A stretch of 64,000 nt of DNA from Streptomyces phaeolivaceus (GTDB lineage: Bacteria; Actinomycetota; Actinomycetes; Streptomycetales; Streptomycetaceae): NCBI RefSeq assembly GCF_009184865.1, contig NZ_CP045096.1, forward strand, positions 9,672,001 through 9,736,000, written 5' to 3'. How positions within the stretch are numbered: the stretch's first letter is position 1; each line of letters begins with the position of its first letter. Below the pieces are notes generated by a model. That model searched no databases. It saw only the letters and a list, made by a program, of their open reading frames with translations, and had not been told where the DNA came from. Positions 1 to 64,000 of the stretch are shown here, in pieces. Position numbers and translations under genes: made by a program.

Positions 1-1324
1 TGACGCTCAGGTTGTAGCGGGCGATCGAGTTCGAGCTGTTGCCCATATAGGCCATCCAGCCCGCCTCGTTGTCGTGCGAGTAGTTGAACTGGTACGTGAC
101 ATTGAAGTTCGTGTATTCGAGGTCCCAGGGAGTGCCGTCGTACTCGTTGTCCGGGCCGCCGTACACCTCGTTGAACTGCATCACAGAGTCGGCGCCCGCC
201 CACAGATAGAGCGCGCAGGACACCGCGTCGTAGCGCTCCAAGAAGCCGTTCACCTCGTTGTACTCGACCGTCATGTTCTTGGTGTTGGCGAGCTGGATCG
301 CGCCCTGGCCGACGCTCTCCGCGTAGTTGTGGCCGATGTAGACGTCACGGCTGTACAGATCGCGGGTGCGTACCCACAACTGCTCCCAGCCCTCGTGCCA
401 CTTTCCGCTCTCGTCGTACTGGCCGGCGTCCGCGCCGTCGGCCGCGAACCAGTTGAAAGCGAACTGGACGGCGTGCAGTTCGACGTTCTCGAAGGTGTTG
501 TTCTCGATCCGGACGTCCTTGAAGTAATAGCCGCCCGTGCCGTAGTCCTTGTAGCTGCGGCTGCCGAACACCTGGAAATTCACGGCGCCGTAGTGGATGC
601 GCTGCCAAGTGCTGGGGCCGTCCAGGTTGTGGACGTGGACGTTCGAGATCCGGAAGTGGTCCATGACGCTGTCCGCGCCGCTCGCCAGGAGATCGGCGTT
701 GATCGAGACCATGATTCCGTCGCGGACGTACGTCCCCGTGGTGATGTCGGTCGCGAAATCGTCGTCATTGGACAGTTCGACGTTGTTGATGTCCCAGTAC
801 TGCTGATTGCGCAGCACGATGGCGCCCGTCAGGCCGACGGTCGCGGGATTCTTCGTGCCGTCCGCCCGGAACGGGTTCGGCACCTTGCCGTTGGCCGCGA
901 TGTACGGACGTCTCGCGTTCGGGTCGCCGTACGCGGAGATGGTGATCGGCCGGCCCGTGCTGCCCGAGCCCTTCGGCCACAACTGCTCGTCCTGCCACTG
1001 CGCACCGGCCTTGAGCAGGACACGGTCGCCGGGTGCGAACGTCGTCGCGTTCGCCTTGGCCAGGGTGCGCCAGGCCGTGCCCGGGGACGTCCCGGCCGCG
1101 CTGTCGCGACCGAGCGCCGAGTCGATGAAGTAGTCCTTGCCGCCCGTGGTGTTCGGCGTGTTGCCCGGCCAGGCGGGCTTGATCCGCACGGGCGCCCGGT
1201 GCGGGGCCGTACCGGCGTGCGCGGCGGGCACCAGCGCTCCGACGAGCAGGGCGGCGAGCAGGGCGACGAAGCCCACGTACAGCGTCCGGGCAGGGCGGGG
1301 TGGTCCGGTGTCGACGGGTCTCAT
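1..1324 (-). CDS. secreted right-handed beta-helix protein, 3' end outside window
   Basis: The first 441 codons are visible; the C-terminus lies beyond base 1. Residues 1-37 look like a Sec signal peptide: a basic start, a Leu/Ala/Val core, then AAHA. The mature start has the pattern 'DYFIDSALGRDSAAGTSPGTAW', typical of extracellular parallel beta-helix (pectate-lyase-fold) proteins, with an Asn-rich body (NNVELSND, IENNTFENV, NYSHDNEAG). Such proteins usually bind, cleave or epimerise polysaccharides, but the exact activity cannot be named. The ATG overlaps the stop of the PrsA-like gene (ATGA), so it is translated as the distal gene of the LacI-linked sugar operon. It may act on the same glycan outside the cell. 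Confidence 0.8.
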   Translation of the reverse strand, partial: MRPVDTGPPRPARTLYVGFVALLAALLVGALVPAAHAGTAPHRAPVRIKPAWPGNTPNTTGGKDYFIDSALGRDSAAGTSPGTAWRTLAKANATTFAPGDRVLLKAGAQWQDEQLWPKGSGSTGRPITISAYGDPNARRPYIAANGKVPNPFRADGTKNPATVGLTGAIVLRNQQYWDINNVELSNDDDFATDITTGTYVRDGIMVSINADLLASGADSVMDHFRISNVHVHNLDGPSTWQRIHYGAVNFQVFGSRSYKDYGTGGYYFKDVRIENNTFENVELHAVQFAFNWFAADGADAGQYDESGKWHEGWEQLWVRTRDLYSRDVYIGHNYAESVGQGAIQLANTKNMTVEYNEVNGFLERYDAVSCALYLWAGADSVMQFNEVYGGPDNEYDGTPWDLEYTNFNVTYQFNYSHDNEAGWMAYMGNSSNSIARYNLSV

Positions 1325-2412
1325 TGCTGCACATCCTCTGCGTTGATGGCACCCAGCGCCGCGCTGTCGACATCGATGTCACCGTCGTCGATCCGACGCT
1401 GGAGGTACTGGTCGAACTTCTCCTCGACGAGCGACTGCCGGATCCGCTGGGAGTACGCGGCGAACGCCTTGTCCTCGTCGACGCGTTTGCCGTCGAGTTC
1501 GTAGTAGGTGATCTGACCGGTGCCCGGGACAGGGGCGGACACCTCACCCGTCCTCAGCCCGCCGAGCACCGTCGTCAGGTCCTGGTCGTGCGCGTTCAGG
1601 CTGGTGGCGCCACCGCCGTCGTACGTGGCCGTCGTGAGCCTGGCCCCGGGCTCCCCGGGGACGACGTCCGCGAGGCGCTCGGCGGCGGACACCCGTCGCT
1701 GGAGGCGGGTGGCCCGCTCCGAGGGCGCGTCGGCGGGCATCGGTACGACCAGCCGGGTGTACGTGTACGTGGTCGCGTTGGCGCTCCACGCGTCCCGGTC
1801 GGAGTCGAAGGCGTGCCGGACCTCGACGTCGGTGACCTTCAGCGGGCCCCCGGCCTCGGCGCCCAGCCGCTTCTTCAGGCCGGTGGTGAGTTCGGTGAGC
1901 CGGTGGCTGTAGTACTCGTCGGGGGAGAACTCCGTGACGCCGTACACGGTCCGGCCGGCGGCGACGGCCTCGGCCCGGGACTCGTTCTCCTTCGCCAGCT
2001 CGGTGAGGAAGTCCGCGTGGTCCACGGAGTCCACGAGGCCCTGCTCCTCGGCGACGACGAGGACGGTCTTGTCCCGCTCGATCTCGTCCAGCGCCCGGGA
2101 TTCGAGACGCTGGAGCGCGGTCCTGCCACCGGCCTTCGCGTTCCAGTCGAGCGTGCCGCCGAGGCCGTACGCGTTGCGCAGCTCGTTCTGCACGGTCGGC
2201 GCCAACCGCCGCATGTGGAAGAGGAGTTCGTCGCGGGTGACGGGGTGTCCGTCGAGGGTGGCGATCCGGGTGCCGCCGCCGCTGCCGCGGTGGCCGAGCA
2301 GGGTCACCCCGGTGACGATCAGGGCGGTGAGGGCGACGCACGCGCCGAAGATCAGGAAGGCGGTTCTCCGGGGTGCTCCCGTCGTTCCGCGAGGTGTCCC
2401 GGTCCGCTTCAC
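1321..2412 (-). CDS. membrane-anchored PrsA/SurA-like chaperone (parvulin-type, diverged)
   Basis: The product has 363 residues. One transmembrane anchor lies at about 17-40, followed by a Gly-rich stretch and an extracytoplasmic region. The 'LDGHPVTRDELLFHMRRLAP' start and long charged helices resemble the N-terminal chaperone domain of SurA/PrsA. The middle, where a parvulin domain would sit, is weakly conserved, so isomerase activity is doubtful. The GTG start overlaps the fucosidase stop (GTGA). Being wedged between a glycosidase and a beta-helix exoprotein, it may help fold the exported products of this operon. Family assignment rests on overall pattern, not on a catalytic motif. Confidence 0.6.
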   Translation of the reverse strand: MKRTGTPRGTTGAPRRTAFLIFGACVALTALIVTGVTLLGHRGSGGGTRIATLDGHPVTRDELLFHMRRLAPTVQNELRNAYGLGGTLDWNAKAGGRTALQRLESRALDEIERDKTVLVVAEEQGLVDSVDHADFLTELAKENESRAEAVAAGRTVYGVTEFSPDEYYSHRLTELTTGLKKRLGAEAGGPLKVTDVEVRHAFDSDRDAWSANATTYTYTRLVVPMPADAPSERATRLQRRVSAAERLADVVPGEPGARLTTATYDGGGATSLNAHDQDLTTVLGGLRTGEVSAPVPGTGQITYYELDGKRVDEDKAFAAYSQRIRQSLVEEKFDQYLQRRIDDGDIDVDSAALGAINAEDVQQ

Positions 2413-3785
2413 GAGGCCGCCTCGATCGCGTCCGTCCGGGCGAGGAGCGGGGTGTCCCGGGACCGGGTCACCTCGATCCGTACGGTGTCGGCCTCGGTCG
2501 GCGGGAACGTCAGGATGCGCTGGTGGCCCACCGAGTCCGCCTCGGCGAGCGTCGTCCACCGACCGTCCCGGTGGCCCCGGACGACGACATGCTCGATGCG
2601 CTGCCCTCGCGTGATGTCCTCGCCCAGGACGACCGCCTCGATCCGATACGGCCGGGTGAAGGTGAGGGTCACGGTGGGCAGGGCGGCCGGGTCGACCTCG
2701 GGGCCCGACGAGACCGTTGCCGTGGCCTCGATCCGGCGCGCCCTGAAGTCCCGGATGCGCCGCCCGAGTTGGCCGAGCACCGCCACGTCGGCGTCCTGCA
2801 CGAGTCCGTCGGCGGCCGGTGGGACGTTGAGCAGGAAGCAGGAGTTGCCGCCGACGGAACGCAGATAGATGGTGAACAGCTCGTCCACGGAACGGACTTG
2901 GGTGTCCTCCGCCGGATGGTGGAACCAGCCGGGCCGGATCGAGGTGTTGACCTCGGCCGGATACCAGACGAGATCGTCCTCGTGCCCCACGAGAGCGGCG
3001 CGGCTGCCGAGGTCCCGGTCGTCGCTGCGGACCAGACGGGCGAAGGCGCCGTCGTCGGCCTGCTGCGAACGGTCGGCGGTGCGCTCGGCGTCCTGGAGGG
3101 CACGCGGTACGACACTCCACTCGTCGGGGCGGGTCTCCCCGGCCTCGTTGCCGCACCAGCGGACATCCGGCCCGCACACACTGATCACCGCGTCCGGCTG
3201 CGACTCGCGGACCACCGCGTAGTACCGCTCCCAGTCGTAGTACTGCCGCTTGCCGTTCGGGCCCTCGCCGTTGGCGCCGTCGAGCCACACGGAGAACACC
3301 GGCCCGTACCGGGTGAGCAGTTCGGTGAGCTGGGCGACGTAGAAGTCGTCGTACGCGGTCCCCGAACCGTACGACGCCTCCGTGCGGTCCCAGGGGGAGA
3401 GGTACACGCCGAACCGCAGACCGTGCCGGCGTGCCGCGTCGGCGACCTCCGCGACCACATCGCCCCGGCCGTCCCGCCAGGGCGAGGAGGCGACCGAATA
3501 GGACGTGACGTCGCTCGGCCAGAGGCAGAAGCCGTCGTGGTGCTTGCAGGTGAGGATGACCCCGGTCATCCCCGCGCTCTTGAGGGCCCGCACCCACTGG
3601 TCGGCGTCGAGCCCGGCCGGGTCGAACAGCGCCGGGTCGTCGTGGCCCTCGCCCCACTCCCGGCCCGTCATCGTGTTCATGCCGAAGTGGACGAACCCGT
3701 AGAACTCCATGGCCTGCCAGGTGAGTTGGCGTCCGCTCGGCCGGACCTCCGCCAGGGCCCGTCCGGTGCCGGCGGCCGTGGTCAT
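2409..3785 (-). CDS. alpha-L-fucosidase, GH29 family
   Basis: The product has 458 residues and no signal peptide, so it probably acts in the cytoplasm on imported oligosaccharide. GH29 landmarks are clear: 'EFYGFVHFGMNT', 'GVILTCKHHDGFCLWPS', 'FGVYLSPWDR' and 'FSVWLDGANG', the last holding the usual Asp nucleophile. A C-terminal beta-sandwich-like domain follows from about residue 340. The ATG overlaps the stop of the small membrane protein gene (ATGA), and its own stop overlaps the next gene. Together with the divergent GH35 beta-galactosidase it points to a fucosylated galactoside as substrate; that pairing is inference. Confidence 0.9.
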   Translation of the reverse strand: MTTAAGTGRALAEVRPSGRQLTWQAMEFYGFVHFGMNTMTGREWGEGHDDPALFDPAGLDADQWVRALKSAGMTGVILTCKHHDGFCLWPSDVTSYSVASSPWRDGRGDVVAEVADAARRHGLRFGVYLSPWDRTEASYGSGTAYDDFYVAQLTELLTRYGPVFSVWLDGANGEGPNGKRQYYDWERYYAVVRESQPDAVISVCGPDVRWCGNEAGETRPDEWSVVPRALQDAERTADRSQQADDGAFARLVRSDDRDLGSRAALVGHEDDLVWYPAEVNTSIRPGWFHHPAEDTQVRSVDELFTIYLRSVGGNSCFLLNVPPAADGLVQDADVAVLGQLGRRIRDFRARRIEATATVSSGPEVDPAALPTVTLTFTRPYRIEAVVLGEDITRGQRIEHVVVRGHRDGRWTTLAEADSVGHQRILTFPPTEADTVRIEVTRSRDTPLLARTDAIEAAS

Positions 3786-3961
3786 CGAAACCGCCGGTTG
3801 TACGAGGCGAGCAGGGCCAGCAGCCCGGCCAGCGCGGCGAGCATGACCAGCAGGCTGTCCCAGCCGGCCGTGGTGCGCGCGGTGACGACGAGCGTGACAC
3901 AGGCCGCCGCGAGGAGCGTACGGGTGGCGACCAGAAGCGCCGTACGCGTCGATGCCTTCAT
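3782..3961 (-). CDS. 59-residue two-helix membrane protein in the sugar operon
   Basis: This small gene has an ATG at 3961 and a stop (TGA) overlapping the fucosidase ATG. It encodes MKASTRTALLVATRT, a hydrophobic helix (LLAAACVTLVV), a short loop (TARTTAGWDS), a second helix (LLVMLAALAGLLALLA) and a basic tail (SYNRRFR). The spacer from the upstream permease holds a ribosome site (GGAAGGAAACCGAAC) just before the ATG. Overlap at the 3' end and codon use support it as real. I do not recognise a family. By position it could be an accessory of the ABC permease or a small regulatory membrane protein; both are guesses. Confidence 0.65.
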   Translation of the reverse strand: MKASTRTALLVATRTLLAAACVTLVVTARTTAGWDSLLVMLAALAGLLALLASYNRRFR

Positions 3962-4016
3962 GTTCGGTTTCCTTCCGCTGGTGCGGGCGGGGCCTTCGGC
4001 GCCCCCGGGGGAGCGG

Positions 4017-4895
4017 TCAGCCCTTCACGCCGCCGGACGCCATGCCCTCGATGAGCCGGCGCTGGATGACGGCGTAGAGGAGGAGCACGGGGACGATGAC
4101 GATGACCATGCCGGCGTAGAGGCGCCCGTAGTCGGCCGCCGCCTTCTGCGCGGTGAACAGGTTCAACAGGCCGACCTGCAAGGTCTTGCCATCGCCGGGG
4201 AGGAGGGTGAGGGCGATGATGAAGTCGTTCCAGTAGGCGAGGAAGTTGAAGAGGATCACGGTGGTGACCGCCGGACGCGCCATCGGGAGCATCACGCTGG
4301 TCATGATCCGGAAACGGGACGCCCCGTCGAGCGCGGCGGCCTCCTCGTACTCGACCGGGATCGACCGGAAGTACGCGGTGAGCAGATAGATCGTGAACGG
4401 GATCGACGTGGCCGCGTAGACGAGGGCCAGGACGGTGGGGTTGTCGATGAAGAAGCCCCCTGGGAAGACGTCGACGAGGGCGCGGTCCCAGTCGACGAGC
4501 ATCAGGAAGATCGGTACGACGATGTAGTTGACGTTGACGAACAGGCCCGCCAGGAGCGCGAGTTCGACGAGACGGCGGCCCCGGAACTCGTAGCGGGCGA
4601 TGACGTACGCGGCCGGTACCGAGACCGCGAGGACGAACACCAGGCCAAGTGCCGTGACGAACACCGAGGTCAGGAAGTACTGGCCCATGTGCGCGGTGAC
4701 GAACGCGTCGACGTAGTTCTGGAAGTGGAGGCTCTGCGGCAGCGTCCAGGGGCTGCCGAAGAACTCGCCCTTCCGCTTGAGCGAGGCCAGCAGCACCCAG
4801 CCGACCGGCACGGCGATCGCGAGCGCGAGGGCGATGACGAGGAGGTGGGTGAGCGGGCGGCCGAGGCGGGGGCGGGACGACGTGGGTGTGGTCAT
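4017..4895 (-). CDS. carbohydrate ABC transporter permease (MalG-type)
   Basis: The product has 292 residues with six predicted membrane helices, starting at 'LTHLLVIALALAIAVPVGWVLL'. The cytoplasmic EAA loop is visible as 'EYEEAAALDGASRFRIMTSVMLP', the docking site for the ATPase. No ATPase gene is present nearby, as is usual for Streptomyces sugar importers, which share a common MsiK-type ATPase (known for the group, not visible here). It lies 18 bases after the partner permease. The short C-terminus ends in GMASGGVKG. Confidence 0.92.
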   Translation of the reverse strand: MTTPTSSRPRLGRPLTHLLVIALALAIAVPVGWVLLASLKRKGEFFGSPWTLPQSLHFQNYVDAFVTAHMGQYFLTSVFVTALGLVFVLAVSVPAAYVIARYEFRGRRLVELALLAGLFVNVNYIVVPIFLMLVDWDRALVDVFPGGFFIDNPTVLALVYAATSIPFTIYLLTAYFRSIPVEYEEAAALDGASRFRIMTSVMLPMARPAVTTVILFNFLAYWNDFIIALTLLPGDGKTLQVGLLNLFTAQKAAADYGRLYAGMVIVIVPVLLLYAVIQRRLIEGMASGGVKG

Positions 4896-4913
4896 GGTCG
4901 TGGTGTTCCGTCC

Positions 4914-5906
4914 TCAGTACCGGAGGGGCTCGCGCCGCGTCGCCCGGCTCACCAGCAGCGACACGAGGAACGAGAACGCGAAGATGACGACACCGATTGC
5001 CATGCCGTAGCCGTACGACGAGTTCGTGTACGCCTGCTTGTACATGTAGCTCAGCAGGACCTCGGAGGAGCCGTCCGGGCCGCCGCCGGTCATCGCGCGG
5101 ACGAGGACGAAGCTGAGGTTGACGGCGCTCATGATGAAGAAGGTCAGCGTGGTGCGGAGGTTCTCCCAGATCAACGGCAGGGTGAGCGCGAAGAACTGCC
5201 GGGTGGGGGAGGCGCCGTCGAGCGCGCTCGCCTCGTACAGCTCCTCCGGGACGCTCGCCATGCTCGACATGTAGAGGACCATGTAGTAGCCGAGCGACTG
5301 CCAGACCATCGCGACGGCCACGGAATACAGCACGATCTTCTGGTTCCCGAGCCAGACCTGTTGCAGCCCGTCCAACGACAGCAGCCGGAGGGCGCCGTTG
5401 AGGAGGCCGTTCTCCTGGTCGTAGACGGCGGAGAAGATCGCCGCGATCACCACCACCGAGAGCACGTTCGGGACGTAGAGCACGAACCGGTAGAGGTTGC
5501 GTCCGCGCAGCCGCTGCCGGGTCATGAGCGCGGCGAGGAACAGGCCCATGACCGTCGTCACGACCGTCACCACGACCAGCAGCGCCACCGTGTTCTGGAA
5601 CGCGCGCACGAACTGCCGGTCGTCCAGGAGGGCGCGGAAGTTGTCCAGCCCCACGAACCGCATGTCCGGGGAGAAACCGCTCCAGGTGTAGAACGACATC
5701 CGGAACACGTTCAGCGTCGGCACGATCATGAACACCGCGAACAGGACCAGCGCGGGCAGCAGACAGAGCAGCACGAAGCGGGTGTCGGCGCGGCGGCGGA
5801 CGGGGGAGCGCCCGCCGCCGCGCCGGGAACGCCCGGCGGGCGGCGCCGGTTCGGCCTTCGACACGCCGTTCCTCTGCGCGGGGGGTGGGGTGGCGGAGGT
5901 CGTCAC
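4914..5906 (-). CDS. carbohydrate ABC transporter permease (MalF-type)
   Basis: A basic N-terminal tail (SRRGGGRSPVRRRADTRF) is followed by six membrane helices, beginning 'VLLCLLPALVLFAVFMIVPT'. The EAA loop reads 'EELYEASALDGASPTRQFFALTLP'. The start is chosen as the GTG at 5906, because GAGG lies nine bases upstream (330 aa). An in-frame GTG at 5921 would add five residues and lies two bases after the binding-protein stop, but has no good ribosome site. It is the membrane partner of the following MalG-type permease and takes sugar from the lipoprotein encoded just upstream. Confidence 0.9.
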   Translation of the reverse strand: MTTSATPPPAQRNGVSKAEPAPPAGRSRRGGGRSPVRRRADTRFVLLCLLPALVLFAVFMIVPTLNVFRMSFYTWSGFSPDMRFVGLDNFRALLDDRQFVRAFQNTVALLVVVTVVTTVMGLFLAALMTRQRLRGRNLYRFVLYVPNVLSVVVIAAIFSAVYDQENGLLNGALRLLSLDGLQQVWLGNQKIVLYSVAVAMVWQSLGYYMVLYMSSMASVPEELYEASALDGASPTRQFFALTLPLIWENLRTTLTFFIMSAVNLSFVLVRAMTGGGPDGSSEVLLSYMYKQAYTNSSYGYGMAIGVVIFAFSFLVSLLVSRATRREPLRY

Positions 5907-5922
5907 CGTGCCTGTCCTCACC

Positions 5923-7245
5923 TCAACCGCCCGCCTGCCGCAGCTTCTCGCTCGCCTCGTTCAGCGCGGACTGCCACTCGTCCTCGGTGGTGTCGCCGCT
6001 GATGACGCTGTTGGCGGTATCGAAGAGGGTGGCCTTGATGTCGACGCCCTCCACGGGCGCGGTGCTCGCGAAGCCGCCGACCAGCGCGGCGACCGACGGG
6101 TCCTCGTACACCTTGTAGAACTCGGCGTTCTCGGCCGACAGACTGCTCGCGATGCCCTCGACCGGCTGGATCGCGTCCGACTTGGCGAAGATCTTCGCGG
6201 CCTCGTCGGAGTACAGATAGGCGATGAACTCCTTGGCCGCGTCCTTCTGTTGGGCAGCGCTGGGCACCCACACCGACTCGACCGACGTGGTGATGTACCG
6301 CTTGCCGCCCGCCGTGACCGCCGGCAGCGGGGTGAGCCCCCACGCGAAGCCGTCGGAGCGCGGGGCGTCCGCCATCTCGCCGACGATCCAGGTGCCGTTC
6401 GGCATGAACAGCGCCTTGTCGTCGAGCACCAGCTGCTGGTTCTTGGTGAAGTCCTGCTCGTTGGCGTAGCCGACGGTGGCCGGCGCGGCGTAACCGAGCA
6501 GCTTCGTCGTGATGTCGAGCGCCTTCCGGGCGTTCGCCGACTTCCAGACGTCCTTCTTGTACGTCATCACATCGGTGTAGAACGACTCCCCGCCGACATC
6601 GGCGAGGAGCGCGAAGAAGTACGAGTCGAGATACCCGGCGGTCGGATAGGTGAACAGGGGTATGCCCTGCTTCTTCGCTGTGTCGCCGAGCGCGAACATC
6701 TCGTCCCAGGTGGCCGGGACCTTCCAGCCCTTCTCCTTGAACAGGCCCTGGTTGTAGAAGAGTCCGGTCGGCGCGTAGTACATCGGCATCAGATACGTCT
6801 TGTCCGTGCCGTACGGGTCGGTGTTGAGGTTGCCGACGATGCCCTCGGTGAGCTTGTCCCCGACGGTCGTGTCCTCACCCGGGACCTTCTCCTTCAGCAC
6901 CGGGGTGAGGTCCTCCAGGGCCTTGTCCTTGACGAGCGTCTCGGTGAGGGCGGCCTTGCGGCCCTGGCCGAGCACCACGACGTCCGGGTAGCGGCCCGCC
7001 TTCATGTTCGGGGTGATCTCGTCCTCGATGCTCTTCGAGATCTGCAACTGGACATCGATGTCGGGATGCGAGGCCTCGTACGCCTTGATGACCTGCGTGT
7101 ACATGTCCCGGCCGTAACCGCCTTCGAGGGCGGCGACCTTGAGAACCGTCTTGCCGGAGTCCGAGCCGCTCCCGCCGGCCGAGCAGCCGGCGAGCAGTCC
7201 GAGCACTGTGACCGCGGCGCCCGTGAGGACGAGCGATCTCCTCAT
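5923..7245 (-). CDS. extracellular sugar-binding lipoprotein of the ABC importer
   Basis: The product has 440 residues. The N-terminus is a type II signal peptide with lipobox LLAG-C (MRRSLVLTGAAVTVLGLLAGCSAGG), so the protein is lipid-anchored outside the membrane. The body matches family 1 solute-binding proteins: 'KTVLKVAALEGGYGRDMYTQVIKAYEASHPDI' at the start, and 'MPNGTWIVGEMADA' and 'ETSVESVWVPSAA'-like blocks later. The ATG at 7245 is preceded by GGGAAGGA; longer in-frame starts would bury the signal peptide. It is the first gene of the operon and sits behind an operator at 7315-7336. The ligand is unknown but likely an oligosaccharide processed by the fucosidase and galactosidase. Confidence 0.92.
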   Translation of the reverse strand: MRRSLVLTGAAVTVLGLLAGCSAGGSGSDSGKTVLKVAALEGGYGRDMYTQVIKAYEASHPDIDVQLQISKSIEDEITPNMKAGRYPDVVVLGQGRKAALTETLVKDKALEDLTPVLKEKVPGEDTTVGDKLTEGIVGNLNTDPYGTDKTYLMPMYYAPTGLFYNQGLFKEKGWKVPATWDEMFALGDTAKKQGIPLFTYPTAGYLDSYFFALLADVGGESFYTDVMTYKKDVWKSANARKALDITTKLLGYAAPATVGYANEQDFTKNQQLVLDDKALFMPNGTWIVGEMADAPRSDGFAWGLTPLPAVTAGGKRYITTSVESVWVPSAAQQKDAAKEFIAYLYSDEAAKIFAKSDAIQPVEGIASSLSAENAEFYKVYEDPSVAALVGGFASTAPVEGVDIKATLFDTANSVISGDTTEDEWQSALNEASEKLRQAGG

Positions 7246-7292
7246 GCGGTGTCCTTCCCGTGGACGACTGCCCACCTGGCTGCGCGAGATCT

Positions 7293-7309
7293 GGATCACA
7301 AGGTGATCC
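7293..7309. promoter_or_regulatory. perfect 7-bp inverted repeat in the operon leader
   Basis: GGATCAC-AAG-GTGATCC lies between the operator at 7315 and the start of the binding-protein gene. It could be a leader hairpin or a second protein-binding site. No family match is claimed. Confidence 0.45.
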
Positions 7310-7314
7310 GGTGT

Positions 7315-7336
7315 TGTTACGGTGGCACCGATAACA
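7315..7336. promoter_or_regulatory. candidate LacI-family operator of the sugar ABC operon
   Basis: The imperfect palindrome TGTTAC-N10-ATAACA lies 70 bases upstream of the binding-protein ATG. Its right half, GGCACCGATAACA, is identical to one found at 8484-8496 next to the regulator and the GH35 gene. Two matching sites around a LacI-type gene are good evidence for a local regulon. Confidence 0.7.
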
Positions 7337-7399
7337 TGGCAGCGCAAGGGGCTCACGAGAGGGAGTTGCCGAACGGTCGGGCCGGAGCGCGGTGCCGGG

Positions 7400-8419
7400 T
7401 CAGTCGGCGCGCGGGGGCGCGGTGGAGGCACGCACCGTCAGCGAGGCGGTGACCACGGAGGCGTCCACATCGGCCTCGTCGCCGTGCAGCAGCAGGTCGA
7501 CGGCCGCCGCGCCGTAGCGGTAGAAGTCCTGCCGGACAGTGGTCAGCGGGGGCGAGCTGTAGGCCGCGAGCGCGATGTCGTCGACGCTCACGATCGACAC
7601 GTCGCCGGGCACCGAGCGGCCCCGCTCGCGCAGGGCCCGGATCACCCCGAAGGCCATCTCGTCGCTGGCCACGAACACCGCCGTGACCTCCGGGATCATC
7701 GCGACGATCTGCCCCTGCCGGTACCCCGAGTCCGGCGACCAGTCGCCCTCCAGGATCGGCGGCGCCTCGATCCCGGCCGCCGTCAGGCACTCCTGCCAGC
7801 CCTGCCGCCGCCGGCGCGCCTCGATCCACTCGTCCGGCCCCGAGATGTGCCAGACCTGCCGGTGCCCGAGGTCCAGCAGATGCCGGGTGGCGACCCGGCC
7901 CGCCTCCTGCTGGTCTATGCCGAGCACCCGGGCACCCGCCGTCCGCGAGCCGTCGAGGGTGACGGTCGGGATGTCACGGGTGATGTCCTCCATCTTCCGC
8001 GTCACGGAGATGAGCGGCACGGCGATCACGAAGCCGTCCACGCCCTGGTCGGCCAGCTTGGACAGGGACTGCTCCATCAGCCCCGTGTCCAGCGCGGCGA
8101 TGGTCGCGATGCTCACCGCGTACCCGGCCGAGCCCGCCGCCGACTCCACACCGGCCGTCACCGCCGAGCGCGAGTAGTACCCGCCGGACGCCAGCAGCAC
8201 CAGGCCGATGGTGTGGCTGCGGCCCGAGGACAACGCCCTGGCGGCGCTGTTGAAGCGGTAGCCGACCTGCTCCACGGCGGCGAGCACACGCCGCCTGGTC
8301 TCCGGGTTGACGTTCGGCGAGCCGCGGAGCGCGCGCGAGACGGTCTGCGCCGACACCCCGGCGGCCCGCGCCACATCGGCCATGCTCGGCTGCCTGAGCC
8401 TCGCGGTCTCCTCGGTCAT
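7400..8419 (-). CDS. LacI-family transcriptional regulator
   Basis: The product has 339 residues. The N-terminal helix-turn-helix reads 'SMADVARAAGVSAQTVSRALRG', followed by the hinge helix 'VLAAVEQVGYRFNSAARALSSGR' and a periplasmic-binding-like sugar sensor with 'VFVASDEMAFGVIRALRERG'. The ATG at 8419 has GGGAGGGG upstream; the longer ORF start at 8497 would run through the operator and is rejected. It is transcribed toward the ABC operon and divergently from the GH35 gene. It probably represses both through the two TGTTAC...ATAACA sites and is released by an imported sugar. Confidence 0.93.
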   Translation of the reverse strand: MTEETARLRQPSMADVARAAGVSAQTVSRALRGSPNVNPETRRRVLAAVEQVGYRFNSAARALSSGRSHTIGLVLLASGGYYSRSAVTAGVESAAGSAGYAVSIATIAALDTGLMEQSLSKLADQGVDGFVIAVPLISVTRKMEDITRDIPTVTLDGSRTAGARVLGIDQQEAGRVATRHLLDLGHRQVWHISGPDEWIEARRRRQGWQECLTAAGIEAPPILEGDWSPDSGYRQGQIVAMIPEVTAVFVASDEMAFGVIRALRERGRSVPGDVSIVSVDDIALAAYSSPPLTTVRQDFYRYGAAAVDLLLHGDEADVDASVVTASLTVRASTAPPRAD

Positions 8420-8472
8420 GGTGCTCCCCTCCCGTGGACGGCCACGGAGTCGTTCACCGGATTCTATCGACC

Positions 8473-8502
8473 TTGTTACGTATGGCACCGATAACATAGG
8501 CT
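8473..8502 (+). promoter_or_regulatory. GH35 promoter with embedded LacI operator
   Basis: A TTGTTA -35-like element (8473-8478) and TAGGCT -10 element (8497-8502) are 18 bases apart. The operator TGTTAC-N11-ATAACA (8474-8496) fills the spacer, so repressor binding would block RNA polymerase directly. Transcription would begin near 8509, at the GTG itself, predicting a leaderless message. Confidence 0.6.
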
Positions 8503-8508
8503 CACATC

Positions 8509-10446
8509 GTGACTGAGCCGACCACGACCCACCTCTGCCCGGCCCACACCACGACCGACACGGCGCGTACGGAGAGAGTGAGTCCGGAGCGAGTGAGTCC
8601 GGAGAGGGCGAGTTCCGGGAGGGCGTGCGCGGACAGCGAGGCGGTCTCCGGCGCCGCCGGCGCGCTCACCTGGGGCGGGGGCCGGCTGTACCGGCACGGC
8701 GTCCCGCATCGCGTCCTCTCCGGGGCGCTGCACTACTTCCGGGTCCACCCCGACCTGTGGCGGGACCGGATCCGCCGCCTCGCCGACCTCGGCCTCAACA
8801 CCGTCGACACCTATGTGCCGTGGAACTTCCACCAGCCCCGCGAGGACGCGCCGCCCCGCTTCGACGGCTGGCGCGACCTCGAACGCTTCATCCGCACGGT
8901 CGGGGAGGAGGGCCTCGACGTCATCGTGCGGCCCGGCCCCTACATCTGCGCGGAGTGGTCCAACGGCGGTCTGCCCAGCTGGCTCACCGCCCGCGACCTC
9001 GCGATCCGCAGCTCCGACCCGGCGTTCACCACCCCCGTCGCCCGCTGGTTCGACGACCTGATCCCGCGCGTCGCCGCCCTCCAGACCCGCGAGGGCGGCC
9101 CGGTCGTGGCGGTCCAGATCGAGAACGAGTTCGGCAGCTACGGCGACGACCACGCCTATCTGCGCTGGAACCGCCGCGCCCTGGCCGAACGGGGCATCAG
9201 GGAACTGCTGTTCACCGCCGACGGCCCCACCGACCTGATGCTCGACGGCGGCACCCTCCCCGGCACCCTCACGGCCGTCACCCTCGGCTCCAAGCCCGAG
9301 GCGGCCCGTGAACTCCTCGCCTCCCGGCGCCCGGACGAACCCTTCCTCGTCGCCGAGTTCTGGAACGGCTGGTTCGACCACTGGGGCAAACGGCACCACG
9401 TCCGTGGTGTGGACAGCGCGGTCCACACCCTCCGCGCCATCGTCGCCGACGGCGGCGGCGTCAGCCTCTACATGGCCCACGGCGGCACCAACTTCGGCCT
9501 CTGGGCGGGCGCCAACGACCACGAGGGCCGACTCGCCCCCGTCGTGACCAGCTACGACTCCGACGCGCCGATCGCCGAGGACGGCAGCCTCACGGCCAAG
9601 TTCCACGCCGTACGCGAGGCACTCGGCGCCCACGGCCCGCTCCGTTCCCCCGCACGCCTGCCGACCCTGCCCCCGGCCCGCCTCCCGCTCGTCCACCGGG
9701 CCGACCTGCTCCCCGGCCTGCGCGCCGTCCCGGCCCAGGCCACGACCGCGCCCCGCCCCGCCTCGTTCGAACAACTCGGTCTCGACGCGGGCATGGTCCT
9801 GCACACCGCGCACCCCCGCATCCCGGCGGGCGCCCACCGGCTCGTCCTCACCGACGTGAGGGACCGGGCACTGGTCTTCGTCGACGGCACGTTCGCCGGT
9901 GCCGCCGCCCCCGACTCACCGGAACTCCACATCGACGGCACCGGTGCCGTCGTACGCCTGGAGATCCTCGTCGAGAACCTCGGGCGCGTGAACTACGGTC
10001 CCGGCATCGGCGCCCACAAGGGCCTGCTCGGCCCGGTCCTCGTCGACCGGCGCATCGTGCAGGGGTGGGAGAGCAGGCCGGTGGCGTTGCAGGAGTGGGG
10101 GGACGCGGAGCTGGGGGCGGCGGTCGGAACCGCGCCCACGGTCGGCGGTCGTCCCGTCCGCGCGAACGCGGGGTTCGCGGTCGCCGAGTTGCGGGTCGAC
10201 ACACCCGCGGACACCTTCCTCGCGCTGCCGGGCTCCGGCCGGGGCCTCGTCTGGGTGAACGGATTTCTCCTCGGCCGGTACTGGGAGATCGGGCCCCAGG
10301 TCACGCTGTACTGCCCGGCGCCCCTGCTCCGCTCCGGCGGGAACACCGTGACGGTCCTCGAACTGGAACGCCTCGGCACGGAACTGGAGCTGCGGGCCCG
10401 TCCCGAACTGGGGCCGCCGGAGGAGTACGTTGAGGAGTTCGACTGA
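8509..10446 (+). CDS. beta-galactosidase, GH35 family
   Basis: The product is 645 residues from the GTG at 8509. The GH35 barrel begins near residue 60 with 'HRVLSGALHYFRVHPDLWRDRI', then 'NTVDTYVPWNFHQP', 'IVRPGPYICAEWSNGGLPSWL', 'VAVQIENEFGSYG' (acid/base Glu) and 'FLVAEFWNGWFDHWG' (nucleophile Glu). C-terminal beta-sandwich domains follow. There is no signal peptide, so it is likely intracellular. No ribosome site precedes 8509; a promoter ending at that base suggests leaderless translation. A second candidate is the GTG near 8578, preceded by GGAGAG, which would remove a low-complexity ERVSPERVSPER stretch. It is divergent from its presumed LacI regulator. Confidence 0.92.
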   Translation: MTEPTTTHLCPAHTTTDTARTERVSPERVSPERASSGRACADSEAVSGAAGALTWGGGRLYRHGVPHRVLSGALHYFRVHPDLWRDRIRRLADLGLNTVDTYVPWNFHQPREDAPPRFDGWRDLERFIRTVGEEGLDVIVRPGPYICAEWSNGGLPSWLTARDLAIRSSDPAFTTPVARWFDDLIPRVAALQTREGGPVVAVQIENEFGSYGDDHAYLRWNRRALAERGIRELLFTADGPTDLMLDGGTLPGTLTAVTLGSKPEAARELLASRRPDEPFLVAEFWNGWFDHWGKRHHVRGVDSAVHTLRAIVADGGGVSLYMAHGGTNFGLWAGANDHEGRLAPVVTSYDSDAPIAEDGSLTAKFHAVREALGAHGPLRSPARLPTLPPARLPLVHRADLLPGLRAVPAQATTAPRPASFEQLGLDAGMVLHTAHPRIPAGAHRLVLTDVRDRALVFVDGTFAGAAAPDSPELHIDGTGAVVRLEILVENLGRVNYGPGIGAHKGLLGPVLVDRRIVQGWESRPVALQEWGDAELGAAVGTAPTVGGRPVRANAGFAVAELRVDTPADTFLALPGSGRGLVWVNGFLLGRYWEIGPQVTLYCPAPLLRSGGNTVTVLELERLGTELELRARPELGPPEEYVEEFD

Positions 10447-10510
10447 GCGAAGCGGCGCACTCGGCCCGGCTCCTGGGTGAGGCGGCGGAGACGCGGAGAG
10501 GGGTATCGGC

Positions 10511-11350
10511 ATGCCTGAGGGATGGCGGTGGGACCGCACGCTCTTCCAGGGCAGCGCGGTCCACTACGGGCGGGGCCGTCTCCCGTACGCCTCCGGCTTC
10601 CCCGAAGTGCTCGCCGGGGCCCTGGAGTTGGACGGCAGGGGCAGACTCCTCGACGTCGGCTGCGGTCCGGGGACCGTACTGCTGCCGATGGCGCGGTACT
10701 TCACGGAGGCGGTCGGCGTCGATCCGGACGCGGACATGCTGGCCGAGGCCGAACGGCAGGCCGGACAGCGAGGGGTGACCAGCGCGCGCTGGGTGGCCGC
10801 CCGTGCCGAGGATCTGCCCGTGGGGCTGGGGGAGTTCCGGGTCGTGGTGTTCGCCCAGTCCTTCCACTGGACGGACCGGGACCGGGTCGCGGCCACCGTG
10901 CTGGAGATGCTGGAGCCGGGCGGCGCGCTCCTCCACATCAGCGACCTGAAGGACCCGCCGCCCGAGCCGGTGCCGCCGTCGTCGACCGCGCCGCCGTACG
11001 ACCGGATCGGTGACCTGGTACGCCGCTACCTGGGCCCGGTGCGGCGCGCCGGGCAGGGAGTGCTGGTCGACGGAACGCCGGGTGGCGAGGCCGCCATCAT
11101 CGAGCGCGCCGGGTTCCAGGGCTTCGTACGGCTGGTGGTGCCGGCCGGGGAGGTCGTCACCCGCACCTCGGACGACATCGTCGCGTGGGTGTTCTCCCGC
11201 TCCGATTCCGCGCCGCACCTGTTCGGCGACGCACTGGCGGACTTCGAGCGGGACCTGCGGGCGATGCTCGCGGAGACGGCGCCCGACTGCCGGTTCGCGG
11301 AGCGTCCACCGGCGACCGAGATGCGGATCTGGCGGAAGCCGCCGGGGTGA
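10511..11350 (+). CDS. class I SAM-dependent methyltransferase
   Basis: The product has 279 residues. Motif I is 'LLDVGCGPGTVLLPMA', motif II is 'AVGVDPDADMLAEAER' and a post-motif 'VVVFAQSFHWTDRDRV' resembles the Methyltransf_11 group. The C-terminal half carries 'PPATEMRIWRKP' as in small-molecule methyltransferases. The ATG at 10511 follows GAGAGGGG. It stands alone after the GH35 gene and shows no partner; the substrate is unknown. Confidence 0.85.
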   Translation: MPEGWRWDRTLFQGSAVHYGRGRLPYASGFPEVLAGALELDGRGRLLDVGCGPGTVLLPMARYFTEAVGVDPDADMLAEAERQAGQRGVTSARWVAARAEDLPVGLGEFRVVVFAQSFHWTDRDRVAATVLEMLEPGGALLHISDLKDPPPEPVPPSSTAPPYDRIGDLVRRYLGPVRRAGQGVLVDGTPGGEAAIIERAGFQGFVRLVVPAGEVVTRTSDDIVAWVFSRSDSAPHLFGDALADFERDLRAMLAETAPDCRFAERPPATEMRIWRKPPG

Positions 11351-11452
11351 GCGGTGCCGCCGTCGGCGGCTCGTCGGTGTTGTCGGTGGCCGCTGTTGGT
11401 CTCCGGCCGGGGAGTGAGTGATCCACGAGTACCGGTGTGGGGGTGGGGGCGG

Positions 11453-12697
11453 ATGAGCAGACTCGCGTGTCCGCTGTGCGGGCAGCAGGTGGCGGCGAAT
11501 CGGCAGGGGCTGGCCCGGCATCAGCGGGCGGACGGTGAGCCGTGCCTGCCGGACGACGACTCCGCGCCCGCGATCGGTACGCCCGCCGTCGGCTGTGGCG
11601 CGGTGGCCCTGAGCGTGGTCGCGGCGGTCGTGTTCGGCTCGTGGCCGCTGCTGTGGGTGTGTCTGCTCGTCTCGGCGGGAGTGATCGTCTGGCGGGCGAA
11701 CCTCAGCCCCGCCGCCCGGATCGCCGCCGCGGACCGCCGGGCCGTCCAGGCGGTCGCGCAGGGTGCGACGACCGCGGACACCGGCCCACCCGTCCGGGAC
11801 GTCGAGGCGGAGGCGAAGCGGCTGCTGGAGGAGTTGCCTCCGCTGGGCGCGACGGTCGAGGACGCGGTCGCCGCCGGTATGGCACGGCTGCGGCCCTTCG
11901 ACCCACAGCCGCTCAAGGTGCGGTTCACCAAACTGGCGCGGGCGCATGTCGCCGCCGACGAGCGGATACTCGGCCTCGCCGTGGGCCCGGATCAGGGTCC
12001 CTCCGGGGGCGGCCGAGTACTGGCGGTCGTCACCGACCGGGCGTTGGTGGTGAAGGACAGGGACGTCGTCTACCGCGACGACACCCCGGAGACACAGCCC
12101 GGCGCCTACGGCTACCTCGCCTCCGGCGCCCGTACGTTCTCCTTCTCCACCAACCACGGTCTGGAGACGGCCGTCGCAGCCCGCGCACTCGCCGCCGCCT
12201 CGCCGCGTCGCACGGCGGTGGCACCCTCCGGTCGGCCGCCCGAGCGGCTGATCCGCGAGGCCCGCGACGCCGAACTGAGCGCCGCCGAGTGGATGCGCCA
12301 CCTCGGTTTCGCCGACGCGGTCGCCACGCCCGTCGGCGCGGACGGCGGCGTCGACGTGGTCAGCGCCCGTGCCGTCGCCCAGGTCGAACTGGAGGGCAAG
12401 CCCACCGGCCGCCCCACCGTCCAGCAACTCCACGGCGTCGCCGCCCAGGAGAAGAAGACCGGCGTCTTCTTCTCCGTCGCCGGCTACACCCCCCAGGCCC
12501 GCACCTGGGCCCAGACCAGCGGCACCCTCCTCTTCCGCTTCGACCGCCAGGGCGCGGTGGAGGCGGTCAACGCGGTCGCACATGAGCTGCTGGCCGAGGC
12601 GGATGCGAGGGCTGATACGGGGGCGGAAGCGGGGGCCGATACGGGGGCTGATGCGGGTGCGGATGCGGATGCCCGGGGGACTGCCGGTGGCAGGTAG
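11453..12697 (+). CDS. membrane-anchored Mrr-like (PD-(D/E)XK) nuclease-fold protein with zinc-finger start
   Basis: The product has 414 residues from the ATG at 11453. Order of parts: a C-x2-C...H...C finger-like start (CPLCGQQV...ARHQ...C, residues 4-30), two membrane helices (about 45-85), a PH-like beta domain ('RVLAVVTDRALVVKDRDVVYRDD', about 180-230), then an Mrr-like domain from about 260 ('AEWMRHLGFADAVATPVGADGGVDVV' and 'GRPTVQQLHGVAAQEK'). The expected Q-x-K catalytic triplet reads Q-V-E, so cleavage activity is uncertain. The tail is an Ala/Asp/Gly repeat. Similar proteins without the Q-to-E change are common in Streptomyces and are annotated as restriction endonucleases. Confidence 0.72.
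   Translation: MSRLACPLCGQQVAANRQGLARHQRADGEPCLPDDDSAPAIGTPAVGCGAVALSVVAAVVFGSWPLLWVCLLVSAGVIVWRANLSPAARIAAADRRAVQAVAQGATTADTGPPVRDVEAEAKRLLEELPPLGATVEDAVAAGMARLRPFDPQPLKVRFTKLARAHVAADERILGLAVGPDQGPSGGGRVLAVVTDRALVVKDRDVVYRDDTPETQPGAYGYLASGARTFSFSTNHGLETAVAARALAAASPRRTAVAPSGRPPERLIREARDAELSAAEWMRHLGFADAVATPVGADGGVDVVSARAVAQVELEGKPTGRPTVQQLHGVAAQEKKTGVFFSVAGYTPQARTWAQTSGTLLFRFDRQGAVEAVNAVAHELLAEADARADTGAEAGADTGADAGADADARGTAGGR
12600..12690 (+). repeat. GC-rich tandem repeat encoding an acidic Ala/Asp tail
   Basis: Imperfect copies of a gatGCGGGGGCt-like unit encode the ADTGAEAGADTGADAGADAD tail of the Mrr-like protein. Such tracts change length easily by slippage. Confidence 0.6.
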
Positions 12698-12772
12698 GCT
12701 CAACCGGCCCGGGGTGTCGGCAAGCTCAGGGCGCTTCCGGCGACCGCGCCCACCTAGCTCCTGCTCGGAGCG

Positions 12773-12816
12773 GGGTCCGTCTCATGACGGGCGGTCGCCG
12801 GTCATGAGACGGACCC
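12773..12816. terminator. strong hairpin, likely terminator after the Mrr-like gene
   Basis: A perfect 16-bp stem (12773-12788 pairing with 12801-12816) encloses a 12-base loop. It begins 75 bases after the Mrr-like stop. There is no long T run, as is usual in Streptomyces terminators. Confidence 0.7.
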
Positions 12817-12861
12817 GGAAAGAACCGACAAGATCATGCGCGTCCTTGTGCTCCGAGACCC

Positions 12862-12915
12862 GGCGGAGGCGATTCCATGACCGGTCGCGACGGAGGCGAT
12901 TCGATGACCGGCGGC
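12862..12915 (+). repeat. tandem 27-bp duplication of a ribosome site and start codon
   Basis: Two adjacent copies each contain GGAGGCGATTC-ATGACCGG (with C or G before the ATG). They give the next gene two equally good start sites, at 12877 and 12904. Confidence 0.75.
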
Positions 12916-14049
12916 GAAGAGCCCGTCCTCCTGCACACCGCAGGCCGGGCCGCTCACATCACTCTCAACCGCCCGAGGGCGCTCAACGCCCTCAACCACA
13001 CCATGGTCCGCCGTATCGACGAGGCGTTGACCGCCTGGGAGCACGACCCGGCCGTCGAGACCGTCGTCATCGCCGGCGCGGGGGAGCGGGGCCTGTGCGC
13101 GGGCGGCGACATCCGCGTAGTGCACGACGACGCCCGTGACGGTGACGGCACCGCGTCCGCCGCGTTCTGGCGGGACGAGTACCGCCTCAACGCCCGTATC
13201 GCCCGCTATCCGAAGCCGTACGTCGCCGTCATGGACGGGATCGTGATGGGCGGTGGGGTCGGCATCTCCGCGCACGGTGATGTCCGGGTGGTCACCGAGC
13301 GGTCGAGGGTCGCCATGCCCGAGACCGGCATCGGTTTCGTCCCCGATGTCGGCGGGACGTATCTACTGGCTCTGGCCCCGGGCGAGTTGGGCACCTTCCT
13401 GGCGCTGACCGGCGCACCGGTGGGCGCCGGGGACGCCGTGCTGTGCGGCCTCGCCGACCACTACGTACCGTCCGCGTCGCTGGGCCAACTGCTCGACGAA
13501 CTGGCCGAGTTGCCCGCCCGGGAAGCCGTGGCCCGGCGGTCGGAGCCGACCCCTCCGGGCGAACTGGCCGCGCGGCGGGAGTGGATCGACCCGTGCTTCG
13601 CCGCCGACACGGTCGAGGGGATCGTCCGGCGTCTGCTCGCCCACGGCGACCCGGCGGCCAAGGAGACCGCCGAGACCCTGCTCACCAAGTCCCCCACGGC
13701 CCTCAAGGTCACCCTGGCCTCCGTACGCCGAGCCCGGCGACTGGGCTCCCTGGAGCGGGTGTTGGACCAGGAGTACCGCGTGTCCTGTGCGGCCCTGGCC
13801 ATTCCCGACCTGGTCGAGGGCATCCGCGCCCAGGTCATCGACAAGGACCGCGACCCGCACTGGTCCCCGGCCACCCTCGCCGACGTCACCGACACCGATG
13901 TGGAGCGGTTCTTCGCACCGCTCGGCGAGCGCGAACTCGGCCTGGCGCGCAGCCGCAGCCGTAGCCGCAGCCGCAGCCGCAGCCGGGACCTCGACCTCGA
14001 CCTCGATCACGGTCTCGGTCACGACCTCGCCGAACCCGACATCACCTAG
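12877..14049 (+). CDS. enoyl-CoA hydratase/isomerase family, 3-hydroxyisobutyryl-CoA hydrolase-like
   Basis: The product has 390 residues from 12877, or 381 from the duplicated start at 12904. Crotonase-fold motifs are 'ITLNRPRALNALNHTMVRRI', the oxyanion block 'GLCAGGDIRVVHDDARDG', 'PYVAVMDGIVMGGGVGISAHG' and the hydrolase signature 'MPETGIGFVPDVGGTY'. It would hydrolyse 3-hydroxyisobutyryl-CoA in valine breakdown. No valine genes are adjacent. The C-terminus ends in a low-complexity (RS)n then (DL)n tail, (residues about 360-380), encoded by CGCAGC and GACCTC repeats; this looks like a slippage-born extension rather than part of the fold. Confidence 0.85.
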   Translation: MTGRDGGDSMTGGEEPVLLHTAGRAAHITLNRPRALNALNHTMVRRIDEALTAWEHDPAVETVVIAGAGERGLCAGGDIRVVHDDARDGDGTASAAFWRDEYRLNARIARYPKPYVAVMDGIVMGGGVGISAHGDVRVVTERSRVAMPETGIGFVPDVGGTYLLALAPGELGTFLALTGAPVGAGDAVLCGLADHYVPSASLGQLLDELAELPAREAVARRSEPTPPGELAARREWIDPCFAADTVEGIVRRLLAHGDPAAKETAETLLTKSPTALKVTLASVRRARRLGSLERVLDQEYRVSCAALAIPDLVEGIRAQVIDKDRDPHWSPATLADVTDTDVERFFAPLGERELGLARSRSRSRSRSRSRDLDLDLDHGLGHDLAEPDIT

Positions 14050-14058
14050 GCTTCCCCC

Positions 14059-14589
14059 ATGATCGACACGCCCCACGCCCTGCGCGTCCGACCCGGCGGC
14101 CCGGCCGACGCACCCGCCATCCTTCGTATGCTCGACGGGGCGGTGGCCTGGATGAACGAGCGTGGCAACACCGAGCAGTGGGGCACGATCCCGTACTCGC
14201 GGAGGCCCGACGGGACGGCACGGATCGAGCGGTACACGACCGAGAACACCCCGTACATCGCGGAGTTGGACTGACGACCCGTCGGAGCGCTCGTCCTCGA
14301 CACCGGCCCCAGCCCCCAGGTGCCGATCGCCCCGGCCGGCGAAGCCGAGCGCTACGTCCGCCTCCTGGTCACCGACCGCCACCACGCCGGCCTCGGCATC
14401 GGCGTGTCCCTGCTGACCCACGCCGTCGAGGAAACCCGCCGAGCGGGCGTATCACTCCTCCGCGTCGACTGCTGGGCGGGCGAGGAAGGCCGCCTCGTCG
14501 CCTTCTACGAGCGCAACGGCTTCACCCGCACGACCCCGTTCCTCTCCGGCACCTGGCCGGGCCAGGTGCTGTCCCGCAGGGTCGACTGA
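14059..14589 (+). pseudogene. GNAT acetyltransferase interrupted by one in-frame stop
   Basis: The first part (14059-14271) encodes 'LRVRPGGPADAPAILRMLDGAVAWMNERG'. A TGA at 14272-14274 ends it after IAELD. The same frame continues as RPVGALVLDTGPSPQVP and 'YVRLLVTDRHHAGLGIGVSLLTHAVEETRRAG', the acetyl-CoA binding part. No frame change is needed, so a single base change (for example GGA to TGA) explains the break. Residues after the stop still look conserved, so the event is recent, or the stop is a sequencing error or is read through. The second half could start separately at 14320, but would lack the N-terminal strands. Confidence 0.8.
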
Positions 14590-14642
14590 GACGACGGCTC
14601 GGGGGACGGCCGGGAGGAACGGTCCGTCGACGCGGACGTGGG

Positions 14643-15575
14643 TCAGTGGGCGATTCCGTCGATGAGGTCCCGGGCGCCCTGGCGGAGGAGGGCCACGGCC
14701 ACCGAGGTGCCGAGGGTCGCCGGGTCGAGGCGGCCGGCCCATTCGTGGGCGTTGAGGGTGGTCTTGCCGTCGGGGGTGAAGACGGAGGCGCGGAGGGAGA
14801 GTTCGCCGCCGCGGTCCGTGTGGGCGAAACCGGCGATGGGGCTGTTGCAGTGGCCCTGGAGGACGTGCAGGAACATCCGTTCGGCGAGGGTCTCGCGGTG
14901 GGTGTTCGGATCGCCGAGGCCGCTGACGATGTCGATGGTGTCGGTGTCGCCCTCCCGGCACTGCAGCGCCAGCACGCCCGCGCCGATCGGCGGCATCATC
15001 GTCTCGACGGAGAGGATCTCGCTGATCACATCCGCCCGGCCGATCCGCTCCAGCCCGGACACGGCCAGCAGCAGCGCGTCCGCCTCACCGGCGGCCAGCT
15101 TCTCCAGCCGGCGGTTGGCGTTGCCGCGGAACGGCACGCACTCCAAGTGCGGGTGGGAGGCGGCGAGTTGCGCGGTGCGCCGGACGGACGAGGTGCCGAT
15201 ACGGGTCCCTGCGGGCAGCTCGTCCAGCGTGCGTCCGGCGGGGTCCACGAGCGCGTCCCGGATGTCGTCCCGTGCCAGGAACGCGGCGAACATCGTGCCG
15301 GCCGGCAGCGGCCGGTCGGCGGGGATGTCCTTCACGCAGTGCACGGCCAGGTCCGCCTCGCTCGCGACGAGGGCGGCGTCGACCTCCTTGGTGAACGCCC
15401 CCTTGCCCTCGACCTGGGAGAGGTCGCCCATCCACTTGTCCCCGGTCGTCTTCACGGGGACCACTTCGGTGCGCAGCGCCGGGTGCAGCACGGCGAGTTC
15501 GGCGCGTACGCGCTCCACCTGGGCCAGGGCCATGGGCGAGTCTCGGGAAACGATACGAATCAGGTCCTGCGACAT
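14643..15575 (-). CDS. hemC: hydroxymethylbilane synthase (porphobilinogen deaminase)
   Basis: The product has 310 residues. It joins four porphobilinogens into the linear tetrapyrrole precursor of haem, sirohaem and cobalamin. Signatures are '[21 protein letters not shown]', 'KTTGDKW', '[12 protein letters not shown]', '[12 protein letters not shown]' and the cofactor Cys in '[13 protein letters not shown]'. The ATG at 15575 has no clear ribosome site, but TATCGT ends six bases upstream, which would fit a leaderless transcript. It is not in a hemACD cluster. Streptomyces normally keeps hemC with hemA, hemD and hemB, so this may be a second copy. Confidence 0.9.
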
Positions 15576-15636
15576 GAAGTCACGATAGCCCCTCGGACCG
15601 GGCCCCGATGACCAACCCGACTCCTCGCACGTTCGC

Positions 15637-17958
15637 TCACACATCCGCCCGCTGGTACTGGCCGAGGAAGTCGAACTTCCGGTCGACCACGCGGAACAGG
15701 AACAACGCGTCATGGTTGTATCCGTAGTCCGCCGAGAACGCGACGGTCCGGCTGATGCCCTTGTAGGTCACCTCACGCATCCGCCGCACGACCGCCCCGC
15801 GTTCCGTCAGGGGCGAGCCCCCGCTCCCGCACACCTCGGCCAGGAACAGCACCGCGTCGTACGCCTCCGCCGCGTACGGGCCGGGGCGCTCCCCGTACCG
15901 TGCCTCGTACGCGGCGGCGAAGGAGCGGGCCGCCGGGGTGGCCGTCGCGTCGATGAACGTGGTGGCGAGGACCCAGCCGTCGGCGGCCGGGCCCGCGCTC
16001 TCCAGGAACCTTGTGCCGAAGGCCCGTTGGGTCGCGACCCGGGCCCCGGAGAACCCGGCCCCGCGCAGCGCCGCCGCGAAGGCGCCCGCGCGTTCCTGAC
16101 CGCCGCTGAACACGACCGCGTCGGCCCGTGCCGCGACGGCCTTCCCGGCGAGCGCGGCGGCGTCGAGCCTCCCGGCGGCGACACTCGTGATCTCGGCGTC
16201 CCTCCCGGCGCGGCCCAGTCCGCGCTGGACGAGGTCGCACAGGGTCCAGGCGAAGTCGCCCTCGGCCCGGTCCTCCACGAGGAACACCTGGCGGGCGTCG
16301 GCCTTGCCCGACAGATACCTGTTGCAGGGGGCGGCCAGCAACTGATCGGTGGGCGAGAGTTGCGCGTGCGAACGGAGCGTGCTCAGGTCGGCCTCCCTGA
16401 CCTGCCCCGACACCCCCACCGACACGGAGACGACGGGGAGCACGGCCTTCGTGTACGTGGTCTCCGCCGCGAGGAAACAGTCGTCCGTGGTCGGGCCCAG
16501 CACCGCGAGGACCCGCTCGTCCGCCACCAGCCGTCGGGCCCGGTCCAGGGTGCGGTCCGGTTCGCCCTCGTCGTCGTACGCCCGCAGCCTCAGCCGTAGC
16601 GGCCGGTCGGCGTCGGCGTTGACACGCGCGACGGCCAGCCGGGCGCCGTTGAGCTGGGCGCGGCCGATGTCGCCGTGCGCGCCGGAGAGGTCGCCCTGGA
16701 ACGCCACGGCGAGTTCGGTGCGCGGCCCGGACGAGGGCACGCCGCCCGAACCGGCCTTCCGCTCACCCCTGTTGTTCCACCACCAGGCCCCACCGCCGGC
16801 CGCCAGCACTCCCGCCGCACCTGTGGAACCGAGCACCAGGAAACCGCGGCGGGTCGTGGCCGACCGGCGAACGGCGTCCGGTTCCTTGAGGGACGTCACC
16901 GTGACCGCGTCCAACGACACCGGCCCGTCCACCGACACCGGCGCGCCCGAGTCCCCCGACCCGTCCACAGCCACCGGCTCGTTCGCGACCGCGACCGCTT
17001 CCGCCGCCGTACCCCGTGCGGTCGGTGCGGACACGCGCGTCGGTTCGATCGCGCCCATCGCGAGCACCGCCGCGGACCGGTCGGCGATCAGGCGGGTCAC
17101 CGGCTCCGGCAGCCACCGCTCCCGGTCGGCGGTCACGGCGGCGGTGAGCGCGGCGCCGACCTCGACGGCGGTCGGCCGCCGCGCCGGATCCTTGTCCAGA
17201 CACGCCCGTACGACCGGTTCCAACGCCGCTGGGATACCGGGCAGTTCAGGTTCGTCGTAGACCGTGCGCAACAGCATCGCGGCGGCGGCGCCGGCCCCGA
17301 AGGGACGTACGCCGGTCGCGGTGCGGGCGAGGACGCAGCCGAGCGAGAAGACATCGCTGGGCGGCCCGATGTCCGCGCCGCGCGCCCGCGCCTGCTCGGG
17401 CGAGAGGAAGCCAGGCGAGCCCACGACGACGCCGGTGGACGTGAGCGGCGTGCCGTCCGGCGTGCGCGCGATACCGAAGTCGATGAGCCGGGGCCCGTCC
17501 GGGGCCAGCAGCACATTGCCCGGCTTCACGTCCCGGTGCACCAGCCCCGCCCGGTGGACCGCGTCCAGCGCCTCGGCGAGCAGCTGCCCCAGCACGGACA
17601 CGGAGGCGGCGGGCCACGGCCCCCGCCCCTCCGGCCCCTCCGGCCCATCCAGCACCTCCGCCAGCGAAGGACCCGGTACGAACGCGGTCGCCAGCCAGGG
17701 ATCCTCCGCGTCGGCGTCCGCGCCCAGCAACGGGACCACCCAGGGGCTGTCCACCCGCCGGGCCACCTCGATCTCCCGGCGGAACCTGGCCCGGAACCCG
17801 ACGTCGTCCGCGTAGGACGCCCGGACGACCTTGACGGCGGCGTACGCCCCGCCCGGCGCGCGGGCCAGGAACACGACGCCCATGCCGCCGGCGCCGAGCC
17901 GGCGCAGCAGGCGGTAGTCGCCCAGCCGCGACGGGTCGGCGGTGCGCAGCGGCTCCAT
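15637..17958 (-). CDS. membrane Ser/Thr kinase with extracellular ABC binding-protein-like sensor (1)
   Basis: The product has 773 residues. The kinase domain spans about 14-270: 'GAGGMGVV' loop, Lys43, 'HRDVKPGN' (Asp142), DFG at 160-162, and 'SPEQ' for the activation-segment end. A flexible linker leads to '[20 protein letters not shown]' (368-387), a membrane helix headed by a twin-arginine-like motif. From about 410 to the end is a branched-chain-amino-acid-type (Peripla_BP_6) binding fold: '[27 protein letters not shown]', '[11 protein letters not shown]', '[15 protein letters not shown]'. The sensor should be outside and the kinase inside. Its ATG overlaps the stop of the second kinase by one base (TGATG). 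The ligand is unknown. Confidence 0.9.
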
Positions 17959-20339
17959 CAGGCGGTCAGCGGCGCCGGGCCGCCGTACACGAACGCTCCG
18001 CCCTCGACACGCCAGAGGTGGCCGCCGGTGCCGTCGATGACCGGCAGACCGTTCTTCTGGAACCCGTACGTCCTGGTGACGCCCTGGTACTTGGCGGCCA
18101 GCAGCGCGGCGAGCAGTTCCTCACGGGTGCGGATCTTGGCCGAGAGGCCGGCCAGCGTGGTGAGCACCATCGAGGTCACGTCGTAGGTCTCCGCCGCGTA
18201 CCGGGGCGGTGCCTTCTTCCACCGCTTCCGGTAGGCGGCCACGAACGCCTTCGCCTCGGGGAGGTCCGCCGGGTCGACGACCGGTGCGACGATCGTCCAC
18301 CCGTCGGCGGCCTCCTTCGCCGCCGTGAGGAAGCGCGGGTCGAGGAGAGCGGGCCCGCCGGCGCGGGCACCGGAGAAGCCGCGCTCGCGCAGCGCCCCGG
18401 CGAACGACCCGGCCCGGTCGGGCAGTCCGGCGAAGGCGAACGAGTCGATGTCGGCGGCCAGCAGGTCGTCCACGGTGTCCCCGAAGCCGGAACGCATGGC
18501 GCTGACCACGCGGGGGAGGTACGGCTGCCCGGCCGTGTTCAGCTGTTTGCTCAGGGTGCTGCTGATCTCCCAGCCGTAGTTGTCGGCCGCGCGGTCCACG
18601 ACCACACCGACCCTGCGCGGGCGGGCGCCGCGCAGCACCGCGTCCAGATAGACGGATATCACCGAGTTGGGCAGCCGGGTGCTCAGGAACGAGCGGAAGC
18701 CCTGCACGGAGAGACCGATGGCGCCGGGGGACACCCCGAGCACGGGGACGAGCGCGGCATCGTACTCCGCCAGCGCCGACTGGGCGGTCGCGTCCGTGGT
18801 CGGACCGATCACGGCGAGTACGGCCGGGTCGTCGGCCAGCCGCTTCGCCAGCCGGGCGGCCTCGGCCGGGTCGCCGCCGTCGTCCACGGTCCGTACGTCC
18901 ACCTGGAAGGGGGCGTCGTCTCGGGCGTTGAACTCCGCCACGGCCAGCCGCAGTCCGTGTTCCTGGGCCCGGCCGGTGTCGCGCTGTTCGCCGCTGAGAT
19001 CGCCGTGCAGCGCGACGGTGTGGGCCGGGCCCCGGGAAGCGGCGGCCTGCTTCTTGTCGCCCGAGCCGCCCTCCCGGCCCAGCGCCCACCAGGACGCGGC
19101 ACCGCCTGCGGCGAGGAGCGCGCCCGCGCCGACGAGCAGGATGCGACGCCTGGCGGGGGCGTCGGGGGTGCCGCCGGCCGCCGTGGGCACGGTGTCGTCG
19201 CCGGAGGGGGAACCGTGCGGGCCGGGCCCGTGCGCCGAGTCACCGCCCGGGGTGGTGACGGGGGTGGTGACGGGGGTGGTGACGGGGGTGGTCACCGGGG
19301 TGCCGTCCGTGGGTGAGGCGTCGGCCGGGACGTCGATCGAGGCGCCGGCCGAGATCTCGGTGCCTTCGATCTCCGGCAGCGCGAGCGCCTCGGTCGACCG
19401 CCGCGCGATCAGCCGGACGACCTCTTCGGGCAGCCAGGACGGGGGAGCGTCGGCGAACGCCTCGGCAGCGTCCGCGCCGGGCTCGGCGTCCGCGCCGTCC
19501 GCCGCCGCTTCGACAGCCGGAACCGCCGCTTCCCCGGGCAGCAACTCCCGTATCAGGTCGTCCACCCCGGGGCGGCGGTCCGGGTCCTTCTCCAGGCAGT
19601 GGGACAGCAGTTCGGCCAGCGCGGCAGGGGCGCCGTCGAGGTCGGCCGGGTCGTGTACGGCCCGGTAGAGGAGTGCGTCGAGCGCCCCCGTGCCGAACGG
19701 CGGGCGGCCCGTTGCCGCGTACGCCAGGACGCAGCCCAGGGAGAACACGTCGCCGGCCGCGCCGACGGTCCGGTCGCCCCGTCCGTCGGCCTGTTCCGGC
19801 GCGAGAAAGCCGGGCGTGCCGACCACGAACCCCGTCGCGGTGAGCGCGGTGTCCTCGGGTGCCCTGGCGATACCGAAGTCGATGAGCCGTGGCCCGTCGG
19901 CGGCGAGCAGGACGTTGCCCGGCTTGAGGTCCCGGTGGACCAGCCCGGCCCGGTGCACCTCGGCCAGCGCCTGCGCCAGCCGGCCGCCGAGGATCCGCAG
20001 CCCGTGCTCGGTGAGCGGCCCGTGCACGGCCACCGCCCAGGCCAGCGACGGACCCGGTACGTACGCCGTCGCCAGCCAGGGCGCCGCCGCGCCGGGGTCG
20101 GCGGCCACCACCGGCACCGCCCAGGGGCTGCGGACACGCCGGGCGGCCTCGACCTCACGCCGGAACCGCTCCCGGAAATCCGCGTCCTCGGCGTACTCCG
20201 CCGCCAGCACCTTCAACGCCACCAGCGAACCGGCCGGCGTCCGCGCGAGATACACCACCCCCATCCCGCCGGCGCCGAGCCGGCCGAGCAGACGGTGGTC
20301 GGCGATCCGCGCCGGATCGGAGGAACGCAGCCGCTCCAT
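17958..20339 (-). CDS. membrane Ser/Thr kinase with extracellular ABC binding-protein-like sensor (2)
   Basis: The product has 793 residues with the same architecture as the gene after it. The kinase has '[12 protein letters not shown]', Lys43, 'HRDLKPGN', DFG and 'APEQ'. A long linker contains four PVTT repeats. A membrane helix near 410-435 is preceded by RRRILLV, again like a twin-arginine anchor. The sensor has 'VALHGDLSGEQRDTGRAQEHGLRLAV', 'VIGPTTDATAQSALAEY' and 'YAAETYDVTSMVLTTLAGL'. The start overlaps the lipoprotein stop by one base. Order lipoprotein-kinase-kinase implies co-transcription. The sensors are clearly paralogous but diverged, so they may bind different ligands. Confidence 0.9.
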   Translation of the reverse strand: MERLRSSDPARIADHRLLGRLGAGGMGVVYLARTPAGSLVALKVLAAEYAEDADFRERFRREVEAARRVRSPWAVPVVAADPGAAAPWLATAYVPGPSLAWAVAVHGPLTEHGLRILGGRLAQALAEVHRAGLVHRDLKPGNVLLAADGPRLIDFGIARAPEDTALTATGFVVGTPGFLAPEQADGRGDRTVGAAGDVFSLGCVLAYAATGRPPFGTGALDALLYRAVHDPADLDGAPAALAELLSHCLEKDPDRRPGVDDLIRELLPGEAAVPAVEAAADGADAEPGADAAEAFADAPPSWLPEEVVRLIARRSTEALALPEIEGTEISAGASIDVPADASPTDGTPVTTPVTTPVTTPVTTPGGDSAHGPGPHGSPSGDDTVPTAAGGTPDAPARRRILLVGAGALLAAGGAASWWALGREGGSGDKKQAAASRGPAHTVALHGDLSGEQRDTGRAQEHGLRLAVAEFNARDDAPFQVDVRTVDDGGDPAEAARLAKRLADDPAVLAVIGPTTDATAQSALAEYDAALVPVLGVSPGAIGLSVQGFRSFLSTRLPNSVISVYLDAVLRGARPRRVGVVVDRAADNYGWEISSTLSKQLNTAGQPYLPRVVSAMRSGFGDTVDDLLAADIDSFAFAGLPDRAGSFAGALRERGFSGARAGGPALLDPRFLTAAKEAADGWTIVAPVVDPADLPEAKAFVAAYRKRWKKAPPRYAAETYDVTSMVLTTLAGLSAKIRTREELLAALLAAKYQGVTRTYGFQKNGLPVIDGTGGHLWRVEGGAFVYGGPAPLTA
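19251..19298. repeat. four 12-bp tandem repeats inside kinase 2
   Basis: Four copies of GGTGGTGACGGG (the last with three changes) encode the TPVTTPVTTPVTTPVTT stretch of the linker between kinase and membrane helix. Copy number change would only alter linker length. Confidence 0.8.
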
Positions 20340-21211
20340 CAGCCCTCGCCCCCGCCCAGCTCGTAACCCGCCCGGTCGAGCATGGTCGTGGTGCCCCGCG
20401 TCACGTACTGCTCCAGTTCGGCGACGGTGTAGCCCTCGGCGCCCTTGATCGACACCGTCATGGTCACCTGGCCGAGCCGGGTGACCATCCACCGGTACAT
20501 GGCCTTGCCGCTTCCGGTGAGATAGACGCCCGTCTCCAGGATCGAGTCGTCGGCGTAGTTGTTGCCACGCATACCGCGAGGCGTGCCCACGGACATCAGT
20601 TCCGCGATCCGTTCGTCGGTGCGCACCTGCTGCTCCGGGCAGCGCAGCGCCTCCTCCAGCGTCTCGGACAGATGGTCGTCCGCGCCGGGCACCGTCGTGT
20701 GCACCGTCACCGTCGCCGTCACCTTGATCGTGCCGCGATCCCCGGTGTCCGGCAGTTCGCTGTAGAGGGAGAGCGAGGCGAGTACGTCGTCGGGCAGCGC
20801 CCGGCGCTGCCACCGGCACTCCTCGTCCAGTACGGCCCTGGTGCCCTCGGCGCTACGGGCCAGCGGCTGCGCCCGGAAGCCCGTGCCCCAGTCCCCGGGT
20901 CGCATCACGACCGCCTCCGCGAGCGCGACGCCCTGCCGTCCCGACCTCGGTACCCGGTCCGGGGCCGCCTCGAAGGGGGTCACGGACGGTGTCGCCGACG
21001 GCTCCCCGCCCTCCGCCGACACCTGCCCGGAGGCCGAAGCGGAAGCCGCCGGGGACCCCGAGGCCCGGGTGCCGGGCCCGTCCGCCCGCTCCGCCGAGCC
21101 CGCGCTGCACCCGCCGAGCAGTACCGCCGCCGCGGCCCCCGACACGGCGGCCCTCAGCCGCCAACCACCTCTTCGTCCAGCCGTTTCGCCGTCCAACGCC
21201 GCCCCCTCCAC
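20339..21211 (-). CDS. lipoprotein paired with the sensor kinases
   Basis: The product is 290 residues from a GTG. After a basic start (RRGGWRLR) comes a signal peptide with lipobox LLGG-C near residue 35, then a Ser/Ala/Gly-rich tether. The mature part reads 'DRVPRSGRQGVALAEAVVMRPGDWGTGFRAQ', 'DEECRWQRRALPDDVLASLS' and 'TVTVHTTVPGADDHLSETLEEALRCPEQQV'. The lipoprotein at 25517-26413 shares this layout, including WRR-ALPD and RCPEQ, and also precedes a kinase. This repeated pairing suggests it is a partner of the kinase sensor. A TTG at 21196, with GGAGGGG upstream, is an equally good start. No known family recognised. Confidence 0.78.
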   Translation of the reverse strand: MEGAALDGETAGRRGGWRLRAAVSGAAAAVLLGGCSAGSAERADGPGTRASGSPAASASASGQVSAEGGEPSATPSVTPFEAAPDRVPRSGRQGVALAEAVVMRPGDWGTGFRAQPLARSAEGTRAVLDEECRWQRRALPDDVLASLSLYSELPDTGDRGTIKVTATVTVHTTVPGADDHLSETLEEALRCPEQQVRTDERIAELMSVGTPRGMRGNNYADDSILETGVYLTGSGKAMYRWMVTRLGQVTMTVSIKGAEGYTVAELEQYVTRGTTTMLDRAGYELGGGEG

Positions 21212-21515
21212 CGCCGAACCCCGTGTGTGCCCGGTGATCGTACAGAGGTACGCAATCCCGGCGGGAGCGGTTCCCGGGAGTCACTTCGCACATGCCCGGA
21301 CCAGGAAACCCTCACCCACCTCGACGGCGACCGCACCCGCCCGGCCACCCTCTTCGCCCAGGCAGCCCGCCTCGCCGCGATCTTCGACCGCGTACCCCGC
21401 CTCAAGAGGCGGGCGCGCAGGGTGAGACGAGAGGAGACGGCCGACGGCCGACGGCCGACGAACCATGACTGACGGGTGCGGTCCGCGACGGCTCGCCGCC
21501 GACCGCCCGGCTGTC
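21212..21515. other. gene-free stretch between lipoprotein and MFS genes
   Basis: No convincing gene is seen. It holds a short hairpin (CCCGCCTC-AA-GAGGCGGG, 21396-21413) that could terminate the MFS message coming from the right, and three tandem ACGGCCG units near 21437. A plus-strand frame here (DGDRTRPATLFAQAARLAAIF) looks protein-like but has no start or neighbours and may be a worn remnant. Confidence 0.4.
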
Positions 21516-22892
21516 CTACCGCGCGTCCCCCGTCGCCAACTGCCCCTTCACCGAAGCGGGTTCACCGGAGCCGGAGCCGGAAGCCGAGCCCGATCCCGAA
21601 CCGAGGTCGGACCCCCCGCCGGTCCGCCGGATCAGTGCCACCCCGGCCACCGCGAGCAGTGAGGCTGCCGACAGGGTGTACAGGCCCCCGTTGGTCGTGC
21701 CGGTCGTGTCCTTGAGGTAGCCGAAGAGGGTGGGGGAGACGAAACCGCCCAGGTTTCCGATAGAGTTGACGACGGCCAGCCCCGGCGCGGCGATCTTCAG
21801 GTCGAGCCCGGACTGGGCCATCGGCCAGAACAGGGTGGCCGCGCACTTCCCGCCGACCGCGGCCAGCGTGATGGCCGCGAGGCCGAACCAGGGGGAGCCC
21901 AGCGTGGCCAGGAAGGTGCCCGTCGCGGAGAGGACCAGCGCGATCGCCAGGAACGGACGGCGGTCGGGGGCACGGTCGGTGAAGTGGCTCATCGAGTACA
22001 TCGCGATCACCGCGCAGATCCACGGGATCGCCGAGAGCAGACCGACCTGGAACGGCGACAGTCCGCCGATCTCCTCGACCAGACTCGGCAACCAGAAGGT
22101 GATCGCGTACCCGGTGAGCGCCATCGCGAAGAACACCGTGGTCAGCAGCGCGACCTGAGGGTGGATCAGCAGCTTCAGCCGCGACACCCGGGGCGCCCGG
22201 CTGCGCGCCTCCTCGTCCCGTGCGACCGCCGCGCTCAGCGCGTCCTTCTCCTCCGCCGTGAGCCAAGGGGCGTCCTGGATGCGGGAGACGAGGAAGAATC
22301 CGGCGACGAAGCCGACGACGATCGACAGCATGCCCTCCAGCGCGAACATCCAGCGCCAGCCCGCGAACCCGCCGACCCCGTGCAGTTCCAGCAGCGCGCC
22401 CGTGATCGGCCCGGTCACGATGTACGCGGTGGCCGAGCCGCCCAGGAAGATCGCGCTCGCCCGGCCCCTGCTGGAGTCCGGCAGCCACTGGGTGAAGTAC
22501 AGGAGGACGCCGGGGAAGAAGCCTGCCTCCGCGACACCGAGGAGGAAGCGCAGCCCGTAGAACATCCAGACGTTGTGGATGAAACACATCGCCACGATCA
22601 CCAGACCCCAGGTGATCATGATGCGGGTCAGCCAGACACGGGCGCCGAACCGCTCCAGGAGCATATTGCTGGGCACCTCGAAGAGGGCGTACCCGATGAA
22701 GAAGAGGCCCGCGCCGAGCCCGTACGCGGTGGCGCTCACCCCGACGTCGGCCCGTAGCTCGTCCTGGACGAAACCGACGTTCGTCCGGTCCATCTGGTTG
22801 ATGAGCAGCATCAGGACCAGGATCGGCAGCATACGGCGCAGGAACTTGCCGACCGCGCGGCCCTCGGCGTCGGGTATGACGACTTCTGACAT
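21516..22892 (-). CDS. MFS transporter, anion:cation symporter-like
   Basis: The product has 458 residues and 12 predicted helices. 'LVLMLLINQMDRTNVGFVQDELRADVGVSATAYGLGAGLFFIGYALFEVPSN' at the start and 'FTQWLPDSSRGRASAIF' after helix 4 are typical of the phthalate/tartrate/hexuronate-like symporters, which import organic acids. The ATG at 22892 follows AGAGGGAG. The C-terminus carries a Gly/Ser-repeat tail (SDLGSGSGSASGSGSG). A TTCACA-NN-TGTGAA palindrome lies 20 bases upstream. No metabolic genes are next to it, so the substrate is unknown. Confidence 0.85.
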   Translation of the reverse strand: MSEVVIPDAEGRAVGKFLRRMLPILVLMLLINQMDRTNVGFVQDELRADVGVSATAYGLGAGLFFIGYALFEVPSNMLLERFGARVWLTRIMITWGLVIVAMCFIHNVWMFYGLRFLLGVAEAGFFPGVLLYFTQWLPDSSRGRASAIFLGGSATAYIVTGPITGALLELHGVGGFAGWRWMFALEGMLSIVVGFVAGFFLVSRIQDAPWLTAEEKDALSAAVARDEEARSRAPRVSRLKLLIHPQVALLTTVFFAMALTGYAITFWLPSLVEEIGGLSPFQVGLLSAIPWICAVIAMYSMSHFTDRAPDRRPFLAIALVLSATGTFLATLGSPWFGLAAITLAAVGGKCAATLFWPMAQSGLDLKIAAPGLAVVNSIGNLGGFVSPTLFGYLKDTTGTTNGGLYTLSAASLLAVAGVALIRRTGGGSDLGSGSGSASGSGSGEPASVKGQLATGDAR

Positions 22893-22911
22893 CGTTGTCT
22901 CCCTCTGGTGA

Positions 22912-22925
22912 TTCACATGTGTGAA
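22912..22925. promoter_or_regulatory. candidate operator before the MFS gene
   Basis: TTCACATGTGTGAA has inverted TTCACA/TGTGAA arms around two bases. The outer TGTGAACCGC is repeated at 23006-23015 in the same spacer. Placement just upstream of the MFS start suggests regulation by an unlinked repressor. Confidence 0.5.
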
Positions 22926-23024
22926 CCGCCATCACGTACGTAGGAATGCGGGAACCTTACGGAGCGCTCGCTTCCGGGTCAATGGGTTGGAATAGCGGAC
23001 ATGTATGTGAACCGCAGAGGTGTG

Positions 23025-25247
23025 TCAGAGGGAGTGGACGAGCAGCAGGGCGATGTCGTCGCTGCGCGGCGCGGAGCGGCGGGCGTGCTGCACGAGGGCG
23101 TCGGCGACGGTGTTCATGGCGTGCGGGCCGGACGGATCGGTGCCCGCGAGGGCGCGGGCCAGAGCGTCGACCGCGGCGCCGATGTCGACACCGGGCGTCT
23201 CGACGAGCCCGTCCGTGTAGAGCGCCAGCACCGAGCCGGGTGGCAGCGGGATCTCGGTGGACGTGTACCCGGCGTCCGGGTCGATGCCGAGCAGCAGCCC
23301 CGGCGGCAGGTGGACGGGTTCGGTGCGGCCGTCGGGGTGGCGCAGCAGCGGGGGCGGATGCCCGGCGGTGGCCAGACACGCGGTGCGCGCCCTCAGATCG
23401 AGATGGACGTACAGGCAGCTGGTGAACAGGCCGGGGTCCAGATCGGTGAGCAGCCGGTTGGTGCGGGCGAGGACCTCGTCGGGGGCCGCGCCCGCGGTGG
23501 CGTGGACGGCGGTGCGGACCTGTCCCATGAGGGCGGCGGCGTTGACGTTGTGCCCCTGCACGTCACCGATGGTCGCGGCGGCGCTCGTGGGGTCGAGCCG
23601 GATGAGGTCGTAGAAGTCGCCGCCGACGTCCATGCCCCGGGTGGCCGGGAGATAGCGGGCGGCCACGTCCAGCCCGGCGACCCGGGGCAGGGTGTGGGGC
23701 AGCAGGGCGGCCTGGAGGTTGTGGGCGAGCTGGTGCTTGGTGTCGTACAGCCGGGCCCGGTCCAGGGCCTGCGCGATCAGTCCGGCGGTGGAGGTGAGGA
23801 CGGCGCGCTCCTCCGGGACGAAGGCGTGGGGCCGCTCGTAGGCCAGGACCAGGGAACCGACCGGGCGCCCCGAGGTGATCAGCGGCAGGAAGGCCCAGGC
23901 CGCCATGTCGTCCTTGAGGACGGCCGGGGGATGGGCGTGCTTGAGCTCGGCGAACGTGGCGAAGAAGGCGGGCACACCCGTGGTGAGGGCGCGTACGGCG
24001 GGGGTGTCCGAGGTGAGCGGGGCGGCGTCGAAGCGTTCCATCAGCTCGGCGGTGTAGCCGCGGTAGCCGATGATCCGCAGCCGGCCGTCCTCCGCCGTCA
24101 TCAGGGCGAGCGCGGCGGCGCCGAACGCGGGCAGCAGCTGTTCGGCGACCTGGTCGACCACATCACGCACACCGACGGCCTCGGTGAGCGTCGCGGCCAG
24201 ATGCATCAGGTGGTAGAGGGTGGTGGCCCGCCCCGGTGTAGCCGGGGAGGACGGCGGATTCGACCGGCGCGGGGTCGTCACCGGCGCGTGGGCGTGCTCC
24301 GAGTGGGTGGGCGCGATGTGCACGCTGATGCCGGAGGCGTCCGGTACGAGGCGGAACGACAGCCACCGGTCCGGCGGGCGCAAGGCGATGAAGGACACCG
24401 TCTCGCGGCTGAGCATCGCCGCCCGGTAGCTGTCCTCGGCGGTCGGGTCGTCCAGCCAGCGCAGCGCCTCCCACGGCTTGGCGCCCAGCAGTTCGGGGAT
24501 GCCCGCGCCGAGCAGCTCGGCGGCCTTCGTGCTGAGGAAGGTGATCCGGCCGTCCACGTCGAGCGAGCAGCAGCCGCCGGGGATGCGTTCGGCGAAGTCG
24601 ACGGCGGCCTGCGCCTCGGCCGGGCCGGCGGTGCGGACCCGGACCGGCGGCAGCATCACCGGCTCGGCGCCGGGCCGCACCGGACGACCGGCGTCCGCCG
24701 CCGCCCGCAGCAGCCGTCCCAGCCGGTGGCAGACGCTGGTGATCTTCTCCCGCTCCCCGGGAGCGGGCTGCGGCGGATGCGAGGCCGGCCACTGCAGGAC
24801 CAGGCCGCCCCAGACGTCCGAGCCGGTGGTGATGGGGGCGGCGGCCAGGGTGAAGCGGTACGGCACGACCAGCGACAGCCGGGGATAGTGGCGCGCCAGC
24901 TCCTCCTGGCCGCTCACCCACACCAGCCGGTGTTCCCGTACGGCGTCGGACACCGGGGAGGAGGCCTTCAGCGCCACCCGCGCCCACGGCATGGAGATCT
25001 CCCAGGGGACCCCGCCCAGCACCGCCAACCGCAGCACCGGCTCGTCCGGCGGCAGCAGATACACCGCCGTCACCGAGGTACCGCTCTCCCGGGCCACCTC
25101 GATCAGCGCGGACTCCAGCGCCCGCGGACCGACGACACCAGGATCGGGCACGCCCTCACCCGCCCCGAACCGGTCCGACGAACCGCACACCCGGCCACCG
25201 CACGTCACCCATATGCGGACCATACGCCCACGGCCCCACGGCAGCAT
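23025..25247 (-). CDS. PP2C-type (SpoIIE) phosphatase with GAF and PAS domains
   Basis: The product is about 740 residues. An N-terminal GAF-like region (about 30-180) is followed by a PAS-like segment ('IPGGCCSLDVDGRITFLSTKAAELLG'), a second GAF domain, and a C-terminal SpoIIE phosphatase: 'VAARYLPATRGMDVGGDFYDLIRLD', 'TIGDVQGHNVNAAALMGQVRT' and 'RSDDIALLLVH' carry the metal-binding Asp residues. Such proteins dephosphorylate anti-sigma-factor antagonists. The start at 25247 is preferred because GAGGGGG precedes it by ten bases; 25223 (MVRIW) is the alternative. It lies between the two lipoprotein/kinase units, so it may counter those kinases, but that is only positional. Confidence 0.88.
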   Translation of the reverse strand: MLPWGRGRMVRIWVTCGGRVCGSSDRFGAGEGVPDPGVVGPRALESALIEVARESGTSVTAVYLLPPDEPVLRLAVLGGVPWEISMPWARVALKASSPVSDAVREHRLVWVSGQEELARHYPRLSLVVPYRFTLAAAPITTGSDVWGGLVLQWPASHPPQPAPGEREKITSVCHRLGRLLRAAADAGRPVRPGAEPVMLPPVRVRTAGPAEAQAAVDFAERIPGGCCSLDVDGRITFLSTKAAELLGAGIPELLGAKPWEALRWLDDPTAEDSYRAAMLSRETVSFIALRPPDRWLSFRLVPDASGISVHIAPTHSEHAHAPVTTPRRSNPPSSPATPGRATTLYHLMHLAATLTEAVGVRDVVDQVAEQLLPAFGAAALALMTAEDGRLRIIGYRGYTAELMERFDAAPLTSDTPAVRALTTGVPAFFATFAELKHAHPPAVLKDDMAAWAFLPLITSGRPVGSLVLAYERPHAFVPEERAVLTSTAGLIAQALDRARLYDTKHQLAHNLQAALLPHTLPRVAGLDVAARYLPATRGMDVGGDFYDLIRLDPTSAAATIGDVQGHNVNAAALMGQVRTAVHATAGAAPDEVLARTNRLLTDLDPGLFTSCLYVHLDLRARTACLATAGHPPPLLRHPDGRTEPVHLPPGLLLGIDPDAGYTSTEIPLPPGSVLALYTDGLVETPGVDIGAAVDALARALAGTDPSGPHAMNTVADALVQHARRSAPRSDDIALLLVHSL

Positions 25248-25516
25248 GCCGGTGGGACCCCCTCGGCGCTCGGCGGCGTGGGGTGCCCTGAGACGTCGTG
25301 AGCCGCGCGGCACCCGGCACCGCCGGTATCCGCCACCCCTTGCGCGCACCTCGTACGGGAATCCGCGCGAGGTGGGGTCCGTGGCCACCCTCCCGACCGG
25401 CAACTACGTATTTCCATAAGGCGAGTTGGGGACTGGAGGCCCTCCCGTGCGTCACACTTCCCCTACCGGTGTCACACCGCCCAACGAAGGGCGGGTGCGC
25501 GGGGTGGGAGTGCGGC

Positions 25517-26413
25517 ATGGCCGGGTGGAGACCAGCCCTGGCCGCGGCGGCGGTGGCGCTGCTGCTGGCCGGGTGTACCAGTGGACCGGGCGACGAGAGC
25601 GACGCCAAGGGTGAGCCCGGCAGGACCCCCGCCGCGTCGCCCTCGCCCTCGACGACGCCCGTGAGCGGGCCGTACACGCTCGCCGAGGACCGGGCGCCGA
25701 AGACGCGGGCCGAGGCGGTCACCTTCGTCCGCGACCTCGACGTACGCCCCGACTCCTTCGGCAGCGGGTTCCGCGTACGCGAGCCGTTCGAGAGTGATCC
25801 GGCGCAGTGGGCCGTGCTCGGGCAGGACTGTCCGTGGCGGCGCGAGGCGCTGCCGGACACCGTCCTCGCCGGCCTCACCCGGGCCTGCGAACTGCCGGAA
25901 CAGGACGGCAAGGGACCGGTGTACGTGTCGGTCACCGTCACCGTGCACCGGGACGTCGTGTCGGCGCGCCGCGACATGGCCGGGGCACTGGAATCGGCGA
26001 TGCGCTGCCCCGAGCAGCGGCTCAACGCCACCGACCGGGTGCGCGGCCTGTACTCCCAGGTCGACGCGTACGGCGACGCGCGGTCCGCGATCAGCGAGGA
26101 CGACCTCACCGAGAGCGGGGAGTGGCTGGCCGACGGCGGGAAGGCGCGTCCCTTCGACTGGTACAAGTTCCGGGTCGGCCCGGTCACCGTCGCCGCGACC
26201 GCACGGCACGGCGCGGGCCGGAGCGAGGACGAGGACTCCGCCATCACCTCCGACATGGCCAAGGGCGTGGCCCTCGTCGCCGCCGACATCGACCGGCAGG
26301 GCAGGAGCGGGGAGACCGGCGGGACGGGTGGCACGGCAGGCACGGGAGCCACCGCGGAACCCGCGGCGGAACCCACCGGGGAACCCACCGCGACGGAGGG
26401 GGCGGGACAGTGA
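25517..26413 (+). CDS. second kinase-linked lipoprotein
   Basis: The product has 298 residues. The signal peptide ends in lipobox LLAG-C (MAGWRPALAAAAVALLLAGCTSG). The mature part parallels the lipoprotein at 20339-21211: a Pro/Ser-rich tether, 'DSFGSGFRVREPF', 'DCPWRREALPDTVLAGL', 'VYVSVTVTVHRDVVSARRDMAGALESAMRCPEQ'. The ATG at 25517 has GGGAG six bases before it. The stop overlaps the GTG of the kinase remnant (GTGA). The tail is Gly/Thr and Glu/Pro rich. It is intact although its kinase partner has lost the sensor. Confidence 0.8.
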   Translation: MAGWRPALAAAAVALLLAGCTSGPGDESDAKGEPGRTPAASPSPSTTPVSGPYTLAEDRAPKTRAEAVTFVRDLDVRPDSFGSGFRVREPFESDPAQWAVLGQDCPWRREALPDTVLAGLTRACELPEQDGKGPVYVSVTVTVHRDVVSARRDMAGALESAMRCPEQRLNATDRVRGLYSQVDAYGDARSAISEDDLTESGEWLADGGKARPFDWYKFRVGPVTVAATARHGAGRSEDEDSAITSDMAKGVALVAADIDRQGRSGETGGTGGTAGTGATAEPAAEPTGEPTATEGAGQ

Positions 26414-27760
26414 GCGAACCGTTGCAGCCGTCCGACCCGTCCCGCATCGCCGGGTTCCGCCTGCTGAGGCGGCTCGGCGCGGGCGGCATGGGCGTCGTCC
26501 ACCTCGGCCGCACCGACTCCGGCGCACTGGCGGTCGTCAAGGTCATCCGGGGGGAGAGCACCGGCGACGACGACTTCCGGGCCCGGTTCGCCCGGGAGGT
26601 GGATCTCGCCCGCCGGGTGGACAGCCCCTGGGTGGCGCCCGTCCTGGACGCGGACGCCGAGGCCCGCGACCCCTGGCTGGCCACCGCGTTCGTCCCCGGG
26701 CCCTCCGTCGCCGAGGCCGTCGCCGCGCACGGCCCGCTGCCCCCACGCGCCGTACGCGCCCTCGGCGGGCTGCTCGCCGAGGCACTGGACGCCGTGCACA
26801 CGGCCGGGCTCGTCCACCGCGACGTCAGGCCCGGGAACGTGCTGCTCGCCGTGGACGGCCCCCGACTGATCGACTTCGGTATCGCCCGCGCCGCCGACGA
26901 CACGGCCCTGACCGCGTCCGGGATGGTCGTCGGCACCCCCGGCTTCCTCGCCCCGGAGCAGGCCCAGGGCCACCCGGCCTCGTCCGCGAGTGATGTCTTC
27001 GCCCTGGGCTGCGTACTGGCGTACGCGTCCACCGGCACCCCGCCCTTCGGCACCGGGACACCGGACGCCCTGCTCTATCGCACGGTCCACGACGAACCCG
27101 AACTCGGCGGCCTGGAGGGCGAGTTGTCCGCCGTGGTCGCCCGCTGTCTGGCCAAGGACCCGGACGCGCGGCCCACCACCGAGCAGCTGCGGCGGCTGCT
27201 CGCCGAGGACGCCACGGACACCTTCGGCGACCGGCTCCCCGACCCCGTGGCCCGGATGGTCGCCGCCCGCGTCGCCGAGGGTCTCTGCTCGACGCGGGCC
27301 ACCGGGGCGCCCGGGTCGCGGGCGAACACGTCCTCGGCGCCCCCTTCCTCGCCGTCGCCGAGGACTGGCGGATCGGCACCTCCCACACCGACGCGAACGC
27401 CGACCCCCGCACCAAGGCGTTCGCCGCAGCGTTCCGTGCCCGCCACGCGGGAGCCGCGCCCGGCCCCTGGGCGGCCGAGGCGTACGACGCCGTCCGGTTC
27501 GCCGCCCAGGGCCCCGCCTCCGCCGGCGACGACGGCCGCTCCGCCCTGCGCTCCGAACTCCTGCGCCCCCCTGGCAGGGCATCACCCGCCGGATGGGCTT
27601 CGACGCCGACTCGCAGTACATCCAGGTCGGCGACGACAGCGGCGGCTTCCTGTTCCGGGTGACCGGGGGAGCGGCCCGCTTCGTGACCCGCTCCGACGAC
27701 ATCGGCAAGCGGAAGCGAAGCCCGGCGATCAGCCTCCACCGCCCGGCCGCATCAGACCGG
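26410..27760 (+). pseudogene. third sensor kinase: kinase domain kept, sensor mostly deleted and frameshifted
   Basis: From the GTG at 26410 an intact kinase domain runs to about 27280: '[12 protein letters not shown]', 'HRDVRPGNVLL' (Arg where Lys is usual), DFG and 'APEQ'. At 27285 homology jumps straight into the C-terminal part of the binding-protein sensor, in another frame: 'LLDAGHRGARVAGEHVLGAPF' then '[13 protein letters not shown]'. Linker, membrane helix and roughly the first two thirds of the sensor are missing. A second shift occurs in a six-C run at 27566-27571, after which 'WQGITRRMGFDADSQYIQVG' continues. The kinase frame itself reads into a Pro/Arg-rich tail until 27807. A soluble kinase might still be made. 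Confidence 0.82.
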
Positions 27761-28093
27761 GCCGCCGCCGAACCCGATCTCGTTCCCGTCGGGATCGTGG
27801 TATGTGACCTTGCGTACGCCGTTCGCGTACGTCTCGCGGCTGCTGGGCTCCAGCCCCCGGCCGGTGATCCCGGCGACATGGCCGTCGAGGTCGTCGACGA
27901 AGACGGTGTGCAGGGCGTGACCGGCGCGCCCCGGCCGGTGCTCGACATACACATACCGGTGCTCCGCCAGCTCCCACACGGCCTCCGTGTCGTTCGGGAA
28001 GAACGTCGGCGGCGCACCGAAGAGTCGCTCGTACCAGGTGAGCGCCACGCTGTAGTCGTTCACGGGAATGCCTGCGAAGAGGACGACGGCCAT
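27752..28093 (-). CDS. VOC-fold (glyoxalase/bleomycin-resistance-like) protein
   Basis: The product has 113 residues from the ATG at 28093 (MAVVLFAGIPVNDYSVALTWYERLFG). It has the paired beta-alpha-beta-beta-beta modules of the VOC family, with 'ERLFGAPPTFFPNDTEAVWEL' and 'VRKVTYHDPDGNEIGFGGG'. Members bind a metal and act on or sequester small molecules; the substrate cannot be read from sequence. Its 3' end overlaps the out-of-frame tail of the decayed kinase on the other strand. Confidence 0.85.
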   Translation of the reverse strand: MAVVLFAGIPVNDYSVALTWYERLFGAPPTFFPNDTEAVWELAEHRYVYVEHRPGRAGHALHTVFVDDLDGHVAGITGRGLEPSSRETYANGVRKVTYHDPDGNEIGFGGGPV

Positions 28094-28121
28094 GGCGCAA
28101 TCGTAGGCCCGGCGACCGGCA

Positions 28122-30125
28122 TCAGACACCGATCCGCGCGGCGACGACCGGGGCGAGCCGGTCGGCGATCGCGCGGTGTCCCTGGTCGTTGGGGTGTACG
28201 GAGTCGGTGAGGTCGCCGGACCCCAGCCAGCCCGTGGTGTCGACGAAGGACACCCGGGAGTCCCCGCCCGCGACCGCCCCCCGCACGGCGGCCTCGGTCT
28301 GCGGCACGAACCGCCCCCGGAAGGTCTCCAGGGCGAAGATCCAGGCTCCCGGATGCGCGGCGCGGACCTTCCGCAGCAGACTGCTGCAGGCGGCCTGGAA
28401 CTGCGCCGAACTCACCCCGTGGCCCGCGTCGTTGGTGCCCAGATTGATCACGACGGCGTCGGCCCGGTAGCGGGCGGCGTCCCAGTCGGGTGTCGCCGCG
28501 TTGGGGTTGAGCTTGGTGTACTGCCGCTCCAGGCCCACACAGCCGTCCGTCGCCGCGACCAGACAGGCACCGCCCTGGGCGATCTGCGTGTGCTCGGTGC
28601 CGAGCCGCTCCCCGATCAGCCAGCCGTACGCGGTACGGGCGTTCTGCGAGCTGGTCGTGCCCACGGTGATGGAGTCGCCCACGAACTCGACCAGTTTCGT
28701 CGGCGCGGGCGGCGCGAAGGTCGTCGCGCCGCTGTCCAGGACCAGCCCCTGGAAGACGGCGTCACCGCGATAGGAGCCCGCCACCACCTGGTAGTTGACC
28801 TGCAAGGTGTGGCGACCTGGGGACAGCGCGGCCGGGGTCAGGTTCACCGTCCCCTTCACGTCGTCGTAGAACCGCACGGGCCCGTCGTCGATCCGCGCCC
28901 AGAAGTCGATCGTGCCGCGCTGCTTCAGCTGCACGGTCCGCCCGGTGAAGCCGACCCGGTAGTAGGCGCCGGCCCAGTACGGCGTGTACGCGGTGCTCGA
29001 CGTGGTGGTGTCCCAGCGGCCGACGAACTTGATGTTCGGGTCGCCGGGCTGTCCGGGCGCCGCCGCCCGCACCGAGGCCGACGCCGTGCCGTTCAGGGCG
29101 GCGCCGATCACCGGGGCGAGCCGGTCCGCGAACTTGGTGTGGCCCGCCTCGTTGGGATGTCCGTTGCCGTCCTCGTAGTCGGCGCCGTCCGTCAGCCAGC
29201 CGCTGGTGTCGACGTAACGGACCCTGCTGTCCCCGGCGCCGTTGCGCGCGGCGACGGCCGCCCTCGTCTCTGCGACGTACCGCTTCTTGAGGGTCCGCAC
29301 CGCGAACAGCGTCGCGTCCGGGTACTTCGCGCGCACGTCCCGCAGGAAGGCGGTGTACGCCGCCTGGAACGCGGCGCCGGTCACACCATGCCCGATGTCG
29401 TTGGTGCCGAGGTTGACGACGACCGCGCTCGCCCGGTAGCGGGAGAAGTCCCAGTCCACGGCGCCCGTACTGGCCGTCCTGAAGAACTGACCGCTCAGAC
29501 CGGTGCAGCCGGACCGTGCGACGAGGCAGTACCCGGCGCGCGCGATCCGCGTGTGCCGCATGCCCAGCCGCTCACCCGTCTTCCACGCGTACGAGTCGAG
29601 CGCCAGCCGGTCGGTGAGGGCACCGGCGGTGATGGAGTCGCCGACGAACTCGATCAGCCCCGGCGCCGCGCCCGGAGCGACCGTACGGGCACCGGCGTCC
29701 AGCACCAGCCCCTGGAACACCGTGTCCCCGGACCGGTAGGTGATCCGCAGCGCGTGCGTGCCCGGGGCGAGGGGGCGCGGGGTGAGGTTCACCGTGCCGC
29801 GCACGCCCGCGTGGAACACGTCGGGGCCGCCGTCGACGCTGACGTGGAGATTGACCGCGTCCCGCGCCTTCACCTGCACCGTGGTGCCGGTGAACGACGT
29901 CTGTACGTACGCGCCCGCCCAGTGGGCGACCGCCGTCGTACCGGAACTCGTGTCCCAGCGGCCGACGTAGACGAGATGCGGATCGGAGACCGAGCCGTCG
30001 CCCGGCGCGGCGTGGGCGCGGGTGAGGCCGGCCAGTGACAGCAGGCAGACGACGAGCGCCGTGGTGAGGACGGCCGCCAGGGCTCGTGCGCCGCGTCTGC
30101 CGGACCTGTGGGGGGAGGTCAGCAT
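28122..30125 (-). CDS. secreted tandem SGNH esterase, CE2-like (acetyl-xylan/oligosaccharide esterase)
   Basis: The product has 667 residues. Signal peptide at about 1-40 (ALVVCLLSLAGLTRAHAA). Two homologous modules follow, each with an N-terminal jelly-roll ('YVGRWDTSSGTTAVAHWAGAYVQTSF' and 'FVGRWDTTTSSTAYTPYWAGAYYRVGF') and an SGNH catalytic half. Each has 'EFVGDSIT', 'VVNLGTNDIGHG'/'VINLGTNDAGHG', and a late His ('GHPNEAGH', 'VHPNDQGH'). This layout is that of carbohydrate esterase family 2. Duplication in one chain is unusual. A CebR-type box lies 23 bases upstream, suggesting control by cello-oligosaccharides. The protein probably removes acetyl groups from plant polysaccharide outside the cell. 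Confidence 0.87.
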   Translation of the reverse strand: MLTSPHRSGRRGARALAAVLTTALVVCLLSLAGLTRAHAAPGDGSVSDPHLVYVGRWDTSSGTTAVAHWAGAYVQTSFTGTTVQVKARDAVNLHVSVDGGPDVFHAGVRGTVNLTPRPLAPGTHALRITYRSGDTVFQGLVLDAGARTVAPGAAPGLIEFVGDSITAGALTDRLALDSYAWKTGERLGMRHTRIARAGYCLVARSGCTGLSGQFFRTASTGAVDWDFSRYRASAVVVNLGTNDIGHGVTGAAFQAAYTAFLRDVRAKYPDATLFAVRTLKKRYVAETRAAVAARNGAGDSRVRYVDTSGWLTDGADYEDGNGHPNEAGHTKFADRLAPVIGAALNGTASASVRAAAPGQPGDPNIKFVGRWDTTTSSTAYTPYWAGAYYRVGFTGRTVQLKQRGTIDFWARIDDGPVRFYDDVKGTVNLTPAALSPGRHTLQVNYQVVAGSYRGDAVFQGLVLDSGATTFAPPAPTKLVEFVGDSITVGTTSSQNARTAYGWLIGERLGTEHTQIAQGGACLVAATDGCVGLERQYTKLNPNAATPDWDAARYRADAVVINLGTNDAGHGVSSAQFQAACSSLLRKVRAAHPGAWIFALETFRGRFVPQTEAAVRGAVAGGDSRVSFVDTTGWLGSGDLTDSVHPNDQGHRAIADRLAPVVAARIGV

Positions 30126-30147
30126 GGGGATCCTTTCGCACCGGAGG

Positions 30148-30161
30148 TGGGAGCGCTCCCA
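30148..30161. promoter_or_regulatory. CebR-type operator
   Basis: TGGGAGCGCTCCCA is a perfect 14-bp palindrome matching the known CebR box of Streptomyces, which controls cellulose and cellobiose genes. It lies 23 bases upstream of the esterase ATG. Confidence 0.85.
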
Positions 30162-30229
30162 TGAGCAGCCTTCCCACGGAACCAGTGAGCCGGATCGCGG
30201 TCAAGGGGGCGTACGGTGAAGGAAGTTGA

Positions 30230-30257
30230 CGGCGCGTGGTGAAGGAACCACGCGCCG
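30230..30257. terminator. hairpin terminator after the phosphotransferase gene
   Basis: A perfect 11-bp stem (CGGCGCGTGGT / ACCACGCGCCG) with a GAAGGA loop begins ten bases beyond the stop of the minus-strand gene that ends at 30268. Confidence 0.7.
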
Positions 30258-30267
30258 ACGCCTCGCG

Positions 30268-31290
30268 CTACGCGCCCGAGACCATCGCCAGCGCCTCGCC
30301 CCCGTGGTGCTCCGCGATGCCCCGCATGAACGCCCGGTCGGGGAAGTCACCGTCGAGCAGCCGGAGCGGACCCGCCGTCAGCGACAGCCGCTGGGTGAGG
30401 GTGTAGAGCGCGAGCCGGTCCTCGTCGAGGCCCTCCACCGCCAACGGGCGCCAGTGGCCGTCGGGATGGCGCAAACGCAGGAACACATGCTCCCACTCGA
30501 CGTCGAAGTACAGCAGCTCGTCGATGTCGATCAGCACCGGGTGGCCGTGCCGGTCCACCAGGACGTGGTCGAAGCCCAACTCGCCGTGCACGACGGAGTA
30601 TTCGGCCCGGGGATGCACCGCCGCGGCCAGTTCCCGCAGCCGTTCGTCCAGCCGGTCGCGGGCGTCCGCGATCCGCCGGTCGCGCGCCGCCGCCTCGGCG
30701 AGACAGCGCAGCGCGAAGGCGAGCGCGGCCTGCTCGCACGACGGCGCCGCCGCGCTTCCTCCCGCGTCGACCACGGCCACCTTGCCGAAGCCCGGCGCCC
30801 GATGCGCCCGCATCGCCTCCAGTGCCTCCGCGAGACGCGCCACCGTCGGCTCCGCCGCGCGCGGGTCGCGGTCGACCAGCTCCAACAGGTTCTCGCCGGG
30901 GAAGTCCTCCACGATCGCCAGGTCGGCCGGGTGGCGGGTGCGCCCGCGGTCGATCAGATGGATCTCGGGCACCCGCAGCCCCAGCGCGTCCAGCCGCCTG
31001 TGGGCCGCCTCGAACAGGTCGAGTCCGACCCCCGGCGAGAACGGGTCCGTGAGGTCGCCGTCGCCCTCGGTCGCCGGCCAGTAGTTCTCCGACTCGTCCC
31101 ACACATAGGCGACCGCCGTCGTGGCGTCGTCCATCGTCAGGCGGTACACGCCCTTCGTGGTGCCGCCCGTGAGCCGCTCGACCGCCTCCAGCCGACGCCC
31201 GTCACCCAGCGCGGCCCGCGCCGCCCCCGCCCACAGGTCCCGCGCCACGTTCCGGTTCCGGACAGCCACGCCCACCACCCGCCTTCGCAC
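30268..31290 (-). CDS. aminoglycoside-phosphotransferase-like (APH) family protein
   Basis: The product has 340 residues. The kinase-like core shows 'YSVVHGELGFDHVLVDRHGHPVLIDIDELLYFDVEWEHVFLR', where the usual HxDxxxxN reads H-G-E-L-G-F-D-H, and 'IDIDE' stands for the DFG Asp. The Glu and His variants are, as far as I recall, shared by a Streptomyces subgroup, so this may not be inactive. Function is unknown: the family phosphorylates aminoglycosides, choline, sugars or amino acids. The start is uncertain; a GTG seven codons inside (VAVRNRNVA) is possible. Confidence 0.72.
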   Translation of the reverse strand: MRRRVVGVAVRNRNVARDLWAGAARAALGDGRRLEAVERLTGGTTKGVYRLTMDDATTAVAYVWDESENYWPATEGDGDLTDPFSPGVGLDLFEAAHRRLDALGLRVPEIHLIDRGRTRHPADLAIVEDFPGENLLELVDRDPRAAEPTVARLAEALEAMRAHRAPGFGKVAVVDAGGSAAAPSCEQAALAFALRCLAEAAARDRRIADARDRLDERLRELAAAVHPRAEYSVVHGELGFDHVLVDRHGHPVLIDIDELLYFDVEWEHVFLRLRHPDGHWRPLAVEGLDEDRLALYTLTQRLSLTAGPLRLLDGDFPDRAFMRGIAEHHGGEALAMVSGA

Positions 31291-31355
31291 TCGGCAACCC
31301 GGGCACCCTACGCGAGCCGTAGTCCGACGCCGAACGATTTACGCGAGCCTCGGCG

Positions 31356-32729
31356 TCAGCGGCCCTTGCGCACCCGGGCAGCCGCGCGGGCCTCCGCCGT
31401 CCTGCGGGCCTCGGCGGCCTTGCGGGACTCCTTCGCGGGACGGCCCGGACGGGTGCCGAGGCCGCGGAAGGGGGCGTTGCCCGTGGTGGACTTCGTCCCG
31501 GCCGGCGGGCGCTTCGCCCCGGTGATGGCGGTCAACTGCGCCTCGCCGGAGCGCACCTGGGTGACCGTCGGGCGGACCCTGGCCTCGGACAGCATCCGGT
31601 TCACCTCGCGCCGCTCGCCGTGGGTGACCAGCGTGACCACCTTCCCGGACTCCCCGGCGCGTGCCGTACGCCCGCCCCGGTGCAGATAGTCCTTGGCGTC
31701 GGCGGGCGGGTCGACGTTCACCACGAGGTCGAGCGCGTCGATGTGGATGCCCCGCGCCGCGACGTTGGTGGCCACCAGCACGGTGATCGCCCCGTCCTTG
31801 AACTGGCCGAGCGTGTGCGCGCGCTGCGGCTGCGACTTCCCGCTGTGCAGCGCGCCGGCCCGTACCCCGCTGGCCCGCAGATGACGGGTGAACTGGTCGA
31901 CCCCGGCCTTGGTGTCCAGGAACATCAGCACCCGGCCGTCCCGCGCGGCGATCTCGGTCGCGGTGGCGTACTTGTCGGCGCCGTGGATGTTCAGCACATG
32001 GTGTTCCATCGTGGTGACCGAGGCCGCGACCCGGTCGACCGAGGCGAGCACCGGGTCGTCGAGGTGGTCACGCACCAACTGGTCGACATCCTTGTCGAGC
32101 GTGGCGGAGAACAGCAGCCGCTGCCCGTCGGGGCGGACCTGGTCCAGGATCTCCGAGACCTGCGGCAGAAAGCCCAGGTCGCACATCTGGTCCGCCTCGT
32201 CCAGCACGGTGATCCGTACCTGGTTCAGCTGGCAGTCCCGGCGCGACACCAGGTCCGCCAGGCGCCCCGGCGTCGCCACGAGCACCTCGACACCGCTGCG
32301 CAGCGACGCCTGCTGCTTGTTGATCGACAGCCCGCCGACCACCGTCGCCAGCCGTACCCCCAGCGCCTGCGCGTACGGGGTCAGCGCGTCGCTCACCTGC
32401 TGCGCGAGCTCCCGGGTCGGCACCAGGACCAGGGCGAGGGGCCGCTTCGGCTCCGCCCGCAGGCCCGCCGTGCGGACGAGCAGCGCCAGCCCGAACGCCA
32501 GCGTCTTGCCCGACCCGGTCCGCGCCCGGCCGAGGACGTCACGCCCGGCGAGCGCGCTCGGCAGAGTCGCCGCCTGGATCGGGAACGGCTCCGTCACCCC
32601 GAGGTCGGTCATGGTCCGCAGCAGCTCGGGCGGCAGCTCGAGCGCGTCGAAGGACTCGGCCGGCGGCGCGTCGGTGGGCTGCGGCGGCCCGGCGGGGTCG
32701 GAGTCGGAGGCGGACGGCTTCGCGTTCAT
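31356..32729 (-). CDS. DEAD-box RNA helicase
   Basis: The product has 457 residues. Motifs in order: Q-motif 'FPIQAATLPSALAG', Walker A 'ARTGSGKT', 'PTREL', 'DEAD' (VLDEADQMCDLGF), 'SAT', and 'HRGGRTARAGESG' (motif VI). The C-terminal tail is basic (KESRKAAEARRTAEARAAARVRKGR), typical for RNA binding. It unwinds short RNA duplexes in ribosome assembly or mRNA turnover. The ATG at 32729 follows GGAAAGG. The leader contains a 15-bp hairpin downstream of a good -10 element, suggesting message-level control. It follows the RNA-repair pair on the same strand but has its own promoter. Confidence 0.93.
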   Translation of the reverse strand: MNAKPSASDSDPAGPPQPTDAPPAESFDALELPPELLRTMTDLGVTEPFPIQAATLPSALAGRDVLGRARTGSGKTLAFGLALLVRTAGLRAEPKRPLALVLVPTRELAQQVSDALTPYAQALGVRLATVVGGLSINKQQASLRSGVEVLVATPGRLADLVSRRDCQLNQVRITVLDEADQMCDLGFLPQVSEILDQVRPDGQRLLFSATLDKDVDQLVRDHLDDPVLASVDRVAASVTTMEHHVLNIHGADKYATATEIAARDGRVLMFLDTKAGVDQFTRHLRASGVRAGALHSGKSQPQRAHTLGQFKDGAITVLVATNVAARGIHIDALDLVVNVDPPADAKDYLHRGGRTARAGESGKVVTLVTHGERREVNRMLSEARVRPTVTQVRSGEAQLTAITGAKRPPAGTKSTTGNAPFRGLGTRPGRPAKESRKAAEARRTAEARAAARVRKGR

Positions 32730-32762
32730 GGGGAACCTTTCCTGGTGTGGCGCCCGGAACGC

Positions 32763-32796
32763 GCCGGGGCCCGTACCCCTCGGTACGGGCCCCGGC
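32763..32796 (-). promoter_or_regulatory. strong hairpin in the helicase leader
   Basis: A perfect 15-bp stem (GCCGGGGCCCGTACC with GGTACGGGCCCCGGC) has a four-base loop. It lies between the likely -10 element and the ribosome site of the DEAD-box helicase. It could be an attenuator, an RNA structure that the helicase itself opens, or simply the terminator of the upstream repair genes. Confidence 0.6.
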
Positions 32797-32815
32797 GGTG
32801 TCGAAGCGTGCCCCC

Positions 32816-32821
32816 ATTTTA
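32816..32821 (-). promoter_or_regulatory. -10 element of the helicase promoter
   Basis: TAAAAT on the minus strand is an unusually AT-rich hexamer in this genome and a close match to TANNNT. It lies about 20 bases upstream of the leader hairpin. No clear -35 is seen. Confidence 0.5.
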
Positions 32822-32871
32822 CCAGCGGGCGCACGACCGCCGACCGGCCCGCGCGCCGCAGGCCCCGGTGG

Positions 32872-33810
32872 CTAGAACGCGCCGTAGTTGACCTGCCAGG
32901 TCGGCAGCCCCATCCGCCGCCACACGGCGACCACTCGGTCCCGGTCGTCCAGCGAGACCCGCACCGCGAACCGGTGCCGTACATGCCGGTCGAACAGCTC
33001 CGCCTTCACCACGTCGTCGCGCCGCTGGTCCTTGGCGGCCCGCATCCACAGCTCGTCGTACGGCACCTCGTGCGCGCGCAGCCACGACTCCGTCCGCTCC
33101 CGGTGCTCCTCACCGCGCCCGGAGAGCAGGACGATCACATCGCCGTCGGCGCTCCGGAAGGCGCGCAGCGCCCCGCGCACCGACTCGTTGAGGAGGTCCT
33201 CCTCGCAGCGCGTGAAGTCGTAGGCGCCCCGGTCGCCCCGGAGGGCGAGGGTGCCGTCGATGTCGCACATGACCGCCGGGGGCAGCGCCGGGTCGGCGGT
33301 GTACGGCTCGACGGCGGGCTCGTCGTTCAGCCACTCCGCCGTGAGCCGCCAGCCGCCCCGGCGGGACTTGGCGTGCTTGTCGGCGAGGAGCCGGATGATC
33401 TCCTCACCGACCGGCCGCTCCCGCTCGGCGTCGCGCCGCAGGCACTCCTCCACCGGTACGTCGGTGAAGTCGTGCACCACGAACGTGGCCAGCCCCGCCA
33501 CCGCCGCCTTCAGCCGCTTCGGGATGTGCGGTGTCATGTGCGTGTTGTCCACGACGACGTCGAAACCGCCCTCGACGGCCGCGCGCACCGCCGCGTCCTG
33601 GATCGCCAGCACGGTCTGCTCGTGCGCGTACGACCGGCGCTCGGCTCCCTCCGGCCCTTCCGGCAGCGGGACGTCGAGCATCTGCCGCAGATCGTCGAGG
33701 TTGACGCGGCGCATCCGCCCCTCGGACTCCGCCTGCAGCTTGCGCGCCGCCGTCGTCTTCCCCGAGGCGGGCAGCCCCGTCATGACGTGCACCACGGGCA
33801 CGGTCGGCAC
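32872..33810 (-). CDS. polynucleotide kinase/phosphatase (T4 Pnkp-like RNA end-healing enzyme)
   Basis: The product has 312 residues, close to the 301 of T4 Pnkp. The N-terminal half is a P-loop kinase ('HVMTGLPASGKTTAARKLQ') with 'VVVDNTHMTPHIPKRLK'. The C-terminal half is a HAD-type phosphatase, nucleophile block 'VMCDIDGTLALRGDRGAYDF', then 'VIVLLSGRGEEHRERTESWL' and 'WMRAAKDQRRDDVVKAELFD'. Together these phosphorylate 5'-OH and remove 3'-phosphate ends so that RNA can be rejoined. The gene starts two bases after the RNA ligase stop, so the two are surely one operon. RNA rather than DNA is inferred from the ligase partner. Confidence 0.88.
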   Translation of the reverse strand: MPTVPVVHVMTGLPASGKTTAARKLQAESEGRMRRVNLDDLRQMLDVPLPEGPEGAERRSYAHEQTVLAIQDAAVRAAVEGGFDVVVDNTHMTPHIPKRLKAAVAGLATFVVHDFTDVPVEECLRRDAERERPVGEEIIRLLADKHAKSRRGGWRLTAEWLNDEPAVEPYTADPALPPAVMCDIDGTLALRGDRGAYDFTRCEEDLLNESVRGALRAFRSADGDVIVLLSGRGEEHRERTESWLRAHEVPYDELWMRAAKDQRRDDVVKAELFDRHVRHRFAVRVSLDDRDRVVAVWRRMGLPTWQVNYGAF

Positions 33811-33812
33811 GA

Positions 33813-35006
33813 TCAGTTCTCCTCGTCGTATCTGAAGGGGTCGGACGCCTCCGGCCGGGTGGAACGGTACGTCACGAGCACGGTCGGCCGCCCGTCCAGG
33901 CGCTGGAACAGGGCGGGGCGCACGGCGGCGTCGGGCAGCTCCCGCACCGCGCGGGCGAACGCGCCCCGGTCACCGGTGAGATGCGCCAGCGAACGGAACG
34001 CCTCGTCGATCGCCCGCTCCCGGTCCTCCACCTGCTTCTCGATGCCCGCGACCACCCCGCGCACCCAGGCGTCGAACTCGTCGGGCACCTGCTCCAGGAG
34101 CGCGTCCAGGGGCCGGCCGCCGGACGCGACGACGTCCTCCGCCGAGCAGTTGAGGGCCTGTGCGATCTGCTTGGCGGGCAGTCCCGCGAACCGCTGAATG
34201 CCGTGACCGCGCCAGATGTCCCGCTCGGTCACCCCGGTGAGCACCTTGTGCAGCCGTACGTACTCGGCGAACTTGGCCTTCGCCCGCACCCCCGAGGCGA
34301 AGCGCAGCACGAAACCCTCCGCGTCGGTGCCCGTCGCCGCGCTGCCGCCGGGCAGCCGGTTCCCCTCGGTCATCGCCAGCAGCTCGGCGAGCGGCAGCGC
34401 GGGCCGCACGGTGACGACCGAGCCGATGCCCTGCCAGCCCACCGCGGCCTCCGCCAGGGCGATTTCCGTGCCGTCCTCGGCGAACGCGGCCAGCAGCACC
34501 ACGTCCCGCCGGTCGCCGTAGTCGACGACGATCCGGTTCTCCGGGTACAGGATCTCCGCCAGGTACGTCACCCCCGGCACCAGACCGGAGGTGTCCCTCC
34601 CGTCGAGCAGCCGCTGCGCCCAGGTCGCCTGCACGCTGATGAACGACCCCTTGGACGCCACCCGCCACCGGCCCGCGTAGTGGAACACCACCGCGAGGCT
34701 GCCGTCGACCTTGTCGTACACCTCGAACGGCTCGTCCGGGAGCGTCGGCGCGTACGGCTGACCCGCCTCGTGCTCACCGACGTTGAAGAACTTCGGCAGC
34801 GGCAGTGCGACGATCTCCCCGGTGCCGTCGTCGGCCACGAGTCCCCGGCAGCGCGTGGTGACGCGGTTCCACACCCGCTCGTACTGGCACGCCCTCGTGT
34901 ACGTGAGGATGGAGATCGGCAGCGAAGGGTGGGCCTTGCGGGTCACATGGCCAGCGGCAATGGCTGTCTCAAGGTCGCGGAGGCTGAAGAGGTCAGAGAG
35001 CTGCAT
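33813..35006 (-). CDS. T4 Rnl1-type RNA ligase
   Basis: The product has 397 residues. Nucleotidyltransferase motif I is 'VYDKVDGSLAVVF' (Lys99 as the AMP-accepting residue), with upstream 'RCRGLVADD', motif IV 'DAEGFVLRF' and motif V 'RAKAKFAEYVRLHK'. A helical C-terminal domain follows, as in T4 Rnl1. It would seal RNA 5'-phosphate and 3'-OH ends prepared by the adjacent Pnkp-like protein. The first about 30 codons look less GC-rich than the rest, and match in protein a separate fragment at 35755-35886. The ATG at 35006 lies inside the 3' end of the HNH frame. Confidence 0.88.
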   Translation of the reverse strand: MQLSDLFSLRDLETAIAAGHVTRKAHPSLPISILTYTRACQYERVWNRVTTRCRGLVADDGTGEIVALPLPKFFNVGEHEAGQPYAPTLPDEPFEVYDKVDGSLAVVFHYAGRWRVASKGSFISVQATWAQRLLDGRDTSGLVPGVTYLAEILYPENRIVVDYGDRRDVVLLAAFAEDGTEIALAEAAVGWQGIGSVVTVRPALPLAELLAMTEGNRLPGGSAATGTDAEGFVLRFASGVRAKAKFAEYVRLHKVLTGVTERDIWRGHGIQRFAGLPAKQIAQALNCSAEDVVASGGRPLDALLEQVPDEFDAWVRGVVAGIEKQVEDRERAIDEAFRSLAHLTGDRGAFARAVRELPDAAVRPALFQRLDGRPTVLVTYRSTRPEASDPFRYDEEN

Positions 35007-35722
35007 GGCAGCCCCCGCGAACGCTCTTGGACAATGCCGCGCTCGACCTCGTCGCCGTATCGCTCAACGATTTCGCGTGCCCACGCGACGAGATCACTCG
35101 CGCGTTGGCCTGCCGGTTGGGACTTGACCCAGAGCTCCAGGTTTTCTGGCCGGTTGTCGGGCCGGTTGTCGGGCCGGTCACCGTTCTTGTGGTGGGCGCT
35201 TTCTTCCGGCCGCAGCGGTCGACCGAGCTTCTCGGACAAGACCTTGCGGTGTTCGAGGATCCTGCCGTGCCGATTGGCGTTGGGGTGGTCCGGAGCAGAT
35301 ACGCGCCTGTAGCCCTCCTTGTTGACGTTTCCCGCGCCGGACGGGGCCAAGCCGCGGGGTGTGACGCCCGTGAGTCGTATGTATGCGTACCTGTGGTTGA
35401 TACAGAAGCCCCGGCTGCGGACTTCCTTGGCGCAATCGTCGTCCTGGCACGTGTCGTGCCGGATGCCGGACTCAAGCACAGCGCGGACGCGGGCAATCCG
35501 GTCCGCGATGCACGGTCGGCATGTGATGCGAGAACGCCCCAGCGTGGTCCGGAGGTTGAACTTGGTTTGCGCCCAAGCGGTGACGGCGACTTCTGACCAA
35601 CGGCGCTTCTTGAAGACGAGCGCAAGGTCGTCGCTGGTGCCGCATACGTCGCAAGCCTTGTCGGACAGTTAGGCGTTGAGCTGCCCAGCGCACCAGCGCG
35701 CGTGCTTTTCGGGTGTTGCCAT
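34943..35722 (-). pseudogene. HNH homing-type endonuclease, interrupted by an early stop
   Basis: From the ATG at 35722 the frame reads MATPEKHARWCAGQLNA, then TAA (35671-35669), then 'LSDKACDVCGTSDDLALVF', a C...C finger, 'RITCRPCIADRIARVRA', 'DTCQDDDCAKEVRSRGFC' and the nuclease core 'ILEHRKVLSEKLGRPL' with 'SAHHKNGDRP', 'NRPENLELW' and 'GQRASDLVAWAREIVERYG'. A 12-bp duplication (RPDNRPDN) lies in the active-site loop. The GTG at 35479 would give a protein lacking most Cys pairs. The frame ends at 34943, 64 bases inside the ligase gene. Base composition is visibly AT-richer than the neighbours, suggesting recent transfer. It could still be made by readthrough or a CTG start. Confidence 0.72.
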
Positions 35723-35754
35723 GCTGTCACTTCACAAGTGGCTGCGACGAGTTG

Positions 35755-35886
35755 AGGCGTGTACGTGTAGATGGACAGTGGCGGTTCCGGGTGCGACTTC
35801 CGTGTGACGTGCCCCGCTTCGAGTGCTGCCGCGAGCTCCTCCGGCGGCGGCAGCGGCTCGTGAAGAGTCAGGTGGGCCCGGCTCAT
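35755..35886 (-). pseudogene. N-terminal fragment of a second Rnl1-type RNA ligase
   Basis: After a strong ribosome site (AGGGGAGGAACCC) the ATG at 35886 begins MSRAHLTLHEPLPPPEELAA and then 'ALEAGHVTRKSHPEPPLSIYTYT'. This aligns with 'AIAAGHVTRKAHPSLPISILTYT' of the intact ligase. Homology stops at the YTYT codons, where the HNH element begins. It marks either the original 5' end of the ligase gene or the start of a lost tandem copy. Confidence 0.72.
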
Positions 35887-36017
35887 GGGTTCCTCCCCTT
35901 GGTGGTCCCTGATTGTCACGTGGGGGACGGGTTCGGCGCACGCGGGTTTTTCGGAGACCTCGCAGCTCAGTGGGCCGGCACCACCGCCCGCGACACGGCC
36001 GCCAGGAGTTTCGGCCT

Positions 36018-36318
36018 CCGCGCCCCAGCAGGAGACGATCACCAGGTCGCGGGCCGGGGCGATCCACAGCAGGCGGTTGCCGCCGTTGCCGCGGGAGCAT
36101 CGGCCGGTGGCGGGGGCGGAGGGCCACACGGTGCGGTCGTCGTTGAGCCACCGGGACAGGCCGTAGTTCGGTTTGACCCGGCACGGCGTCCATGACTCCT
36201 CGATCCACCTTCGCGAGACGACCCGGCGCTCGCCCCACACCCCGCCGCGCAGGCAGAGGCGGCCGACGCGCGCCAGATCGAGGGCGCTGATGCACGGGCC
36301 GCCCGCCCCAGTGAGCAC
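36018..36318 (-). pseudogene. C-terminal fragment of a serine beta-lactamase-type hydrolase
   Basis: The frame encodes 'GGPCISALDLARVGRLCLRG', 'WIEESWTPC', 'PNYGLSRWLND' and 'GNGGNRLLWIAPARDLVIVSCWG', typical of the last third of class C-like serine hydrolases. The Ser-x-x-Lys region is missing. No stop separates it from the ligase fragment, with which it is in frame. It is a truncated remnant. Confidence 0.65.
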
Positions 36319-36852
36319 CGCCGGTCAGCGTCGACCCCGTCCACCGCCCGTCCGGCCTGTTCCCGTACGCCCGCGCCAGTTCCTCCCGGTCCCCCCCTAC
36401 CGCGGGTCACCGGGCCGTCCTCCGCTCTCCGCCTCCAGCGCGTCCGCGGCACCCTCGCCGCCCGCCTCCTCCGCGTCCCCGGCCACTACTCGCACACCCG
36501 GCAGCCCGCCACCGTCGACGCGGCCCTGCACGCGCTGTGGGTGACCCCGTCCGTCACCCACACCGGCCCAGTGCCACGGTCCGGGAACCCGGAGTGAACG
36601 TGGCGAAGGACTGTTCCCAGGACTCGCCGGGCCAAGGTGATCCGCTGTGGGCTCACGACGGCCGCTCCCTCGGGTGTCCGTGCCAGGTCCCCGGCAACCT
36701 AGCCAAATGCGGGGGCAGTTGACCCCTCCTGGCGTCAAGTTCATGCCGTTCGTTCAGCAGTTCAGGTGAGGTGGTGCGTGCCGAGGTGGTGGGTGGGGAG
36801 ATTCGGGGTGATTCCGGCCTGGAAGTTCCGACTCAGTCGAAGGTGTTCGCCC
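36319..36852. other. gap with possible worn remnants before the carbonic anhydrase
   Basis: No sound gene is seen. A plus-strand frame ending near 36597 (SSALRLQRVRGTLAARLLRV, then ALHALW) vaguely resembles a transposase C-terminus. A 40-codon GTG frame at 36600-36722 (MAKDCSQDSPGQGDPLWAHD, then CPCQVPGNLAKC) has clustered Cys residues but no ribosome site or known relative. Both are low-confidence. Confidence 0.3.
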
Positions 36853-37629
36853 ATGTCCCAGACCGCGCCCGTGCCGTTCGCCGTCGGTGTCCAGTCCGAG
36901 AAGCTGAGTCCGGTCGACATTCGGCCGCAGGACACCGACTCGTCGGCTCTGCCGCCCCTGCGGTTCCATCATCCGCGGGAACTGGAGCTGGACCTGCGCT
37001 TCGACGATCCCAGGAAGCCCCGGCACCGTCCTCCGCGCGACCTCGCGCGGGGAGGCCGGGCCGACTGTGTGCGGACCGACGAGGGCAGTGTCAAGGCCGA
37101 GCCGCGGGACGGTGACGAGTGTCTGCTGTGGGTGGGCGACGACAGGTTCGCCCTGGTCGACGTGCACTGGCACACACCGTCCGAGCACACGGTCGGCGGA
37201 GTGGCGTTCCCGATGGAACAGCACATGAAGTACCAGCGGGTGGCCGGTGACGGTGCCGAGGACGCCGGTGGGGCCGAGGCCGAGGACAGTGGGTACACCG
37301 TCATCGGTGTCTTCGTCCACCCGGGGCAGGCCAACGACTCCCTGGACCGTCTGCTGATGTCGGCCCGCCGCTCGGAGGGGCACTGGCCGGTCGACGGGGT
37401 CGGACTCGACGCGCTGCTGCCGTCCTGCACCGAGTCCTACCGCTACGTCGGCTCCACCACCACCTGCCCCTACGTCCCGGGAGTGCGCTGGATCGTGCTG
37501 ACCCATCCCGTCCAGGCCTCCGCCGAGGCGCTGGCGCACTACCGGAAGGTGTTCCCCAAGGGCAACGCCCTGGAGACCCAGCCGCTCCGTGACCGGCGCG
37601 TCGTCAGTGACCGCCATCGCTGGTGGTAG
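36853..37629 (+). CDS. alpha-type carbonic anhydrase
   Basis: The product has 258 residues. It interconverts CO2 and bicarbonate with zinc held by three His: His105 and His107 in 'ALVDVHWHTPSEHTVGG', and His124 in 'FPMEQHMKYQ'. The 'SEHTVGG' block and 'YRYVGSTTTCPYVPGVRWIVL' are standard for the alpha class. The ATG at 36853 follows GAAGGTG. Most bacterial alpha enzymes are exported; none of the usual signal peptide is visible here, so it may be cytoplasmic. It sits alone between two decayed regions. Confidence 0.9.
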   Translation: MSQTAPVPFAVGVQSEKLSPVDIRPQDTDSSALPPLRFHHPRELELDLRFDDPRKPRHRPPRDLARGGRADCVRTDEGSVKAEPRDGDECLLWVGDDRFALVDVHWHTPSEHTVGGVAFPMEQHMKYQRVAGDGAEDAGGAEAEDSGYTVIGVFVHPGQANDSLDRLLMSARRSEGHWPVDGVGLDALLPSCTESYRYVGSTTTCPYVPGVRWIVLTHPVQASAEALAHYRKVFPKGNALETQPLRDRRVVSDRHRWW

Positions 37630-37659
37630 CGCCGGTCAGGACCCCGTGCGACGCGGTGG

Positions 37660-38578
37660 TCAGCCGTTGTCGGGCGAGAGCGTGGCCCGCCGCACCGGCT
37701 CCCGCTCGGACGGGCTCAGCGGCAGCCGCGGCCAGCCGTGGATGTCGCGTCGCAGCTGCCGGTCGTGCGTGGCGACGACGACCGCCGCGTCCGTGGCGTG
37801 CAGGGCGTCGGTGAGTTCGTCGACGAGGGCGATGGACAGATGGTTGGTCGGCTCGTCCAGCAGCAGGACGTGCGGCCGGGTGGCGAGCGCCGGCGCCAGG
37901 TCGAGCCGGCGCTGCTGTCCCGTCGACAGGTCGGCCACCGGCTTCCCGGCGTCGCGCGAGGTGAGCGGACCCAGCGCCCCGAGCCCGACGACCTCGTCCT
38001 CCTTGAGGATCCCGGCGGTCACCAGCCGCGCGGTGTGCGCCTCGTAGAGATCACGGGCCCGCCGCCGTGTCGCGTGCGGCGACTCCTGACCCAGGAGGTG
38101 CAGTCGGACGGTACGCGCCCGTGCACCCGGCCCGGCGTGGGCGCGAGGTGCCCGGCCAGGACCGACAGGAGCGTGGACTTGCCCGCCCCGTTCGGCCCGG
38201 TGACGGCCAGCCGGTCGCCGGACGCCCCCGCCACGGTCGTCGGCCGGTGCCGGCGCCCGTCCACGCTCACCTCCTGGGCGCGCAGCAGCAGGACCCCGGG
38301 CCGGGCGGGCGGTTCGGGCATGTGGAACCGCCGGGGCGGCACAGGCGCGGTGACGCTGTGGCGTTCGAGGTCGTTCTGCCGGCGGTGCACGGAACGGGCC
38401 GACGCACCGGCCCGGGTGGCCCGTTGGTGCTTGCCGGTGCCCTTGTCCGGGCGCCACCCCGTGATCAGCCGGTTCTGCGCCTCCGGCAAGGCCTGATGGA
38501 GGCGTGCCTGTTCGGTCCGCCGCTGCTCGTACTCGGCCTGCCAGCGCGGCAGTTCGGTCTGTCAGGCCGAGCCGGCAG
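37660..38578 (-). pseudogene. ABC-F ATPase remnant, macrolide-resistance type (C-terminal half, frameshifted)
   Basis: Only the inter-domain linker and second ATPase domain remain. The linker reads 'LPRWQAEYEQRRTEQARLHQ' and 'RASARSVHRRQNDLERH'-like, then Walker A 'VTGPNGAGKSTLLSVLAG'. A one-base shift near 38115-38125 (GGGCG run) moves the frame to 'VRLHLLGQESPHATRRRARD', signature 'LSTGQQRRLDLAPALA', Walker B 'HVLLLDEPTNHLS' and a closing 'AAVVVATHDRQLRRDIHGWPRLPL'. That ending resembles the TlrC/CarA/OleB group, ribosome-protection proteins of macrolide producers. It fuses upstream to a P450 fragment. Confidence 0.75.
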
Positions 38579-38604
38579 CTGAGGCGGCTGCCGGACTCGC
38601 GGGG

Positions 38605-39162
38605 CGCGGCGGTGCAGTCGAGGAGTTCGTCCTCCGGGTCCTCGCCGTAGTTCCCGGCGGCGTCGATGATCGCCTGGGACCACTGCCGCATGTCGTCGTC
38701 ACCGACCCCGCGCAGCCCCAGCAGGGCGGCGAGGTCACGGGCCGCGAGCGGTCCGGCGAAGTCGGCGACCAGATCGCCCGAGCCCCGCGCGGCGAGACCG
38801 GCGAGCAGGTCGGCGGTGTTGCGCCGGAACACCGGGAGCCAGTGCTCGTCGACGGCCCTCGGCCGCAGCGGTGCCTCGGCGGCCCGGCGCAGCCGCCGGT
38901 GGGCGGCACCGTCCTGGCGCAGCAGGGTCTCGCCGATCGACCGCGTCATCAGGGACGGCTTCTCCGACGACGGGAAGATCTCCGGATTCCGCTCGACACG
39001 CGGGACATCCGCGTGCCGGGTCACCGGACAGCGGCCCGCCCGCGGCACCCGGGCCACGGGGTCGTGCTCGCGGAGGTACCGGTAGAGGGGACACGGGTCG
39101 TGCCGCAGACGGCTCGGACCGATGTCGTGCTCGGCGGATGGACTGACGGTCGTCGCCGTCAA
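38605..39162 (-). pseudogene. cytochrome P450 N-terminal fragment
   Basis: About 186 residues remain from a TTG start with GAAGGGA upstream. 'DPCPLYRYLREHDPVARVP', 'VTRHADVPRVERNPEIF', 'LLRQDGAAHRRLRRAAEAPL' (C-helix) and 'WSQAIIDAAGNYGEDPE' (F-G region) are typical of bacterial P450s. The I-helix, ExxR and haem-Cys parts are absent. The frame runs on into out-of-frame ABC-F sequence, so the product would be non-functional. Confidence 0.75.
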
Positions 39163-39306
39163 CGGGGTCCCTTCCGGGCTGCCCCTGTCACGCCGCCGAC
39201 TGTGACCCACGGGAAGAGCCCCTGGTAAGCCCGTGGAAACGCGGTTTTCCTGACGCGCTTCATCAGGAATTCCGGATTTGGGGGCGGCGGCCGAGCACGG
39301 GGGCGG

Positions 39307-39382
39307 GTGCGGTGGTGCCGAGCCGTGGGCGGATGCGGTGGTGCCGAGCCGTAGGCGTCTGCGGCGGTGCCGAGCCCGTGGG
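39307..39382. repeat. three imperfect 26-bp tandem repeats
   Basis: Units built on GCGGTGGTGCCGAGCCGT recur three times, followed by two GGGTGGTGCGCG units up to 39419. They lie in the leader between the P450 remnant and the CoA-transferase gene. Spacing is continuous, so this is a plain tandem repeat and not a CRISPR array. Confidence 0.65.
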
Positions 39383-39541
39383 TGGGTGGTGCGCGTGGCC
39401 GTGGGCGGGTGGTGCGCGCCGCCGTACGTGCGGATCTCGCGCACAGACATGCGTCAAAGCGTCGTTGACGTGCCGAGTCCCGCCGGACGACGCTTGACGC
39501 CGACAGGGCAGGGCAGGACAGGACGCGAGAAGGAGTCGAGG

Positions 39542-40702
39542 ATGGCGACGGGTGCGCTGGACGGGGTACGGATCGCGGACTTCTCCCGGGTGCTCGCCGG
39601 GCCGTACGCGACGATGCTCCTGGCCGACCTCGGCGCCGAGGTCGTCAAGGTGGAGCGGCCCGGCACCGGCGACGAGACCCGTTCCTGGCGGCCACCCGTC
39701 GACGCGGCCGGGACCTCCACGTACTACCTGGGCGTCAACCGGAACAAACGATCGGTCGCCCTCGACCTCGCCACGGACCGGGGCCTCGCCCAGGCCCGGC
39801 GGCTGATCGCACGCTCCGACGTCGTGGTCGAGAACTTCCGCCCCGGAACCATGGAGAGACTGGGGCTCGGCGCCGAGCAACTGCGGGCCGCCGACCCGGG
39901 GTTGGTCTACTGCTCGATCACGGGCTTCGGCACCGGCCCCGGTGCCGCGCTCCCCGGCTACGACCTGCTCGTCCAGGCCGTCGGCGGCCTGATGAGCGTC
40001 ACCGGCGAGCCCGGCGGGGACCCCACCAAGGTGGGCGTCGCGCTCGTCGACGTCATCACCGGACTGCACGCCTCGCTGGGCATCCTGGCCGCGCTCCGCC
40101 ACCGGGAACGCACCGGCGAAGGGCAGTCGGTGGAGGTGACCCTGCTGGGCTCGCTGCTGTCGGCCATGGTCAACCAGGCCTCCGGCTACGTCTCCGCCGG
40201 GGTGGTACCGGGGCGGCTCGGCAACGCGCACCCCAGCATCGCCCCGTACGAGACCTTCCGTACCGCGGACCGGCCGATCGCCCTCGCCGTCGGCAACGAC
40301 CGGCAGTTCGCGGCGCTGGTCACCGCGCTCGGCCGGCCGGAGCTGGCCGAGGACGACCGCTTCCGCACCAACCCCGACCGGGTCGCCCACCGCGCCGAAC
40401 TCCGCGCGGTCCTGGAGCAGTCGCTGAGCGCCGGGCCGGCGGACCACTGGGCGGAGGCGCTGCCCGCCGTCGGCGTACCGGCCGGACCGGTCAACTCGCT
40501 CGACGAGGCCTTCGCCCACGCAGAACGGCTCGGCCTCGGCGCCCTCGCAGACGTCGCCGGTACCCTCCAGGTCGCCCACCCGATCCACCTCAGCGGCTCA
40601 CCCGCCCAGTACCGGCTCCCACCACCGGAGTTGGGCGAGCACACCGACGCCGTGTTCAGCCCGTCCGAGGAAGACCCGTTCGAGGAAGAGACGAACAGAT
40701 GA
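39542..40702 (+). CDS. CaiB/BaiF-type (family III) CoA-transferase
   Basis: The product has 386 residues. Signatures are 'RIADFSRVLAGPYATMLLADLGAEVVKVERPGTGDETR', 'GVNRNKRSVALDLATDRG', 'VVVENFRPGTMERLGLG' and 'GYDLLVQAVGGLMSVTGEPGG', which includes the Asp used to carry CoA. It moves CoA between organic acids. The ATG at 39542 follows AAGGAG. The following dehydrogenase overlaps by ATGA, so the two act together, most likely activating a dicarboxylate (for example glutarate) and then oxidising it. The neighbour's glutaryl-CoA-dehydrogenase look supports this. Confidence 0.9.
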   Translation: MATGALDGVRIADFSRVLAGPYATMLLADLGAEVVKVERPGTGDETRSWRPPVDAAGTSTYYLGVNRNKRSVALDLATDRGLAQARRLIARSDVVVENFRPGTMERLGLGAEQLRAADPGLVYCSITGFGTGPGAALPGYDLLVQAVGGLMSVTGEPGGDPTKVGVALVDVITGLHASLGILAALRHRERTGEGQSVEVTLLGSLLSAMVNQASGYVSAGVVPGRLGNAHPSIAPYETFRTADRPIALAVGNDRQFAALVTALGRPELAEDDRFRTNPDRVAHRAELRAVLEQSLSAGPADHWAEALPAVGVPAGPVNSLDEAFAHAERLGLGALADVAGTLQVAHPIHLSGSPAQYRLPPPELGEHTDAVFSPSEEDPFEEETNR

Positions 40703-41892
40703 CCACCATTGCCACCGCCAGGACGGACATCTCCGCCGCCCCGACCCTGGACCTCGACTGCGCGCACCTCTTCACCCCGGAGGAGGCCGCCTGGCGCGAC
40801 AAGGTGCGCGCCTTCACGCGCGAACGCATCGCCCCGACCGTCGACGCCGACTTCGAGGACCGGCACTTCCGCCGTGAACTCGTCCGGGAACTGGGCGCGT
40901 TGGGCGTGCTGGGCATGCACATCCAGGGGTACGGGTGCGCCGGGGCGAGCGCGGTGTCGTACGGGCTGGCCTGTCTGGAGCTCGAAGCCGCCGACAGCGC
41001 CTGGCGGACCTTCGTCTCCGTGCAGGGCTCCCTGGCGATGTCCGCGATCGCCAAGTGGGGCTCGGAGGAACAGAAGGCGCGCTGGCTGCCCGAGTTGGCC
41101 GCCGGGCGGGCCATCGGCTGCTTCGGGCTCACCGAACCGGACGGCGGCAGCGACCCCAAGTCGATGCGGACGACGGCCCGGCGCGAGGGCGGCGACTGGG
41201 TGCTCGACGGCGCGAAGCGCTGGATCGGCCTGGGCAGTGTCGCCGATGTCGCCGTGATCTGGGCGAACACCGAGGACGGCGTACGCGGCTTCCTCGTCCC
41301 CGCCGGCACACCCGGCTTCACCGCCACGGAGATCACCAACAAGCTCTCCCTGCGCGCCTCCATCCAGTGCGACCTGGCCTTCGACGGCTGCCGACTGCCC
41401 GCCGACGCCGTCCTGCCGGGCGTCACCGGTCTGCGCGGGCCGTTCAGCTGCCTCAACGAGGCCCGCTACGGCATCATCTGGGGCGTCATGGGCGCGGCCC
41501 GGGAATGCCTCGGCGCCGCCGTCGAACGCTCCCGCACCCGGCGGGTGTTCGGCAAGGCGCTCGCCGAACTGCAGCTCACCCAGCAGAAGGTGGCGGACAT
41601 GGCGGTGGAGTACCAGAAGGGCCTGCTGCTCGCCGTGCACATCGGCCGGCTGAAGGACGCGGGCGCGCTCACCCCGGCCCAGATCAGCGTGGGCAAGCTC
41701 AACAATGTGCGCGAGGCCCTCAGCATCGCCCGTACCGCCCGTACGATCCTCGGCGGCGACGGCGTGACCAGCGACTTCCCCGTGATGCGGCACATGGCCA
41801 ACCTCGAATCGGTGCGCACCTACGAGGGCACGGACGAGGTGCACGCGCTGGTGATCGGCCACGCGGTCACCGGCCACCGCGCCTTCGCCTGA
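40699..41892 (+). CDS. acyl-CoA dehydrogenase, glutaryl-CoA dehydrogenase-like
   Basis: The product has 397 residues. FAD-binding and substrate motifs: 'SVQGSLAMSAIAKWGSEEQKARWLPELAAG', 'GCFGLTEPDGGSDPKSMRTTARR', 'VLDGAKRWIGLGSVADVAVIW' and the catalytic Glu in 'LESVRTYEGTDEVHALVIGHAVTG'. The combination fits the GcdH branch, which oxidises and decarboxylates glutaryl-CoA to crotonyl-CoA. The start overlaps the CoA-transferase stop. It converges on the LysR gene, a candidate regulator. Confidence 0.9.
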   Translation: MTTIATARTDISAAPTLDLDCAHLFTPEEAAWRDKVRAFTRERIAPTVDADFEDRHFRRELVRELGALGVLGMHIQGYGCAGASAVSYGLACLELEAADSAWRTFVSVQGSLAMSAIAKWGSEEQKARWLPELAAGRAIGCFGLTEPDGGSDPKSMRTTARREGGDWVLDGAKRWIGLGSVADVAVIWANTEDGVRGFLVPAGTPGFTATEITNKLSLRASIQCDLAFDGCRLPADAVLPGVTGLRGPFSCLNEARYGIIWGVMGAARECLGAAVERSRTRRVFGKALAELQLTQQKVADMAVEYQKGLLLAVHIGRLKDAGALTPAQISVGKLNNVREALSIARTARTILGGDGVTSDFPVMRHMANLESVRTYEGTDEVHALVIGHAVTGHRAFA

Positions 41893-41921
41893 ACCCCTTC
41901 GGCCACCCCGTGCGACGGGCG

Positions 41922-42821
41922 TCAGCCGCCGTCCGACGCGACCGCGCGCAGCCGGCGGATCACCCGGCGGACGGCGGGGGAGGTCTCGTCGCGGCGGTGC
42001 ACTCCGACCAGCCGGGTGGTGAGGGACACGTCGGCCAGCGGGCGGTGCACCACACCGGGCATCCGCACACGGCGTACCGAGTCCGGTACGAGGGCCACAC
42101 CGAGGCCCCCGCCGACGAGGGTGAGGGCGGCCACGAAGTCCTTGACGGGCGGGGCCAGCCTGGGCGGGAAACCACCGGCGTCCGCCACCTGCCCGAGCTG
42201 GTCGCGGAAGTCGTGCTCCTCGTCGAAGTGGGGCACCACGAACCGTTCCTCGGCCAGCTCGGCGGCGGGCACCGCCTCCAGGGCGCTCAGCCGGTGCTCC
42301 TCGGGGAGCGCGAGCACCATCTCCTCCGTCAGCAGACACACCGCCGTCAGATCCGGCGGATACTCCGGCCGCCACCGCAGGAACCCCACATCGATCCGGC
42401 CCGAGCCCAGCGCCTCCAGCTGCGCCGGGGTCTCCAGCTCCCGCACCCGTACGGTGACGTCCCGCTCGTGCCGTCCGCAGTCGGCGAGGACCCGGGTGAG
42501 TACGCCGGAGAAGGCGGCGGAGGCCACGTACGCGATCTCGGCCTCGCCCAGCTCGCCCCGGCCCGCCCGGCGGCCCACGGCCTCGGCCTTCGCGACCTGC
42601 GCGAGGGTGAGCCGGGCCTCGGTCAGGAACAGTTCCCCCGCGCCGGTCAGCCGGATCCGCGAACGGCGGCCACGGTCGATCAGCCGCACCCCCAACTCCG
42701 TCTCCAACGCCTTGATCTGGGCACTCAACGCGGACGGGGCCAGATACAGCCGGTCGGCGGCATGCCCGAAGTGCAGATCCTCGGCGACCGCCACGAACGA
42801 TGTCAGCCAGCGCAACTCCAC
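41922..42821 (-). CDS. LysR-family transcriptional regulator
   Basis: The product has 299 residues from a GTG with GGAGGACGACG before it. The N-terminal helix-turn-helix is 'LTSFVAVAEDLHFGHAADRLYLAPSALSAQIKALETELGVRLIDR'. A two-lobed effector domain follows ('VDVGFLRW', 'PHFDEEHDFRDQLGQV', 'LVGGGLGVALVPDSV'). LysR proteins usually act on a divergent gene; here the upstream neighbour is on the same strand and the acid-metabolism pair is convergent, so its target is unclear. Confidence 0.9.
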   Translation of the reverse strand: MELRWLTSFVAVAEDLHFGHAADRLYLAPSALSAQIKALETELGVRLIDRGRRSRIRLTGAGELFLTEARLTLAQVAKAEAVGRRAGRGELGEAEIAYVASAAFSGVLTRVLADCGRHERDVTVRVRELETPAQLEALGSGRIDVGFLRWRPEYPPDLTAVCLLTEEMVLALPEEHRLSALEAVPAAELAEERFVVPHFDEEHDFRDQLGQVADAGGFPPRLAPPVKDFVAALTLVGGGLGVALVPDSVRRVRMPGVVHRPLADVSLTTRLVGVHRRDETSPAVRRVIRRLRAVASDGG

Positions 42822-43004
42822 CGTCGTCCTCCTGTCCGACCCGCCCGTCCTGCCCGTCTCATGCGTTCCGGCTCAGGAAGCCGGGCTCCGTCGCAGTATC
42901 TTCCCTCGGGCGTCCGCGTCGAGTGAGGCGCCGCTGTAGGGGCCGGTCATGTGACGCGGAGGGCCGGCGCGGCCGGCGCCCCCCTTGCCGGTGCGCCTCC
43001 TCCG

Positions 43005-43667
43005 CTACGCGGCGAGCGCCGCCGGTTCGCCGAGGTGGGCGGCGGCCGTGCGCCAGGCGGCCGTCACCGCCGCGTGTGCCTGTCGGGTGCTCGCGCTGTG
43101 GCCGCCGGTCAGGCTGAGCGGCGCCCCCACGTGCACATGCAGGGCGGGGCGGCGCAGGGGCGCGGTGACCAGGCCCGCGAGCTGCTTGGCCGTGCTGCCG
43201 GAGGTGACCCGGCGGGCCCCGGCCTGGCCGACCGGGACGACGGGCGCGCCGGTGCGTTCGGCGAGCCGGGTCAGCCCGCTGCGGAACGGCTCGGGCGGCG
43301 CCTCCGCGGCGTCCCTGCGGAGGGGGATGCCGCCCTCGGCGTAGATGAGGATCGTCCGGCCGTCCGCCAGCGCTTCGGCGGCGAGGTCGAGCGCGTCGGC
43401 GGCCCGCGGGTCCCGGCGGAACACGGGGATGTGCCCCTCGCGGGTCAGCGCGCGGCCGAGCAGGGGGATGCGCCACAGGCCGGCGGCGCCCATGACGACC
43501 GGCTGGACGCCGAGGCGGTGCAGGGCGGCGAGGACGACGGCGGGATCGGCGAGCGAGGTGTGGTTCGCGACGACGATGCTGCCCGGCGCCCACGCGGATC
43601 CGGCGTCGGCGGTCACCGTGAGACGCCCGAGGACGGGCACCAGGACATCGGCGAGGCGGCTGAACAT
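43005..43667 (-). CDS. 1-acyl-glycerol-3-phosphate acyltransferase family (PlsC-like)
   Basis: The product has 220 residues. The catalytic H-x4-D box is 'SIVVANHTSLADPAVVLAAL' and the phosphate-binding block is 'ILIYAEGGIPLRRDAAEAPP'. 'RPFRSGLTRLAERTGAPVVPVG'-type sequence follows. The ATG at 43667 has GGGAG upstream. It would add a fatty acyl chain to lysophosphatidate or a similar acceptor at the membrane. It lacks a clear membrane helix. No lipid genes adjoin it. Confidence 0.85.
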   Translation of the reverse strand: MFSRLADVLVPVLGRLTVTADAGSAWAPGSIVVANHTSLADPAVVLAALHRLGVQPVVMGAAGLWRIPLLGRALTREGHIPVFRRDPRAADALDLAAEALADGRTILIYAEGGIPLRRDAAEAPPEPFRSGLTRLAERTGAPVVPVGQAGARRVTSGSTAKQLAGLVTAPLRRPALHVHVGAPLSLTGGHSASTRQAHAAVTAAWRTAAAHLGEPAALAA

Positions 43668-43822
43668 GGGGTCACTCCCGGTCTCTACGAGGATGACCTC
43701 ATCGTCGGCCCGTGAGCCGCCCGGTTCCTGAGTGCGCGTACTCAACTCCACGGGTGCCGGTACCCAGACACCACACCGCCGGGCGACACACGCAACGGGC
43801 GGCTCACCCGGGGCGGCGCGTG

Positions 43823-44632
43823 TCAGGACGGCTGAGGTTTCCGGCCCCATGCCGAGATCATCGGGGACGTCGCCAGATCCAGACCGCCCGCGGCGATGTT
43901 GGTGAGGTGGGTGTCGATCTCCTCCGCCGTCGCATGGCCCTTGGCCACGAGCTGGTCGCGGACCTGTCGCACGGTGGCCGTCTCCAGCGCCGTACAGGCC
44001 GGGCCCGAGACGGGGAAGTAGGCGTCCGCCCCTACCTCGGTGAGGCCGGCCTCGCGCAGCAGACGCGGCAGGCGGCGGCCGTACGACAGGTCGGCGCCGC
44101 GCTCGGCGAGGAGTTCCCGGAAGCCCCGGCGGAGTTTGTTGGCCAGACGCTGCGGGGGGCCGGACTCGTCGGGGCAGATCAGCGGTTGGAGCGCGGGGTC
44201 GGCGTCCTCCAGCAGCAGCCATCCACCGGGGCGCAGAGCACCGGTCATCACCCGCAGGGCGCGTGCGCGGTCGGCGACGTGGACGAGGACCAGCCGGGCG
44301 TGCACGAGGTCGAAGAGACCTGGCGGGGGCGCGTCGGCGGCGACGTCATGGCGGCGCACCTCCACCTGAGGTGCCACCGCGTCCGCCGTCCACGAGGTGT
44401 CGATGTCGGTGGCGAGCACATACCCCGTGGGCCCGACGCGCTCGGCGAGGCCCCGTACCACCGACGAGCCCCCGGCCCCCACCTCCCAGCAGCGCCAACC
44501 CGGTGCGATCCCGAGGCCTTCGACATGCCGGAACGTGGACGGGTCGAACAGCGCGCCGAGCGCGTCGAAGCGCTCACCCGCCTCGGACCGCCGGTTGTCG
44601 AGGAGATAGCCGTCCTCGGAGTGCTGGGTCAT
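43823..44632 (-). CDS. class I SAM-dependent methyltransferase
   Basis: The product has 269 residues from the ATG at 44632. Motif I is 'CWEVGAGGSSVVRGLAERVG', followed by 'VLATDIDTSW', 'FDLVHARLVLVHVADRARALRVM' and 'ALRPGGWLLLEDADPAL'. The C-terminal block 'YGRRLPRLLREAGLTEVGADAYF' is common in small-molecule methyltransferases. The substrate is unknown and the gene is monocistronic in appearance. Confidence 0.85.
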   Translation of the reverse strand: MTQHSEDGYLLDNRRSEAGERFDALGALFDPSTFRHVEGLGIAPGWRCWEVGAGGSSVVRGLAERVGPTGYVLATDIDTSWTADAVAPQVEVRRHDVAADAPPPGLFDLVHARLVLVHVADRARALRVMTGALRPGGWLLLEDADPALQPLICPDESGPPQRLANKLRRGFRELLAERGADLSYGRRLPRLLREAGLTEVGADAYFPVSGPACTALETATVRQVRDQLVAKGHATAEEIDTHLTNIAAGGLDLATSPMISAWGRKPQPS

Positions 44633-44684
44633 GTCCCGATCATGCCTCCGCCGGGCGCGCCGACGGGACACGGGCCCCGGTTCG

Positions 44685-45698
44685 TCAGGCGCTGATCGTC
44701 AGCTCCCCCCGCCGCACCCCGTACGACAGCGGCAGCCCGGTGGTGAGCCGTTCCAGTTCCTCCACGACGGTGCCGCCGAGGCGGGCCAGTTCGTTGCCGA
44801 GGGAGCCGGCGATGTGGGGGGTGAGGAAGACGTTGGGGAGGTGGTGGAGGGGGGAGTCCGCGGGGAGCGGCTCGGGTTCGGTGACGTCGAGCACCGCGCT
44901 GATCCGGCCGCCGACCAGTTCGGCGGTGAGCGCCTCGGGGTCCACCAGGGCACCGCGCGAGGTGTTGATCAGCACACCGCCGTCGGGGATGAGCGCCAGC
45001 CGGTCGCGGCTGAGCATCCGGTGGGTCTCGGGGGTGTCGGGCGCGTGCACGCTGACGATGTCGCTGGTGCGCAGCAGTTCGTCGAGGGGGAGGGGCACCG
45101 CGCCGAGCGCCGCCGCCTCGGCCGGGTCCACGTAGGGGTCGTACAGGCCGACGGTGAGGTCGAAGGGGCGCAGCAGTTCCAGCACGCGGCGGCCCACGCG
45201 TGACGCGCCGATGATCCCGACCCGCCGGCCCAGGTTGCCGACCGCCGTGTACTCGTCGGGCGCGGGGTACACCCGCTCGGCCCGGAAGCGTTCCCGGAGG
45301 CCGAAGGCGTCCTTGCCGGCGAGCAGGATCGTGGCGAGCGTGTACTCGGCCACGGGCAGCGCGTTGGCCAGGACGGCGCTGGAGACGGTGAGCCCCCGCT
45401 CCCACACGGCGTCGCCGACGAGCCCGCGCACACTGCCGGCCGCGTGCAGCACGGTCCGCAGCCGGGGCGCCGCGTCCAGGACCTCCGCGTCGACGTGCGG
45501 ACAGCCCCAGCCGGTGATCAGCACCTCCGCCCGCGCCAGCGCGGGGGCGGCGGACGGATCGCCGAAGTCCTGGACGACGAGTCCGGGATCGATCGTCACG
45601 CACTGCCGCAGCCGGTCCATGAGGGGCGACGGGAAGAGCGCCGGCAGATGCACCGGGTTCATGGCGAAGACGGCACGGGGAAGCGAGTGCGGGGGCAT
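44685..45698 (-). CDS. D-isomer-specific 2-hydroxyacid dehydrogenase
   Basis: The product has 337 residues. The NAD-binding fold shows 'GNLGRRVGIIGASRVGRRVLELL'. Catalytic residues are Arg in 'GGVLINTSRGALVDPEAL', Glu in 'VLDVTEPEPLPADSPL' and His in 'VFLTPHIAGSLGNEL'. It reduces or oxidises a 2-hydroxy acid or related sugar acid. The ATG at 45698 follows AGGAG; the longer frame to 45743 would run through the operator. It is divergent from the GH43/ABC operon and shares an operator-like half site with it, so it may process a sugar-derived acid. Confidence 0.9.
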   Translation of the reverse strand: MPPHSLPRAVFAMNPVHLPALFPSPLMDRLRQCVTIDPGLVVQDFGDPSAAPALARAEVLITGWGCPHVDAEVLDAAPRLRTVLHAAGSVRGLVGDAVWERGLTVSSAVLANALPVAEYTLATILLAGKDAFGLRERFRAERVYPAPDEYTAVGNLGRRVGIIGASRVGRRVLELLRPFDLTVGLYDPYVDPAEAAALGAVPLPLDELLRTSDIVSVHAPDTPETHRMLSRDRLALIPDGGVLINTSRGALVDPEALTAELVGGRISAVLDVTEPEPLPADSPLHHLPNVFLTPHIAGSLGNELARLGGTVVEELERLTTGLPLSYGVRRGELTISA

Positions 45699-45727
45699 GG
45701 CGCTCCTGCTGGGACGGGGAAAGGGAA

Positions 45728-45741
45728 GGTAAACGGTTACC
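45728..45741. promoter_or_regulatory. candidate LacI-type operator of the dehydrogenase
   Basis: GGTAAACGGTTACC lies directly downstream of the -10 element, over the predicted transcription start. On the minus strand it reads GGTAACCGTTTACC, close to the LacI-type consensus GTAACCGGTTAC. Confidence 0.6.
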
Positions 45742-45771
45742 AAGTTAGGGAGTCTTCGGTGGGCAGGTCAA
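45742..45771 (-). promoter_or_regulatory. promoter of the 2-hydroxyacid dehydrogenase gene
   Basis: On the minus strand TTGACC (45771-45766) and TAACTT (45747-45742) are 18 bases apart, an excellent match to the main vegetative sigma-factor pattern. Confidence 0.65.
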
Positions 45772-45902
45772 TGTGCGATCGTCCGTCATTCTGTGTGAGG
45801 GCGAAATCTACTGTAAGTGATGCCACCGTGAAGAAGTGCAGGTGGAAGGCGGCTTGCCGGTAACGCTGTTGAAAGTTAGACGAAACAAACCGGCCTCGCC
45901 TC

Positions 45903-45932
45903 TTGTGGTTTTGGCCACCGGCGTCCTACCGT
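45903..45932 (+). promoter_or_regulatory. promoter of the beta-xylosidase ABC operon
   Basis: TTGTGG (45903-45908) and TACCGT (45927-45932) are 18 bases apart. A start near 45939 would fall beside the operator-like ACAACCGGTTACTG, leaving a leader of about 70 bases. Confidence 0.55.
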
Positions 45933-45937
45933 CCACA

Positions 45938-45950
45938 ACAACCGGTTACT
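45938..45950. promoter_or_regulatory. candidate LacI-type operator of the ABC/GH43 operon
   Basis: CAACCGGTTACT contains the 8-bp palindrome AACCGGTT and shares CGGTTAC with the site at 45728-45741. It overlaps the predicted start of transcription. Confidence 0.5.
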
Positions 45951-46010
45951 GTCCCGACCGCGCCGGTTCCCCCACCCCAAGCGCCGTCCTGTTCCGTCCG
46001 TGGAGGACCG

Positions 46011-47339
46011 ATGTCCCAGTTCCGTGCCAGAGCCCTCGCCCCGGTGGCCGCCGCGGCCTCCCTGTCCCTGCTGCTGGCCGCCTGCGGGGGCGGCGACGCC
46101 GAATCCGACTCCGCCACGAAGGCCACCAAGGGCAAGGTCACCCTGGAGTTCTGGAGCTGGACCGACGGCATCGAGGCCCAGACGAAGGTGTGGAACAAGG
46201 CCCACCCCGACACCCAGGTCAAGTTCGTCAACCCCGCGGGCGAGACGGCGTACCAGAAGCTGCGCGCCGCGGTGAACGCCGGCACCGCGCCCTGTCTGTC
46301 GAAGATGGACGGGATGAACCTGGCGAACTTCGCCGCCGACGGACTGCTCACCGATGTCACCAAGGTCGCCGCGCCCTACAAGGACAAGTACACGGCCGCC
46401 GCGTGGAACGCGGTCAGCCCCGGCGGCACCACCTTCGGCATCCCCATGGGCTCCTCGCCGCTGTTCACCGCCTACCGCGCGGACCTGTTCGAGAAGTACG
46501 GCATCGAGGCGCCGAAGACCTGGGACGACCTGATCACCGCCGGCCAGAAGGCGCAGAAGGAGAACAAGAAGGTCAAGATCTTCAACATGGCCGGTGAGGA
46601 CCCGTCCACCCTGGTCGACCTGTCCTGGGAGGCCGGGGCCCAGTGGTACAAGGTGGAGGGCGACCACTGGGTCGTCGACTTCACCTCGCCCGAGGCGCTG
46701 AAGGCGGGCGACATCGTGCAGCGGCTGGTCGACAACGACCTCGCCTCCAACGCCTCCTACGCCGACCCGGGCGTCTTCAGGACCTGGGACCTCGGCACGA
46801 CCATCGCGATGACGACATCGACCTGGCAGCTGCCGATCTACGACACCAACTTCCCCAAGTCCAAGGGGAAGTGGCAGCTCGCGGACTCACCGGTCTTCGA
46901 CACCGCCGCGCCGCGGACCTCCTCCAACTTCGACGTCCTGGCCGTCCTCAAGGGCTGCGAGTACCCCGACCGGGCCGCCGAGTTCGCCTCCTGGCTGTCC
47001 AGCGGCGAGGAGTCGCTGACCACCCTCACCGACCCCGCCTCCAAGTCCGGCCTCTTCCCGGCCGTCCCGGACGTCTCCCCGTACGTCGACAAGATCATCC
47101 CCACCGGGATGTTCAACGGGAGGTCGGACAGCGCGAAGGTGATCACCGACGCCGCCTCCCGGGTCGGTGACCAGTGGCAGTACGGGCCGAACTACGCGGC
47201 CATGTACTCCGAGATGCAGAAGCAGTGGGGCAAGGTCATGAAGAAGGAACTCACGGTCGCCGAGATGCTCAAGAGCCTGGAGAAGTGGACCGTCGACGAC
47301 CTCAACGGCAAGGGCGTCAAGGCCGTCGCCGCCGGCTGA
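46011..47339 (+). CDS. extracellular sugar-binding lipoprotein of the second ABC importer
   Basis: The product has 442 residues. The signal peptide ends in lipobox LLAA-C (LAPVAAAASLSLLLAACGGG). Family 1 binding-protein blocks are 'KVTLEFWSWTDGIEAQTKVWNKAHPDTQVKF', 'YQKLRAAVNAGTAPCLSKMDG' and 'FGIPMGSSPLFTAYRADLFEKYGIEAPKTWDDL'. The ATG follows TGGAGGACCG. First gene of a five-gene operon; the GH43 partner suggests xylo- or arabinoxylo-oligosaccharide as ligand. Confidence 0.93.
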   Translation: MSQFRARALAPVAAAASLSLLLAACGGGDAESDSATKATKGKVTLEFWSWTDGIEAQTKVWNKAHPDTQVKFVNPAGETAYQKLRAAVNAGTAPCLSKMDGMNLANFAADGLLTDVTKVAAPYKDKYTAAAWNAVSPGGTTFGIPMGSSPLFTAYRADLFEKYGIEAPKTWDDLITAGQKAQKENKKVKIFNMAGEDPSTLVDLSWEAGAQWYKVEGDHWVVDFTSPEALKAGDIVQRLVDNDLASNASYADPGVFRTWDLGTTIAMTTSTWQLPIYDTNFPKSKGKWQLADSPVFDTAAPRTSSNFDVLAVLKGCEYPDRAAEFASWLSSGEESLTTLTDPASKSGLFPAVPDVSPYVDKIIPTGMFNGRSDSAKVITDAASRVGDQWQYGPNYAAMYSEMQKQWGKVMKKELTVAEMLKSLEKWTVDDLNGKGVKAVAAG

Positions 47340-47425
47340 CGTCCGCGCGCTGGCGGGGCCGCCGTGCCCCGCCCGCGGCCCGTCGACCCACCCTCGTCCG
47401 GAATCCGGAGACTTTGGAGAAGCCC

Positions 47426-48379
47426 GTGTCCACCCTGACGCGACCGGCGAAGGCCGCGACCGACTCCCCGGCCCGGCGGCCCTCCCCCCGCCGGGGCGGG
47501 AGGCGGGGAGCCTACAAGGGGCCGCTGTTCATGCTCCCCTTCCTGCTGGGCTTCCTCGCCACCTATGTCGTGCCGATCGGCTACGCCTTCAGCCAGAGCC
47601 TGCACGAGAAGAAGAGCAGTGGCCTCGGCTTCGGCCCGACCCGGGTCGTCTACACCGGCTTCGCCAACTTCGCCTCGGTCCTCGCCGACAGCGCGTTCTG
47701 GGCGAGCATGGGCCGCACCCTGTTGTTCGGCGCCGCGCAGATCACGGTGATGCTGGGCATCGCCCTGCTGCTGGCCCTCCTGCTCGACGGGGTGGCCGCA
47801 CGCGCGGTGCGCTTCTTCCGCGCCGCGCTGCTCATCCCGTACGTCATCCCCGCCGTGGTCTCCACCCTGATGTGGCTGTTCCTCTACAGCCCGACGGGCA
47901 GCCCGCTGCTGGACCTCGCGGAGCGCGCCGGTGCGGAGATCTCGTTCTTCGGCGGTGTCAACACCTATCTCTCGCTGGGCAATCTGCTCACCTGGCAGGG
48001 CATCGGCTTCAACATGATCCTGATCTCCGCCTCGCTCCAGGCACTGCCCCGCGAGCTGTACGAGGCGGCCCGGCTGGACGGCGCCCGGGAGTGGCGCATC
48101 GCCTGGTCGATCAAGATCCCGAACATCACCGGGATCCTGGTGCTGACCGGCATGTTCTCCCTGATCAGCCGACTCCAGCTGTTCGGCGAGCCGCTGATCA
48201 TGCGGCAGATCGCACCGGAGTCCATCAACACCGACTTCACGCCGATGATGGAGATCTACGACAAGGCCTTCAAGGTCGGCGACTACCAGTACGCCGCCGC
48301 CGAGTCCCTGGTCCTGGCCGTCGTCACCGGCATCCTCGCCCATGTCTTCTACCGCGCCACGAACAGGAAGATGTCATGA
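47426..48379 (+). CDS. carbohydrate ABC transporter permease (MalF-type)
   Basis: The product is 317 residues from the GTG at 47426, which has GGAGAAG upstream. After a basic tail (RRPSPRRGGRRG) come six membrane helices starting 'GPLFMLPFLLGFLATYVVPIGYAFSQSL'. The EAA loop is 'RELYEAARLDGAREWRIAWSIKIP'. The stop overlaps the next ATG (ATGA). No dedicated ATPase is present. Confidence 0.92.
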   Translation: MSTLTRPAKAATDSPARRPSPRRGGRRGAYKGPLFMLPFLLGFLATYVVPIGYAFSQSLHEKKSSGLGFGPTRVVYTGFANFASVLADSAFWASMGRTLLFGAAQITVMLGIALLLALLLDGVAARAVRFFRAALLIPYVIPAVVSTLMWLFLYSPTGSPLLDLAERAGAEISFFGGVNTYLSLGNLLTWQGIGFNMILISASLQALPRELYEAARLDGAREWRIAWSIKIPNITGILVLTGMFSLISRLQLFGEPLIMRQIAPESINTDFTPMMEIYDKAFKVGDYQYAAAESLVLAVVTGILAHVFYRATNRKMS

Positions 48380-49242
48380 GCAGTGTCGCTTCCGGGGGCG
48401 GCGTACGCCCCTCCCGCCGTGCGGTGGTGCTCACCACCGGTCTGCTGGTGGTCTTCCTGCTGTACTCGCTCGCCCCGACCTGGTTCCTGATCGTCTCCGC
48501 GACCAAGAACCAGACGGACCTCTACTCCACCTTCGGCCTGTGGTTCTCCACCAACCACCTCGGCGACAACCTGCACGACATCGCGACCTACCACGACGGG
48601 GTGTTCCTGCGCTGGCTGGGCAACTCCGTCCTCTACTCCACCCTCGGCGCGGCGGGCTCCACCCTGATCTCGCTCGCCGCCGGGTACGGACTGTCGAAGT
48701 TCGACTTCCGCGGCCGGGGCGCGTTCTTCGCCGTCATCGTCGGCGCCTCCCTGCTGCCGAGCACCCTGCTGGCCTTCCCGCTGTATCTGGTGTTCTCCGA
48801 GATCGGGCTCACCAACACCATCTGGTCGGTGCTCATCCCGTACTTCATCAACCCCTTCGGGGTCTACCTCGGCAAGGTGTACGCGGACAGCTCCGTACCC
48901 ACCGAACTGATGGAGGCCGCCCGCATCGACGGCGCCGGCGATCTGCGGGTCTTCGCCTCGATCGCGCTGCCGCTGATGCGCACCGGCGGCATCACCATCT
49001 TCATGCTGGAGTTCATCAACATCTGGAACAACTTCTTCCTCCCCCTGTTCATGCTCAACGGCGAGCGCACCTTCCCCGTGACCCTGGGCCTGTACTCCTG
49101 GCTCCAACAGGCACAGACCGCACGCGACATGAACACGCTCGTCCTCACCGGGTCCCTGCTGTCGATCGTCCCGCTCGCGATCTTCATGTTCACGCTCCAG
49201 AAGTACTGGCGCAGCGGAATTCTCATGGGCAGCCTCAAATGA
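48376..49242 (+). CDS. carbohydrate ABC transporter permease (MalG-type)
   Basis: The product has 288 residues and six membrane helices. The EAA loop is 'TELMEAARIDGAGDLRVFASIALP'. It forms the channel with the preceding permease. Its start and stop both overlap neighbouring genes by four bases (ATGA), showing tight co-translation with the permease before and the glycosidase after. Confidence 0.92.
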   Translation: MSSVASGGGVRPSRRAVVLTTGLLVVFLLYSLAPTWFLIVSATKNQTDLYSTFGLWFSTNHLGDNLHDIATYHDGVFLRWLGNSVLYSTLGAAGSTLISLAAGYGLSKFDFRGRGAFFAVIVGASLLPSTLLAFPLYLVFSEIGLTNTIWSVLIPYFINPFGVYLGKVYADSSVPTELMEAARIDGAGDLRVFASIALPLMRTGGITIFMLEFINIWNNFFLPLFMLNGERTFPVTLGLYSWLQQAQTARDMNTLVLTGSLLSIVPLAIFMFTLQKYWRSGILMGSLK

Positions 49243-50834
49243 TCCACAACCCCGTCCTGCGCGGCTTCGCACCCGACCCCGTGATCCTGCGGGTCGGTGA
49301 CGACTTCTACCTCGCGACCGCCACCTTCGAGTGGTGTCCGGGGGTGCGTGTCCACCACTCCCGGGATCTGGTGAACCGGCGGTCGCTGGGCGGCATCCTG
49401 GACAGCCGGCGCCTGCTCGACCTCACCGGGGTCCCCGACTCCGGAGGCATCTGGGCGCCCGGACTGTCGTACGCCGACGGCCTGTTCCATCTCGTCTTCA
49501 CCGTGGTCGACACCTACGCGGAGGGCTGGAAGGACCTTCCGAACTACGTGACCACCGCCCCGTCGATCGAAGGGCCGTGGTCGGACCCGGTGCCGCTGCA
49601 CGGCCGAGGCTTCGACGTGTCCCTCTTCCACGACCTCGACGCCCGCAGCCGGCTGCTCAACACGCGCTTCGACCGGCGGCCCGAACGGGAGATGTTCGCC
49701 GGGATCGAACTCCAGGAGTACGACCGGGCTTCGGGCGGGCTGATCGGCGCGCCCCGGACGATCTCCGTGGGCACCGCCGCCGGGGTCGCCGAGGGACCGC
49801 ACCTCCACCGCCGCGACGGCTGGTACCACCTCGTCCACGCCGAGGGCGGCACCGGCTACGAGCACGGCGCGGCCGTCGCCCGCTCCCGGGACCTGTTCGG
49901 CCCCTACGAGCCGGACCCGGCCGGACCGCTGCTCACCTCCCGGCACGACCCGACCCTGGAACTCCAGAAGGCCGGACACTGCTCCCTGGCCGAGACCCGG
50001 GACGGCCAGTGGTACGCCGCCCACATCACCGCCCGCCCGTACGGCGAGCGCGGCCGGTGCGTACTGGGCCGGGAGACCGCCCTGCAGCCCGTGACCCGGA
50101 CCGAGGACGGCTGGCCGCGCATCGCGGGCGCGGTCCCCGCCGTGACCGTACCGGCGCCCGGTCTGCCGCCCGCCCCGGTGCCCGAGCCGCCTGCCACGGA
50201 CCGTTTCGACGCTCCCACGCTCGGACCCGACTGGTCCACCCTGCGCCGCCCGGCCGGCCCGGAGTGGGTGGAGCCGAGGCCCGGACGGCTCCGTGTCCGG
50301 GGCGGCCAGTCCCCGGTCGGGCGCCGGACCCCCAGCCTGGTCGCCCGGCGGGTGACGGCACGACGCTGCTCGTTCGAGACGGAACTGACCTTCGCGCCGG
50401 GCTCCACCGACCACCTGGCGGGACTCACCGCGTACTACGACACCCGCAACCGGCACTACCTGTACGTCACGGCCGACGACGACGGCTCCCCGGTGCTGCG
50501 GGCCCTCAGCTGTACGGCCGGAGCGCTCACCGCGCACCCGCCCCGGATCCCGCTCCAACCCGGGCACCCCGTCGTCCTGCGCGCCGAACTCGACGGCCCC
50601 GCCCTGCGGTTCTCGTACGGCGTCGGCGGCGAGCGGCCCCGGGCGCTGGGCCCCGACCTCGACGCGACCGTCCTGTCGGACGAGCACGCCGACGAGTTCC
50701 ACGAGGGACAGCTGAGGGTGCTCGGCTTCACCGGGGCGATGCTGGGACTCCGGGTCCAGCACCTCGACGGCTCCGGCGTGCACGCGGACTTCGCCCACGC
50801 CACCTACCGCACCACCCCGGACGACCCCTCATGA
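49239..50834 (+). CDS. beta-xylosidase-type glycoside hydrolase, GH43
   Basis: The product has 531 residues without a signal peptide. The five-blade propeller starts 'NPVLRGFAPDPVILRVGDDFYLATATFEWCPGVRVHHSRDL'; the base Asp is in APDP, the pKa-tuning Asp in 'GFDVSLFHDLD' and the acid Glu in 'GVAEGPHLHRRDGWYHLVHAEGGTGYEH'. A C-terminal beta-sandwich ('SFETELTFAPGSTDHLAGLTAYYD') completes the GH43 subfamily-11-like layout. It would trim xylose or arabinose from short imported chains in the cytoplasm. Confidence 0.92.
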   Translation: MIHNPVLRGFAPDPVILRVGDDFYLATATFEWCPGVRVHHSRDLVNRRSLGGILDSRRLLDLTGVPDSGGIWAPGLSYADGLFHLVFTVVDTYAEGWKDLPNYVTTAPSIEGPWSDPVPLHGRGFDVSLFHDLDARSRLLNTRFDRRPEREMFAGIELQEYDRASGGLIGAPRTISVGTAAGVAEGPHLHRRDGWYHLVHAEGGTGYEHGAAVARSRDLFGPYEPDPAGPLLTSRHDPTLELQKAGHCSLAETRDGQWYAAHITARPYGERGRCVLGRETALQPVTRTEDGWPRIAGAVPAVTVPAPGLPPAPVPEPPATDRFDAPTLGPDWSTLRRPAGPEWVEPRPGRLRVRGGQSPVGRRTPSLVARRVTARRCSFETELTFAPGSTDHLAGLTAYYDTRNRHYLYVTADDDGSPVLRALSCTAGALTAHPPRIPLQPGHPVVLRAELDGPALRFSYGVGGERPRALGPDLDATVLSDEHADEFHEGQLRVLGFTGAMLGLRVQHLDGSGVHADFAHATYRTTPDDPS

Positions 50835-51643
50835 CACTGCTCGACCTCGGCCGCATCGGGCTCTTCTGCACCTCCCTCGGCCCCGACGACGCCCCCGCTC
50901 TGCTGCTGGCGCACGGCTGGGGCGGCGACGGACGGGAATGGTCACCGCACGCGGAGGCGCTTGCCGACCGGTTCCGGGTCCTCGTCCCCGATCTGCGCGG
51001 CCACGGCCGCTCCGCGGTGCCGGACGAGGGCAACACCCCGGCGGAGATGGCGGAGGACCTGGCCGCGCTGCTCGACTCCCTCGGGGTCGGACCGGTCGTC
51101 GCCGTCGGCCACTCCATGGGCGTCCAGGTCGTCAACCTGCTCGCCGTCCGCCACCCGGAGGCCGTGCGGTCGGTCGTCGCCCTCGATCCCGCGCACGGCG
51201 CGGACGAGGCCGAGGTCGCGCGGATCCCGGCCCGTCTCGCCGCGTACCGGGAGCACGGCGCCCGCGCCGCCGCCTCCTTCGTGGCCGGCGCGTTCTCCGC
51301 ACAGGCCCCGCCCGGTCTCCGTACGGCGCACCTGCGTACCGTGCTCGGCACCCCCGACCATGTGATCGCCCAGGCCTACGCGGGCATGTACACCGACCCC
51401 GGCGCGGTCGGCGCCCGCCCGGCCAGCGAGGCGTTTCTGCTGCGCCGCACCCAGCCCGCGCTGACGGTGTGGACGTCCGCCGAGGCCGCCGAGTGGGAGC
51501 GCGGCACACTGCGGGTGCCCGGCTCACGTGTCGAGCACTGGCCGTGCACCGGCCACTATCTGCACGAGGAGCGGCCCGACCGCACGACCCGGCTCATCCG
51601 CGACTGGGCGGCCGGGGAGACGCCTGGGGAGACGCCCGGCTGA
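50831..51643 (+). CDS. alpha/beta-hydrolase
   Basis: The product has 270 residues. 'PALLLAHGWGGDGREWSPHAEALADRFRVLVPDLRGHGRS' gives the oxyanion region, 'VAVGHSMGVQVV' the nucleophile elbow (Ser in GHSMG), and a late 'HWPCTGHYLHEERPD' the His. The last gene of the xylosidase operon (ATGA overlap), it could remove ester groups such as acetyl or feruloyl from imported sugars; that is inferred from context. The tail has a short GETPGETPG duplication. Confidence 0.87.
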   Translation: MTLLDLGRIGLFCTSLGPDDAPALLLAHGWGGDGREWSPHAEALADRFRVLVPDLRGHGRSAVPDEGNTPAEMAEDLAALLDSLGVGPVVAVGHSMGVQVVNLLAVRHPEAVRSVVALDPAHGADEAEVARIPARLAAYREHGARAAASFVAGAFSAQAPPGLRTAHLRTVLGTPDHVIAQAYAGMYTDPGAVGARPASEAFLLRRTQPALTVWTSAEAAEWERGTLRVPGSRVEHWPCTGHYLHEERPDRTTRLIRDWAAGETPGETPG

Positions 51644-51656
51644 GCGGCGTCTCCCG

Positions 51657-52271
51657 CTACAACCGCCACCACCAAGCGGCGAGTTCGTTGTCGTCGGCGC
51701 ACTCCACGGGGGACGCGTACGGCGAGCGCCGGGCGACGGCCAGGGTGTCGGTGCGGCGGACCACGGCACGCAGGTCCCGTACGGCGGGCATGTCGGCGAG
51801 TTCGTCGACGTCGAACGGGCAGCCCGCCGGGCCGCCGAGCAGGGTCTCGCAGCCGAACGCGTACCACTCGCCGACGAGTTCGTGGTCGCCCGACTTCTCG
51901 GCGGCGACGGCGATCTCCCGGACCACGTCGATCAGCGGGGTGCGGCGCGGCGGGTCGGCGTCGGGACCTCGGAGTTCCCCGGCGGAGACCATACGGCGCC
52001 ACAGATCGGTGCCCGCGTCGCAGTAGAGGAACGGCGGGTCGACATAGCCGTCCTCGTGGTCGGGGTGCCGGTCGAGCGGGAATCGGTAGGCGTACCCGCG
52101 ACGCAGCAGGATGTCCCTCACCCGGAAGTGGGTGAAGGAGCAGTCGAATCCGTCCTGGAAGCCGTACAGCTTCGCGAACCAGTCCCGGACGCGGGGATCG
52201 CCGGACGCGGTGTGGTCGTCCAGGAGGCGGATCGATTCCGCCACCAGGTCCTCGATCCTGTGCTCGGACAT
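51657..52271 (-). CDS. conserved-looking protein of unknown function
   Basis: The product has 204 residues from an ATG preceded by GAGGGAG. It starts MSEHRIEDLVAESIRLLDDH and contains 'WFAKLYGFQDGFDCSFTHFRVRDILLRRGYAYRFPLDRHPDHEDGYVDPPFLYCDAG', and ends 'ADDNELAAWWWRL'. It is rich in Asp and aromatic residues and has no signal or membrane helix. I recognise no family. It is convergent with the xylosidase operon and stands alone. Confidence 0.7.
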   Translation of the reverse strand: MSEHRIEDLVAESIRLLDDHTASGDPRVRDWFAKLYGFQDGFDCSFTHFRVRDILLRRGYAYRFPLDRHPDHEDGYVDPPFLYCDAGTDLWRRMVSAGELRGPDADPPRRTPLIDVVREIAVAAEKSGDHELVGEWYAFGCETLLGGPAGCPFDVDELADMPAVRDLRAVVRRTDTLAVARRSPYASPVECADDNELAAWWWRL

Positions 52272-52387
52272 CGGCTTCTCCCTCGGGGCGATCGTCGGCC
52301 TGCCCGCATCCAAGCAGCAGGCACCGACACGACCGCCCCGCCCGAGGCCCTCACCCCCCGATCGCGTAGCCGGTTGCGCAACGGCAC

Positions 52388-53554
52388 TTACCGCCCCGGA
52401 CGGCCCCGGACGAGGTGGTCGACGACGGCCGCGGCCTCGTCCGGATGTGCCGTCAGCCATGCGTCGAGGCCTTCCCGGACGGCATCCGCGACACTGCCGC
52501 GCACGGCGTCGCCGCCCAGCCGGCTGCGGGTGGCGCCGGAGAATTCGAGGCGGTCCAGCCTCACCGACACGACCGCCGTCAGGCCCTCGCCGATCCGGTC
52601 GGCGTCGAGAGCGGGGTCCGCCGCCGTGAGCAGCCGCCGTCGGCGCGCGTACGCGTCGAGCGCCGCCGTCAGGCCGTCGCGGAAACCCTCCAGGTGCGTG
52701 CCCCCTTCGTAGGTGGGCAGGCTGTTGGCGAAGCCCCGGACCTGTTCGGTGCCGCCGCCGCCCCACCGGAGGGCCACCTCCACGGTCCCCGCCATCCGGG
52801 GGTCCTCCCTGGTGAAGCCGATGACGTCCGGGTGGACGGGCGCCCCCGACCCCTCGTCGAGGAAGGCGACGAAGTCCCGGATGCCGCCGGGGAACCGGAA
52901 CCGTTCCGACCGGGACTCGTCCGGGGAGCGCTCGTCGGCCAGCCTGATGTCCAGGTCCCGGTTCAGGAAGGCCAGTTCGCGGAACCGCTCCGCCAGCACG
53001 GCGTACGAGTAGCGCACCGTCTCGAAGATGTCGGCGTCGGGCCAGAACGTGAAGGTGGTCCCGCTGCCGGTCGCCGGACCCGCGGCGACGGGGTCGCCGA
53101 CCGCGAGGCCCCGCGCGTACTCCTGGACCCAGCGCGTCCCCGCGCGCCGCACCTCGGCCGTCAGACGGCCGGAGAGGGCGTTGGTGACAGAGGGGCCGAG
53201 ACCGAAGTGGCCCAGGTGGACGGTGTGCCGGTCGTCGCTCCCCGTCAGCGCGCCCATGTCGGTCAGCACGGCTTCGAGGGTGGGACCGCCGGTGTGACCG
53301 GCCGCCCCCACGGGGAGCCCCGGCCCGTCGTCGGTGACCCGTACGCCGTCGTCCGGTACGAGGGTGATGCCGACGGATGCCGCGCGGCCGGCCAGCGCCT
53401 CCTCCACCGCCCGGTCGGCGATGACGTACACCATGTGATACAGGCCGCGTTCCCCGGTCGAACCGACATACATGCCGGGCCGCTTCCGTACGGCGTCCCG
53501 ACCCTCCAGCACCTCGATCCGTGCGGCGTCGTACGGCATGGCCTTCTCGCTCAT
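52388..53554 (-). CDS. gyrase-B/ParE-like ATPase and transducer domains only, key residues lost
   Basis: The product has 388 residues, ending where the TOPRIM domain would begin. 'IEVLEGRDAVRKRPGMYVGSTGERGLYHMVYVIADRAVEEALAG' is unmistakably GyrB. However the catalytic Glu42 (E. coli numbering) is Val44 here and the Mg-binding Asn46 is Arg48. The glycine loop HGVG reads FGLG and the QTK lysine loop reads A-T-R. The ATP-site Asp is kept (VTDDGPGLPV). The transducer domain ('QVRGFANSLPTYEGGTHLEGF') is well kept, so the fold and perhaps dimerisation persist. It probably does not hydrolyse ATP. Role unknown; it could bind or regulate gyrase. Confidence 0.85.
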   Translation of the reverse strand: MSEKAMPYDAARIEVLEGRDAVRKRPGMYVGSTGERGLYHMVYVIADRAVEEALAGRAASVGITLVPDDGVRVTDDGPGLPVGAAGHTGGPTLEAVLTDMGALTGSDDRHTVHLGHFGLGPSVTNALSGRLTAEVRRAGTRWVQEYARGLAVGDPVAAGPATGSGTTFTFWPDADIFETVRYSYAVLAERFRELAFLNRDLDIRLADERSPDESRSERFRFPGGIRDFVAFLDEGSGAPVHPDVIGFTREDPRMAGTVEVALRWGGGGTEQVRGFANSLPTYEGGTHLEGFRDGLTAALDAYARRRRLLTAADPALDADRIGEGLTAVVSVRLDRLEFSGATRSRLGGDAVRGSVADAVREGLDAWLTAHPDEAAAVVDHLVRGRPGR

Positions 53555-53855
53555 CAGGTCCCCCTCCGATGGAGTCCGGCAGACGCCGTCAGCCTAGAGG
53601 AATTCCAGCAAAACACCAGGTCAGAGCCTATTTGCCGAGAGCGTGGGCGGGCCGGTAGTGCCTGCCGGGAGACCGCCGGAGCAGGCCGCGCGGACCACGG
53701 CCATATCGCGCTCGTGCCCCCGTGAGAGCCGCGTACGCCCCCATTTCCAGGGCACTTGAGGCCGCTGATTCCGCGTCTGCGGGGCACTTGGGGGCGCCAC
53801 CGGCCACCGCTTGCCTCACCTATCGACTTTCAATAGATTTCTATCGCTGATCGGG
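53555..53855. other. intergenic region with a palindromic AT-rich site
   Basis: Between divergent genes. It contains GGGCACTTG as a direct repeat (about 53750 and 53787) and an AT-rich palindrome ATAGA-TT-TCTAT at 53833-53844, just before the small regulatory genes. The latter is a plausible promoter or operator. No gene is seen. Confidence 0.4.
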
Positions 53856-53955
53856 TGAGTCCGGACGATCGGCCGGCGTCGCGTGCCGCGCAGGCCGGCT
53901 CACGGGACATCGAGGTGACGCGGATGCGGGCCGAACTCGCCGAGGCGAACTGATG
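53856..53955 (+). pseudogene. remnant of a DUF2975-like membrane protein (C-terminal end)
   Basis: A GTG frame of about 32 codons ends SRDIEVTRMRAELAEAN, resembling the cytoplasmic tail of DUF2975 membrane proteins, which usually precede a YozG-type regulator. The membrane helices are missing. The stop overlaps the ATG of the regulator (TGATG), as expected for the normal pair. Confidence 0.45.
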
Positions 53956-54210
53956 CCGATCGCCGTCGACATCGATGTGATGCTGGCCAGGAGGAAGATG
54001 TCCGTGGGTGAACTCGCGGAACGCGTCGGGATCACCCCGGCCAACCTGGCGGTGCTCAAGAACGGCCGGGCCAAGGCGGTCCGCTTCACCACCCTCGCCG
54101 CGCTCTGCGAAGTGCTCGACTGCCAGCCGGGAGACCTGTTGCGGTGGGAGGCCGACGCGGCCGACCGGCCCGACGGGGCCGCCGAGACCGTAGGCGGCGT
54201 GCGGTCGTGA
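53953..54210 (+). CDS. YozG-type XRE/Cro regulator
   Basis: The product has 85 residues. The helix-turn-helix is 'MSVGELAERVGITPANLAVLKNGRAKAVRFTTLAALCEVLDCQPGDLLRWEAD', the standard short Cro-like form. It probably autoregulates through the palindromic region upstream. Its stop overlaps the GTG of the HAD gene (GTGA). The usual membrane partner upstream is truncated. Confidence 0.85.
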   Translation: MPIAVDIDVMLARRKMSVGELAERVGITPANLAVLKNGRAKAVRFTTLAALCEVLDCQPGDLLRWEADAADRPDGAAETVGGVRS

Positions 54211-54710
54211 CCGGACACGAGGGGCGCCCGCTGCTCTTCCTTGACGTCGACGGCACACTGCTGCCCTACGGCGGCGCACGGCTCCCGTCGGCCGCCGAGG
54301 AGTGGGTCGACTGGCAGCACTCGTCGAACCCCCAACTGGCGAGGATCGACCGGGCCCACGGTCCCCGCCTGCTGCGGCTGCCCTGTGCGCTGATGTGGGC
54401 CACCGCGTGGATGGACGACGCCAACGAGGTGATCGCCCCGCTGCTCGGGCTGCCGTCGCTGCCGGTCGTGGAGCTGCCGGAGGCGCCCGAGGAGGACCGT
54501 GCGGACCTGCTGCACTGGAAGACCCGGGCCCTCGTCCGGACGGCGGCCGGGCGCCCGTTCATCTGGGCCGACGACGAGATCACCGACCTCGACCGCGCGT
54601 GGGTGTCACGGCATCACCGGGGGCGGGCCCTCCTCCACCGCGTGGAGGCGCGGGTGGGGCTGACCCCAGCCGATTTCACCGTGTTCCAGGGGTGGCTGGG
54701 CGGGGCCTGA
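54207..54710 (+). CDS. HAD-fold hydrolase-like protein
   Basis: The product has 167 residues from the overlapping GTG. The HAD nucleophile motif is near the start: 'PLLFLDVDGTLLPYGG' (DxDGT). 'WKTRALVRTAAGRPFIWADDEITDLDRAWV' gives the later acidic pair. The protein is compact, with no clear cap domain. It may be a small phosphatase. Co-translation with the XRE regulator is evident; a functional link is unknown. Confidence 0.82.
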   Translation: MTGHEGRPLLFLDVDGTLLPYGGARLPSAAEEWVDWQHSSNPQLARIDRAHGPRLLRLPCALMWATAWMDDANEVIAPLLGLPSLPVVELPEAPEEDRADLLHWKTRALVRTAAGRPFIWADDEITDLDRAWVSRHHRGRALLHRVEARVGLTPADFTVFQGWLGGA

Positions 54711-54750
54711 GGAAGACCGCCGCCCAGCCACCGGCCGTGCGCTATGGGGG

Positions 54751-54778
54751 TTACGGGTTACGGGTTACGGGTTACGGG
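54751..54778. repeat. four TTACGGG units
   Basis: Four tandem 7-bp units lie at the 3' end of the ricin-like remnant, the last including its stop codon. Confidence 0.7.
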
Positions 54779-55321
54779 ACGAGTTTCCAGTCCTGGGAGC
54801 CGTCCGAGGTCGCGGGCCGCAGGGTGAGCGGGGCGTCGGTGGACGCGCCGGTCGGATAGAGGTCCTTGTTCTTGGCCGACTGCAGTTTGACGTGGCCGTT
54901 GCCGGCCTCGACGACCTTCCAGGTGCCCGTGGCGCTGTCGTCCACCCACTGGCCGACGCGTTGACCGGCGGTCGCGCTGCCAGCCGCCGGTCGCGACGAC
55001 ATTGAGCACCTGCCAGGTCACGCCCTCGTCGTCACTGGAGTACAGGGCGATCGCCATGTCGCTCCGGTCCCCGTCGTTGGACGGCGTCCAGTCCGGGTCG
55101 GCCGCCTTGTGTTCCTTGTAGTACTGGTCGTCGCCCGACACGACACTCGCCAGGAGCAGCGTGCCCGCCTTCAGATCGCCCACGCGCTCCGGCAGCACGT
55201 ACAGGAACGGGTTCGTCCAGTTGCTCGTGTACTTCGCGTACCGGGAGTCCGTCGACAGGTATGCCGGGGCCTTCACCTCGGCCAGCGGCTGCCAGGAGTC
55301 GGACGCGGAGCGCCCGGGGAC
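54772..55321 (-). pseudogene. sialidase-like/ricin-domain exoenzyme remnant
   Basis: The first part (from about 55321) reads 'SWQPLAEVKAPAYLSTDSRY', 'NPFLYVLPERVGDLKAGTLLLAS' and 'MAIALYSSDDEGVTWQVLNVVATGGWQ', as in BNR-repeat sialidase-like enzymes. Near 54990 the frame shifts and jumps to a ricin-type lectin end: 'GSATAGQRVGQWVDDSATGTWKVVEAGNGHVKLQSAKNKDL' and 'DGSQDWKLVP'. The catalytic middle is gone. Confidence 0.65.
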
Positions 55322-55404
55322 GTGGTGTGTGTCCCCGGGCGTGTGGTCGGCGGTGGACCGCCGGTGCCGGTCCGGTGCGTACCGGTGCGGGAGATGTCGG
55401 TTTG

Positions 55405-56682
55405 GTTGAGCAGGTACGCCTTCTCGATGGTCACGTCGTAGGCGTTGCCGCTCGTGTCCGTGACCCTCGCCCTGAGGGAGACCGAGGTCGCGGTCTTGGG
55501 GTGGGTCAGGGTGATGTGGCGTCTACCGTCCGTGCCCGTGCCGTAGGCGACCGGGGTGTCGGTCCACACCTTGCCTCCGTCGTAGGAGACCTGGACGGTG
55601 AGCGATCCGAGGTTGTTCTGCGCCGGGCCCCGGACATGGAGCGGGAACGTGACGGTCTCGCCGGACTTCGCGGTGCTCGTCAGGTCCAGGCTCGGGGTGA
55701 AGCGGACGATGTTGATGGGCAGGTTCGCGGGAGTGGTGCCCGTGACCTGCTTCGAGGTGAGCGTCCAGGCCGCCACGAGCCGGCTCGTGGCACTCGCGAC
55801 CGACGAGGGGCGCGTCGCCTCCGTGCTCATCTTGTACGTGGCGGACCCGGCGGGGAGCCCTTCGAGCATCCCGCACGCCCCTTCCTGCGCGTCGAGGACG
55901 GTCCTGCCGTCGGCCGTGACCGCGGTGCGCTGTTGGGAGACCGCCGATTCGCCGTGGTGGCCGACCCCGTCGGCGAACTCGTCCACGCGGAACCGCATGT
56001 CGTTGCCGAGCCGTTGGCTGCTCCCGTACGCCTCCTTCGGGCTGAACACACCGACGTTGAAGGTCTCCGAGTACGTCTTCCCCGCCTCGAAGGTCCTGGG
56101 ACCCGCGGACGTCAGATCGACGCCGAAGTCGTCGCCGTTGTGCTGGTAGGCCCCGAGTTCCCAGGTCAGGTATTTGGGCGTGGTGAAGTAGGTCTTGGCC
56201 GTGGTGGGCAGGGCGAACGGGTCGGTCATCAGGCTGACGCTGTACGCCGACGGCCCTGTCGCATCGACCCAGCCCGGCATGAGAGAGCCCGTACGGTTCT
56301 TGGCGGAGGAGCCGAACCTGGCGTTCACCAGGGCCAGTTCGCTCATCTCGGCCGTGTGGCTGAAGCCCTTGTAGAACGAACCGGTGCGGTTGTAGAGCAG
56401 GTTGTAGCTGGTGCTGCCCTTCTGCCAGAGGCCACCGACCTGCGCGTTCATCAGCGCCGTCGGCACCTGCGGGCCGACATGGCCGACGCGCGCACCGTTG
56501 AAGTCGTCCAGGTTCCAGAGGCTGGAACGAACCCCGTCACCCGCCTTCACCCCGAAGCTCACATACGCGTCGAGAAGCTCGGCGGAGTCCGGCGCGGTGA
56601 TGCTGATCGGCTTCGCCGTGCGGGCGTCGAAGGTGACGGTGGAGTCCCCAACCCGGCGAGCGGAACCGATGATGTCAGACAT
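55405..56682 (-). pseudogene. C-terminal part of a large S8 (subtilisin-like) secreted protease
   Basis: About 426 residues remain, from 'VGDSTVTFDARTAKPISITAPDSAELLDAYVSFG' to 'ARVTDTSGNAYDVTIEKAYLLN'. This matches the long beta-rich region downstream of the catalytic domain in Streptomyces S8 peptidases. The Asp/His/Ser catalytic part and signal peptide are absent. The frame runs into the sialidase remnant without a stop. The ATG at 56682 is probably not a natural start. Confidence 0.65.
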
Positions 56683-56743
56683 CGCCTCTCTGGCCGTGCT
56701 TTTCTGCCTGCGCAGTCATGCCTACGCGGGCAGGCGGCGGGTT

Positions 56744-57690
56744 TCACGCGTCGGGGGCCGCGTGGACGCGTTCGCCGTCCACGAAGGTCTGCAGGACCCG
56801 GGTGGCCGCGATCTCCTCGGGCGGGCCGGTGAACGGGTCGCGGTCGAGGACGACCAGGTCGGCCGCCTTGCCGACGGTGATGCTGCCGGTGAGGGTGTCG
56901 AGGTGGTTGGCGTAGGAGCTGCCCGCCGTGTAGGCGGCGAGGGCGGTGCCGAGGTCGAGGCGCTGCTCCGGCAGGAACTCGGGGGTGCCGTCCGGGGCGT
57001 CGGGGGAGCGGCGGCGGTTGACGGCGACATGGAGGGCCTGGAACGGGTCGGGGCTGCTGACCGGCCAGTCGCTGCCCGCCGCGAGCGTCGCCCCGGCCCG
57101 CAGCAGATCGCCGAACGGGTACTGCCGGGCGCCGCGTTCGGGGCCCAGGAACGGCAGGGTCAGCTCGTCCATCTGCGGTTCGTGGGCGGCCCACAGCATC
57201 TGCAGATTGGCGGTGGCGCCGAGCGCCCGGAACCGCCGTACGTCGTCGGGGTGGACGACCTGGAGGTGCGCGAGGTGGTGGCGGGTGTCGTGGTACCCGT
57301 TCGCGGTACGGGCGGCCTCGACGGCGTCCAGCGCCTCGCGCACCGCGCGGTCGCCGAGGGCGTGGAAGTGCACCTGGAAGCCGAGCGCGTCGAGTTCGGT
57401 GACGTACTTCTTCAGCTCACCCGGTTCGACGAAGCTGATCCCGCTGCCGCTGCCGCTGCCGCTGCCGCTGCCGCTGCCGCTGCCGCCGCTGTCCGAGGCG
57501 CAGCCGCAGCCGGTGAGATACGGGTCGAGCATCGCGGCCGTGTGGTTCTCCGCGATGCCGTCCTGCATGATCTTCACCGAGCCGGCCCGGAACCGGTCCC
57601 CGCTCAACTCCTCGCGCCGCGCGACGAGTTCGGGGATCTGCTCGGCGCCGCGCTCACGGTCCCACCACAGGGCGCCGACGGGATGACCTC
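56744..57690 (-). pseudogene. YtcJ-like amidohydrolase, 5' half deleted
   Basis: The C-terminal half is well kept: 'ALWWDRERGAEQIPELVARRE', 'SVKIMQDGIAENHTAAMLDPYL', 'GFQVHFHALGDRAVREALDAVEAA', 'GSDWPVSSPDPFQALHVAVNRR' and 'GKAADLVVLDRDPF'. The first metal-binding HxH half is missing, and TAG at 57709 closes the frame upstream. A Ser/Gly run of seven GS units sits at 57435-57490, an insertion in the barrel. A frame from 57607 could be translated but would lack part of the metal site. Confidence 0.75.
57435..57490. repeat. CCGCTG hexamer tract encoding (GS)n
   Basis: About eight tandem CCGCTG units (plus strand) within the amidohydrolase remnant encode a Gly/Ser run on the minus strand. Confidence 0.75.
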
Positions 57691-57704
57691 CGGCCCGGCC
57701 GGTT

Positions 57705-57920
57705 GCCTACTCGTGGTCGGCACAGAGGTGGGCGGTCAGCGCCGCGCTGCTGGAGAGCCTCGGCGAGGTCGCCGGGGACGGTGTCCACCCGGGGTTGTTC
57801 ACCGAGGTGTTCTGGGCGGCCCTGCACGGACTGGCCACCCTGACCCGGGAGGGACGGCTGCCGCCGGGGGAGGCCGACCGGAGGACGGAACTGCTGGTGG
57901 ACCGGCTCACCGTGATCTGA
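57705..57920 (+). pseudogene. TetR-family regulator, C-terminal remnant
   Basis: The frame reads AYSWSAQRWAVSAALLESLG, then 'GVHPGLFTEVFWAALHGLATLTREGRLPP' and ends VDRLTVI. This is the ligand-binding C-terminus of TetR proteins with a WHG-type ending. The DNA-binding half is lost. It meets the 5'-truncated amidohydrolase head to head, so one deletion removed both starts. Confidence 0.7.
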
Positions 57921-57988
57921 CGCGCCACCCGGCCGGATCGGGTCTTCCGGCCGGGGTGGGCACAGGGGATCGCGTCCCGGGTATGGCG

Positions 57989-58027
57989 AAGGGCTTCCGC
58001 GAGGCGTCACGCCTCGCGGAAGCCCTT
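57989..58027. terminator. 19-bp perfect inverted repeat, two-way terminator
   Basis: AAGGGCTTCCGCGAGGCGT and its exact complement are separated by one base. It lies between the TetR remnant and the end of metE, so it would stop transcription from both sides. There is no T tract. Confidence 0.8.
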
Positions 58028-58122
58028 CGGCCGGGAGCGGCCTCACCGGGCTGTGCGTCTCCCCCGGCTACCGGCCTCCCCGGACTCCCAGTTGTCCGCC
58101 TTCCCGGGCGGTCGACCCCGCG

Positions 58123-60441
58123 TCAGGACGCGGGGAGTTCCGCGCGGACCGTACGGGTGGCGGCGACCAGGTTCTCCAGGGCGGCGCGGGTCTCGGGCCA
58201 GCCCCGGGTCTTCAGGCCGCAGTCGGGGTTGACCCACAGGCGTTCGGCGGGGACGGCCTTCAGCCCGGTGCGCAGCAGGTCGGCGGCCTCCTCGGCGCTC
58301 GGCACCCGGGGCGAGTGGATGTCGTAGACCCCGGGTCCGGCCTCGCGGGGATAGCCGTGGGCGGCGAGTTCGCGGGCGACCTGCATGTGCGAGCGGGCGG
58401 CCTCCAGGCTGATGACGTCGGCGTCGAGGTCGTCGATGGCCTGGACGATGTCGCCGAACTCGGCGTAGCACATGTGCGTGTGGATCTGGGTGTCCGGGCG
58501 CACGCCGCTGGTGCTGAGCCGGAAGGCCTCCGTGGCCCAGGCGAGATAGGCCGGGCGGTCGGCGGCGCGCAGCGGAAGGGTCTCGCGCAGCGCGGGCTCG
58601 TCCACCTGGACCACCGAACTCCCCGCCCGCTCCAGGTCGTCGACCTCGTCGCGCAGGGCGAGGGCGACCTGGCGGGCGGTGTCACCGAGGGGCTGGTCGT
58701 CGCGGACGAAGGACCAGGCGAGCATGGTGACGGGCCCGGTGAGCATGCCCTTGACGGGCCGTGCGGTGAGGGACTGGGCGTACGTCGTCCAGCGCACCGT
58801 CATCGGCTCGGGGCGGGAGATGTCGCCGGCCAGGATCGGCGGGCGGACATAGCGGGTGCCGTAGGACTGGACCCAGCCGTGCTGGGTGGCGAGATAGCCG
58901 GTGAGCTGCTCGGCGAAGTACTGGACCATGTCGTTGCGTTCGGCCTCGCCGTGCACCAGGACGTCCAGGCCGGTCTTCTCCTGGAACGAGATCACCTCCT
59001 GGATCTCCGCCTTGACGCGCTCCTCGTACCCGGCCGTGTCGATCCGGCGCGCGCGGAGATCGGCGCGCGCCGTGCGCAGTTCCCCGGTCTGCGGGAAGGA
59101 GCCGATCGTGGTGGTCGGCAGCAGCGGCAGCCCGAGGTGGGCGCGCTGGGCCGCCGCGCGCTCGGCGTACGGCTGCGAGCGCCGGGCGTCCGCCTCGGTG
59201 ACGGCCGCCGCGCGCGCCCGGACGGCCGGGTCGTGGGTGATCGGCGAGCCTGCCCGGGAGGCCAGGTCGGCGCGGTTGGCGGCGAGTTCGCCGGTGATCG
59301 CGTCCGTGCCCTGGGCGAGGCCCTTGGCGAGGGCGACGATCTCGCCCGTCTTCTGCCGGGCGAAGGCGAGCCAGCGCAGGATCTGCGGCTCGATGTCCCG
59401 CTCCGGCGCCGCGTCCAGCGGCACATGGAGCAGCGAGCAGGAGGCGGCGACATCGATCCGGTCGGCCAGCCCGAGCAGCGTGCCGAGCGTGGCGAGCGAG
59501 GCCGACAGGTCGTTCACCCAGATGTTGCGGCCGTTGACGACCCCCGCGACCAGGCGCTTGCCCGGCAGTCCGCCCACGGCGGCCAGGGCGTCCAGGTTGG
59601 CGGCGGCGGCCTCCGTGAAGTCCAGGGCCAGGCCCTCGACGGGGGCCTTGGCCAGGACGGGGAGCGCGTCCCCGAGCCGGTCGAAGTAGGAGGCCACCAG
59701 CAGCTTCGGCCGGTCGGTGAGGGCGCCCAGGTCACGGTAGGTCCGCGTCGCGGCGTTCAGTTCGGCCGGGGTGCGGTCCTGGACCAGGGCGGGCTCGTCC
59801 AACTGCACCCACTGCGCGCCCGCCGCGCGCAGATCGGCGAGGACCTCGGCGTACACCGGCAGCAGCCGGTCGAGAAGGGTGAGCGGGTCGAAGTCGGCGG
59901 CCACACCGGGCGCGGGCTTGGCGAGCAGGAGGTAGGTGACCGGGCCGACCAGCACGGGCCGCGCGGCGAGACCCAGGGCGAGCGCCTCCTTCAGCTCCGC
60001 GACCTGCTTGGCGGAGTCGGCCGTGAAGACGGTGTCCGGGCCCAACTCGGGCACCAGATAGTGGTAGTTGGTGTCGAACCACTTCGTCATCTCCAGCGGC
60101 GCGACGTCCTGCGTGCCGCGCGCCATGGCGAAGTAGCCGTCCAGCGCGTCGGTCTCCACGGCCCCGCGGTGCCGGGCGGGGAGCGCGCCGACCATGACGG
60201 TGGTGTCGAGCACATGGTCGTAGTACGAGAAGTCGCCGGTGGGCACCTCGTGGATGCCGGCCCCGGCGAGCTGCCGCCAGTTGGTCCGGCGCAGTTCGGC
60301 GGCGGTGGCGCGCAGGGCGTCGGCGGTGACCCGGCCCTTCCAGTAGCCCTCGATCGCCTTCTTCAGTTCCCGGTTCGGGCCCTGGCGGGGGTAGCCGTAC
60401 ACGGTGGCCCGTGCTGCCGCGGCTGCGGACTTCGCTGTCAC
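58123..60441 (-). CDS. metE: cobalamin-independent methionine synthase
   Basis: The product has 772 residues. It transfers the methyl of methyltetrahydrofolate polyglutamate to homocysteine. The N-terminal folate domain shows 'YGYPRQGPNRELKKAIEGYWKGR' and 'FDTNYHYLVPELG'. The catalytic domain has 'TTTIGSFPQT', 'HGEAERNDMVQYFAEQL', 'HTHMCYAEF' (zinc Cys and His) and a late 'NPDCGLKTRGW' (zinc Cys). A cobalamin riboswitch lies upstream, so expression is shut off when B12 allows MetH to work. In S. coelicolor the gene after the riboswitch side is part of the aceA-aceB cluster (from memory); here that cluster is decayed. Confidence 0.96.
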   Translation of the reverse strand: MTAKSAAAAARATVYGYPRQGPNRELKKAIEGYWKGRVTADALRATAAELRRTNWRQLAGAGIHEVPTGDFSYYDHVLDTTVMVGALPARHRGAVETDALDGYFAMARGTQDVAPLEMTKWFDTNYHYLVPELGPDTVFTADSAKQVAELKEALALGLAARPVLVGPVTYLLLAKPAPGVAADFDPLTLLDRLLPVYAEVLADLRAAGAQWVQLDEPALVQDRTPAELNAATRTYRDLGALTDRPKLLVASYFDRLGDALPVLAKAPVEGLALDFTEAAAANLDALAAVGGLPGKRLVAGVVNGRNIWVNDLSASLATLGTLLGLADRIDVAASCSLLHVPLDAAPERDIEPQILRWLAFARQKTGEIVALAKGLAQGTDAITGELAANRADLASRAGSPITHDPAVRARAAAVTEADARRSQPYAERAAAQRAHLGLPLLPTTTIGSFPQTGELRTARADLRARRIDTAGYEERVKAEIQEVISFQEKTGLDVLVHGEAERNDMVQYFAEQLTGYLATQHGWVQSYGTRYVRPPILAGDISRPEPMTVRWTTYAQSLTARPVKGMLTGPVTMLAWSFVRDDQPLGDTARQVALALRDEVDDLERAGSSVVQVDEPALRETLPLRAADRPAYLAWATEAFRLSTSGVRPDTQIHTHMCYAEFGDIVQAIDDLDADVISLEAARSHMQVARELAAHGYPREAGPGVYDIHSPRVPSAEEAADLLRTGLKAVPAERLWVNPDCGLKTRGWPETRAALENLVAATRTVRAELPAS

Positions 60442-60627
60442 GGAGATCTCCTTCGCGAGATGAATCCCTGGGATCCCGGCGACGGGACGCGAGCGCGAAG
60501 GGGTGACGAACCGGACGGAAATCGGCCTCGCGCGACAAGGCGCGGCCGTGGCTTGTCCGATATGTGCGCCGACCCGCCCACGAGGTCACCGGGATGTCCG
60601 CGCACGGAGTGGTCCGCGCACGGGCAG

Positions 60628-60832
60628 TTGGCAGGTCTTCGGACTCGTGGGCACGCCCTCCCGACCGGAGGACACCTACTGGCCGTCGCTTCCCAGACCC
60701 TGTTCGTCGGGCCCAGTGCGTATGACGGCGGTCGTTCCCACTCACCGCTGCGGGGCAGTCCCGGATTCCCACCGGGTTCCCTCTTGCGACGCATCCCGTC
60801 TGGCGGACGGGGCGAACCAGCTGCACAGGTCA
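60628..60832 (-). ncRNA. cobalamin riboswitch of metE
   Basis: On the minus strand the conserved core 'GGTGGGAATCCGGGACTG' and 'CCCCGCAGCGGTGAG' (60740-60772) and the B12 box AGTCCGAAGACCTGCC (60645-60630) are in the expected order and spacing. The 190 bases between the box and metE would be the expression platform; a repeated GTCCGCGCACGG at about 60597 and 60615 may take part in alternative pairing. The rest of the metE leader (60442-60627) contains no gene. Confidence 0.92.
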
Positions 60833-60869
60833 GCTTAGGCCCTGTCGTCACCTTCCCGCCCTCCCCCCG

Positions 60870-61013
60870 TCAGCCGTGGTCGTACGTGTGGAACCCCAGG
60901 CCGGTCTTCCGGCCGAGCAGTCCCGCCTCCACCATCCGCTGGAGCAGCGGGGGAGGCGCGTACAGCGGTTCACGGAACTCGTCGTACAGGGACTCCGCGA
61001 TGGAGGCGACGGG
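60870..61013 (-). pseudogene. C-terminal tail of 3-hydroxybutyryl-CoA dehydrogenase
   Basis: The frame reads '[20 protein letters not shown]', then [20 protein letters not shown] and YDHG before TGA. This is the conserved end of 3-hydroxybutyryl-CoA dehydrogenases. All the rest of the gene, including the NAD-binding fold, has been lost by fusion with the malate synthase remnant. Confidence 0.75.
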
Positions 61014-61021
61014 TGGTGCGG

Positions 61022-61987
61022 GCGCCCGCCCAGCACACCGTCGAACACCTCACGGCACACGGGCACCAGCGCCGGATGGGCGACCCAGGAGCCGTCGAAG
61101 CCGTCCTCCGCCTCCCGTTCCTTGTCGAGGCGGACCTCGGCGAGCGCCGCCTCGTACGCGGCCGGGTCCTCGCCGGGCACCTGGGCGGCCATTCCGCCGA
61201 TCGCGTGGGCGCCACGCCTGTGGTAGGTGCGCACCAGCAGTTCGGTGCAGGCGCGCAGAAACGGCGCGGTCGTGGTGACCTCGGCGCGGTCCGGCAGCAG
61301 GAAGTCGGTGCGGTGACCGAACGTCTTGATCAGACTGAACAGATAGTCCCAGCGCCCGGCGTTCAGGCCCGCGCCGTGCTCCCGCAGCTCATGGAGGATC
61401 TCCTCCCTCTCGAACGCGGCGGTGATCGTCTCGATGAGGACCGTGGCCCGGATCGTGCCCCGGGGGATGCCGAGCAGATCCTGCGCGGCGACGAAGATGT
61501 TGTTCCACAGCCGGGCCTCGTAGCGGTTCTCCAGCTTCGGCAGAGAGAAGTACGGCCCATGACCGGCGTCGATCTGCCGCCGCCCGCAGTGGAAGAGATA
61601 CAGCCCGAAGTCCACGAGCGCGGCGGGCACCGGCCGGCCGTCGTAAGCGAGATGCTCCTCGTCGAGATGCCAGCCGCGCGGCCGTACGACGATCGTGGCG
61701 AGCCGCTCGCGGTCCTTGAGGCGGTACTCCTTGCCCTCGGGCGTGGTGAAGTCGATGCGCCGCTCGACGGCGTCCAGCAGACTGAGCTGGCCACCGACGA
61801 TGTTGTCCCAGGTGGACGCGGTGGCGTCCTCGAAGTCCGCCAGCCACACCTGGGCACCGGAGTTGAGGGCGTTGACGGTTATACGGCGCTCGGGCGGACC
61901 GGTGATCTCCACCCGGCGGTCGGTCAGACCGGGGGCGGGCGGGGCGACCCGCCAGGTGGGGTCCGCGCGGACGGCGGAGGTGACCAT
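61022..61987 (-). pseudogene. aceB: malate synthase, both ends lost
   Basis: About 322 residues of the A-type enzyme remain: '[39 protein letters not shown]', '[14 protein letters not shown]', '[38 protein letters not shown]' and '[14 protein letters not shown]'. The usual first about 85 and last about 150 residues are missing, including the C-terminal plug with a catalytic Asp. The frame ends at '[12 protein letters not shown]' and shifts into 3-hydroxybutyryl-CoA dehydrogenase sequence. An enzyme from this frame would be inactive. Confidence 0.82.
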
Positions 61988-62016
61988 TCGGTGAGCGTCG
62001 GTCGGCGCTGCTTCGC

Positions 62017-62487
62017 GGGGTCCCCTTCTCCTTCGTCCGGGTCGACCGGGCGGGCAACATGTCCAAACGGCAGTCCGCGACCGGCTTCCACTTCTCCCGG
62101 GCCGGCGGCACCTGCCCCCTGTGGAACGTGTACGAGGCGTTCGCGGCGCCCGGCCGTATCCATGTCCAGGTCGCCGAGATGCCCGACGGCGGACGGTATC
62201 TGTGGACGGCCCGTGCGCTGACCCGCCACCGGGGCGGCTGGGGCGAGCCGGGCAAGACCTTCGCCATCGGCCTCGGCTGCGAGATCCGCCACGCCCACCG
62301 GCTGGTCTACTCCGACGGCCTCGACCTCGCGAACGCCTCCGCCGCCACCCCCATCGGCATGGGCTGCCGCCTCTGCGAGCGCCTCGACTGCCCGCAGCGC
62401 GCGGTGCCGCCCCTCGGCCGTCCGCTTCGGATCGACCTCAACAGCAGCGCGTTCGTGCCGTACCCGGTCGCGGACTCCTCCACCTGA
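62017..62487 (+). pseudogene. RamB/ScfR-type regulator, C-terminal remnant
   Basis: The frame reads '[20 protein letters not shown]', '[35 protein letters not shown]', '[25 protein letters not shown]' and '[25 protein letters not shown]', the short-chain-acyl sensing end of RamB-type regulators with its four Cys. The XRE DNA-binding half is gone. RamB controls acetate and glyoxylate-cycle genes in corynebacteria, so its place next to the aceB remnant makes sense. A frame from the ATG at 62059 is open, but would not bind DNA. Confidence 0.78.
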
Positions 62488-62526
62488 CCCCGGTCCACCT
62501 GACCCCGGTGGGTGCGGCCCGGCCGG

Positions 62527-64000
62527 TCAGCCCACGTGGACCCGGGGGCGCCGGGCCCGGTTCCGCTCCGCCTCGCGCAGGACCTCCCGGGTGACCGGGG
62601 CGACCTCGCCCTGGCCGAAGAGGAAGAAGCGGAGGAAGTTGGCGAACGGGCCGCCCTCGGTCCACTCGAAGTAGATGTGCGGTATCGCCCCGGTGGAGTC
62701 CCGGACATGCAGCAGCAGGGCGGCCAGCGCGTTGGGGATCGAGGAGGACTCCAGCGTCAGCACCCGGTAGCGGCCGTGCATCACCTCGCCCCGCACGGTC
62801 AGGCCCGCCTCGAACTCCGAGGGGTCCGTCACCGTGACCTCCACGAAGACGAAGTCCTCGGCGCCGGGCACGTCGTTGTCGTGGCGGATCTGTTCGATCT
62901 TCTCGCGGTACTCCGCGAGGTCGCGGTTGTCGGGCTCGTTGGCGATGAAGCGGATCTTGCGGTGCGCGATGTCCCGGACGAAGCGCTCCGCCGTCGTGTC
63001 CAACCGGACGCTCGTGACGCGCAGTTCGAAGGCGCGGGCCAGACGGGAGAGGAGGGAGACGAGGATGATGCCGGCGATGAAACAGGCACCGATCTTCACA
63101 CCGTCGGGGCGTTCGATGACGTTCAGGACGGTGGTGTAGAGGAAGACCGCCGAGATGACACCGAAGGCGATGGTCCAGTTGCGCTGGCCGGCCTTGCGGG
63201 CGGCGATCGTCACCGCGATCGCCGCCGAACTGATCAGCACCAGGACGCCCGTCGCGTAGGCGCCGCCCTGCGCGTCCACGTCCGCGTCGAAGATCCAGGT
63301 GACGAGGAAACCGACCAGGGTGAAGACGATGACCATGGGGCGCACCGCGCGGGCCCAGTGCGGTGCCATGCCGTACCGGGGGAGGTAGCGGGGCATCAGG
63401 TTGAGCAGTCCGGCCATGGCGGAGGCGCCCGCGAACCAGAGGATGGCGATCGTGGAGACGTCGTAGACGGTGCCGAAGGCGCTGCCCAGATAGTCGTGGG
63501 CGAGATGGGCGAGCGCCCGGCCGTTGGCGTCGCCGCCCGGCTCGAACTCCTTCTCCGGGATCAGCAGGGTGGTGATGAAGCTGGTGCAGATCAGGAAGAC
63601 GCTCATGATCACGGCGGCTGCCGTCAGCAGCTTCTTCGTGTCCCGGATACGGCCCTTGGGGTCGGCCTCCGTGTCGCCGGGGTCGCCCTTCACATGCGGC
63701 ATGACGGCCACGCCCGTCTCGAAGCCGGAGAGGCCGAGCGCGAGCTTGGGGAAGACGATCAGGGCCACACCGATCATGACGAAGACATTGCCGTGCTCGG
63801 CGGTCAGCGCGGTCGACCAGTCGGTGACGACATGCCCCTCGGTGATCACATGCCACAGGCCGGCCACCACGACCACCACGTTCAGCGCCAGATAGACCGC
63901 CACCAGCGCCACGGCCACGCCGATGGCCTCCAGGAAGCCCTTGAGGAACACCGCGCCCAGCAGGGCGATGAGGATGAGCGTGATCAGGAGCTGCTTGTCG
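62527..64000 (-). CDS. APC-type amino-acid permease-like membrane protein, 5' end outside window
   Basis: At least 490 residues are visible. Repeated membrane helices ('[28 protein letters not shown]', '[36 protein letters not shown]', '[25 protein letters not shown]') fit the APC superfamily. A soluble C-terminal domain of about 170 residues follows ('[33 protein letters not shown]', '[36 protein letters not shown]'). The start lies beyond base 64000. It is intact as far as seen, in contrast to the decayed genes beside it. Confidence 0.85.

What the first reader, a model, noticed from the sequence alone, without database searches (positions are those of the whole stretch)
34943..35886. HNH element at the ligase 5' end with a duplicated ligase N-terminus
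An N-terminal ligase fragment (35755-35886) stops at the codons for YTYT; an AT-richer HNH gene follows, and then the intact ligase with its own version of the same N-terminal segment (AGHVTRKAHP...ILTYT against AGHVTRKSHP...IYTYT). The first codons of the intact ligase also look AT-richer than its body. One reading is that a homing endonuclease arrived together with a replacement first exon that keeps the target gene working. The other is a tandem duplication later split by the HNH gene.
Basis: partly seen in the sequence, partly recalled or inferred. Interest (0 to 1): 0.7.

Follow-up and report, generated by a model that had tools for sequence, protein, structure and literature searches.

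The report
Homing element with replacement gene start
A selfish DNA-cutting gene has inserted near the start of an RNA-repair ligase gene in a Streptomyces bacterium and brought its own rewritten copy of that gene start, so the gene should keep working while the cutter's target is presumably erased; phages show the same trick, and in the papers I could search I saw it described only in fungi.

Summary
On the minus strand an 862-bp insert (35757-34896) splits an RnlA-type RNA ligase gene between the codons for YTYT and R. It holds an HNH gene (decayed here) and a foreign 37-codon replacement of the ligase start. The displaced native start (35886-35758) is 0.87-0.90 identical in DNA to that of five relatives, the start of the intact gene only 0.64-0.67. 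Of 70 same-genus ligase loci read, 68 are empty sites; only the window and S. scabiei 87.22 carry the element. Another genus (G493) has the same architecture with an intact HNH gene. Grouping all carriers is not rejected for the first 37 residues but is for the ligase body (AU p 4e-35). Phages show the same device: Comrade at the ligase 5' end, and Kabocha at the terminase 3' end, where 18 of 57 bases but no residue differ from empty relatives. Closest known: yeast WHO elements and fungal mitochondrial mORFs, which replace 3' ends. New here: HNH nuclease, bacteria and phages, a 5'-end form. Cleavage and homing are inferred, not tested.

The parts
35758..35886 (-). displaced native 5' end of the ligase gene (43 codons, MSRAHLTLHE...LSIYTYT), now a remnant and probable left homology arm
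   Evidence: 114/126 nt to native first segment of empty relative G248, 0.87-0.90 to five relatives; native leader and start conserved
34896..35757 (-). the whole insert, 862 bp: HNH gene plus replacement ligase start
   Evidence: joining the flanks gives a 403-aa frame without internal stops; no Rfam family above gathering, and no intron family at E <= 1, in 34000-36400
34943..35722 (-). HNH_3 homing-endonuclease gene, decayed (stop at codon 18, 12-bp tandem gain, lost stop)
   Evidence: full-length relatives of 227-232 aa; PF13392 32.4 bits in intact P0002, 20.3 bits (below the 24.8 cut-off) in the window piece
35669..35671 (-). in-frame TAA in the HNH gene
   Evidence: also flagged as '1 TAA'
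35147..35170 (-). tandem 12-bp units within the HNH catalytic region, one unit more than in relatives
   Evidence: sequence; four-residue insertion against 10 relatives
34896..35006 (-). replacement first segment of the ligase (37 codons, MQLSDLFSLRDLETAIAAGHVTRKAHPSLPISILTYT) carried by the element
   Evidence: 0.64-0.67 nt to native segments of five relatives, 83-86% aa to carriers with bodies 60-61% identical; tree
33813..34895 (-). native ligase body, RNA_lig_T4_1 family
   Evidence: PF09511 52.3 bits; 917/1000 nt to empty relative G248
32872..33810 (-). partner gene: polynucleotide kinase with PNKP-type HAD phosphatase
   Evidence: PF25109 164.4 bits, PF13671 59.2 bits

Best explanation
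It is a decayed homing element of the 'end-replacing' kind. An HNH endonuclease recognises the ligase gene around the codons for YTYT|R and cuts alleles that lack the element. The break is repaired from a donor allele, with the old ligase 5' fragment as left homology arm and the ligase body as right arm. Repair copies in the HNH gene plus the donor's own, sequence-diverged ligase 5' end. The recipient's old 5' end is left upstream as a dead fragment, and the ligase continues as a chimera started from the element's segment. That segment keeps a working protein start but changes the DNA, so the chimera should no longer be cut: an insertion inside a gene at little cost and with built-in resistance. 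Later the nuclease decays while the replacement start stays because the ligase now depends on it. Shown by sequence: structure, empty sites, foreign origin of the start, recurrence, decay of the nuclease gene. Inferred: cleavage, recognition site, resistance, homing by recombination, function and expression of the chimeric ligase.
For: Empty sites in 68 of 70 loci read, two carriers. Same element and junction in S. scabiei 87.22, HNH 5' part deleted. Same architecture in another genus, G493, HNH intact, different native fragment, ligase body 48% identical to the window's. Mosaic identities: window versus P0133 first segment 83%, body 60%; P0133 versus its body relative P0159 43% and 86%; window versus G248 54% and 93%. 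Trees. HNH and chimeric ligase share contig lengths in three pairs (P0002/P0127, P0003/P0133, P0004/P0260). Phage parallels with near-identical empty relatives: Comrade/Belfort and Kabocha/Gray. HNH-free terminase with a hybrid end next to the junction in ChisanaKitsune.
Against: No cleavage data; the window's HNH gene is broken, so activity must be argued from relatives. Carriers were recognised by their N-terminus, so their clustering in the 37-column tree is partly by choice; that tree is weakly resolved, a native row (P0252) falls among them, and one test of a body-based grouping on it gives only p = 0.063. Most carrier proteins are without DNA context. In Comrade-type phages no displaced native fragment was found. 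The left junction in G493 lies further upstream than in the window.
Confidence: 0.85

Rival explanations
1. Tandem duplication of the ligase 5' end, later split by insertion of an HNH gene.
For: Two N-terminal copies flank an HNH gene.
Against: The two copies are not each other's nearest relatives: the fragment is 0.90 and the intact copy 0.67 identical to the native segment of G248; holding the scabiei-group carriers with their body relatives in the N-terminal tree is rejected, p 0.005; the repeat finder reports no ligase-derived direct DNA repeat in 34800-35950.
Confidence: 0.04
2. Ordinary recombination swapped the ligase 5' end; the HNH gene is an unrelated passenger nearby.
For: A phage study places nuclease genes at borders of exchange (PMC10448857, title, abstract start and passages seen); for P0130, P0131, P0132, P0134 and P0254 I saw no HNH context.
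Against: The HNH gene lies exactly between old and new 5' ends in the window, S. scabiei and G493, and next to the recoded end in Comrade and Kabocha; HNH and chimeric ligase share contig lengths in three more pairs.
Confidence: 0.1
3. A second, complete ligase gene arrived by transfer and took over, with the HNH gene as part of the transferred block.
For: First segments resemble those of distant ligases.
Against: The body from codon 38 on is native: 0.92 to G248, 0.89-0.94 in each 120-nt block, while only the first segment is foreign.
Confidence: 0.01

Closest known systems
WHO elements of Torulaspora and Lachancea yeasts (Coughlan et al. 2020, PMC7282813; abstract, passages and the Discussion section read)
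   Same: Endonuclease gene lies between a full-length chimeric host gene and a displaced fragment of the old end; the element carries the resistance-giving end of the host gene; the two ends of the host gene have different histories; old nucleases decay.
   Different: WHO nucleases are intein-zinc-finger fusion proteins related to HO and VDE, target mainly FBA1, replace its 3' end and home in meiosis; here the nuclease is HNH, the host is a bacterium, and the replaced end is the 5' end, so the element brings a new start codon.
Fungal mitochondrial mobile ORFs with replacement C-termini (Glomus atp6/atp9/cox2/nad3; Allomyces atp6) (PMC3630166, passages read; the Allomyces paper only as cited there)
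   Same: Endonuclease ORF plus foreign gene end; displaced native end beyond the ORF; hybrid gene found expressed as mRNA. The two atp6 ends are 63.5% identical in DNA but 91% in protein.
   Different: LAGLIDADG ORF in the atp6 case, mitochondrial, 3' ends.
Free-standing phage homing endonucleases (PMC10448857 and PMC12724721: abstract starts in listings and passages found by word)
   Same: HNH nucleases beside essential phage genes; presumed homing.
   Different: The passages that I saw describe insertion beside genes or in introns and no recoded or displaced gene ends; the wider picture of T4-type elements is recalled.
Engineered home-and-rescue gene drives (PMC7968924, start of abstract in a listing only)
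   Same: Nuclease placed in an essential target gene together with a rescue (that the rescue is a recoded target piece is recalled).
   Different: Engineered with CRISPR/Cas9 in Drosophila; here natural and protein-guided.

Membership tests
End-replacing homing elements (WHO / mORF kind) | Endonuclease gene between chimeric full-length gene and displaced native end | tested here: met
   Window, G296, G493, Kabocha; not met in Comrade-type phages, where no displaced end was found
End-replacing homing elements (WHO / mORF kind) | Element-less alleles with the native gene end | tested here: met
   68 of 70 ligase loci read; six Gordonia phages, one of them (ChisanaKitsune) with a hybrid end; Belfort and Karp
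End-replacing homing elements (WHO / mORF kind) | Different histories of the two parts of the host gene | tested here: met
   with the caveat on the short N-terminal alignment
End-replacing homing elements (WHO / mORF kind) | Nuclease cuts the native allele and not the chimeric allele | not testable with these tools
   Needs purified protein; only indirect support from recoding and the hybrid allele
WHO family proper | Intein-derived, HO/VDE-related zinc-finger nuclease | tested here: not met
   HNH_3 (PF13392) is the domain found in intact relatives; works like WHO, is not filed as a WHO member
HNH_3 homing endonucleases (PF13392) | HNH_3 domain above the curated cut-off | tested here: met
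   P0002 32.4 and P0003 29.5 bits against 24.8; the broken window copy scores 20.3, below it
Group I/II intron or intein | Self-splicing RNA or protein that must be removed | tested here: not met
   No intron family at E <= 1 in 34000-36400 nor at gathering in L237, L019, L249, L244; the ligase frame is complete downstream of the HNH gene. No separate intein search was run
T4 RnlA-type RNA ligase (target gene) | RNA_lig_T4_1 domain | tested here: met
   PF09511 52.3 bits against 28.3; far below the TIGR02308 equivalog cut-off (39.1 against 242.25)

The most novel reading that the evidence does not exclude
End-replacing homing elements are a widespread prokaryotic class, not a fungal oddity: HNH nucleases insert at either end of important genes (RNA ligase, terminase, RNA-repair nucleotidyltransferase, TROVE/Ro, WYL and others), each carrying a recoded replacement end that rescues the gene and makes it uncuttable. 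They move within and between phages and chromosomes, and leave chimeric genes behind when the nuclease dies: natural home-and-rescue drives.
Probability: 0.6. Interest if true: 0.87.

Novelty: new variant of a known kind. Interest (0 to 1): 0.77.

Why it matters
It shows how a selfish nuclease can sit inside a gene without an intron or intein: it brings a working, rewritten end. It extends the structural class of homing elements proposed from yeast to bacteria and phages, adds a 5'-end form and an HNH nuclease, and gives tractable phage pairs (Kabocha/Gray, Comrade/Belfort) in which cleavage, resistance and homing can be tested directly. It warns that gene starts and ends can have foreign histories, which misleads trees and start-codon annotation. 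It would also be a natural precedent for engineered home-and-rescue drives, with a resistant-looking hybrid allele found in the wild.

Tried and rejected
Tandem duplication split by HNH: rejected. Intron: no match. My first view of phage Comrade as an ordinary neighbour insertion without exon swap (after, on protein similarity alone, and so written in the notebook entry) was withdrawn after the DNA comparison.

The first duplicate scan with gapped scores was swamped by off-frame GC-rich noise; it was repeated with near-ungapped scores and with a cross-locus control. In one search nine of the 20 positive loci are tandem paralogous tail genes around an HNH gene, a different situation; L129 and L364 look doubtful, and L307 too (its reading frame runs through the HNH gene). 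None of these 12 is counted as a case.

Structure of an intact HNH relative: mean pLDDT 64.8, no PDB match at E <= 0.001; the profile search of solved structures found nothing at E <= 1. A second genus search to find further carriers showed only known handles and no new carrier. The viral scan with the Actinomadura HNH gave 14 loci, used only in the scan.

Full report
What is there. The window is G000:C2:9672001-9736000 of a 10.2-Mb two-contig genome. The finding lies on the minus strand: a ligase N-terminal fragment, an HNH gene, the intact RNA ligase (397 aa, PF09511) and a polynucleotide kinase with PNKP-type phosphatase. The insert is 35757-34896, 862 bp; without it the native fragment (43 codons) runs in frame into the ligase body, giving a 403-aa frame without internal stops. 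The HNH gene is broken in three ways: a TAA at codon 18, a four-residue (12-bp) tandem gain in the catalytic region against ten relatives, and a lost stop codon. No intron family matches.

Empty sites. A search of 392 same-genus genomes found ligase relatives in 83. I read DNA for 70 of these 83 (30 loci, 40); the other 13, which include the weakest and broken matches, were not read. In 68 of 70 the native start (MSQ- or MGQ-type, ending in YTYT or YSYT) runs directly into R.(C/A)QY; the two exceptions are the window and G296. A search with the first 46 residues over 323 genomes, which as far as listed are a subset of the first 392, gave 67 with a match: 100% and 96% for the two carriers, at most 68% for the 65 others.

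Which copy is native. The upstream fragment matches native first segments of five empty relatives at 0.87-0.90 DNA identity, whereas the intact gene's first segment matches them at 0.64-0.67; the body matches at 0.86-0.92, evenly along its length. Of the seven loci compared with each, the window's ligase body is nearest to empty G248 (0.918) and the S. scabiei body nearest to empty G108 (0.924), with 0.90 between the two carriers. The element is therefore scattered among close relatives; whether by one gain with losses or by two gains I cannot say. The replacement segments of the two carriers share 99 of 111 nt and the remaining HNH parts 239 of 290 nt.

The same element elsewhere. A family-wide search (394 genomes, 17 genera, E <= 1e-20) with an intact HNH protein found, besides the window, only G493 of another genus: native fragment VTQLNTLFPPDDLAAAIAAGHVTRKTHPTL, an intact HNH gene (227 codons from its ATG, open frame 230), then a ligase starting MKLSELFNLDDLEAAIVAGQVTRKAHPELPLSILTYT and a kinase gene. 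Its left junction lies upstream of the window's. In that genus 6 of 35 genomes, G493 included, have a ligase relative; I did not read the starts of the other five. A scan of 84,980 species genomes with an HNH profile returned 68 loci; S. scabiei 87.22 was the best match (94% over 90 residues) and no other locus with a long match exceeded 65%. Protein searches found further carriers: P0122-P0134, 13 of 36 hits to the first 50 residues, and P0254 and P0260. HNH and ligase proteins share contig lengths in three pairs (P0002/P0127 160968, P0003/P0133 12790, P0004/P0260 6463), which I take as the same contigs without having seen the DNA.

Mosaic history. For 11 carriers and 41 other ligases that I picked (21 of the 70 loci, G493, 30 of the 153 ligase proteins P0122-P0274): window and P0133 share 83% of the first segment but 60% of the body; P0133 and P0159 share 43% and 86%; window and G248 54% and 93%; window and G493 75% and 48%. 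Body tree: carriers as one clade rejected, AU p 4e-35; seven label changes on the tree, at least five forced by well-supported branches. First-segment tree (37 columns, weakly resolved): carriers as one clade not rejected (p 0.5); scabiei-group carriers together with their body relatives rejected (p 0.005); P0133 with its body relatives p 0.063, not rejected at 0.05. Since carriers were picked by their starts, the weight lies on the body tree and on the identities. P0252, counted as native, falls among the carriers' starts and could be a source lineage or an unrecognised carrier.

Phage parallels with near-perfect controls. (a) Streptomyces phages Comrade, Stigma and SparkleGoddess carry, immediately upstream of an RNA ligase, an HNH gene 53-54% identical to the intact relatives P0002 and P0003 over 58% of their length. 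Against Belfort, same phage species without the HNH gene, the first 147 nt of the Comrade ligase agree at 112 positions (40 of 49 residues) and the next 913 at 906; the switch falls after IYNYTEAS|QYKRYW, within about three codons of the position that aligns with the junction in Streptomyces; Karp is like Belfort. No displaced native end was found there. (b) Gordonia phage Kabocha has an HNH gene after its terminase gene. Against Gray and Hanem the 280 nt before and 300 nt after the site are identical; the last 18 codons plus stop differ at 18 of 57 nt with no amino-acid change; the displaced native end (56 of 57 nt) lies beyond the HNH gene. ChisanaKitsune has no HNH gene there, but its terminase end starts with about 22 nt of the recoded form and continues with the native form: what a resistant allele without element could look like. 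P0135 is similar at protein level: native start, but PISILTYT before the junction.

How common. I scanned 232 distinct HNH loci (from 267 fetched; the rest lacked a match, were duplicates or too short) for a protein-level duplicate across the nuclease gene: 20 of 232 same-locus pairs pass, against 22 of 4640 cross-locus pairs; of the 12 such cross pairs printed, several have the same target gene in both loci. Nine of the 20 are tandem tail paralogs. Inspected and credible: window, G296 and G493 (5' form); L179 (5' form, RlaP-type nucleotidyltransferase; flagged, score 48, below the limit); and 3' forms L249 (Kabocha), L102 (TROVE protein), L252 (WYL protein), L136, L296, L358 and L172. L249 and L172 scored 83 and 75 but are not among the 20, which also asks for sequence complexity. 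Only the Streptomyces ligase, Kabocha and Comrade cases were compared with empty relatives. L307, L364 and L129 are doubtful.

Mechanism. Recombination between donor fragment and recipient start on the left, and ligase bodies on the right, would copy in both nuclease and replacement start; the recipient's start becomes the new fragment. Resistance must come from sequence change in the replacement. At the ligase site the right flank is unchanged, so the altered recognition sequence should lie in the replaced part next to the junction; of its last 27 codons 10 equal those of G248, 8 differ silently and 9 change a residue. ChisanaKitsune points to the junction-proximal 22 nt. This is inference until cleavage is measured.

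Known or new. WHO elements in yeast work the same way at the 3' end of FBA1, with measured allele-specific cleavage (PMC7282813). Fungal mitochondrial mORFs carry replacement C-termini; the two atp6 ends in Glomus are 63.5% identical in DNA and 91% in protein (PMC3630166). In ten literature searches, of which I saw listings only apart from four papers, I saw no bacterial or phage case and no 5'-end case; the library lacks most subscription journals, so this is weak evidence of absence. Two phage HNH papers were looked at only by word search and do not use words beginning with 'synonymous' or 'recod'.

Noticed in passing
window 35900-36320, minus strand: Upstream of the ligase fragment lies what looks like the C-terminal remnant of a serine hydrolase/beta-lactamase-like gene (SRWLNDDRTVWP...GGNRLLWIAPARDLVIVSCW); the name is recalled and not tested.
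   Followed up: no
window 37660-39450, minus strand: A frame that joins P450-like and ABC-F-like sequence (LLLDEPTNHLSIALVDELTDAL); S. scabiei 87.22 has a similar ABC-F-like remnant upstream of its ligase (L019:430-660). Looks like shared gene decay; names recalled, not tested.
   Followed up: no
L269 (Gordonia phage ChisanaKitsune terminase 3' end): Hybrid terminase end without HNH gene: about 22 nt recoded as in Kabocha, then native; a candidate natural resistant allele.
   Followed up: partly
L179:3614-4829 (viral contig): 5'-form candidate at an RlaP-type RNA-repair nucleotidyltransferase: short MANTRLLLKTNHG fragment, HNH gene, then intact MKLANTRVLLKCHHG gene.
   Followed up: partly
L156 and L246: HNH genes near thioredoxin genes, on opposite sides, in two viral genomes; in L156 an RNA ligase follows the HNH gene directly.
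   Followed up: no
L212, L213, L274, L277, L278, L282, L315, L335, L338: HNH genes repeatedly sit between tandem paralogous tail-protein genes; may be whole-gene versions of the same trick or simple tandem paralogy.
   Followed up: no
L102:3441-5480 (Actinomadura spongiicola): TROVE/Ro-type gene with a duplicated C-terminal end across an HNH gene; with ligase and RlaP a third RNA-related target.
   Followed up: partly
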